Positions 1-31,591 of a stretch of 31,591 bases of DNA are shown here, in pieces. The position numbers and the translations under genes were made by a program. Source of the stretch: a virus; the IMG/VR virus record IMGVR_UViG_3300030012_001832, positions 1-31,591 of that record; one strand, given 5' to 3'. Numbering within the stretch: position 1 is the first letter of the stretch; the number at the start of each line of letters is the position of its first letter. The notes beneath the pieces were generated by a model that had not been told where the DNA came from, ran no database searches, and was given only the letters and a program-made list of their open reading frames with translations.

Positions 1-548
1 GTATTAACATTTGAAATATTTTTGTATGTCATTGTAACCATATACCAATTGTTTAAAGTTGCCGTTGGGTATGGTGAATATGAATGGGTAAAATCTTCAT
101 ATCGTGGATTAAACTCAGGTTCCCACATACCTATTTGAGGTGTAATTGTATTACCAACAACACTCTGATGTATTTCAAAACTATATACCCAAGCTCGTTG
201 CTGTATCATGATTAGATAAGAACCCCAAGATGTTGGGTATATCCAAACTGAGTAAGTAAAAGGAACTAGTACAGGTACTGTTTGATTAAGACCAGCAGTA
301 GTTATATAAGCTCTTAAGTCCGTAAAATAAGCTGGTACAGTTGCGGAATTACTAGAAGTATATTGACTTCTACTATTACCTGTTCTTAAGGACGCATTAC
401 CATAAGTTGAAGATGGTGCTATATTTGTCCATGTTGTGCCACTACCAGAATATGAATTAGAATCGTTTGCATCTAAATATATTTTTAACCCATTTTGTAT
501 TAGTGAATCACTTCCTCCACCAGCAGAACGAAGATGATGTGATCTCAT
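1..548 (-). CDS. LamG/concanavalin-like tail appendage protein, C-terminus cut by window edge
   Basis: The frame is open from an ATG at 548 to base 1 with no stop, giving about 182 residues; the C-terminus lies outside the window. The N-terminus carries GLKIYLDANDSNSYSGSGTT followed by W-T-N, then FTYSVWIYPTSW about 60 residues later. This resembles LamG/concanavalin A-like lectin domains of phage appendages (family pattern from memory, no search run). The ATG overlaps the stop of the upstream gene as ATGA, which indicates translational coupling. It is the last visible member of the fibre array, so a role in host-surface or glycan binding is inferred. The exact domain assignment is moderately sure; the coding status is strong. 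Confidence 0.7.
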   Translation of the reverse strand, partial: MRSHHLRSAGGGSDSLIQNGLKIYLDANDSNSYSGSGTTWTNIAPSSTYGNASLRTGNSRSQYTSSNSATVPAYFTDLRAYITTAGLNQTVPVLVPFTYSVWIYPTSWGSYLIMIQQRAWVYSFEIHQSVVGNTITPQIGMWEPEFNPRYEDFTHSYSPYPTATLNNWYMVTMTYKNISNVN

Positions 549-1021
549 GAAAGATCTCCTATTGTCGCTCCATATAATTGACTGCCAACTTTAAATAATT
601 CTATTGCTGTAGCATTAGCACCGCCAAGTGTAGGAGCAGATCCACCGTTCCACTTCATTGTAGGCCAAGTCAAAGTATAGTTAGAACTACTTGCTGTCAC
701 TATAAGAAGCATTGATTGACCTGTAGTAAGAGAATCAGTTGCAGTTCTATTTGCTCCTAATGTCCAAGTCTGTACCATTCCGTTATCAGGATCTAAAGCA
801 ACAGAAGAAGCGTCAGTTATAGCAAATACATTTTCATTTATTGCATCTTCAAAAACAACGGAACCTGTAAACGTACCACCTGTTGCAGTAATACCTGTAG
901 CTGTAGTTGCCAACTTTGCGGATCCGCTATGTTTCAAGCTGACACTGGAATCTGATGCTATAGATACTGCGTTGTTAGAGTTTGATGGATGTTGTATTTC
1001 TTCGACTTTTAGTGTTGACAT
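545..1021 (-). CDS. short tail appendage protein with shared MSTLKV N-terminal module
   Basis: This 158-residue protein is low-complexity and rich in Ser, Thr, Ala and Gly. Its first ~45 residues (MSTLKVEEIQ..., ..SDSSVSLKHS.SAKL.TT.TG) closely match the start of the gene at 1338-2234 and more loosely the start of the S74 fibre at 2262-3512. The shared block is probably a docking or trimerisation module, and the remaining part (residues 55-158) a small beta-rich tip. No enzymatic motif is visible. The start ATG at 1021 has no clear Shine-Dalgarno, but the ~40 bases before it resemble the leader of its paralogue. The stop overlaps the next gene as ATGA. A virion appendage role is inferred from context. 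Confidence 0.7.
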   Translation of the reverse strand: MSTLKVEEIQHPSNSNNAVSIASDSSVSLKHSGSAKLATTATGITATGGTFTGSVVFEDAINENVFAITDASSVALDPDNGMVQTWTLGANRTATDSLTTGQSMLLIVTASSSNYTLTWPTMKWNGGSAPTLGGANATAIELFKVGSQLYGATIGDLS

Positions 1022-1056
1022 AATAATTAAAAGTGCATTATTTGTATTTTACCCTC

Positions 1057-1338
1057 TTAGCTAGGCTTTGTCGGCCATGTAATATTATCTGGGTCGGATT
1101 GTGTTGGCACATCTCTAAGAGCTTGACGATAAGTTTTCCATTCATCACTTACAGCAACTCCTGTCTCAGATGCTTTAGCTACAACCCAATCAGATTTTGT
1201 GAGTAAAGAGTCTCTTTGTCCTCGTACCTCTACCCATTTTTGTGCAATAAGTTGTGCGTCTGTTGGTATTTTTGCGTTAAATTCTGCAATTTCTTGCTCA
1301 GTTAGTGGAATTACTACGCCATTAACAATTTTGTTCAT
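1057..1338 (-). CDS. tail assembly chaperone (Phage_tail_APC-like)
   Basis: This is a 93-residue protein. The C-terminal two thirds match the pattern of the phage tail assembly chaperone family (Phage_tail_APC) as I recall it: W35, then QRDSLLTKSDW at 41-51, YRQALRD at 70-76, and the ending ITWPTKP at 86-92. Such proteins are usually encoded beside fibre genes and help fibres fold or attach. Here the gene lies between two paralogous appendage genes. Its ATG shares one base with the upstream stop (TAATG), preceded by GGAGAG as ribosome binding site, so it is coupled to the 1338-2234 gene. Family assignment is fairly confident; which fibre it serves is unknown. Confidence 0.75.
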   Translation of the reverse strand: MNKIVNGVVIPLTEQEIAEFNAKIPTDAQLIAQKWVEVRGQRDSLLTKSDWVVAKASETGVAVSDEWKTYRQALRDVPTQSDPDNITWPTKPS

Positions 1339-2234
1339 TAGCTCTCCTTGTATTTGTAAAGAATAAATTTAGAGCCATTTTGAAAATAGCCTCCACCTTG
1401 TTGACAACTGATTCCCGAAATATACTTATTAGCAAAATTAGATGGATCTAAATGACCCCAGAAGTTACCCCATCCAGCTTGATAATTTGCTCCACCATTG
1501 GGGTGACCTGTTCCTCTAAACCAACCGTAAGTACCTGTGTAAAAATCCATTGTGTACTCCCAATTATACATTTCATAACCATATGTATAAACTCTAATAT
1601 AGTTATTTCCATCAGTCCATCTTTGATCGTTGCCAGGGTCAGTACCAACATAATCAATAATACCTGAAGTATTGATAGAACTAGAACCATTTAAATAAAG
1701 ATATACACGTTGTTCACCATAACCACTCATATTGGCTACTGCACAGACAAGTTTATAGACAAAACCCTGATCTAAACCTGTAAAGTCTATTTGTGTAGTA
1801 GCATTGCTAACCGTTATTGCTGTCTTACTAACAAATTCTAATGCACCACCACCACCAGGTACAGTAATTGTTTTAGATGCTCCAGTACCAGATGCAGTTA
1901 CACCAGCACCAACAAAATTTAAAGTAGTTCCAGCTGTAGATAACGCACTACCTTCATCCTGTACAGTTACACCGCTTGAAATACCAGTTAAATTAGAACC
2001 ATCAATAGCTGGCAGTGTACCTGTTAAATTTGCTGCTGGTAAAGAAGTTAAACTTGCACCTGACCCTGAGAAAGTTGTAGCTGTACACGTTCCAGTAACA
2101 TCTACCCCTGTGCTTGTCGTGGTTAACTTGGCGGATGCTGAATGTTTCAAAGAAACAGAAGAATCAGACGCAAGTGATATTGCATCATCTGTGCTTTGCC
2201 TAGATTGTATATCATCTACCTTTAGTGTTGACAT
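1338..2234 (-). CDS. tail appendage protein, paralogue of 545-1021 gene
   Basis: This 298-residue protein opens with the same MSTLKV-D/E-x-IQ module as the 545-1021 gene, including SDSSVSLKHS-x-SAKL and TG repeats. A Ser/Thr/Gly-rich linker follows (to about residue 130). The C-terminal domain is rich in Tyr, Trp, Gly and Asn (YVGTDPGNDQRWTDGNNY; GWFRGTGHPNGGANYQAGWG), as in beta-sandwich receptor-binding tips. No known catalytic motif is seen. The upstream gap contains a small inverted repeat (2238-2261). The stop shares a base with the next ATG. The role is inferred to be a short fibre or adhesin with a variable tip on a conserved docking stem. Confidence 0.7.
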   Translation of the reverse strand: MSTLKVDDIQSRQSTDDAISLASDSSVSLKHSASAKLTTTSTGVDVTGTCTATTFSGSGASLTSLPAANLTGTLPAIDGSNLTGISSGVTVQDEGSALSTAGTTLNFVGAGVTASGTGASKTITVPGGGGALEFVSKTAITVSNATTQIDFTGLDQGFVYKLVCAVANMSGYGEQRVYLYLNGSSSINTSGIIDYVGTDPGNDQRWTDGNNYIRVYTYGYEMYNWEYTMDFYTGTYGWFRGTGHPNGGANYQAGWGNFWGHLDPSNFANKYISGISCQQGGGYFQNGSKFILYKYKES

Positions 2235-2237
2235 AAT

Positions 2238-2261
2238 ACTTAAATGTACATTGTTTTAAGT
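2238..2261. repeat. short inverted repeat in fibre-gene leader
   Basis: ACTTAAA (2238-2244) and TTTAAGT (2255-2261) form a perfect 7-base inverted repeat with a 10-base loop. It lies in the 27-base gap before the 1338-2234 gene. It is AT-only apart from one pair and lacks a T-tract, so it is a weak structure. A related AT-rich leader precedes the paralogous gene at 1021, so part of the similarity may simply reflect duplication. Confidence 0.3.
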
Positions 2262-3512
2262 TTACCCTCCTTCAAGGGTTTTTACTCTAGCTGATAACTC
2301 TTTTATAGCATTAACAAGAATTGGTACAAGTCTTTCGTATTTCATTCCGTAGCTCATACCATCATCTGTAAGGTTGAGAATTAAGGAATCATCATTATTT
2401 GTTCCATAGCCATTAGCTTGTTCTACTGCAAGTGCTTCCTGTGCTAAGAAGCCAATATGAAGTTTTTGTCTTTTCTTTGATCCATCAGGTGTACCATAAG
2501 GCTCTTCTTCCGTGCCGTACCATGTTCTTCTATCCCATCTGTAGGTAACTGGTCTTAAAGCTTCGATCCAATTTAAGCCAATGGTAAAACTTGTCACATC
2601 TGTTTTATCTCTGGAATCTGAAGAGGATATGCCTGTATCTGCACAATATAGATTAGTAACATTATTATCTCCTAAAACTACATTGTTTGAACCTGTTGTG
2701 ATTGATCCTGATGGAGAACTAGACGATCCAGCTCCATAACCAACACAAGTATTATTAGATCCAGTACTTATGTCATATCCGGCTGTATAGCCAAACACTG
2801 AATTATTATTACCAGTTGTATTACTATAACCAGAATAAGCACCAGCATAAACACAAAAATCAGCTCCAGCGTTTGATAAACCAGCCCTATATCCAATAGC
2901 TGTATTTTGTGAACCACCACTTTGATTAGAACCTTTTAGAGACTCTCTACCTACAGCAGTAGCATAGTGACCTCCGTGATACCTCATGGCTTCAAATCCA
3001 ACTGCAACTGATGAATCTCCGTTAATTTGACCCTCTAGTGCATAAGAACCTATTGCAGTATTTTTTACTGATGTAGAGCTAGTTCCTAAATTAGTTGCAG
3101 CGTTATATCCAAAAAGGGTGTTGTCAGAATCAACACTACTATCAATATCAGCACCAGCATTTGTACCACCTAGAGTATTTCTTAAAGAATCAGAGCTTAC
3201 ACCACCACTAGAAACATCTGCAAATTCCAACTGGCCTACTGCTGTAGCTCCAGAACCTGTTATACTTTTAACTTTTAAATACTTATCTGCTGCAATTTGG
3301 TTATCTGGCAAAATCATTGTATAAGACTGACCAGCACTATGAGCAGGGGATTTTAGTTTTACACCATGACTTTGTGCAGAGCAGTTTAACTGGAGCATTG
3401 CGTCATCTCCACCCGCACCCTTAATCTCTAACTTACCTGTACCATTAGGAATAATTCTCACATTTCCATTACTGGTATCAGTTTGAATTTCATCAACAAT
3501 AACTTTTGACAT
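2262..3512 (-). CDS. tail fibre with YadA-head-like repeats and S74 intramolecular chaperone
   Basis: 416 residues. The N-terminus (MSKVIVDEIQTDTSNGNVRI) is a looser version of the docking module seen in the two downstream appendage genes. Residues ~140-285 hold repeated 14-20-residue units of the form N-T/S-A/V-x-G-x-x-A (NTAIGSYAL, SVAVGFEAM, ATAVGRESL, NTAIGYRAG, NSVFGYTAG, NTCVGYGAG), as in left-handed beta-roll YadA-type heads. Residues ~295-416 are a Peptidase_S74 domain: SDSRDK gives the predicted autocleavage Ser298 and Lys303, followed by LRPVTYRW, IGFLAQE and a C-terminal coiled coil (LVNAIKELSARVKTLE). S74 domains trimerise the fibre and then cut themselves off. A trimeric fibre role is strongly supported; the receptor is unknown. 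Confidence 0.85.
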   Translation of the reverse strand: MSKVIVDEIQTDTSNGNVRIIPNGTGKLEIKGAGGDDAMLQLNCSAQSHGVKLKSPAHSAGQSYTMILPDNQIAADKYLKVKSITGSGATAVGQLEFADVSSGGVSSDSLRNTLGGTNAGADIDSSVDSDNTLFGYNAATNLGTSSTSVKNTAIGSYALEGQINGDSSVAVGFEAMRYHGGHYATAVGRESLKGSNQSGGSQNTAIGYRAGLSNAGADFCVYAGAYSGYSNTTGNNNSVFGYTAGYDISTGSNNTCVGYGAGSSSSPSGSITTGSNNVVLGDNNVTNLYCADTGISSSDSRDKTDVTSFTIGLNWIEALRPVTYRWDRRTWYGTEEEPYGTPDGSKKRQKLHIGFLAQEALAVEQANGYGTNNDDSLILNLTDDGMSYGMKYERLVPILVNAIKELSARVKTLEGG

Positions 3513-3533
3513 AATTTTTAAATAAGAAACAAG

Positions 3534-6500
3534 TTAAACAAAGGTCATAGTGGAGTTTGCACTCACTGTTAGGGTAGCACCAGAAGCAATAATCATAGGA
3601 CTAGCTGCTACATAATTAAAGTTTGCTGTCGTAGAAAAACTGTTATCCATTTGGTTTTCTGCTTCCACAAATAACTTTTCGTTTGAACTGCCAACTAAAC
3701 CACTAGCAGCAGCAGCCCATGTCAGACCACCAGTATTACCTGACTGAGCAGTCAAAACATAACCGTTAGTAGGTGAATTACTTACTTTTAGATTAGCTTC
3801 ATCAACTACATTATCTGCAATAGTTAAAGCAGTTGACCCTGTAACTTCTCCTGTATGTGTAGCGTTAGATGTAATACCACTTACTGTTGTATTAAGTGAA
3901 GCAATATCAACACCATCAACTGTTCCTGTGACGGTAATATCGCCTGTAACATCAAGTCCTCCAGCTACATCTAAATTATCAGATCCATTTAATTGAGCTA
4001 ATTTTATCCAGTTACCAGCATGAGCAAAGTAGGCTGCTCCTGTAGCATGAACATGAGCAAACATTCCATGATAAGTACTAGCACTAGGTAAATCACTTTC
4101 AGCACTATATACATTTGCAAATAGAACTTTACCTGTAGTTGTTATATTTTGCGATCCAAAATCAGGTGATATCTTAGTTCCAGCTATAGCTGCACTTGCA
4201 TCAATCTGTGCGTTAACAAGACCACTGCTGTTAAATAAAGTTTTTATGTCACTAGCTGTTAACTGATTAGTAAGATTTGAATATGAAATATCAATATCAG
4301 CCGATCCATCAAAATCAACATTAGCAATCTTTCTTGCAGTAGTAAGCGTAGCTGCTGATCCTGTAGTGTTTTGGTTTAATGTAGGTACTAAAGAAGCTGA
4401 AATAGTACCTGTATCAAGATTAGACGCATCATTAGCTCCATCAAGTTTTGTTTTTAAAGCATCTGTAAAGTTATTTTGAGTGAGTCCACCATCTCCAACA
4501 GTTAATTTATTAGTTAAATCTGTGTATGAGATATCAATATTTGCAGAACCATTAAAAGATGCACCAGCTATAGTTCTTGCATTAGCTAATGTTGCTGCTG
4601 TAGTAGCTGCAATACCAAGAGCATCTATATCTGACTTTGTTTGATCGGCTGTAGCACCATCTTCTACATTTATCATGGTGCGTAAATTTGCTGGAGTGAT
4701 TTCTTCTATTACACCGGCACCAGCAGAGTCTCTTCCTAAAATCCTGTCTGTAGCTGATACGTTTTGTATTTTGGCATAAGTTACAGCTTGATTAGCAATA
4801 GTTAAAGCTGTTGCACCTGTCACATCACCTGTGTGGGTGGCATTAGTAACCTTTGCAGTATTTGCTGCTATTTCTGTGTTTATTGAGTTAGCTAGTTTAT
4901 CTGCTGTGATTGCATCATCAGCTATTTCATTAACAGTTAACTTATCTGATTGTAAAAGAGTTTTTATTTCTGTAGAAGTTTGATCGTCTTTAGCTCCAAC
5001 ATCTATTCCATCTAACTTAGAATGATCATCATCTGTGAAAGTATTAGAGTTTGAAGCTGCCTCTACTGCTGCTGCTATCTGTGCAGCCGTTATAGCTCCG
5101 GTATTACCATTAACAGATAAGACCTGATCTGTAGGTGTTAATAGTTCGGTAAAATCTGCCATTGTGCCAGCAGTTCCACTATTTCTTACATAAGATTTAT
5201 TTTGATCTGTTCTGACAACAATATCTCCTTCTTGGGTTGTAAGTGCTAACTGTGCAGATTCATTTGCTGCTGTTTGTACAGTAGTAAGTGCTATCTGATC
5301 GACATTAAATGTAGTACCAGATAAACTTAAACCCGTTCCAGCAGTGTAAGTTGTGTCACTACTATTAGCATCTACATAAGCTTTTACTGATTGTTGGGTC
5401 GGTACTTTAGTGGCACTGTTAGATGCCATATTATCTTCATCAACAACAAAACTCATTCCAGCAGTTGTTGTATCACTATTCATTACCGCTCCAGCAGCGT
5501 CTACATTAGTTGTATCTGTGACATCTGCACTAGCTTCTATTGCAGCAAGTTTTGATTTCTCGGCATCTGTAAAAGCATTAGTGTCTGAATTATTTTCATA
5601 AGCTGTTTTTATTTCCGCATCTGTTTGGTCTGCTGTAGCACTGGTTTCTATGCCTGTTAATTTAGCTTTTTCAACGTCAGTAAAGACATTAGTGTTTGCA
5701 TTTGCTTCATATGCCGTCTTTATCTCTGCATCTGTTTGATCTGCAGTAGCATTACTTTCAATACCATCAAGTTTTGCGTGATCTGCTGTTGTGAAATTTT
5801 CATCAGTCTGTGATGCCACAACAAAATCTAAAGTGCCGTCTGCATCTTGATAGGTTACTGTTATACCTGTTTCAGTATTACCTGTAAGCATACCACCAAC
5901 AATATCTTGTATCTCTTCATCTGTCTGATCAGCAGTTGCGTTGCTTTCTATACCACTTAATTTACTTTTTTCAGTATCAGTAAAGGCATTTGTATCACTT
6001 TCTCCTTCGTATAAAGATTTTATTTCTGAGCCTGTTTGGTCAGCAGTAGCATTATCCTCTATTGCGTTTAGCTTTGTATGATCTGCATCAGTAAATACAT
6101 TAGAATCTGTAGCTGATTCGACAAGTGTTCTTATTTCACTAGCTGTCTGATCAGCAGTGGCAGAAGCTTCAATTCCATCTAGTTTACTTTTATCACTGGC
6201 AGACATAGAACCAGCAGCAGATGTTGTAGCTGCGGAAATACTGATAGCTGGAGTCGATCCACCTGATGAACTTATTGGTGTTGAACCTGTAACTGAAGTC
6301 ACCCCACCAGCAGAACCAGAAGCAGCAGATGTTATCCTTCCCTTTGCATCAACTGTAATATTTGTATTTGTATAACTACCAGCAGTAACAGAAGTGTTTG
6401 AAAGCTTTGCATCCGTTACAGAATTGTTAGATATTTTAGAAGCGGTGATTGAATCGTCCGCTATTTTTGAAGTTGTGATAGCACCATTATCAATAGTAAA

Positions 6501-7046
6501 AGTTGCACCAGAGTTACTTACAACAATATCTCCCTTGTCTCCATCACTGATCGCTCCGTCTGCTCCGTCATTCCCTGCTGGCCCTTGAATCCCTTGAATC
6601 CCTTGAATCCCTTGAATCCCCTGTTCTCCGGTATCACCTTTATCGCCTTTTGGGATAGCAAAATCAAATGTTGCAGCACTAGATGATCCAGAATTTGTAA
6701 CAGTTGCAGAAGAACCAGCAGCACCAGTAGAAACTGTTCCAACAGTAATAGTTGCAGCAGCACCGTCAGCACCGTCAGCACCGTCATTTCCAGCAACACC
6801 TTGTATTCCCTGACTTCCAGTATTTCCAGTATCTCCTTTCGGTATCGTAAAATCTAATATTGCTGCTGTTGTAGTACCGCTATTAGTAACTGTTGCAGAA
6901 GAACCAGAGTTACCAGTAGTAACAGTTCCTATACTTACTGTTGCAGAACCTTCTCCCTGTGGCCCCTGTGCTCCGTCTGCACCAGCAACGCCTTGAGGTC
7001 CTTGAGTAACAATTTCAACAATGGTTATAGGATTTGATGAACTCAT
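3534..7046 (-). CDS. long collagen-like/repeat tail fibre protein
   Basis: 1170 residues. Three Gly-X-Y collagen-like stretches lie at about residues 16-32, 71-94 and 134-163. They are separated by two copies of a ~45-residue beta module (TVSIGTVTTGNSGSSATVTN / TITVGTVSTGAAGSSATVTN, each ending DF-x-IPKGD). Residues ~285-510 contain five clear K-L-x-x-I-E-x-x-ATADQT repeats plus degenerate copies. The rest alternates Thr/Asn/Ala-rich stalk units (THTGDVTG, DDAITADKL, SYxNLTNQLT). No S74 or catalytic motif is seen at the C-terminus. The start ATG overlaps the previous stop as ATGA (7046-7043). It is probably a long trimeric fibre shaft whose tip is completed by products of the downstream genes (inference). 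Confidence 0.85.
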   Translation of the reverse strand: MSSSNPITIVEIVTQGPQGVAGADGAQGPQGEGSATVSIGTVTTGNSGSSATVTNSGTTTAAILDFTIPKGDTGNTGSQGIQGVAGNDGADGADGAAATITVGTVSTGAAGSSATVTNSGSSSAATFDFAIPKGDKGDTGEQGIQGIQGIQGIQGPAGNDGADGAISDGDKGDIVVSNSGATFTIDNGAITTSKIADDSITASKISNNSVTDAKLSNTSVTAGSYTNTNITVDAKGRITSAASGSAGGVTSVTGSTPISSSGGSTPAISISAATTSAAGSMSASDKSKLDGIEASATADQTASEIRTLVESATDSNVFTDADHTKLNAIEDNATADQTGSEIKSLYEGESDTNAFTDTEKSKLSGIESNATADQTDEEIQDIVGGMLTGNTETGITVTYQDADGTLDFVVASQTDENFTTADHAKLDGIESNATADQTDAEIKTAYEANANTNVFTDVEKAKLTGIETSATADQTDAEIKTAYENNSDTNAFTDAEKSKLAAIEASADVTDTTNVDAAGAVMNSDTTTAGMSFVVDEDNMASNSATKVPTQQSVKAYVDANSSDTTYTAGTGLSLSGTTFNVDQIALTTVQTAANESAQLALTTQEGDIVVRTDQNKSYVRNSGTAGTMADFTELLTPTDQVLSVNGNTGAITAAQIAAAVEAASNSNTFTDDDHSKLDGIDVGAKDDQTSTEIKTLLQSDKLTVNEIADDAITADKLANSINTEIAANTAKVTNATHTGDVTGATALTIANQAVTYAKIQNVSATDRILGRDSAGAGVIEEITPANLRTMINVEDGATADQTKSDIDALGIAATTAATLANARTIAGASFNGSANIDISYTDLTNKLTVGDGGLTQNNFTDALKTKLDGANDASNLDTGTISASLVPTLNQNTTGSAATLTTARKIANVDFDGSADIDISYSNLTNQLTASDIKTLFNSSGLVNAQIDASAAIAGTKISPDFGSQNITTTGKVLFANVYSAESDLPSASTYHGMFAHVHATGAAYFAHAGNWIKLAQLNGSDNLDVAGGLDVTGDITVTGTVDGVDIASLNTTVSGITSNATHTGEVTGSTALTIADNVVDEANLKVSNSPTNGYVLTAQSGNTGGLTWAAAASGLVGSSNEKLFVEAENQMDNSFSTTANFNYVAASPMIIASGATLTVSANSTMTFV
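5517..6194 (-). repeat. protein-level tandem repeats (K-L-x-x-I-E-x-x-ATADQT) in fibre
   Basis: Within the long fibre, about residues 285-510, units of ~35-50 residues recur with the core KLxxIExxATADQT and a spacer of the form xEIKxxYExxxxTNxFTDxEK. Five cores are intact; KLAAIEASADVTDT (same block) and KLDGIDVGAKDDQT plus NVEDGATADQT (further on) are degenerate. The DNA copies have diverged at synonymous sites, so the repeat is old and kept at protein level. The units probably build a repetitive shaft. Confidence 0.75.
6582..6620 (-). repeat. 9-base tandem repeat coding for Ile-Gln-Gly
   Basis: CCCTTGAAT is repeated four times without a mismatch at 6582-6617, followed by a partial copy (CCC, 6618-6620). 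On the coding strand it spells repeated Ile-Gln-Gly in the third collagen-like stretch of the long fibre. The period is a multiple of three, so gain or loss of units changes shaft length without shifting frame. Confidence 0.9.
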
Positions 7047-7384
7047 GTGGTGTAACCTTGACTTACAAATAGTGTACCTTCTAAATAATACATTTTATCT
7101 CCACTAGGATCTGTTAACAAAACATCATATTGTAATTCATCTACTAAGAATGTTGCAGTATCAGTATCAGTTAGTTTTAAATCTACAGTGCCATTAGGTC
7201 TGTCAGTATAAGTTACGGCAAAATCAGCATATTTAAATGTTCTTTCTTTATTCCATACTTCAGCATCGACAATAAAACCAGAAAGATCAACAGCAGTGCC
7301 ATTAGAGTCCTTAAATATAAGACGCATTGGAAAGTCTGCTCTACGTTGGATCGTGAAGTTTTTAACAGCAGTTTTAGCGGTCAT
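7043..7384 (-). CDS. small Ig-like virion protein (BppU N-domain-like), putative
   Basis: 113 residues, no signal peptide or membrane segment. The pattern FTIQRRADFPMRLIFKDSNG, then VDLSGFIVDAEVW, then a C-terminal YYLEGTLFVSQG, suggests a small all-beta domain. Similar small proteins with an Ig-like fold occur next to fibre genes in phages, and lactococcal baseplate BppU N-terminal domains share this general look (memory of the family, not searched). It is coupled on both sides: a 2-base gap after the upstream S74 fibre gene and an ATGA overlap into the long fibre. A connector between tail tip and fibre is a reasonable inference; function is not proven. Confidence 0.6.
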   Translation of the reverse strand: MTAKTAVKNFTIQRRADFPMRLIFKDSNGTAVDLSGFIVDAEVWNKERTFKYADFAVTYTDRPNGTVDLKLTDTDTATFLVDELQYDVLLTDPSGDKMYYLEGTLFVSQGYTT

Positions 7385-7386
7385 TG

Positions 7387-8568
7387 TTAAGCCTCAAGAG
7401 CAGCCACTTTAGCTTCTAATGTTTCTATTTTAGCAACTGCCTCCTGTAATGCTTTTGTTAAAACAGAAACGATTGCATCTAATTGTAATGATTGGATATC
7501 TGCTCCATCTTTTGTTCCTGTTGCACCACTAGGTATCACTTCTTGCACTTCATGTGCTATAAATCCTTCTCTTGTAATTCCATCTGCTTTGAAAATACCC
7601 TGATAGTCTTTAATTTGAAAAGTTGAAGGTTTTAAAAGTTTTACTTTATTAATTCCAGATTCAGTTTGTAGAGCTATATTTTGCTTGATTCTGTAATCAG
7701 AACTTGTAGCAGCAACCCCAACAAGGGAAGTATCAACATAAGCAGTTAAATTTGGACTGTTCCAATAAAAATTATATAGATTATCAGATAATGTTGCATT
7801 ACTAGCTCCTCCTTGTTTACTTACAATTCCTCTTGGCAGAATGGCACCTGTAACATTAACATTTGCTGGTATAGTTTGTGTATTATGTGATGCAACAAAA
7901 GCACCATTAGAATTAATTTTCCATCTTACAAGATTATTAGTTTCAATAGAAATATCGGCAGTATCTTGTGTTTGTATTTTTAAGTCACCTGTTCCTCTAT
8001 GTGTTAAAGATGAAATTGCATTGACACCTCTATTGTTAGCAGCATCTCTAGCCAATCGCAAACCATAGTCTGTATATGATGTTGAATCAGTTACAAAATC
8101 TATATATGCTTCCTCATTATCTACATTGGTTTGTACTTGTATAAAAGCCTCACCACTAGAAGGGGTGACATTTAAATGTCCTTTTAAATCAACTCCATCT
8201 ACTTTAAATAATGCTGTTTCTGCTCCAGCGTTTGAAACTCCTATTCGGTTTGCAGTAGGGCTATAAAAACCTGTACTTGTGGAACTAGTAAAAGTATAAG
8301 AAGGACTAGAGACAGAACCATTAGGGCCAAAAAAATTACCGTTATTTAATGAGATGAAACCAACTTTAGTAGATTTATCTGATTTATAGAAAGACATCTT
8401 ATCGAGAGTAGTATCCGCATACCACATATATTCATATTTAGTGCTAGGTTCACCAAGAAAAGTTCCACCATTTGACCTTAAAGCTTCAAAAATATCATTT
8501 AAGTCCTGTCTTACTGACGCACCAGATCCATCATCAACAAATAAATCTGAAGGTTTTGTATTTGTCAT
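7387..8568 (-). CDS. tail fibre with C-terminal S74 chaperone domain
   Basis: 393 residues. The N-terminal ~100 residues (VDDGSGASVRQDLNDIFEAL, then KYEYMWYADT) are of a type found in phage fibres that attach to the tail tip. The central part (100-285) is a beta-rich shaft or head. The C-terminus is a Peptidase_S74 domain with SDYRIK, giving predicted cleavage Ser290 and Lys295, then LLKPSTFQIKDY, REGFIAHEVQEVIP and a terminal coiled coil rich in Ala, Glu and Lys. It is the first gene after the gpJ-like tip protein. Its ATG has AAGG four bases upstream. The domain calls are firm; the receptor is unknown. Confidence 0.85.
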   Translation of the reverse strand: MTNTKPSDLFVDDGSGASVRQDLNDIFEALRSNGGTFLGEPSTKYEYMWYADTTLDKMSFYKSDKSTKVGFISLNNGNFFGPNGSVSSPSYTFTSSTSTGFYSPTANRIGVSNAGAETALFKVDGVDLKGHLNVTPSSGEAFIQVQTNVDNEEAYIDFVTDSTSYTDYGLRLARDAANNRGVNAISSLTHRGTGDLKIQTQDTADISIETNNLVRWKINSNGAFVASHNTQTIPANVNVTGAILPRGIVSKQGGASNATLSDNLYNFYWNSPNLTAYVDTSLVGVAATSSDYRIKQNIALQTESGINKVKLLKPSTFQIKDYQGIFKADGITREGFIAHEVQEVIPSGATGTKDGADIQSLQLDAIVSVLTKALQEAVAKIETLEAKVAALEA

Positions 8569-8593
8569 TTTACCTTATGTTTTTCCTATTATA

Positions 8594-11500
8594 CTAGCCT
8601 TCTCCATACCCGAAAGCACTATATGTAAATTGTCTAGCGACAAAACTAGAGCCATTTTTAATACTAACGTCAAATTGGCTTGATGTAACATTAGATATCG
8701 TAAAATAATCTCCTGACTGCATATTATTTATATTTATAGATATCACGGGTTTAAATTTATCTGTACTTCCACCAATAGCTGTAGTTCCTGTAAAGAATTT
8801 TTTTACAAAACTTACTGTAGTCGCTCCACTGCTAGAACTTGTTAAAACACCATTTGTTACAGAAACATTATCTGATGAATTAAATTGATAATCAATACTT
8901 CTTTCAGTTCTAGGTCTGAATATTAAATTTACTCCTAATTCTTCTATATCTACATTTTCATAAGTACTTTGATTCTGAACTAAAACCCTAAAAGTCAAAG
9001 TTCGAGCAATCATGTCAGTATTAACAAAAGTTTCAAAGGTTGTACTTGCTGTAGCCGTTTGACTTTTTGCAACTTGAAAAACAAGATCTGCACTTTTTTC
9101 AACGACTGTTGTACTCCCAGTAAAAATATTAGGCCAATCATCCATATTGTCTGTATAAGAATCCCATTGACCAGCCGTATCAAATCCAGATTTTTTAAAA
9201 TGTGGTTCTACATGAAACCTGAACGGAGCACCTAAATCAATATCATTAGCAGCAAATGTATAAATACCTTCACTTGGAATACCACTACCTCCTCCTGCTG
9301 TCACTAAGTCAAGAGTGGCAGTAGATATACCATTAACGGTAAGAGTATCAAAATTTGTAATTGAATCAAAAGTTATAGCACTTGACAGTCTTAAACCACC
9401 AATACCACTGTCGTATTCTAAATTTACTTTTGATCCAGCAAAATTATTTGTATTTTCTCTAATTTGAGCAGCAACTAAATTATTTGAAGCAATTGTTCTA
9501 TTAACAACAACAGATGCAGCAGTTTCTGACTCATTTAACTTTACATCAAGAAATTTTAAAAAATATTCTCCGCTTTGATAATCGTTAAATATAATTTCAT
9601 TAACATCTCCATTTACACGTTTTTCAGGATTTGCGTCTTGTAAAGTTGCTGTACCATCAGAAATAAGTGACAATTTAACATCAACAAATCCACCAAACAA
9701 AACATCTAAATCTGTTGATCTATCAAATTTTAATATTAAATTATCACCACTTTCCTCTGCTCTTAAGTTTGTTACTGGATTAGGTGAAGCCCTTAATCCT
9801 ACAGCGTCTAATTTAGTAGTTGTTGGAGGACTACTTAAGGTAAACGCTGAAGTAATTGATCTAACAGTAAAGGTGTAAAAAGCAGCTTTGTTATTTTTTA
9901 TTATAAATTGATTAGTTTTTACATTATTAACAATAGGATCGCCCCCATCCTCTGTATAAGTTACTTGATAACTTCTAGCACCATTTACATGACCAAAATC
10001 CAAAACTATTTGACTTTGTGCTCTGCTATTTACAACAACAAGCTGTTCTTCTACCTGTGCTATAGATGGAGAAGGTATGGGGTCTAATAGAGTAGTAGGT
10101 TTTAAACCAACCCCAAAATTAGTTGAATCTTCTCTATCTATAAAATCATACTTATTATCGTCATAAATAATTGCTGTAATTGAAAAAACAAAATTATCTT
10201 TTTGTTTTATATTTGTAACTCTATACTTTCTATGCTGTACATTACCAGTTTTTACAGCCCAGATTCCTCCAGCTTGAGGTTCTGGGGCTAAAGCTGAAGA
10301 TAGTGTAATCGTACTACCAGACACCGCATCTATTGTTCTTTCTTGAACTCCTCCATTTTTATCAATAACAGAAAACACATCGCCAACAATACCAACAGAA
10401 GTATTTGTACTGTCATCAACAACAAGAACAGTCGAACTTGTTACTGTTTTAATTCTTCCACTTGCTCTAATTATCTCTTTTGTTCGATCTGCAATTTTTA
10501 TTATTTGAAAAGGTTCCAATATACAAGCTGCTTCTATTCCACACTCAAAAGTAACTACTTCAGTTTCAAAGTTAGAAGTATATAAAATTGATTTACCAAA
10601 CCTAATTGCTTGTTTTCTATCAGTGGTGTATAAAGATTGAATATTAGTTTGATTTAAATCTTTAAGTGGTGGTATAGAGTTTCTTACAGAAATTACATCT
10701 TTATCTTGTATTTCATTATTAAAATAAGAAACATTTACTTGATTAAATTTTTTATCTCTGTTAACTCCAGAATAATTAAATAAACCATCAACTACATTTG
10801 CGTTGGTAAATAAATAAGATACAACCGTTTCTGGTTTATCAATAGCAATCTTAAGAGATCCATTTCTATAATATAAAGTCGCTCTTATCATTCCAGCAAT
10901 TTCTCTGACAATCTCAAGTGCTTTTTTTCTTGTTTTTATAACACCATTAAATGAATACCTTGGGGCTATTTCATCTGATTTAACTGGAGTAGCACAATAA
11001 AGACTAGCAGCAAAAAAAGATGCTTTATCAATCTTTAAATCTGATATACCTAAACCATAATCTTCAGTAAGTAATGCGTATAAAATCCATACTGGATCTG
11101 ATGTCCAATGCTTATCTGTAGTTAATTCTTGAAATGATGGATTTGCTGGGTAAAGTATTCTTCCATTTTCAGAATTAATTGGTACTGTACCGTTATTTGT
11201 ACCAGTTGGAACTTTTACCTTTATACCTCTAATGAAATACTTTCTTTGTGGAATATTAGGAAACTGTTCTGCTGAGTATCGCAATCCAATATACGCTGTA
11301 TTCTTAAATTCAGTTTTTGTTGGTATTTGAGGTGTAACAACTTGAACACTTGTTAAGAAAAATTCAGTAAATCTTAATGTACCTTCTTCTAATCTAAGTT
11401 CTCCGTCATCATCAAAAGGTCCATTTCCTATCGTTGGATTAACTCTAAATTCTGTATCATCTCTTAAAACTTCTAAGGTGAGAGGAAAAATTGAACTTGC

Positions 11501-12262
11501 AGTTTGAAAATTAGTAAAGTCAATATTTTCTACTATATCTATTCTAAAATCTTTACTAAATCGACCCATTGAACGCCCATTTACTTTAAAAAACTTGTTC
11601 TGTATAACATTGCCAAAGGTATCTTTTATCCTAATCCGAGGCAAAACAGAATTATTAAAATTTCTTTCTCCATTTCCGCCTTTGCTCGTATCATTACCTT
11701 CAGGTCTATTCTCATCACTTCTATGAGGGCCAAAATTAATTCCTAGACCAGGATTAGTTTTTCCTGTTTCTCTATCTGTCTGCCTTAAACTATTCCAAGT
11801 TAAAGTAACTATGACTGCTCTTGGAATACTATTAATATCAATTCCCTGATTTATAGTTACTGATTTTTTAAATTGTTCGGGATCTTTATTATTTTTAACA
11901 GCAATAGATGCACCACTTACGTTTACACTTTGCCTTAGTTCATTAACACCAGACATTATTGTTTGATTCTCTTTACCAACTCTCAAGGATATAGAGGTAT
12001 TAGGAATATTTTCAACTCCACCAAATGATCTAATAGGAGTGCCATCTAAAAAAATGTCTTTTTGTGCCGCTTGTATATAATCTGTTGATATTGAGTCTGT
12101 AGCTGATATTTGCAATCCTTCCTTTGATGGTGTAGAAAAACCCTCTATTTCAGCTCCGTCAGAAACTAAATCTAGCAAAGTTACAAATTGAACAGTTTTT
12201 ATATCATCATCAGGTAAATCTTCTTTGAGAATAAAATCATTATTACTTATTTCTCTAGCCAT
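8594..12262 (-). CDS. lambda gpJ-like tail tip / host specificity protein
   Basis: 1222 residues, close to lambda gpJ in length (about 1130). The N-terminus has the gpJ hallmark LLDLVSDGAEIEG followed by IFLDGTPI, then the conserved baseplate-hub region (for example KHWTSDPVWILYALLTEDYG with GISDLKIDKASFFAASLYC). Around residues 720-870 are fibronectin-III-like segments (SQIVLDFGHVNGARSYQVTY; NPVTNLRAEESGDNLILKFD). The C-terminal 350 residues are beta-rich and unlike anything I recognise, as expected for the fast-evolving receptor end. It follows the gpI-like gene by 7 bases and is followed by the fibre genes, exactly the lambda position. It closes the tail tip and contacts the host (established for the family). 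Confidence 0.88.
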   Translation of the reverse strand: MAREISNNDFILKEDLPDDDIKTVQFVTLLDLVSDGAEIEGFSTPSKEGLQISATDSISTDYIQAAQKDIFLDGTPIRSFGGVENIPNTSISLRVGKENQTIMSGVNELRQSVNVSGASIAVKNNKDPEQFKKSVTINQGIDINSIPRAVIVTLTWNSLRQTDRETGKTNPGLGINFGPHRSDENRPEGNDTSKGGNGERNFNNSVLPRIRIKDTFGNVIQNKFFKVNGRSMGRFSKDFRIDIVENIDFTNFQTASSIFPLTLEVLRDDTEFRVNPTIGNGPFDDDGELRLEEGTLRFTEFFLTSVQVVTPQIPTKTEFKNTAYIGLRYSAEQFPNIPQRKYFIRGIKVKVPTGTNNGTVPINSENGRILYPANPSFQELTTDKHWTSDPVWILYALLTEDYGLGISDLKIDKASFFAASLYCATPVKSDEIAPRYSFNGVIKTRKKALEIVREIAGMIRATLYYRNGSLKIAIDKPETVVSYLFTNANVVDGLFNYSGVNRDKKFNQVNVSYFNNEIQDKDVISVRNSIPPLKDLNQTNIQSLYTTDRKQAIRFGKSILYTSNFETEVVTFECGIEAACILEPFQIIKIADRTKEIIRASGRIKTVTSSTVLVVDDSTNTSVGIVGDVFSVIDKNGGVQERTIDAVSGSTITLSSALAPEPQAGGIWAVKTGNVQHRKYRVTNIKQKDNFVFSITAIIYDDNKYDFIDREDSTNFGVGLKPTTLLDPIPSPSIAQVEEQLVVVNSRAQSQIVLDFGHVNGARSYQVTYTEDGGDPIVNNVKTNQFIIKNNKAAFYTFTVRSITSAFTLSSPPTTTKLDAVGLRASPNPVTNLRAEESGDNLILKFDRSTDLDVLFGGFVDVKLSLISDGTATLQDANPEKRVNGDVNEIIFNDYQSGEYFLKFLDVKLNESETAASVVVNRTIASNNLVAAQIRENTNNFAGSKVNLEYDSGIGGLRLSSAITFDSITNFDTLTVNGISTATLDLVTAGGGSGIPSEGIYTFAANDIDLGAPFRFHVEPHFKKSGFDTAGQWDSYTDNMDDWPNIFTGSTTVVEKSADLVFQVAKSQTATASTTFETFVNTDMIARTLTFRVLVQNQSTYENVDIEELGVNLIFRPRTERSIDYQFNSSDNVSVTNGVLTSSSSGATTVSFVKKFFTGTTAIGGSTDKFKPVISININNMQSGDYFTISNVTSSQFDVSIKNGSSFVARQFTYSAFGYGEG

Positions 12263-12269
12263 GTCTTAC

Positions 12270-12812
12270 TTATGGAGTAATATCAAATACTTCTACTGTA
12301 TCAGCACCAGCACTGATTACAACAGAACCAACTAAACATTCACCAAATACTAAAGGTGCTGCTCCACCAGCTTTTGTTGTATTGGCATTTTGATTAGTTA
12401 GAAAAGATTCAACCTGTGGATCTGCATCTGGAGCTTGAGGAACTGGTGCTAATAAGTTAGCAACAAAAGATAACGCTCCAACTGACAGTGCAGCATAAAA
12501 AGCTTGTAATGAAGTTAAAGATGTATTAAACCAGCCACCAATTAATGTTATAAAAAAGGCTTGGAAAAAGTTACCACTTATCATTGGTATTAATTTTATT
12601 TCTCCCTTACCCTTAAGAACCATATTTTTAAAAGTAATATCACTATTATTCATCTGAACATTATAAAAAGCTTCTAATAAATGTTCCTGACATTGTGGAT
12701 AATTTACTTTTAAATAACTATAAATTTGATCTACATTTGATACATCTGCTTCAAATTCATTTACTTTACATAATTTACGCAAAGGGCCATATAATTTAAT
12801 TTTTTTCATCAT
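12270..12812 (-). CDS. lambda gpI-like tail assembly protein
   Basis: 180 residues from ATG at 12812. The reading frame extends to a TTG at 12836, but the ATG at 12812 overlaps the upstream stop as ATGA and has GAGGA seven bases before it, so I prefer it (ATG at 12809 is also possible). Residues ~1-70 (KKIKLYGPLRKLCKVNEFEA ... YLKVNYPQC) look like the ubiquitin-like beta-grasp domain of gpI-type proteins. A hydrophobic Gly/Ala-rich stretch (FFQAFFITLIGGW ... ALSFVANLLAP) and a C-terminal FGECLVGSVVISAG complete the family pattern. It lies between the JAB-domain gpK-like and gpJ-like genes, as in lambda. It acts in tail-tip assembly; the mechanism is not known from sequence. Confidence 0.8.
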   Translation of the reverse strand: MMKKIKLYGPLRKLCKVNEFEADVSNVDQIYSYLKVNYPQCQEHLLEAFYNVQMNNSDITFKNMVLKGKGEIKLIPMISGNFFQAFFITLIGGWFNTSLTSLQAFYAALSVGALSFVANLLAPVPQAPDADPQVESFLTNQNANTTKAGGAAPLVFGECLVGSVVISAGADTVEVFDITP

Positions 12813-13144
12813 GATTCTGTCCTCATATAATGCCAATTATCATCTTGTATAGAATAAATATACCAATCCAACATAAAAATTTTACAATTACTTTTATCGG
12901 CATCTGATGGATCTGCACTGCCTTCTACATGAGAATGTAAAACTGCTAAAACCTTGGCTCCACTATCTTCACAGGCAGCAAAATCATTAGGATTCAATGC
13001 AAAAGTAATTTCATCTTCAATTTGCGATGCAATATTTTCACAGGGCCAAAAGAAATCAACACCACTTTTTTGTGCCAATAAACCACAACCCTCTGCGGGT
13101 TTGCACTTGATAAAATGTTTTTTAGCTTCTTCTTTCCAGTTCAT
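12809..13144 (-). CDS. gpK-like JAB/JAMM metalloprotease-fold tail tip protein, C-terminal NlpC/P60 domain absent
   Basis: 111 residues with the full JAMM signature: Glu18 (AEGCGLL), His70 and His72 (LHSH), then Ser80 and Asp83 (HVEGSADPSDAD). These residues bind zinc in active Mov34/MPN/JAB peptidases. Lambda gpK carries JAB followed by an NlpC/P60 cell-wall hydrolase domain; this protein stops right after JAB, so the peptidoglycan-cutting half is missing or encoded elsewhere. The ATG overlaps the gpL-like stop (ATGA) and the stop overlaps the gpI-like start. Pairing with a ubiquitin-like gpI is the typical arrangement. A role in tail tip assembly is well supported; catalysis is likely but unproven. 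Confidence 0.85.
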   Translation of the reverse strand: MNWKEEAKKHFIKCKPAEGCGLLAQKSGVDFFWPCENIASQIEDEITFALNPNDFAACEDSGAKVLAVLHSHVEGSADPSDADKSNCKIFMLDWYIYSIQDDNWHYMRTES

Positions 13145-13737
13145 TGAAATACAAAACTACCAACAGCAGGAAATCTATCTTTTGTAATTTGTAATTTTGG
13201 TAATTGCAAATCTTCAAAATCTATTGTATTAACAAGCTCAAAAGTACATATCTGATTGTTTTCTATAACTTTTTTATTTATTAGAAATTCTTGCTGTTCT
13301 AATTCTTTAGATCTATCTGCTGTTCCATAAGGATTCCCAGTAGAACCAGAAAAATTAGAATCATCTAAAAACTGTGCTAATGTTCTAATTCTTTTTACTT
13401 CTGCTCTTGCTAAATCATTAAAATTACTGAAATTATTTACCAATTCGATTAAAGTTGAAAAAGTGCCAAGATTATTTGCAAATGTAAGTGTAGGTCTTGC
13501 CATAACAGTATTATCACCAGTTTCAAAACCTTCAGCTTTGCAAGCTATGGCATTGTAAATATTATCCTGCCATTTTATATCACTATTAATTTCATTCGTA
13601 CCAGCATGAAATCTATATAAAACTACTGTTGGTGGATTATCTTGTGAATAATGAATATCTTGTATTAATTTGAGTTCAAATAACTCAATAATTGTAAAAC
13701 CATTCAAGCTTTGCAGTTGCTCTACTGGTATTGTCAT
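13141..13737 (-). CDS. lambda gpL-like minor tail protein
   Basis: 198 residues, somewhat shorter than lambda gpL (232). The N-terminus (IELFELKL, then VVLYRFHAGTNE, ..IKWQDNIYNAIACKAEGFE) and middle (LVNNFSNFNDLARAEVKRIR, then TLAQFLDD) match the gpL pattern. Lambda gpL has a C-terminal four-cysteine cluster reported to bind an Fe-S centre; here only two cysteines exist (AIACK and NQICT) and none near the C-terminus, so that domain appears lost. It lies between gpM- and gpK-like genes, with ATGA overlaps on both sides. It is part of the tail-tip complex with M, K, I and J. Confidence 0.82.
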   Translation of the reverse strand: MTIPVEQLQSLNGFTIIELFELKLIQDIHYSQDNPPTVVLYRFHAGTNEINSDIKWQDNIYNAIACKAEGFETGDNTVMARPTLTFANNLGTFSTLIELVNNFSNFNDLARAEVKRIRTLAQFLDDSNFSGSTGNPYGTADRSKELEQQEFLINKKVIENNQICTFELVNTIDFEDLQLPKLQITKDRFPAVGSFVFQ

Positions 13738-14081
13738 GGCTGAAATACCTCCTCAAATGTTGCTGTTATTGTAGCTAAGTTTGGAAAATCTATAGTTTTT
13801 GACCATTGCTTACATACGAATTGAGATGCACTTGATTCTTGTGGAGGTGTAAATGAAAAACTAGCTGCATCATCAGCTCTGGCATCCAAGAAGTTTTCAA
13901 TTGTATTAGAGTCTGTTAATGTTATGTTCTTAAAAACTAAATTATATGTTTTAGGATTTTGATTTAATCCAAAATTAGCTCTTGAAATATAACCATCTCC
14001 AAATTGAATTTCTGTAGTTTTTGGCGAAGAAGTTTTTTGTAAGCCAAAACTTGGTTCTATAGAAGGGAAAGTAAATGTCAT
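13734..14081 (-). CDS. lambda gpM-like minor tail protein
   Basis: 115 residues, near the 109 of lambda gpM. Recognisable family features are FTFPSIEPSFG at the start, TTEIQFGDGY, YNLVFKNIT and the C-terminal ATITATFEEVF. It encodes a tail-tip hub component. The ATG shares one base with the tape-measure stop (TAATG), and the stop overlaps the gpL-like start, so it is co-translated with its neighbours. Position directly after the tape measure is that of lambda M. I see no unusual feature. Confidence 0.85.
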   Translation of the reverse strand: MTFTFPSIEPSFGLQKTSSPKTTEIQFGDGYISRANFGLNQNPKTYNLVFKNITLTDSNTIENFLDARADDAASFSFTPPQESSASQFVCKQWSKTIDFPNLATITATFEEVFQP

Positions 14082-16546
14082 TAGGCAAGTAAACCTCCAC
14101 TACGTTTTTGTTTAACTAATTCTAATTGAACAGCAGTTGCTATAGCCTGACCAAACTCTTGACCTTCAGAATCACCCTTAACAGAACTACCAGAAGCATC
14201 TACATTAACAACAACATTAGTTGTACCACCGCCTTCTGCAATAACTCCAAGCTTTCCACCTCTTCCTCTTTGCAACGGAAGTATAGCTTCTGGACCAGCT
14301 TCGCCCATAAGACCCAATCCATTCTTCATAGGAAAAACGGTTGGGCGTGAAACTACACCTCCATAAGCGTATTCTTTAACGTGTTTTCCACCAGCTATTA
14401 CATTACCTTTTGCTGATTCTAAGCCTATATTGAAAGCACTTAATAAAGGTTTTATAATTGCAGACCTTATTGCAATTCTCGCAATATCAGCAATTATTGA
14501 TCTTGCTAAATCTCCAAAAGCCAATTTTCCTGTCATTACAAAATTAACAAGAGCATCTTCCATTCCTTGCAAAGCGTTCCCCATAGCATCTTTAACTTGA
14601 GTAGCAACGTCTGCTGCTTTTGTTCTGTACTCTTCTAATGCGTTTTTCATGCCAGTTATAATTTGATTTTGTTTATTTGCTGTACCTTCATCAACACCAA
14701 CGCCCTCACCACCACCAAGAATATTTGATGCACCCTCACTTACAGTGGTAATTACATTACCAGCTACTTCTTGCCCTTTTTCAACAACAATTTTTATTTC
14801 TTTTGCAGAGCCAGAAATAATTTTTTTTAGAAAATCAGGAAGCTTATTATATAATTTTAAAATTCTATCAAAAATAAACGTCTTAACAGCATCTCCAATT
14901 TCTTTTAATTTATTTATAAATTCTTTAATTTGTTTTTTAAATACTATTAATCCTGTAACACCTAAAGCAATCCATCCCACAGGGTTAGTCGCATTAAAAG
15001 CTAACACTGCTACTTTTGCTGCAATAAATCCTTTTTTTATTGCAGCTAATCCAGCAACAAATTTTGTCATTAAAACAGTTTTACCAAGAGTTAAATTAAA
15101 AGCAATCATTGTTGTTTTGACTGACAAAGCAGCTAGCCCCATTGCAGCAAAAGCTGAAGCAATACCCTTGATAGGTGTTGGAAGTTTTGAAGCAGCAGTT
15201 AAAAGACTATTTAAAAGTTTTGCTAATGGATGTAAAACAGCAATAAAAGCAGCACCTATTTGATTAGTGACAACTTCAAAGTTACCTCCCAAAATTTTTG
15301 TTGTAAGTCCAAAACTAGACATTGCTTCTCTAGTCCTTTCTGTGACATCACGACTATTTCTAACGGCTTCAAACATACCTGTTATTTCTTCTTCACTTCT
15401 ACCAAGCAATGCTAAAAATTTTGAACCTTGTTCTTGACCAAAAATGGCTTTAGTGATTTCTGCTCTTTGACCCATATCTTCAATACCTTCTAAATCACGT
15501 TTTAATGTAATTAAAACTTCATCCATTGGTTTAAGTTGACCATTAGCATCCAAAATTTCTGAACTTAATGCTTTCATACCTTTTGCCAACATTTGACTTC
15601 CACGACTCACTCCAAGCAAACGACCCTCTGCTCCTGTTGCTGCTAATTGTAATCTTGATAGACCACTTCTTAGTGCAGTACCAGCTTCACTACCTTTGAT
15701 TCCCGCTTGTGCTAAAAGAGAAACAGTTGCAGCAGTATCGTTAACAGTAAGTCCAAATGCTTTGGCAACAGGGGCAGCAAATTTCAATGATTCTCCTAAG
15801 TCTGTGACAGTTTGGTTTGCACTGTTAGCTGATGCAACCAAAATATCAACAAGAGCTTCTGTGTCTTTAACTTCTAAACCAAAAGCATTAATATTATTTG
15901 CAACAATAGAACCCATATCAGAAAAAGCAGTTTGTGTTGCTTCAGCACCTAAAACAATCCCATTTAGTGAACCACTTATCTGGTCAGCATCAAAACCAGC
16001 CCTTGCTAATGATGTTGCTAGTTCTGCAACTTCTTGAGGTGTGCCAGCAGCGACTTGGGCTGTGGCTCTTATGCTTTCATCAATTTGTGCAAAATTAGCA
16101 CCACCTCCTTCGATAGCAGCCGTTTTCTTTACTTCTTCTTCATAGTTTGACGCACCTCTTATAACTCCACCTATTGCTCTTCCAACTCCAACAGTAGCAA
16201 GCATTGAAGCAAGTCTTGTTCCTGTACTTGCTGCTTGTCCATCAAGACTTTTTAACTTTCTTTTTAGTCCATCAATTTGACCTCCTAATCTTTTATAAGC
16301 ACGACCACCAATTTCTGTTCTTTCTCTTAATAATGTAAGTGCTTTAATATGATTTCTTAGACCTTTTGTTGTATTACCAGCAGCCCTTGCCATCCTATTT
16401 ATTTCTATATTCATTTTACCCAACTGAGCTTTACTCATTTTTGAGCTTTTATCTAGGCCAGTGAGTTGTTTTTTAAAATCTTGAACTGACCTCGCACCCT
16501 CAACTTTTGCTTTTAGTTTAAAAGTAGTATCTAAATTTAAAGCCAT
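14081..16546 (-). CDS. tail tape measure protein
   Basis: 821 residues. Residues 1-115 are Lys/Arg-rich and helical (SKMSKAQLGKMNIEINRMAR). The TP901-type tape measure core follows at ~125-400 (EVKKTAAIEGGG, AAGTPQEVAELATSLARAGF, GLTVNDTAATVSLLAQAGIK, GSEAGTALRSGLSRL). Hydrophobic stretches lie at ~430-545 (ALSVKTTMIAFNL; VGWIALGVTGLIVF), as in proteins that leave the tail during DNA entry. The C-terminal GLMGEAGPEAILPLQRGRGG is typical of lambda gpH-like proteins. Using the family rule of about 0.15 nm per residue, the tail would be near 120 nm (inference). The start shares a base with the end of the T frame, placing it right after the G-T chaperones that coat it during assembly. Confidence 0.92.
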   Translation of the reverse strand: MALNLDTTFKLKAKVEGARSVQDFKKQLTGLDKSSKMSKAQLGKMNIEINRMARAAGNTTKGLRNHIKALTLLRERTEIGGRAYKRLGGQIDGLKRKLKSLDGQAASTGTRLASMLATVGVGRAIGGVIRGASNYEEEVKKTAAIEGGGANFAQIDESIRATAQVAAGTPQEVAELATSLARAGFDADQISGSLNGIVLGAEATQTAFSDMGSIVANNINAFGLEVKDTEALVDILVASANSANQTVTDLGESLKFAAPVAKAFGLTVNDTAATVSLLAQAGIKGSEAGTALRSGLSRLQLAATGAEGRLLGVSRGSQMLAKGMKALSSEILDANGQLKPMDEVLITLKRDLEGIEDMGQRAEITKAIFGQEQGSKFLALLGRSEEEITGMFEAVRNSRDVTERTREAMSSFGLTTKILGGNFEVVTNQIGAAFIAVLHPLAKLLNSLLTAASKLPTPIKGIASAFAAMGLAALSVKTTMIAFNLTLGKTVLMTKFVAGLAAIKKGFIAAKVAVLAFNATNPVGWIALGVTGLIVFKKQIKEFINKLKEIGDAVKTFIFDRILKLYNKLPDFLKKIISGSAKEIKIVVEKGQEVAGNVITTVSEGASNILGGGEGVGVDEGTANKQNQIITGMKNALEEYRTKAADVATQVKDAMGNALQGMEDALVNFVMTGKLAFGDLARSIIADIARIAIRSAIIKPLLSAFNIGLESAKGNVIAGGKHVKEYAYGGVVSRPTVFPMKNGLGLMGEAGPEAILPLQRGRGGKLGVIAEGGGTTNVVVNVDASGSSVKGDSEGQEFGQAIATAVQLELVKQKRSGGLLA

Positions 16547-16872
16547 TATTTTTTCTCCTTATTCATGTGCATCATTGCCTCCTGTTCCATAACTTGTATA
16601 TTCTCAAAAATTTCTTTGCGATTACTTACATCATACAAGTCAAACAGCATTTGTAAAACAGAATAATCTAAACCTATCACACCTCCCATAGTTGTTCTCC
16701 ACTGAGTCATCATTTTTATAAAAAACATTACAGATTCCCAATTCTCTTCCCATACCTCAAAATCTTTTTCTTCTCTTTGCTGGGGCAATCCTTTGATACC
16801 TAAAACAGCAGCATCATCATGTGATTTATCTTCAACACCGCCATTTATAAGATGATCTACTGCCCCTCTAAG
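16546..16872 (-). CDS. T-domain extension of tail chaperone G, read by -1 frameshift (gpGT-like)
   Basis: This frame is open from the slippery site at 16878-16872 to a TAA at 16548-16546, with no stop between; it would add 108 residues to the 126 of G, giving a 234-residue G-T fusion. The core (WEENWESVMFFIKMMTQWRT, then MGGVIGLDY, ending VMEQEAMMHMNKEKK) resembles the DUF1799/T family that normally follows G. The only independent start in the well-conserved part is a TTG at 16788 without a convincing ribosome binding site, so I annotate it as a frameshift product, not a stand-alone gene. In lambda the T domain recruits tail-tube subunits while G holds the tape measure (established). Confidence 0.85.
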   Translation of the reverse strand, partial: LRGAVDHLINGGVEDKSHDDAAVLGIKGLPQQREEKDFEVWEENWESVMFFIKMMTQWRTTMGGVIGLDYSVLQMLFDLYDVSNRKEIFENIQVMEQEAMMHMNKEKK

Positions 16873-17249
16873 TTTTTTAGTTTCTTACCTGTTTGACCTT
16901 CATAAAATGATTTAGTTAAATATGTACTTAAAAATGGTATTTCAAGTAAATTATCAAGATTTTCCTTATTAAATGGAACCTCCTCTTCTTCTCCATTTTC
17001 ATTTGTAATATAAACTTCTTCCCATCCTATGACAACTTTTTTACATAAATCAGCAGGGTCAAAATCTAAAATTTCATTACCGAGCTTGTCTTTTTTAGGT
17101 GTTGCTTTTTTTGCCATTTCAGTTAAAAATTTTTGTGGCATCCGTTTAAAAATTGCTTTAAATTTTACTTCTACAAAATCATCATCATCAGGATATTCGT
17201 AGTCAACAGTCCATTTAAAAGACTTAACTTTGTTGATAATTAATGCCAT
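16857..17249 (-). CDS. tail assembly chaperone G-like
   Basis: 130 residues, acidic, with a predicted beta-rich N-terminal half (VKSFKWTVDYEYPDDDDFVE) and a helical C-terminal half (LDNLLEIPFLSTYLTKSFYE) ending in Lys-rich KKLKNLEGQ. Size, position between tail tube and tape measure, and the frameshift site near its end identify it as the lambda G equivalent. It acts as a chaperone that soaks the tape measure before tube polymerisation and is not expected in the mature virion. The ATG directly abuts the T-tract of an upstream stem-loop and lacks a Shine-Dalgarno. The slippery heptamer lies five codons before the stop. Confidence 0.82.
   Translation of the reverse strand: MALIINKVKSFKWTVDYEYPDDDDFVEVKFKAIFKRMPQKFLTEMAKKATPKKDKLGNEILDFDPADLCKKVVIGWEEVYITNENGEEEEVPFNKENLDNLLEIPFLSTYLTKSFYEGQTGKKLKNLEGQ
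16872..16878 (-). promoter_or_regulatory. -1 ribosomal frameshift slippery heptamer A_AAA_AAC
   Basis: On the coding strand the G frame reads CTA AAA AAC TTA GAG. The heptamer A AAA AAC is in the X_XXY_YYZ phase required for tandem -1 slippage. After slippage the reading continues CTT AGA GGG GCA GTA GAT into an uninterrupted frame of 108 codons that contains the T domain. An ATCATC/GATGAT pairing about 12-50 bases downstream could form a weak stem, but I do not see a strong stimulatory structure. Confidence 0.85.
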
Positions 17250-17285
17250 AAAAAAAGGTTAAACCATGTAACGCACAGTTTAACC
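17250..17285 (-). terminator. stem-loop plus T-tract between tail tube and gpG-like gene
   Basis: GGTTAAAC (17257-17264) and GTTTAACC (17278-17285) form a perfect 8-bp stem. Three further pairs (TGT/ACA) are possible inside the 13-base loop. On the minus strand the stem is followed at once by seven Ts (17256-17250) and then the ATG of G. This has the form of a rho-independent terminator, though the stem is AT-rich. Because all downstream tail genes are in the same direction, it may be a partial terminator or attenuator that lowers their expression relative to the abundant tail-tube protein. Confidence 0.6.
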
Positions 17286-17310
17286 AATATTCTGAAAAGA
17301 GCAAATATTT

Positions 17311-18243
17311 TTAGGTGTATGCAAGACTTATTTCGTCATTACCACTGTTAGGAACTGCGGTATATGCAAGATCAAGCATATCAATCTCATCTACAGAAGC
17401 ATAAGCTGGGGCAGTAATATTTGCTTTTGGCATAGTAACTGTCAACTTGTTACCAGCAGAAGTTCCATGTAAGAATGTATTGTTTCCGCTTACATTGTTA
17501 AGAGCATTTGCAAAATAATCTTTTGCTGATAATGCAACATTTTCAATTTGAACTGTGCCAGAGGGTGACCTATCATTTAAAACTACTTCTTTTGTACCAC
17601 CAACTAATTCACGATAAACAATTTCATTATTCATATCAAAGGTAAATGATTGTAATGCTCCAGCAAAACTTTGAAATTGAAAAGCACTTGTATTTCCTTG
17701 TTTGAAAACAAGAGGGTTGGCTTGGTTTTGAAATGTACAAGTCGGCATTGTTGCATCAACAACAGTGTTGTAAAGACCTGTCATAACAAAAGTAATCGTA
17801 GGTATTGAACCCACCTCACAGCTTATTGAAAATGTTCCTCTACATCCTGTCAGTTTATGTTGTACACCATCTGCGTTATAAACGATAGTACAGGAGTCAA
17901 ACCCACTACTTACTGGAGCATAAGTAACAGATGTTCCGGAAGCTATTGTCTGTGACATACCGCAGCTAGTAAGCAAAACTCCATAATGAGGAGCCGTTCC
18001 AGCCGAGCCACTTCCAGCCATTTCGACCGTTATTGTTACCTGTGCACGAGTATTTGCTAAAAGAGTATCGTAATTACCAAGATAACTTCTTATTAAATCT
18101 CTTGAAACTTCATCAGACTGAATAGGCTCAATTGAAAGTTCAGTACATAAGATAGCATTAGCTGACCCTGTTGCTGTAGGGTCGCTACCATATGAGCTTT
18201 CATCTTTTGCGAGTAAAGCTCTTAGTCTAGTCCTCTTTGGCAT
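17311..18243 (-). CDS. major tail (tube) protein
   Basis: 310 residues, starting at ATG 18243 with GAGGA eight bases upstream inside the previous small gene. The N-terminus (KRTRLRALLAKDESSYGSDPTATGSANAIL, with ELSIEPIQSDEVSRDLIRSY) and the repeated beta-strand character match the phage tail tube family related to lambda gpV. A later stretch (FQSFAGALQSFTFDMNNEIV, then GTVQIENVALSAKDYFA) looks like a second related domain, in line with a length greater than lambda gpV (246). It polymerises into the non-contractile tail tube. It lies between the U-like gene and G, and a terminator-like hairpin follows, as expected for a highly expressed structural gene. Confidence 0.82.
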   Translation of the reverse strand: MPKRTRLRALLAKDESSYGSDPTATGSANAILCTELSIEPIQSDEVSRDLIRSYLGNYDTLLANTRAQVTITVEMAGSGSAGTAPHYGVLLTSCGMSQTIASGTSVTYAPVSSGFDSCTIVYNADGVQHKLTGCRGTFSISCEVGSIPTITFVMTGLYNTVVDATMPTCTFQNQANPLVFKQGNTSAFQFQSFAGALQSFTFDMNNEIVYRELVGGTKEVVLNDRSPSGTVQIENVALSAKDYFANALNNVSGNNTFLHGTSAGNKLTVTMPKANITAPAYASVDEIDMLDLAYTAVPNSGNDEISLAYT

Positions 18244-18370
18244 TTGAAGTTTCCTCTTGTGGTAAAGATTCTGTTGGTTGGGCTGGTAGAGTTTGCCTAA
18301 TCAGCTTTTTCTTACCAGTTTTGGGGTCAATGAGGTAATGACCTCCTTGACCAGCATACTTATCTTCCAT
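18227..18370 (-). CDS. small hypothetical protein (47 aa) before tail tube gene
   Basis: An ATG at 18370 opens a 47-residue frame: MEDKYAGQGGHYLIDPKTGK, then KKLIRQTLPAQPTESLPQEE and TSNAKED, ending in TAG at 18227. It fills the otherwise empty 138-base gap between the U-like gene (stop 9-11 bases upstream) and the tail tube gene, and its last 17 bases overlap the tail tube start, as is normal in this operon. No good Shine-Dalgarno is seen before the ATG. Composition (a GGHYLIDPKTGK head and acidic Pro/Gln tail) is protein-like and soluble. I do not recognise a family; conserved small proteins at this place could be tail accessory factors, but that is a guess. Confidence 0.6.
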   Translation of the reverse strand: MEDKYAGQGGHYLIDPKTGKKKLIRQTLPAQPTESLPQEETSNAKED

Positions 18371-18381
18371 AATAGCGTGAT

Positions 18382-18810
18382 TTAAGTAGATAAATCAGTA
18401 GTTGATGTCTGATATATAATAATATAATCGCAAGATACCACTCCGCTAGGTTGGTCGCCATCAATTAAATCAAATGAGACATTTCTAGGGGTCATATCAA
18501 CAGCTTTACCATTAAGAGTAACATCACTAACAATTTTGTCATGTATAGACTTAACTGTTGCATCAGCAGCTTGATCTGCTGTTTGAGTTGCAGAACCTCG
18601 AACAATAACACTCAATCGTACATTTAATGTCCATTGAAACTTATTAGCTCTTACTTCACAATTATCACTTATAGGCTCAACTATTAAAACAGAACCTTCT
18701 GACCTTGAAACAGGTGTGACACGACTTCTAAAAATATTTGTTCCAACACCAGCAGTACCAGCTAACTGAGTAATAAGTCTTGAAAGTATGGCTTCTCTTT
18801 TTGTACTCAT
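18382..18810 (-). CDS. lambda gpU-like tail terminator / minor tail protein
   Basis: 142 residues; lambda gpU has 131. The pattern of an N-terminal helix (KREAILSRLITQL), a central beta strand (GSVLIVEPISDNCE), then FQWTLNVRLSVIVRG, a helix (ADATVKSIHDKIVSD) and a closing strand (SCDYIIIYQT) fits the gpU / tail completion fold. This protein caps the tail tube and stops elongation in lambda. It is coupled to the FII-like gene by an ATGA overlap at 18810-18807 and precedes the tail tube gene, again the lambda order (a Z-like gene is missing). Fold-level assignment is moderately confident. Confidence 0.7.
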   Translation of the reverse strand: MSTKREAILSRLITQLAGTAGVGTNIFRSRVTPVSRSEGSVLIVEPISDNCEVRANKFQWTLNVRLSVIVRGSATQTADQAADATVKSIHDKIVSDVTLNGKAVDMTPRNVSFDLIDGDQPSGVVSCDYIIIYQTSTTDLST

Positions 18811-19097
18811 GTTTTACTTAATGATATTACAGAAAGTTTGCCGTCATCTTCCATGCGTTTACTTTTAACTTCATAATGTTCACGAACTTCATTAACTATT
18901 ATTGTCAAAGTATCACCTAAAACAACATCTTCAAATTCTTTGGTTTGCACCTGTAATACATAATCAGTCGAAATCATTAAATCACCAGCAAGGATCTCGT
19001 CAGGCATATTTAAAAGACCTTTTTTCTTTTTATTTTTGAAATAAACATCTTGACCTAAGTCAAAAAAGAAAGTATCTAAATTTTCGTCAATAATCAT
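18807..19097 (-). CDS. gpFII-like head-tail attachment protein, putative
   Basis: 96 residues, small and beta-rich after the first 20. The stretch DLMISTDYVLQVQTKEFEDV with VVLGDTLTIIVN, VREHYEVKSKRMEDDGKLSV and a final L resembles the lambda FII family in which a short barrel domain ends in a Y-x-V ... D-D/G-G ... V-x-L pattern. FII joins the filled head to the finished tail. Position between head decoration genes and U is right. The ATG is preceded nine bases upstream by GAGGG that lies inside the 3' arm of a stem-loop (19105-19122), so translation may depend on upstream translation or unfolding. Assignment rests on synteny plus weak pattern. Confidence 0.65.
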   Translation of the reverse strand: MIIDENLDTFFFDLGQDVYFKNKKKKGLLNMPDEILAGDLMISTDYVLQVQTKEFEDVVLGDTLTIIVNEVREHYEVKSKRMEDDGKLSVISLSKT

Positions 19098-19104
19098 GTT
19101 TAAA

Positions 19105-19122
19105 AGCCCTCAAAAGAGGGCT
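19105..19122 (-). promoter_or_regulatory. stem-loop covering the ribosome binding site of the FII-like gene
   Basis: AGCCCTC (19105-19111) and GAGGGCT (19116-19122) form a perfect 7-bp GC-rich stem with a four-base loop. On the minus strand the 3' arm contains GAGGG, nine bases before the ATG of the FII-like gene, so the hairpin would hide the Shine-Dalgarno. It is followed by only TTTA, making it a weaker terminator than the hairpin at 17250-17285. It sits directly downstream of the 127-residue gene. Confidence 0.65.
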
Positions 19123-19129
19123 GTATATT

Positions 19130-19513
19130 TTAACTATACTTTTTAACACCAATTAAATTGATGCTGAAAGTAAATGAGGGTGTTGAGCCACCTATTGTTT
19201 GTACAATTTTTACAAATCTTTTTGCACTATCTTTTAATATTACAAGTGTTTGCATAGATGCTGAATCTGTTACTTGAGTAAATGTTGCACCAGATAAGTC
19301 TGTATAAGTACCACCAGTTGTATCACATTCAGTTAATTTTACATCCAAAGTTGGACTAGAGCCAGTGCCGGCAGCACTGTCCAAAATCAACAAAACATCA
19401 CCATCAAACTCTAATAAGTCAATGGCTGCACTCGTAGCTGTAGCTGTTTTTGCTGCAGTTGCGACCCCAGCCGTCACAGTTAGTTTGTCTAAATTTTGCT
19501 GTAAAACAGACAT
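19130..19513 (-). CDS. putative head protein of unknown function (127 aa)
   Basis: 127 residues, rich in Thr, Ala and Ser, with alternating beta-like stretches (DGDVLLILDSAAGTG, LDVKLTECDTTGG, LVILKDSAKRFVKIVQTIGG, FTFSINLIGVKKY). No catalytic motif, signal or membrane segment. It starts one base after the stop of the FI-like gene and is followed by a GC-rich stem-loop. Placed among head genes downstream of the capsid, a capsid decoration or head surface protein is plausible (lambda D lies nearby in lambda, though on the other side of the capsid gene). I do not recognise the family with certainty. Confidence 0.65.
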   Translation of the reverse strand: MSVLQQNLDKLTVTAGVATAAKTATATSAAIDLLEFDGDVLLILDSAAGTGSSPTLDVKLTECDTTGGTYTDLSGATFTQVTDSASMQTLVILKDSAKRFVKIVQTIGGSTPSFTFSINLIGVKKYS

Positions 19514-19834
19514 TTAATTTACCTCTATTTGTTTTGTTGCCTCTTCAATCTGTGTAAGAAGCGTAGTTTTGTTTAGTCTTTTATCAAGTTCTAAGCCGAT
19601 AGTACGACCATAAGTTTCTAACTCAGCTTTTGTCATTGAGCCTAAGTTAGATTCTTTTTTCATCCGTTTTTCCGTTTTTGGCTTTGCTATTGGTGCTTTG
19701 CAAGCTTTGACCACAGCTTCAGCTTTACCGATTCCAATAAGCATATCGCCAATATGTTGTTCAACCTCAACAATAGAGCCGGCACTCTTTGGAGTGCCAG
19801 CTATCATTGTGTTTCTAAGAAGCGATACTTTCAT
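19514..19834 (-). CDS. FI-position head accessory protein with HeH/SAP-like C-terminal domain
   Basis: 106 residues. The N-terminal part (KVSLLRNTMIAGTPKSAGSI, then VEVEQHIGDMLIGIGKAEAV) is of the short 'head' type found just after capsid genes: a small beta domain ending in an I-G-x-A motif. A basic linker (KPKTEKRMKK) leads to residues ~66-100 (SMTKAELETYGRTIGLELDK, then LNKTTLLTQIEEA), which fits a HeH/LEM/SAP-like helix-extended-helix module that can bind nucleic acid or protein. It starts 5 bases after the capsid polyprotein stop. A role in head maturation or packaging, as lambda FI, is inferred from position only. Confidence 0.65.
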   Translation of the reverse strand: MKVSLLRNTMIAGTPKSAGSIVEVEQHIGDMLIGIGKAEAVVKACKAPIAKPKTEKRMKKESNLGSMTKAELETYGRTIGLELDKRLNKTTLLTQIEEATKQIEVN

Positions 19835-19839
19835 GCTTA

Positions 19840-22740
19840 TTATGTACCGAAACAGAAAGCTCCAGCCTGTTTAACCGCAAAGTCAACATCTTGAAGTGCG
19901 ATAACTCTTACATTACCACTTGTTGCTCCAGCAAATGGGTCAACAGTAAGGTCAAGACCTGACCAGAATCCCATTACAAATTGTGAGAAGTCTCCAAATA
20001 AAACATCATTATTTGCAAGTTGATTTGTTGTAACTGCTGGATAACCATTGATCTCGTTATTCTCAAAAACGAACTTACCTGTACCAGACGCAACTTCTGT
20101 TGATTTTAATGCACCTCTAGCAGAAGCATTGATTAGGTAGAACATATTAGCTACATCAGCATTAGCTGCTGCAACGTCTGTTTCCATACCAATGTACTCC
20201 TCAAAAGTACCAAATGTAGTAATTGTTTGTGAGCCGATTCCACTGGTGTCTTTGATACCTAAAGGTTGATTTGAAGATCCAGTACCATAAATCGCTGTGT
20301 GGTCTAACTTTGTAGCTATTATCTTTGCCAAATCATCTCTAATCATACTTTCAACGTCTATAGATGACTGCAATAACAAGCGTCTAGAATAGTCAACAAA
20401 TGCTGCAACCGTTTTTGGTGTCATGTTGACCTGATCGAAAGCCTGTTGTGATTCGCTAGGAGCAGAACCTTCTCCAACAAAAAATCCAGTAGCGGTTTGT
20501 GTAAGTCTTGGAATACTTACGTTGCCTGATAATCCTGTCAAGGTGGTTGGGTTGGTAGCCATAACCGCCATGCGATTTCTCAAAATATCTATAAATGAAC
20601 CAGAAAGAAGTTCAGTAGCAACAAGGTTTCCACCAGCAGTAGCAGTGCCAACATTTAAATCCCTAGCAAGTACCTCATTTGGCACAAGAATACCACTTGC
20701 CGGCTTGTCATAACGCTTAGATGCTTCCTCAGAAACTTCTCTTTCAAATGCAGCAGCTTCTTGTGCAGCCCTGTCACTAGGATTTGCTAAAGCGTGTAAA
20801 GCTCTTGTAAATGAAAATCTTTTGACCTCTTTTTGGTCTAAACCAACTTCTGATGATTTTGTTTGAATTTGTTGTTCCACAGTGTTAAGACGATCCTCCC
20901 TGTAAGTGTTAATTGCGTTGCGGGCATCTTCTATTGATGCACCCTCTTGATTTAACTTATGTGCTAAATCTGGACAAGAATATTTCTCGCCCATTGCTGT
21001 AATCGCATTGCTGCGATTTCTTTCAGCAATAATTATGGTTTCACTGCGTTTTTGCTCTGCTTCAACGGCTTTGCTTGCAGCTTCCGTTTCTGGTTTTTGC
21101 TCCATATTGTTGGAAGTGAGATTTGGACTAGATGACGGAGCTTGAGCCGTCAAAGCTTCCCTAGATTGCTCTAGGTTGGCTGCATCATCTTTTGGTGGAG
21201 ATTCTGCAACCTTCATAGTATCTATACTATCCTCTTCTTCTATACTTCGCCCTACTCCAACTGTTGAATCTGCTGGCACTGAAACCAGTGATACCTCCAT
21301 AGCTTTCCATTTTGTAACGACCATTTGATCGCCACGTTCTTCAATTTCATTAATTTGATAGGCAAAACTTACTTGAGAAATAATTCCATCTTCCACATCT
21401 GTCCGTTTTTCTACTGCGTTAGGATTTCTGCTCCATTTAACACTTGCATATCCTCTTTTGTCCTCTCCAATCTCAGCTTTTTGAACAACTCCAAGTACTT
21501 CATCACGATTGTGATTCCAAAGAAATGGAGCAGTTCCATTATTTAAACGAGATAAGTCAGCAGCCCCTTGCTCGTGAGAGAGTATTTCAGTTCCAAAATA
21601 TCGTTGAACTGGTTCTTCAGAGCTAAAACTCATATAAAGCTCATTACCATCTGATTCAATTTGAGCTTTTAATTCTCTTGTTTGAATAAGTGACTCGCCT
21701 TTATTTCGTTTTTTTAATTCTTCAAGATTTAGTTTTCTATATTGTTGTATTTCTTCATCATTTGATTTCTCTTCGTCATCTTTTCCATATTGTTTATTGT
21801 CGTAGCCTTCTGCTAAAGGTAAATCAGCAATTTTTGTTAATGTGCTGAATCTATGACCAACTTTTACATCTGTTTTAAAAAATCCAGCAACATCTGGAGC
21901 TTTTCTATAAACACATATTAAGGCTGCTGGGTCATCTGGCGTTCCATTCACAGTAAAAGAACTGTCAGGTACATCAATAGAACCATCTCGAACGATTCTT
22001 TCAATAATACCTCTTGCCCTGCCACCGCTTGAATTCCAAGAAACAAAATCTCCAACTTTTAATTCGTCAGGAGCAGCTTTCTGTTCTGGGGGCATATCTA
22101 AAGTTTTTTGTGCCATAGTTTTTTCGTTAGTTGCTGGTTCAAACTTAATAGCATTGTACTCATTTTCTTGTAACCAAGTACGAGCTTCCTCCGCAGAGAA
22201 CATACTAAGTTTGAATCTTATAGATTGAAGTTCAACCTCATCTATATCTTCCTTTATACCAAAAATAAAATCAATACCCCTACCGCCCCTATCTTTAACT
22301 CTACGAAATGTATCATATTGGTCTGGTCTGCGTATTCGTGCAGCGTGTTCATTTGGATAAGGTCTTTCTTCAGTAAACTCTCCATTATCAAATCGTTCTC
22401 TTGCTTTTTTTATTGCGGCAGATTTTCTTTTACTCCAACTAAATCCTGCGTCACCTCCCCAAGCGTGCCATGCGACGGCCCCTGCTGATGGGTAGCCTTT
22501 TTCTCCAGCACTAAATCCTTCTGCTTTTTTATCAACTTCATGCCTTGCAAAAAATGAGTGCATACGCATTACAACGTCAGGGGATAGCTCTTTTCCGTTT
22601 ATGATTTGGGTTGCTCTTACAGCAGCAACTTGAGTTCCACCTTTTTTACCTTCACTTTTCCATTTTTTATATTTTTTTGCAGCAGTTTTCATTCCCTCAG
22701 TAGGAAATAAATCTATTTCAGTGCCGTTGACATTCGCCAT
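19840..22740 (-). CDS. head polyprotein: N-terminal accessory domains + prohead protease + major capsid protein
   Basis: 966 residues. Residues ~10-105 (PTEGMKTAAKKYKKWKSEGK, LSPDVVMRMHSFFARHE, AVAWHAWGGDAGFSWSK) form a Lys/Trp-rich module seen in other phage head proteins. Residues ~128-205 (PNEHAARIRRPDQYDTFRR) are a second module. A KOW/tudor-like segment (GDFVSWNSSGGRARGIIERI) lies at ~230-300. The U35/HK97-type prohead protease spans ~350-500, with probable catalytic His410 (LWNHNRDEVLG) and Ser458 (ISQVSFAY). A charged linker (~505-640) resembles a scaffold/delta domain. The HK97-fold capsid is ~680-966 (TAGGNLVATELLSGSFIDIL, SIPRLTQTATGFFVGEGSA, GTGSSNQPLGI). Presumably it assembles whole and is cut by its own protease. 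No separate capsid start with a ribosome binding site was found. Confidence 0.9.
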   Translation of the reverse strand: MANVNGTEIDLFPTEGMKTAAKKYKKWKSEGKKGGTQVAAVRATQIINGKELSPDVVMRMHSFFARHEVDKKAEGFSAGEKGYPSAGAVAWHAWGGDAGFSWSKRKSAAIKKARERFDNGEFTEERPYPNEHAARIRRPDQYDTFRRVKDRGGRGIDFIFGIKEDIDEVELQSIRFKLSMFSAEEARTWLQENEYNAIKFEPATNEKTMAQKTLDMPPEQKAAPDELKVGDFVSWNSSGGRARGIIERIVRDGSIDVPDSSFTVNGTPDDPAALICVYRKAPDVAGFFKTDVKVGHRFSTLTKIADLPLAEGYDNKQYGKDDEEKSNDEEIQQYRKLNLEELKKRNKGESLIQTRELKAQIESDGNELYMSFSSEEPVQRYFGTEILSHEQGAADLSRLNNGTAPFLWNHNRDEVLGVVQKAEIGEDKRGYASVKWSRNPNAVEKRTDVEDGIISQVSFAYQINEIEERGDQMVVTKWKAMEVSLVSVPADSTVGVGRSIEEEDSIDTMKVAESPPKDDAANLEQSREALTAQAPSSSPNLTSNNMEQKPETEAASKAVEAEQKRSETIIIAERNRSNAITAMGEKYSCPDLAHKLNQEGASIEDARNAINTYREDRLNTVEQQIQTKSSEVGLDQKEVKRFSFTRALHALANPSDRAAQEAAAFEREVSEEASKRYDKPASGILVPNEVLARDLNVGTATAGGNLVATELLSGSFIDILRNRMAVMATNPTTLTGLSGNVSIPRLTQTATGFFVGEGSAPSESQQAFDQVNMTPKTVAAFVDYSRRLLLQSSIDVESMIRDDLAKIIATKLDHTAIYGTGSSNQPLGIKDTSGIGSQTITTFGTFEEYIGMETDVAAANADVANMFYLINASARGALKSTEVASGTGKFVFENNEINGYPAVTTNQLANNDVLFGDFSQFVMGFWSGLDLTVDPFAGATSGNVRVIALQDVDFAVKQAGAFCFGT

Positions 22741-22836
22741 ACATCAAATGTTAGATATACAACATAATACTTCAAAACAAGGAAAAACCAATTTGCATTT
22801 GCTTAGTATATATGTTATATTATAAATAGTTAGGGA
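22741..22836. promoter_or_regulatory. divergent intergenic region with sigma70-like promoter for the plus-strand cassette
   Basis: This 96-base AT-rich gap separates the minus-strand head polyprotein from the plus-strand cassette. On the plus strand TTGCAT (22793-22798) and TATATT (22816-22821) are spaced by exactly 17 bases, matching sigma70 -35/-10 geometry; transcription would begin near 22828. On the minus strand only weak elements (TATATC without a well-spaced -35) precede the head gene, which is likely read from upstream. No operator-like palindrome is evident. Confidence 0.6.
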
Positions 22837-23616
22837 ATGATAACCCGAACTGCAAACCCCATTGAGGATTTTATTGTGAGAGACACAAGCTTTTTAGCAA
22901 AACTATTAGGACTTACAGGTAGTTCTAACGCTGGCGAACGTGAAGTTGCAGAACGCAAATTACAAGAGCAACTAGCAAAACGCAACATGACAATGCAAGA
23001 CTTAGAACGCAACCTTGCAATAGATAGCTACGACCCAGAAAATGACAAAGCTGTTCACTGGTTATATGTAGATAGCAAAGGCAGAACAAAAAACACAAGA
23101 CTAGACCCTGCTACTGTGATTATTGTGCAAGCAGTTGCAGATTATTTCAACGGCCAAGTTTTGACAGGACAGGGCGAAATTGACGTTTTTGCAACCAAAG
23201 GAAACAAGATACAAATTATTTTGTACTGTGAGTACTTACTTGACCAACTACTTGTTGACCTTAAAAAAGCTAAAAAAGATCAAGAGAAAGGAGACAGATG
23301 CTTTAACTATATATTTAGGAAAGGCTGGGCTTATACAGTTTCTAAAAGGTTGACTGAAATGAAGCAAGTTGACAATGAAGTAGGTAGAACAATTAATAAC
23401 ACACATATATCTGCCCTTGCATTACAGGACAAAAACAAAAAAGAGTACCAAGCTTCACTAGCTTTGCAGAAACAAATGTATCCAAGAACAGGTACAAGTA
23501 GCGGTTATGGCGGTGTATATGGTAACGCTGCTCAGGCTGGGGCTTCTGCGGGTAGCAATGTAGGTCTTAACAGACAAGTAAACGGAAGAGCAGCTTACAG
23601 ATTAGGAGGAAGCTAA
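22837..23616 (+). CDS. DUF2786-like domain protein in reversed cassette
   Basis: 259 residues. The segment FLAKLLGLTGSSNAGEREVA, then ERKLQEQLAKRNMTMQDLE (~19-57), fits the DUF2786 pattern (KLLALA..T.N..EA..A...A..L....) known from phage and bacterial proteins of unknown role. A middle domain (~110-200: ILYCEYLLDQLLVDLKKAKK; GDRCFNYIFRKGWAYTVSKR) resembles the partner domain often found behind DUF2786. The C-terminal ~45 residues are Gly/Ala/Ser/Tyr-rich and probably disordered. The ATG at 22837 has no well-spaced ribosome binding site; GTG at 22876, with GAGG eight bases upstream, may be the true start and sits just before the domain. It is one of only two plus-strand genes here and is likely expressed from its own promoter, independent of the late operon. 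Function is unknown. Confidence 0.8.
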   Translation: MITRTANPIEDFIVRDTSFLAKLLGLTGSSNAGEREVAERKLQEQLAKRNMTMQDLERNLAIDSYDPENDKAVHWLYVDSKGRTKNTRLDPATVIIVQAVADYFNGQVLTGQGEIDVFATKGNKIQIILYCEYLLDQLLVDLKKAKKDQEKGDRCFNYIFRKGWAYTVSKRLTEMKQVDNEVGRTINNTHISALALQDKNKKEYQASLALQKQMYPRTGTSSGYGGVYGNAAQAGASAGSNVGLNRQVNGRAAYRLGGS

Positions 23617-23961
23617 ATGTCACAGAAACATACACCACATAAAAATACAGAGCAATTTATAAGACACCTAGAAATAGGACTTACAGAAATGGGTTACAAT
23701 TTCACAGATTTTAACCTTACCCCTGTGACTATGAACAATGGGGAAGATGGCTATGTTTTTAGCCAAGTTGAAAATGACAAATATGCAGAAAATACTGTTT
23801 GCGTTTTACATGATGGAATTTCTTTCCCAGATAGCAATGTAAAAATGATGTTTAGCGAGGAGAAAGATCAACCACCCTCTTTAGTTGCGATTTTATTTTT
23901 GACTTCTATATTGCAGAAAAAAATTATTAGTCCTAGCTGTCCGCATTGTGATAAGGAATAA
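23617..23961 (+). CDS. hypothetical protein with C-terminal CPHC motif
   Basis: 114 residues, starting one base after the DUF2786-like stop and preceded by a perfect AGGAGG seven bases upstream, so clearly co-translated with it. No known domain is recognised. The N-terminus is polar (MSQKHTPHKNTEQFIRHLEI); a mildly hydrophobic helix (PPSLVAILFLTSILQKKI) comes near the end, followed by SCPHCDKE. A single CxxC could bind metal only by dimerisation or with the upstream partner, or act in thiol exchange. The stop lies four bases from the portal stop on the other strand. A partner of the DUF2786-like protein is the natural inference. Confidence 0.75.
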   Translation: MSQKHTPHKNTEQFIRHLEIGLTEMGYNFTDFNLTPVTMNNGEDGYVFSQVENDKYAENTVCVLHDGISFPDSNVKMMFSEEKDQPPSLVAILFLTSILQKKIISPSCPHCDKE

Positions 23962-23971
23962 ACGCTTATTC
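23956..23971. terminator. small hairpin at convergent gene ends, possible weak bidirectional terminator
   Basis: GAATAA (23956-23961) and TTATTC (23966-23971) pair perfectly around a four-base loop and contain both convergent stop codons. There is no T-tract on either side and the stem is short and AT-rich, so termination activity is doubtful. It is the only structure I see between the cassette and the portal gene. Confidence 0.25.
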
Positions 23972-25438
23972 TCCACTAATTGACGTTGAACCGTCTAAAT
24001 CAAGGTCTAATTGCACTCCAAATTCATTTAATGTTTCTTTTTCTGCCCTAATTTGTTCTACATTACTTTCAAAATCAATACCTAACATAGATGTGATTTG
24101 AGATTTAGAATAATAACCTGCAGCTTCACCAAGTCTAAATGCTTCTATTTCTTTCTTAGGGTCAACCCAACTCCAACCTCTTGTTTGCCATTTTGGACTA
24201 CCATACCTTTCTGGACTTAATTCATAATCTGGCAGATTTAATACTCCTGACAAAACGGCTGCATCCAAAAATTCTTCAAAAACTCTTTGATGAAAATTCT
24301 CTACAAAATACGTTTGTAACATTTTCCAATGCTCTCTATCTTCAAGCAAACTTAATCTTGAACTGCTGTAATTTGTTTCACTAAAATCACGACTTATAGT
24401 TTCATAAGAAACTCCTAAACCAGATGCAAACCTTCTAATTTTTGCTCTTACAAAACTTTCATATTGTGCATCAGGAGAACTTATGTTTGGAACTGTAATT
24501 TCTTCACCTGGATTTAAATATTTAAAAACTCCAGCTTCAAAATCTGTAAGTCTTTGCTCCGCTTCAACATCATCTGCTTCAAGTTCACCTTCAGAAGAGC
24601 TTATAAAACCCATTAAAGATGCCCCTGCTCTTGCACGAATAACTGCTGCACTTTCATAGCCAGATAATTGGTGCATATCATCCATTATTGAACTAAAAAA
24701 TGGAACTCCTCTATTTTGTGCGGGTCTTTCCGGTAAAAACAAATGAATAATATCACTAGCATTTACAATCGTATGTTTTTGTTCTGTGTAATTGTCTTTA
24801 AAAAAATAATCTCCTGGATGTCTATTTAAAAAAGCATATCTTTGTGGCCTTCCAAATTTATCAACTTCAATACCCATTCTCCACTCATTGCCTTTTCGCA
24901 AAACTTTACCAGTATAATCATCATCAACTAAATCTGATTCAATAATTTCTAAAGCAAGACCTACTTTACTGCGACCAAATTTTCTACGAACAATCCTAAA
25001 AAATACCTCGCCACTTTCAACTAAAGCTCCAACCATCATGTTTTCCAACATAAAAAAGCTTTTTTGACCAGAAACATCACAATAGTCTCTTTTGCACCAT
25101 TCTCTCCAAGCTTTTTCAATCATCATGCTTAATCTTTTATCTTTTTTCTTCCCACGAATAGAAGGTACATTGCATTGAAGTTTTATACCTTGACCAATTA
25201 CATTAATTTGTGTTGTTCTCTTAGCTTGCTTTGCATAAGGATTATCTCTACATAATTGTCTGCTACGATCTCTTAATTTCTTTAAACTCGTCTTTATTTC
25301 TGCATCTGCGGAAGTGTTGCCAGTTACCCAACCTTCAGTTAAACGAGATAAAGCTGCTCCCGCATAACGTCTGCGTTTTAATTTTGTTACCTCTGGTTCT
25401 TTTATAAAAAGTTTTGAGATAGGAGTGTGCCAAGCCAT
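23966..25438 (-). CDS. portal protein, lambda gpB-like family
   Basis: 490 residues (lambda gpB 533). The N-terminus is the Phage_portal_2 pattern: RRYAGAALSRLTEGWVTGNT, KLRDRSRQLCRDNPYAKQA, TTQINVIGQGIKLQCN. Middle motifs include VGALVESGEVFFRIV and IIHLFLPERPAQNRGVPFFS, and then SGLGVSYETISRDFSETNYS. The protein forms the dodecameric ring at the packaging vertex and takes up DNA with the terminase. The start lies 2 bases after the gpW-like stop. The next head gene downstream in this direction is separated from it by the plus-strand cassette, which is unusual for the normally contiguous portal-protease pair. Confidence 0.9.
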   Translation of the reverse strand: MAWHTPISKLFIKEPEVTKLKRRRYAGAALSRLTEGWVTGNTSADAEIKTSLKKLRDRSRQLCRDNPYAKQAKRTTQINVIGQGIKLQCNVPSIRGKKKDKRLSMMIEKAWREWCKRDYCDVSGQKSFFMLENMMVGALVESGEVFFRIVRRKFGRSKVGLALEIIESDLVDDDYTGKVLRKGNEWRMGIEVDKFGRPQRYAFLNRHPGDYFFKDNYTEQKHTIVNASDIIHLFLPERPAQNRGVPFFSSIMDDMHQLSGYESAAVIRARAGASLMGFISSSEGELEADDVEAEQRLTDFEAGVFKYLNPGEEITVPNISSPDAQYESFVRAKIRRFASGLGVSYETISRDFSETNYSSSRLSLLEDREHWKMLQTYFVENFHQRVFEEFLDAAVLSGVLNLPDYELSPERYGSPKWQTRGWSWVDPKKEIEAFRLGEAAGYYSKSQITSMLGIDFESNVEQIRAEKETLNEFGVQLDLDLDGSTSISGE

Positions 25439-25440
25439 AA

Positions 25441-26022
25441 TTAACCTCTGTTTCTTATATAAAGATTATGGGGATTACCTAAACCGTTGGCAATCATTTC
25501 TGCTTTTTTCTCTCTTACTAATATTGCTTTTAATTTATCTCTTAAAATTATTAACTCAGATAGATCATATTTTTTAACATCACGATTGCCAATTTTATAT
25601 TCTTGTACAACACCACCAGAATAGATTGCTCTTATAGCTGCTTCAATTGCATCAAAATCTTTTTGAGCTTGAGTTCTACCATCAAAAGCTTGTGGATTAG
25701 TACCACTAAAAGTAAGATTTGGTAAAACTTCAAATTTTCCAGATGCTATTGTTTGTTTCTCTGCACCAGATTTATTTGCAACCGCTTGATAATACCAAAA
25801 ACCAGTTGAAAAAGTTTCAGTTACATTTGAAGCTAAACTAAATTGAAAACCATCTAAATGTGCAGAGCTTGTCGCTGTTGCACCTATAGGAATAGTATTA
25901 GTTCTAAAATAATAAATTACTGTCCAATCAGGACTTGAAATAGGTTCATTAAAATTATCAGTAGTTGAATTAAGTCGCCACTGGATAAAATCGCCAGCCC
26001 TAAATTTTTGTGGAAATTTCAT
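25441..26022 (-). CDS. Ig-like domain protein with gpW-like C-terminus
   Basis: 193 residues from the ATG at 26022, four bases after the terminase stop; a longer frame from TTG at 26043 overlaps the terminase and looks less likely. Residues ~1-105 (KFRAGDFIQWRLNS, WTVIYYFRTN, FSTGFWYYQAVANKSG, then GKFEVLPNL) look like a beta-sandwich. Residues ~115-190 (FDAIEAAIRAIYSGGVVQEY, then KIGNRDVKKYDLSELIILRD) resemble small connectors of the gpW type, which have a helix, a GG-x-x-x-x-Y-x-I-x-x-R turn and a second helix. It lies exactly where lambda W lies, between terminase and portal. If correct, it is a gpW carrying an extra N-terminal domain. The domain calls are pattern-based and moderate. Confidence 0.65.
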   Translation of the reverse strand: MKFPQKFRAGDFIQWRLNSTTDNFNEPISSPDWTVIYYFRTNTIPIGATATSSAHLDGFQFSLASNVTETFSTGFWYYQAVANKSGAEKQTIASGKFEVLPNLTFSGTNPQAFDGRTQAQKDFDAIEAAIRAIYSGGVVQEYKIGNRDVKKYDLSELIILRDKLKAILVREKKAEMIANGLGNPHNLYIRNRG

Positions 26023-26026
26023 AAAT

Positions 26027-27907
26027 TTACCATTGAGAAACAAATTTTGGCTTTTGTGCCTTCTTTTTGTATCTTAACTCATCTAAATAGTTCTTATCAT
26101 CCTTTATTTTGCCCTTAATTCGCCCTCTTTCTTCATAATTGTCCCAAATTGTTCTTCTATCACGCTTTTGATAAAGTCTATGCAAAGCTGCATAAGCATA
26201 AACAAGCGTGTCAAGAGCTTCATTTCTTGCTGATGATTTTTTGACCCACTCTCTTATTGGAAATCCTTTGACATATCTTATGACTTGTTTTTCTGCTGTT
26301 AATTGTTTGAAATATTCTTCATCAGCATTTACGTTGAAATGAAGATAACCAGCCCCCATATCGTTATGACGTAATCTTGAAAATAATGTAGTTTTTATTG
26401 TATCTGTACCAACTGTGAACAATTCTGCTCCTTGTTTTATTACTCGCCCTTTCCAATTTAAATCTAATTTTTTACCTTTTCCAATAGGAGGTTTATCTTT
26501 TATACTTGCACCTTTTATAGCTATTACTCCATGTTTTCTTCTATCTCTTGTATAAGCATAAACTTCTGAAGTAAAGTGACCACCAGAGTCAACAGCAATA
26601 ATGTCAGGTTTAAATTCATTTCCAAGTTCATGTCTAAATGGCCTTAGTAAAAGCTGATCTAATTGCTTCCATAGTTCTGATCTTGCTGGGTCGCCATATA
26701 TTTCTTGATGATCTATAAGCCAACCCTCCTCACCACGACCCCAACCCCAAACAGATATTGCAAGTCGGTTGTCTTGTACGTCAACCCCTGCTGTCAGAAC
26801 AACAGCCTTCTCTGGTATCATATTAGACTCATAAGACTCAACACGTTCCATAAGTACATCTGTACCAACTTTAGCTGCATAATCTTCTTCCCATGTTTCG
26901 CCTAAAACTGTATTTACGAAACTTTTTAATCTTGGAGCATCACTTTTTGCTTTTATAAAATCACTAACAATCTCTTCCCAGCTTTTCCAGCCAAGAGGTG
27001 AATATAAACCATTTAAATGAAATCCAGCAGTAATTCCATCAAAAGGAGCAGTCGCTCTCCATTCTCCTTTTGCTAAAAACTCTGGCTTATGTCTTTCTTC
27101 AAATTTTCCTCTGCAATGCTCACACTCATATTTTGCTGTTTTAGGGTCATTATCTTCCCATTTAACTTGTGACCACTGTAAATATTGATATTCTCCACAC
27201 AAAGGACATGGAATATAGAACCTTCGCATATCTGACTCTAAATATTCTTGTTCAATACGACTCATGTCACGAATTGTTGGTGTTGAAGTCATTAATATTT
27301 TTCTTCTGCTAAAAGTCATTGTTCTTTTTTCTGCCAAGCTCACTGCATCTCCTTCATTGTCTATATCAGTTGGAAATGAATCAATCTCATCCATAAAAAT
27401 ATAGCGACAAGGCATTGATCTCAAACCAACTGCACTATTAGCACCTGTTAAAACCATTATTCCGCCAGGAAAATCTTTTGAAAACATAGTGTTCCCGCTA
27501 TCTCTGCTTCGTGAAGGAGCAACTAAATTTGACAAAATTGGTGTATCGCTTATCAATCCTTCAAGTCTTTGACGGCTAAGACGTTTTGCCATTTCTAAGG
27601 TTGGCTGAATCATCAGCATAGAACCAGGTGAATGACTTATTACATAGCCGAGCCAGTTTGAGCCAGCCTCAGTCTTGCCTGTTTGACTTGCAAATTGTAA
27701 AACTACACGTTGAATTGAATTATCAGTAGAAAGGCAATCCATAGGTTCTTTTAAATATGGTGTCCTTTCTGTTCTCCACTTACCCGCTTCTGATGACGAT
27801 TTTGAACTTAGAACTCTATATGTATCTGACCATTGGCTAACAGTAAGAGGTTCTTCAAATTGCAATGAATTTATGCAATCTTTAATTAATGAACTAACTA
27901 TTGTCAA
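26027..27907 (-). CDS. terL: terminase large subunit, lambda gpA-like family
   Basis: 626 residues if begun at TTG 27907, which has GGAGGGG ten bases upstream and matches lambda gpA length (641); the frame extends upstream to TTG 28000, inside the small subunit gene, but that adds no family-like sequence. Motifs: PLTVSQWSDTYRVL near the start, Walker A ASQTGKT (73-79), Walker B YIFMDE (169-174), a zinc-ribbon-like pair C234-x2-C237 and C262-x2-C265, and nuclease acidic residues AGVDVQDN (Asp376), AVDSGG (Asp440) and RNEALDTLVYAYAA (Asp566). It is the packaging motor ATPase and the cos-type endonuclease in its family. It overlaps the small subunit gene by 14 bases. Confidence 0.93.
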   Translation of the reverse strand: MTIVSSLIKDCINSLQFEEPLTVSQWSDTYRVLSSKSSSEAGKWRTERTPYLKEPMDCLSTDNSIQRVVLQFASQTGKTEAGSNWLGYVISHSPGSMLMIQPTLEMAKRLSRQRLEGLISDTPILSNLVAPSRSRDSGNTMFSKDFPGGIMVLTGANSAVGLRSMPCRYIFMDEIDSFPTDIDNEGDAVSLAEKRTMTFSRRKILMTSTPTIRDMSRIEQEYLESDMRRFYIPCPLCGEYQYLQWSQVKWEDNDPKTAKYECEHCRGKFEERHKPEFLAKGEWRATAPFDGITAGFHLNGLYSPLGWKSWEEIVSDFIKAKSDAPRLKSFVNTVLGETWEEDYAAKVGTDVLMERVESYESNMIPEKAVVLTAGVDVQDNRLAISVWGWGRGEEGWLIDHQEIYGDPARSELWKQLDQLLLRPFRHELGNEFKPDIIAVDSGGHFTSEVYAYTRDRRKHGVIAIKGASIKDKPPIGKGKKLDLNWKGRVIKQGAELFTVGTDTIKTTLFSRLRHNDMGAGYLHFNVNADEEYFKQLTAEKQVIRYVKGFPIREWVKKSSARNEALDTLVYAYAALHRLYQKRDRRTIWDNYEERGRIKGKIKDDKNYLDELRYKKKAQKPKFVSQW

Positions 27908-28403
27908 AACTTTTAAGCCCCTCCAAGCATTGACGTATTTCTTCAAGAATAATTGAGTGTATCTTACCTTTATCTGTTTCTGCTGCAAGTAATGGAGCAA
28001 TCCTATCAGGTATTGTTCTCAAGTTATCTCTTACCATTAAATGCAATTTTGCTAATTCTAATTTGACTTCATCAACAGGAACTAATTTTTTTGACCTTTC
28101 TTCAAACTCTAATTTCGTAATTCTTGCGGCATACATTTCTCTAATAGCTCTATTTGCTGCAAGTGATGGAAGTGGTGTTTTATGACCAGACTGCATATTT
28201 AATTTTATTGGCTTTCCCTTTGTTTTTTTATCACTTGTATTTAATACTTTTTCTAAATCTCTATCTGCAAGTTCTGGGTCTATAATCCATTTTCTTCCTA
28301 CTCTTTTGGCACTTGGAATCATGCCCTGCTGTAAATATTTTGTGACCATTGGTGCAGAAACTTGGCGATGTTCTGCGTATGCTTTTGCATCCATTACTGC
28401 CAT
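27894..28403 (-). CDS. terS: terminase small subunit, Nu1-like
   Basis: 169 residues (lambda Nu1 181). The N-terminus (DAKAYAEHRQVSAPMVTKYL, then QQGMIPSAKRVGRKWIIDPE) is a winged helix-turn-helix of the Nu1/MerR-like type with the wing V-G-R-K-W. It is followed by a basic linker and a long helical region (AANRAIREMYAARITKLEFE, then ERSKKLVPVDEV) used for oligomerisation and large-subunit binding. It recognises the packaging start site on the concatemer. The ATG is 2 bases after the HNH gene stop and its end overlaps the large subunit gene. Confidence 0.88.
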   Translation of the reverse strand: MAVMDAKAYAEHRQVSAPMVTKYLQQGMIPSAKRVGRKWIIDPELADRDLEKVLNTSDKKTKGKPIKLNMQSGHKTPLPSLAANRAIREMYAARITKLEFEERSKKLVPVDEVKLELAKLHLMVRDNLRTIPDRIAPLLAAETDKGKIHSIILEEIRQCLEGLKSFDNS

Positions 28404-28405
28404 AG

Positions 28406-28813
28406 TTAACCAATCTCGTCTAATACGGTTTCTGGTTGTTTTTGGTGCATTTCGTAATTAATATCCATGCCTTTATTGTTTAAACTTTCAACTGCAAAAG
28501 TACGAAAGTTTCTTGTATAAAATGGCTCAAACCTTTTTCCATCTCTTACGTCATCTTTATATTTACTCCAAGCAAGTCTATTTCTAAATCTACAATGAAT
28601 CATCATATGACATCTATAGCAAAATGTATATTTACCAATATGATCTCCATAAGGATAGCTGTAATCTTCACTATGATCTTCAACAATACCTTTCGTTTGA
28701 CCACAAGCATCACAAACTTTTCCTTTTGTTCTTCTGCCACTTGCATATTCGCCTTTTAACCAAATAAAAGCATCTGTTCTTTCCTTTGGGCTAAATCCGT
28801 TATAACTTTTCAT
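28406..28813 (-). CDS. HNH-type nuclease-like protein
   Basis: 135 residues. C34-x2-C37 (VCDACGQ), then E45-D46-H47 (IVEDHSEDYSYP), C65-x2-C68-H69 (FCYRCHMMIH) and H73, N78 form a zinc-stabilised beta-beta-alpha HNH arrangement. HNH proteins beside terminase genes are known to aid cos cleavage and packaging in HK97-type phages (established). The C-terminal 55 residues lack recognisable features. The ATG overlaps the acetyltransferase stop (ATGA), and the terminase small subunit follows within 2 bases, which favours a packaging role over a homing endonuclease. Confidence 0.8.
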   Translation of the reverse strand: MKSYNGFSPKERTDAFIWLKGEYASGRRTKGKVCDACGQTKGIVEDHSEDYSYPYGDHIGKYTFCYRCHMMIHCRFRNRLAWSKYKDDVRDGKRFEPFYTRNFRTFAVESLNNKGMDINYEMHQKQPETVLDEIG

Positions 28814-29181
28814 GGTTTTTTTCTTAGTTTTACAGCACCATTAGGAAGTGAACCATATCGGTTAAACCCCTTTTTCTCGTAATATTTTGGATTGTAAGCA
28901 AAAGCTTCAATAAGCGAAAATCTATTTTCACAAAATTGGATTAAGTGTTCTGTAAGTTGCCCTCCAAGACCCATATTTCTATAGTCAGGTAATACATAAA
29001 CCCCTTTTATACGATAGCCAATTTTTACCTTTAATAAGCCCGCAACTCCTAAAATTTCATTATTGTCATTAACTATTCCATACCACCAAGTTTCTTTGCT
29101 TGTTTTTAATGAAACACGTTCTTTTGCTGCTTTTGAATAAAAAGGATATACCTCTTCATAATTAACTGACTTTATTCTCAC
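28810..29181 (-). CDS. GNAT-family acetyltransferase
   Basis: 123 residues from a GTG start at 29181 that has a perfect AAAGGAGGT five bases upstream; it overlaps the IbrB-like gene by 20 bases. GNAT features: the strand WWYGIVNDNNEILGVAGLLK, motif A VYVLPDYRNMGLGGQL with R-x-x-G-x-G for acetyl-CoA, and the C-terminal FAYNPKYYEKKGFNRYG. The substrate is unknown. Phage GNAT-fold proteins include Mu Mom, which modifies adenine, but the typical N-P-x-Y-Y-x-x-x-G-F ending here suits ordinary GNAT enzymes equally well. Its place in an operon with ParB-like and PAPS-reductase-like genes suggests shared work with them (inference). Confidence 0.85.
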   Translation of the reverse strand: MRIKSVNYEEVYPFYSKAAKERVSLKTSKETWWYGIVNDNNEILGVAGLLKVKIGYRIKGVYVLPDYRNMGLGGQLTEHLIQFCENRFSLIEAFAYNPKYYEKKGFNRYGSLPNGAVKLRKKP

Positions 29182-29686
29182 TTTTTACCTCCTTTGGATA
29201 CCACGCTTTGCTATAGCGATAGTTTTTAATATCCCTTACTTCAAAAACACCTTCTTTATAAAGTAAATCTACCTCGTCTTTTGTTGCTCCTATTTCTTTG
29301 CATATTTGTTGAGGGTCAATATTATGCTCATCAATTAGTTCACGAATAATACCGCTCATGCGAAATGCAACGTGGTTTCCTTTTGCTCTGTTAATTCTTA
29401 TTGTCAACATCATTGCTTCTGGCCTCGTTAAAGGTAAAACAACACATGGACATTGACCTTTATATTTTAATTTTAAACTTTTACTTTCTTTTGCCAGTGT
29501 AGCTCTATGAAAACCGTCAATAATAGTACCATCTCCAAGTATTAATACAGGTTGTATCCAACCCTGCTGCAAGATACTAAGTTCTAATAATTTTAATTCT
29601 TGATTTAATACAACATTAGGGTTGTAGTTATTAGAGTTTAATGTTTGAGCATCTCTCCATTCAATTTTATCTATTGGGTCAGTCAT
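29162..29686 (-). CDS. ParB-like (IbrB-type) nuclease/ATPase-fold protein
   Basis: 174 residues from ATG 29686, which overlaps the micro-ORF stop as ATGA and has GGAG six bases upstream; a TTG at 29698 is less likely. The ParB/sulfiredoxin fold is shown by QQGWIQPVLILGDGTIIDGF with G-F-H-R (58-61) then ATLA. The next part (AMMLTIRINRAKGNHVAFRM, then SGIIRELIDEHNIDPQQI and a helix-turn-helix-like KEIGATKDEVDLLYK) matches the IbrB-type pattern I recall, whose partner is the PAPS-reductase-like IbrA encoded just upstream here. Biochemical activity is uncertain: ParB-fold proteins include nucleotide hydrolases and DNases. Confidence 0.82.
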   Translation of the reverse strand: MTDPIDKIEWRDAQTLNSNNYNPNVVLNQELKLLELSILQQGWIQPVLILGDGTIIDGFHRATLAKESKSLKLKYKGQCPCVVLPLTRPEAMMLTIRINRAKGNHVAFRMSGIIRELIDEHNIDPQQICKEIGATKDEVDLLYKEGVFEVRDIKNYRYSKAWYPKEVKSENKVS

Positions 29687-29766
29687 TTCTTGCTCCAAAG
29701 TTTAATAAGGGTTTTAAGTTCAAGAATACGCTTTTTTGCAGCGATAATTTTTTCATTAATAGTCAT
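29683..29766 (-). CDS. 27-residue micro-ORF between IbrA-like and IbrB-like genes
   Basis: ATG at 29766 overlaps the PAPS-reductase-like stop (ATGA), and its TGA at 29685-29683 overlaps the ATG of the IbrB-like gene. The product is MTINEKIIAAKKRILELKTL followed by IKLWSKK: a strongly basic helix with nine lysines or arginines in 27 residues. The end of this micro-ORF contains the GGAG used by the next gene. It could be a functional mini-protein or just a translated bridge that couples the two genes. Double ATGA coupling makes translation likely; function is unknown. Confidence 0.55.
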   Translation of the reverse strand: MTINEKIIAAKKRILELKTLIKLWSKK

Positions 29767-30827
29767 TTACGTTTTGATTTTTGTAATGGCATGAGGGTTT
29801 TTTTGAAACCCCCACTTCTAAAATGTTTAAAAACATAATCCAAAGGATAAGCACCTTTGTCTGCTATTCTTCTACGCATTATTGATTTAAGTTCCTTTTC
29901 TGCTTTTTCTTTTTGATCTTTTGCTTTTATATTTTCTTTAATCCATTGTTTTATACTTTCAAAGCTTTTTCCGTACATTTCAACCTCTTTTTTCATATAT
30001 CTTTGAGCTTCTTTGTAATACCTAGACTGTATAGCCATCTCTGGAAATACATCTAAGCATTGTTCATACAAAGTTGGGTCTATAGTTTTTAACTTATCAA
30101 GATGTTTTGCACTTTCACTTACAAGAGGTGTTGCAACTCGTAGCTGACAACTAGCCCATATTTGTCTGTCATAAATTCTGCAATATGATATTTCCTTCTC
30201 ATAAAAATATTTGAATATATCATTTTCTTCCCAATCAAATAATGGTTTACAAAGACTTACTCTTGGGTTGGAACTTGCATTAATATAGTTGTCATTAAGC
30301 TTATTTACACTAGCTCTAAGCCTAATTAGTGACTCTGAAGCCCTAATACCTGTAATAAAAGCCACTTTACCCTTTAATAACGATCTTTTAGCGATATATT
30401 CATCACAAGTGTATTGATTAAGCACGATATTTTCTCCTTCTCGTAAATTTATTGCATAATCTGGTTTTTTTCTTATATGCTTACGTTTAACATCCCATTG
30501 AACATACTCTTTGACTGTACCAAGAATATATCTGCTGCTAAGTAAGGGTACACAATAATAATCCATATCAACCCAATCGTAATTTCTATAACCTTGAACA
30601 AAATCTATAACAACATTAGGAATAAATTCTTCATCCCTAAAAATTACTTTTACTTTTTTCTTTCCACGCTGTTGAGCAACTTCCCAAACTAAATGTAAAG
30701 TTGCAAGACTATCTTTACCCCCGCTAAAACAAACTGCTATGCTGTCGTGAGTGTCATAAATATGATGCACTCTTTTTTTGGCTTCTTCATAAACATCTGT
30801 ATCTATATAAATTTTTCTTCTAGCCAT
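29763..30827 (-). CDS. PAPS-reductase-like PP-loop protein (IbrA/DUF3440-like)
   Basis: 354 residues from ATG 30827, which has GAGG about six bases upstream; TTG 30839 would add four residues. Motifs: PP-loop SGGKDS (35-40) that binds ATP, GIRASES (160-166), CKPLFDWEENDIF (193-205) as in PAPS reductases, and a C-terminal region (SCQLRVATPL, then TIDPTLYEQCLDVFPEMA) like DUF3440/IbrA proteins. It lacks a classic C-terminal sulfonate-reductase ECG-x-H cysteine motif, so ordinary sulfate reduction is unlikely. DndC in DNA phosphorothioation belongs to the same fold, but no cysteine desulfurase or other Dnd gene is seen here. Adenylation or thiolation of DNA, RNA or a small molecule is inferred only. 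Confidence 0.85.
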   Translation of the reverse strand: MARRKIYIDTDVYEEAKKRVHHIYDTHDSIAVCFSGGKDSLATLHLVWEVAQQRGKKKVKVIFRDEEFIPNVVIDFVQGYRNYDWVDMDYYCVPLLSSRYILGTVKEYVQWDVKRKHIRKKPDYAINLREGENIVLNQYTCDEYIAKRSLLKGKVAFITGIRASESLIRLRASVNKLNDNYINASSNPRVSLCKPLFDWEENDIFKYFYEKEISYCRIYDRQIWASCQLRVATPLVSESAKHLDKLKTIDPTLYEQCLDVFPEMAIQSRYYKEAQRYMKKEVEMYGKSFESIKQWIKENIKAKDQKEKAEKELKSIMRRRIADKGAYPLDYVFKHFRSGGFKKTLMPLQKSKRK

Positions 30828-31464
30828 TTTTTTCCTCAATAAACTGAATTATTTTTTCAGCAATTGTAGATTCATCAGGGTATTCCTCTTTTAGGTCTTT
30901 TAAAAAATCAAACCATTTTTGTTGTTGCTGTTCATCATCAAAAATAATGTTATATGAAATTATAGGTTCACCTAAACCTCTCGTACCTTCACTGTCGTCA
31001 TCTTCATTATTTTCTTCAGCATCAAACTCCATAATTTCTCTAATTTCATCTTCATCCCAACCTAAAACTGATATATCAAAATCTTGCAAATTTAAAGCAA
31101 CGATTTCTTCCTGTAATAAAGCTTCGTTCCAAGTTGCATTTTCAGCTAATTTATTATCAACAAGTATATATGCCTTCTTTTGATTTTCTGTTAAGTGATC
31201 TAAAACGACAACAGGCACTTCGTCTAAAGCTAATTCTCTTGCAGCAGACAGCCGACCATGACCAGCAACAATGCCGTCATTACTATCAACTAAAATAGGA
31301 TTAAGAAAACCAAATTCAACTATTGAAGCTGCTATTTGCCTTACTTGTTCTTTACTATGTTGTCTCGCATTTTTCTCATAAGGCTGTAAGCGTTCAATGC
31401 TCCATAGCTCAATTTTTTGAGCCATTGCAATATTATAATTTTTGTTGATCTTTGTATTCGTCAT
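30820..31464 (-). CDS. ParB-like N-terminal domain protein (methyltransferase-linked type, without methylase)
   Basis: 214 residues from ATG 31464 with AGGA seven bases upstream. Residues ~18-145 hold a full ParB-like domain: NARQHSKEQVRQIAASIVEF, GFLNPILVD, DGIVAGHGRLSAARELAL, VPVVVLDHLTENQKKAYILV with DNKLAENATWNEALL and LGWDEDEI. In many phages this exact type is fused in front of a DNA methyltransferase; here an acidic linker (~145-162) and a short C-terminal domain (PIISYNIIFDDEQQQQKWFD) replace the methylase. It is the first gene of the accessory operon and overlaps the PP-loop gene by 8 bases. DNA binding or nucleotide hydrolysis is likely; exact activity is unknown. Confidence 0.85.
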   Translation of the reverse strand: MTNTKINKNYNIAMAQKIELWSIERLQPYEKNARQHSKEQVRQIAASIVEFGFLNPILVDSNDGIVAGHGRLSAARELALDEVPVVVLDHLTENQKKAYILVDNKLAENATWNEALLQEEIVALNLQDFDISVLGWDEDEIREIMEFDAEENNEDDDSEGTRGLGEPIISYNIIFDDEQQQQKWFDFLKDLKEEYPDESTIAEKIIQFIEEKNG

Positions 31465-31550
31465 AATATCATCCTAGTGCGTTACATTAATTCTGGCTAG
31501 TTATATTTATTGTTTTGATGCCCTTATTGAGAATAGCAATTAACCATATC

Positions 31551-31565
31551 TAGCGTTTGACGCTA
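31551..31565. repeat. perfect 6-bp inverted repeat upstream of the accessory operon
   Basis: TAGCGT (31551-31556) and ACGCTA (31560-31565) are perfect complements with a three-base centre (TTG). It lies 87 bases upstream of the first gene of the operon in an otherwise AT-rich 127-base region (31465-31591) that holds no convincing ORF. It has no T-tract, so it is more likely an operator-like site or minor hairpin than a terminator. I also see a TATAAC on the minus strand but no well-spaced -35, so no promoter is claimed. Confidence 0.35.
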
Positions 31566-31591
31566 ACTAATTTGCGGGGTCGCCAAACACC

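What the first reader, a model, noticed from the sequence alone, without database searches (positions are those of the whole stretch)
28406..31464. Coupled ParB / IbrA-like / micro-ORF / IbrB-like / GNAT / HNH operon leading into the terminase
Six small genes are locked together by start-stop overlaps (8, 4, 4, 20 and 4 bases) and run within 2 bases into terS. Seen: two different ParB-fold proteins, a PP-loop (SGGKDS) PAPS-reductase-like protein, a GNAT enzyme and an HNH protein. Known: IbrA/IbrB pairs (PAPS-reductase-like plus ParB-like) act as regulators in E. coli; the PP-loop fold also serves DNA phosphorothioation (DndC); the first ParB type is usually joined to DNA methylases. Inference: the operon may chemically mark or sense phage DNA before or during packaging, for self/non-self protection or packaging control. 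No methylase or cysteine desulfurase is present, so it is not a standard modification system.
Basis: partly seen in the sequence, partly recalled or inferred. Interest (0 to 1): 0.78.

Follow-up and report, generated by a model that had tools for sequence, protein, structure and literature searches.

The report
Phage cassette with swappable capping enzyme
Next to the DNA-packaging genes, this virus carries a compact gene set found in many unrelated bacterial viruses, whose last enzyme is either an acetyl-adder or a methyl-adder but never both; it probably writes a changeable chemical mark on viral DNA, and two close cultured relatives that differ in that enzyme make this testable.

Summary
In detail: six coupled minus-strand genes (ParB1, PP-loop, 27-aa micro-ORF, ParB2, GNAT, HNH) end 2 bases before terS. 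They are not a local oddity. In 65 non-redundant loci (collected by the PP-loop protein), ParB2 is present in 65, ParB1 in 60 and HNH in 50. The GNAT position holds either this GNAT family (31) or one methyltransferase-like family (21), never both (10 expected; 0 of 20,000 permutations). GNAT and MTase exchanged at least 16 times on the PP-loop tree, including between Arthrobacter phages Wheelbite and Kovu, whose neighbouring genes are 67-86% identical. A terminase, of several families, lies within 4.5 kb downstream in 38 of 65: common, not universal. The PP-loop protein is neither a PAPS reductase, nor DndC, nor a DUF3440-type IbrA; no cysteine desulfurase was found in the window or in six complete relatives. 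Best explanation (inferred, about 0.5): a DNA-marking module in which the ParB/PP-loop core installs a nucleophilic group on DNA, GNAT or MTase caps it, and HNH is a linked nuclease. The chemistry is unproven; mass spectrometry of Wheelbite versus Kovu virion DNA would decide it.

The parts
30820..31464 (-). ParB1: ParB-fold protein of the type fused to DNA methyltransferases elsewhere; core gene
   Evidence: PF02195 3.2e-9; phrog_620 3.5e-57; phrog_498 6.8e-53; present in 60/65 relatives
29763..30827 (-). PP-loop ATP-pyrophosphatase-like enzyme (annotated 'PAPS reductase' in relatives); core gene
   Evidence: PF01507 2.1e-14, phrog_2302 2.3e-105; SGGKDS, E67, W111, R162, E165, D198-W199 invariant in 77 sequences; AlphaFold pLDDT 94.8, nearest folds FAD synthase PAPS domain, CysH, CysD, TtuA, TilS
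29683..29766 (-). 27-aa micro-ORF, start-stop coupled on both sides; accessory
   Evidence: present in L006 and L030 with conserved peptide ...KKRI.EL..LIKLWSK., absent from L002-L005
29162..29686 (-). ParB2 (IbrB-like): ParB-fold domain with DGFHR motif plus HTH; core gene
   Evidence: phrog_2159 1.3e-64; P4 W10 NxxNPNxV E30 DGxHR TxRxNRAKGxH conserved in 74 sequences; AlphaFold pLDDT 85, nearest ParB CTPases and Noc; 65/65 relatives
28810..29181 (-). GNAT-family acyltransferase in the exchangeable capping position
   Evidence: PF13508 4.9e-11, PF00583 9.3e-11; 31/65 relatives, never with the MTase
28406..28813 (-). HNH (Cys-Cys/His) nuclease-like protein
   Evidence: phrog_2340 endonuclease 7e-4; C34 C37 H47 Y51 C65 C68 H69 H73 invariant in 60/60; 50/65 relatives, between PP-loop and ParB2 in 17
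27894..28403 (-). terminase small subunit, 2 bases after the HNH gene (context)
   Evidence: phrog_57 2.4e-26
26027..28000 (-). terminase large subunit, GpA (lambda-like) type; ORF from the furthest start, true start uncertain (context)
   Evidence: PF05876 3e-95, PF20454 2e-102

Best explanation
A mobile phage DNA-marking cassette with an interchangeable cap. SHOWN: a conserved core (ParB1, PP-loop enzyme, ParB2), usually with HNH and with exactly one of two small transferases (GNAT or an MTase-like protein), recurs in unrelated phages, often just upstream of the terminase. INFERRED: the two ParB-fold NTP-binding proteins load on phage DNA and bring the PP-loop enzyme to it, probably late in infection; the PP-loop enzyme spends ATP (to AMP and PPi) to activate an oxygen of a base (carbonyl), or less likely of the backbone phosphate, so that an amine- or thiol-type group replaces it; GNAT acylates or MTase methylates that group; the DNA is then packaged. 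The HNH protein, perhaps with a ParB partner, cuts DNA without the right mark (host or competitor) or helps the terminase. Frequent exchange of the cap would change the mark's identity and help it escape nucleases that recognise modified DNA.
For: Co-occurrence and exclusivity: 65 loci; GNAT 31, MTase 21, both 0, expected 10, 0/20,000 permutations. Exchange: at least 16 GNAT/MTase changes on the PP-loop tree; Wheelbite (MTase) and Kovu (GNAT) share PP-loop 86%, ParB2 84%, ParB1 77%, TerL 83%, TerS 67% identity but have unrelated slot proteins. Both cap families belong to enzyme classes that transfer a small group to a nucleophile, and they sit on the core's strand in 60/60 cases. HNH is found in 47/52 loci with a cap and 3/13 without, lies between PP-loop and ParB2 in 17, and stays with the cassette when TerL is about 12 kb away (L117). 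ParB1 is the ParB type of phage ParB-DNA-methyltransferase fusions (phrog_498). A 2025 survey found ParB folds fused to methyltransferase, acetyltransferase and HNH domains and binding ATP, CTP or GTP (PMC12704722): the same partner types. DpdB, a ParB-like ATPase, works in deazaguanine insertion into DNA (PMC12839542). Catalytic-type residues are conserved in the PP-loop, ParB2, HNH and MTase proteins. The PP-loop model resembles enzymes that split ATP at the alpha phosphate: FAD synthase, CysD, TtuA, TilS.
Against: No chemical evidence for any DNA modification in these phages was found or could be produced. The DNA MTase signature (DPPY) is absent from the cap MTase, so its substrate could be protein, RNA or a small molecule. 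13/65 loci have no cap, and some distant ones lie far from any terminase. IbrA/IbrB, the best-known relatives, are annotated as co-activators of gene expression. Nucleotide transfer by the PP-loop fold (as in FAD synthase) would give a different product. Late expression is inferred only from position.
Confidence: 0.5

Rival explanations
1. Packaging control: the cassette is a terminase accessory complex. ParB1/ParB2 form an NTP-driven clamp near cos or pac, HNH helps the terminase cut, and the PP-loop and transferase modify a packaging protein.
For: Terminase of several families within 4.5 kb downstream in 38/65; 2-base gap to terS in the window; HNH genes next to terminases aid packaging in other phages (own knowledge, Kala et al. 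2014 PNAS, not read here).
Against: Not universal: cassette about 12 kb from TerL in L117, at the far end of the record in Bacillus 031MP004 without a terminase beside it, no terminase beside it in Rhizobium P11VFA. It sits next to unrelated TerL families, and GNAT/MTase exchange without change of the terminase family.
Confidence: 0.17
2. IbrA/IbrB-like regulator: the PP-loop/ParB2 pair changes transcription (late or host genes), with GNAT or MTase acting on RNA polymerase or ribosomal proteins.
For: PP-loop plus ParB2 is also the make-up of IbrA/IbrB; ParB2 has a ParB-like helical HTH part; phage GNATs such as Rac act on RNA polymerase (PMC7824862).
Against: Window family lacks DUF3440; a regulator does not explain the invariant nuclease-type residues of HNH or the exclusive, often exchanged caps.
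Confidence: 0.13
3. DNA phosphorothioation using host IscS, with the PP-loop protein acting like DndC.
For: Weak match to DndC (NCBIfam 2e-8, PADLOC 9e-8); a similar remark was made for a M. abscessus prophage PAPS-like gene (PMC8092301).
Against: DndC has a Cys-bound 4Fe-4S cluster and a Cys dyad (PMC10853773); only one Cys column (216) is conserved here and it reads S, A or P in 7 of 77. No DndD/DndE in the operon, no cysteine desulfurase.
Confidence: 0.06
4. Anti-competitor or anti-defence system: ParB2 and HNH form a GmrSD-like split nuclease aimed at other phages' modified DNA; PP-loop and cap enzymes mark self or make a signal nucleotide.
For: GmrSD joins a ParB-like NTPase with DGQQR motif to an HNH domain (PMC12373910); ParB2 has DGxHR, and HNH tracks the cap.
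Against: ParB2 does not match GmrSD_N; the only defence-library hits are weak DndC/BrxP/QueC matches and the ParB part of MTase_II; the trio also occurs without HNH.
Confidence: 0.1

Closest known systems
IbrA/IbrB-type pairs in phages (Streptococcus CHPC1148, Faecalibacterium Taranis)
   Same: PP-loop PAPS-like protein next to a ParB-fold protein; distant homologues found by profile
   Different: CHPC1148 IbrA carries DUF3440 (6e-52), absent in the window family; those loci mostly lack ParB1, GNAT/MTase and HNH; in Streptococcus, Lactobacillus and Flavobacterium a SNF2-like helicase lies upstream instead
Cassettes of Arthrobacter Kovu and Laroyevirus (Wheelbite), mycobacteriophage B3 (Obutu), M. 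abscessus prophi79-1, Bacillus 031MP004
   Same: Same core trio; Kovu has the same order ParB1, PP-loop, ParB2, acetyltransferase, terS, terL
   Different: No HNH in Kovu or Wheelbite; MTase instead of GNAT in Wheelbite, prophi79-1 and Bacillus; no cap in Obutu; annotated gene by gene, not described as a system in the papers searched
Dnd/Ssp phosphorothioation (DndC)
   Same: PP-loop ATPase; a ParB-superfamily partner (DndB)
   Different: No Fe-S or dyad cysteines, no DndD/E in the operon, no sulfur donor
Dpd deazaguanine DNA modification (DpdA/DpdB)
   Same: ParB-like NTPase working with a base-modifying enzyme on DNA
   Different: No transglycosylase gene in the operon; PP-loop enzyme instead
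Mu Mom
   Same: Phage GNAT-fold enzyme that acts on DNA (PMC7824862)
   Different: The window GNAT hits general acetyltransferase families, not Mom, and travels with a PP-loop/ParB core

Membership tests
PAPS reductase (CysH) | Catalytic cysteine in a C-terminal ECG(I/L)H motif | tested here: not met
   Only conserved Cys column is C216 in YCxxYD (70/77); no ECGLH in the alignment
DndC phosphorothioation | Cysteines for 4Fe-4S cluster and sulfur dyad | tested here: not met
   DndC score 33.5 against cut-off 290.4
DndC phosphorothioation | Cysteine desulfurase in the element | tested here: not met
   PF00266 absent from window and from 6 complete phages and 2 contigs; 14/14 controls positive
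IbrA/IbrB | PP-loop protein with DUF3440 C-terminal domain | tested here: not met
   PF11922 absent in window PP-loop, present in CHPC1148 IbrA
IbrA/IbrB | Nearby ParB-fold (IbrB-like) partner | tested here: met
   ParB2 in 65/65 loci
ParB CTPase fold | ParB_N fold with NTP-binding P-motif arginine | tested here: met
   ParB2: Foldseek to ParB/Noc 2e-7 to 1e-6, DGxHR with R61 invariant. ParB1: PF02195 above cut-off, but its motif varies (GHGR/GNHT)
ParABS partition | ParA partner next to ParB | tested here: not met
   No ParA among the operon genes
Phage DNA modification system | Modified nucleoside or linkage in virion DNA | not testable with these tools
   needs mass spectrometry
GmrSD type IV restriction | GmrSD_N (DUF262) domain plus HNH in one protein or a ParB/HNH doublet | tested here: not met
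   ParB2 has no GmrSD_N hit; HNH is a separate protein

The most novel reading that the evidence does not exclude
The cassette installs a previously unknown type of DNA hypermodification by a PP-loop/dual-ParB machine, and phages keep changing its chemical identity by exchanging an acyl cap for a methyl cap, with a linked HNH nuclease acting on DNA without the right mark: a phage-borne, chemically variable modification-restriction system tied to packaging.
Probability: 0.3. Interest if true: 0.9.

Novelty: new variant of a known kind. Interest (0 to 1): 0.72.

Why it matters
'PAPS reductase-like' and 'ParB-like' genes are widely annotated but unexplained in phages, including many cultured teaching-programme phages. 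Showing that they form one conserved unit with an exclusive, repeatedly exchanged GNAT or MTase gives a concrete clue to their joint function and a clean experiment: two cultured phages that differ mainly in the cap gene. If DNA marking is confirmed, it adds an enzyme logic to phage DNA hypermodification, and suggests that phages vary their DNA mark much as they vary receptor-binding proteins.

Tried and rejected
First neighbourhood statistics were partly wrong: one TerL seed carried an out-of-frame extension and hid three cap genes; redone with clean seeds and domain coordinates, and TerL calls completed with PHROGs. A genome-end (cos) idea for the shared 14-mer GGTGTTTGGCGACC at the starts of the window's minus strand and of L002 was scanned, but the 14-mer is too common to judge. 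Promoter and terminator scans of the region gave no more than shuffles. A DNA-methylase motif search near the cassettes found only two ParB-DPPY fusions, not part of the cassette. ParA-type partition was rejected (no ParA among the operon genes). Several literature searches for a description of the combined cassette found none, within an open-access library only; Iyer et al. 2013 NAR was not held. A search for published restriction resistance of Flavobacterium relatives found nothing.
Full report
OBSERVATION. The six genes are real and lie as described, on the minus strand, with overlaps of 8, 4, 4, 20 and 4 bases and a 2-base gap to terS. Family searches give ParB1 (phrog_620; also like the ParB part of the ParB-DNA-methyltransferase family phrog_498), a PP-loop protein (phrog_2302, PF01507), ParB2 (phrog_2159), GNAT, a weakly matched HNH, TerS and a GpA-type TerL. 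The window is a 31,591-base IMG/VR record of unknown completeness. Start-stop overlaps are common in phage operons (general knowledge); the interest lies in what the genes are and how they recur.

THE UNIT RECURS. Searches of phage records and viral contigs showed the core trio ParB1, PP-loop, ParB2 in Arthrobacter, Mycobacterium, Bacillus, Rhizobium and many uncultured phages, and in contigs of Nocardia and Rhodoplanes, presumably prophages. After clustering the PP-loop proteins at 85% identity there were 95 loci, of which 65 have enough flank and a close PP-loop protein. With clean seeds and domain coordinates: ParB2 65, ParB1 60, HNH 50, GNAT 31, MTase 21, neither 13, both 0. If the two were independent, 10 loci should have both; none of 20,000 permutations gave so few. 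Because loci were collected by the PP-loop protein, these counts are conditional on it.

THE EXCHANGEABLE POSITION. The GNATs form one family and the MTase-like proteins another (phrog_11826). The MTase family has a SAM-binding-like DL....GLL segment and invariant ARR..PE and EGR motifs but no DPPY, and only sub-threshold Pfam methyltransferase hits. On the PP-loop tree GNAT and MTase change into each other at least 16 times. The closest pair is Wheelbite (methyltransferase) and Kovu (acetyltransferase): ParB1 77%, PP-loop 86%, ParB2 84%, TerS 67%, TerL 83% identical, slot proteins unrelated. All 60 cap genes examined lie on the strand of the core. This is the main new result.

HNH. It keeps two CxxC pairs and three histidines in 60 of 60 relatives. 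It is present in 47 of 52 loci with a cap and 3 of 13 without, lies between PP-loop and ParB2 in 17 loci (the HNH and ParB2 labels there were not affected by the later correction), and stays inside the cassette in L117, where TerL is about 12 kb downstream. So it is not only a packaging-module neighbour, though in 10 of 56 cases it is on the other strand.

TERMINASE. TerL lies within 4.5 kb downstream in 38 of 65: 24 by profile and 14 more identified in the remaining loci through PHROG matches of cluster representatives, from phrog_15, phrog_2-like and phrog_979-like families and the Laroyevirus and Obutu types. In Bacillus 031MP004 and Rhizobium P11VFA no terminase is annotated next to the cassette. 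The adjacency is frequent and crosses TerL families, but it is not a rule.

THE ENZYMES. The PP-loop protein keeps SGGKDS, E67, W111, R115, R162, E165, R169, D198-W199, D203 and Y219 in all 77 sequences. It lacks the PAPS reductase motif and the DndC cysteines: the one frequent cysteine column is replaced in 7 of 77. Its model is confident (pLDDT 94.8) and nearest to the FAD synthase PAPS domain, CysH, CysD, TtuA and TilS, a fold that in most of these enzymes splits ATP between alpha and beta phosphates to activate a phosphate, sulfate or base carbonyl (general knowledge). ParB2 is a ParB N-domain plus HTH with DGxHR in place of the usual ParB box and conserved E30 and TxRxNRAKGxH. ParB1 is more variable (GHGR or GNHT). 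No cysteine desulfurase was found in the window or in six complete phages, which speaks against a self-sufficient sulfur pathway but does not exclude host IscS.

MECHANISM. The pattern of a constant core with one of two small-group transferases suggests that the core makes a nucleophile and the transferase caps it. DNA is the likeliest acceptor: ParB1 is of the DNA-methyltransferase-linked type; ParB-fold proteins elsewhere are fused to methyltransferase, acetyltransferase and HNH domains and bind ATP, CTP or GTP (PMC12704722); DpdB is a ParB-like ATPase in DNA base insertion (PMC12839542); and the cassette often sits at the start of the packaging genes. One distant phage, Microbacterium Leaf, has glycosyltransferase genes, an acetyltransferase and an annotated methyltransferase beside its IbrA-like gene. 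Exchange of caps would make sense if host nucleases read the mark. All steps after gene content and conserved residues are inference.

STANDING AGAINST THE KNOWN. It is not a PAPS reductase, not Dnd, not a DUF3440-type IbrA/IbrB pair, and not ParABS. Published notes on single genes exist (IbrA/IbrB in glacier viruses, PMC4490671; a DndC-like remark on a M. abscessus prophage gene, PMC8092301; PAPS homologues in Thermus phages 'deserve further investigation', PMC11437467). No description of the combined cassette or of the GNAT/MTase exchange was found in the open-access library searched; papers outside it could not be checked.

Noticed in passing
window 29683-29766: The 27-aa coupled micro-ORF is present in L006 and L030 with a conserved helix-like peptide but cleanly absent from the closest relatives L002 and L003, where PP-loop and ParB2 overlap directly (ATGA).
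   Followed up: partly
window 31578-31591 and L002:1-14: The window's minus strand and contig L002 both begin with GGTGTTTGGCGACC just upstream of ParB1; a near copy lies inside L004. Could be a physical genome end (cos) for the GpA-type terminase, or an assembly break.
   Followed up: partly
window 31551-31565: Operator-like palindrome TAGCGTcaaACGCTA upstream of ParB1, not conserved in L002/L003 (CAAACACTAG).
   Followed up: partly
L046:4764-5999, L047:4833-5999, L045:4087-5295, L053:4227-5447: A SNF2-like helicase gene lies directly upstream of the IbrA/IbrB-like pair in Streptococcus, Lactobacillus and Flavobacterium phages: a different conserved partner for the distant branch.
   Followed up: partly
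L048:1408-7158: Microbacterium phage Leaf: two annotated glycosyltransferases, an acetyltransferase, an annotated methyltransferase and an IbrA-like gene in one run, suggesting a sugar-bearing version of the mark.
   Followed up: no
L074:12574-13887, L079:10360-11667: ParB fused to a DPPY-type DNA methyltransferase a few kb downstream of the cassette.
   Followed up: no
L004, L005, L006, L030: Close relatives with the same TerS/TerL lack both GNAT and HNH, so terS follows ParB2 directly; GNAT and HNH may come and go together.
   Followed up: partly
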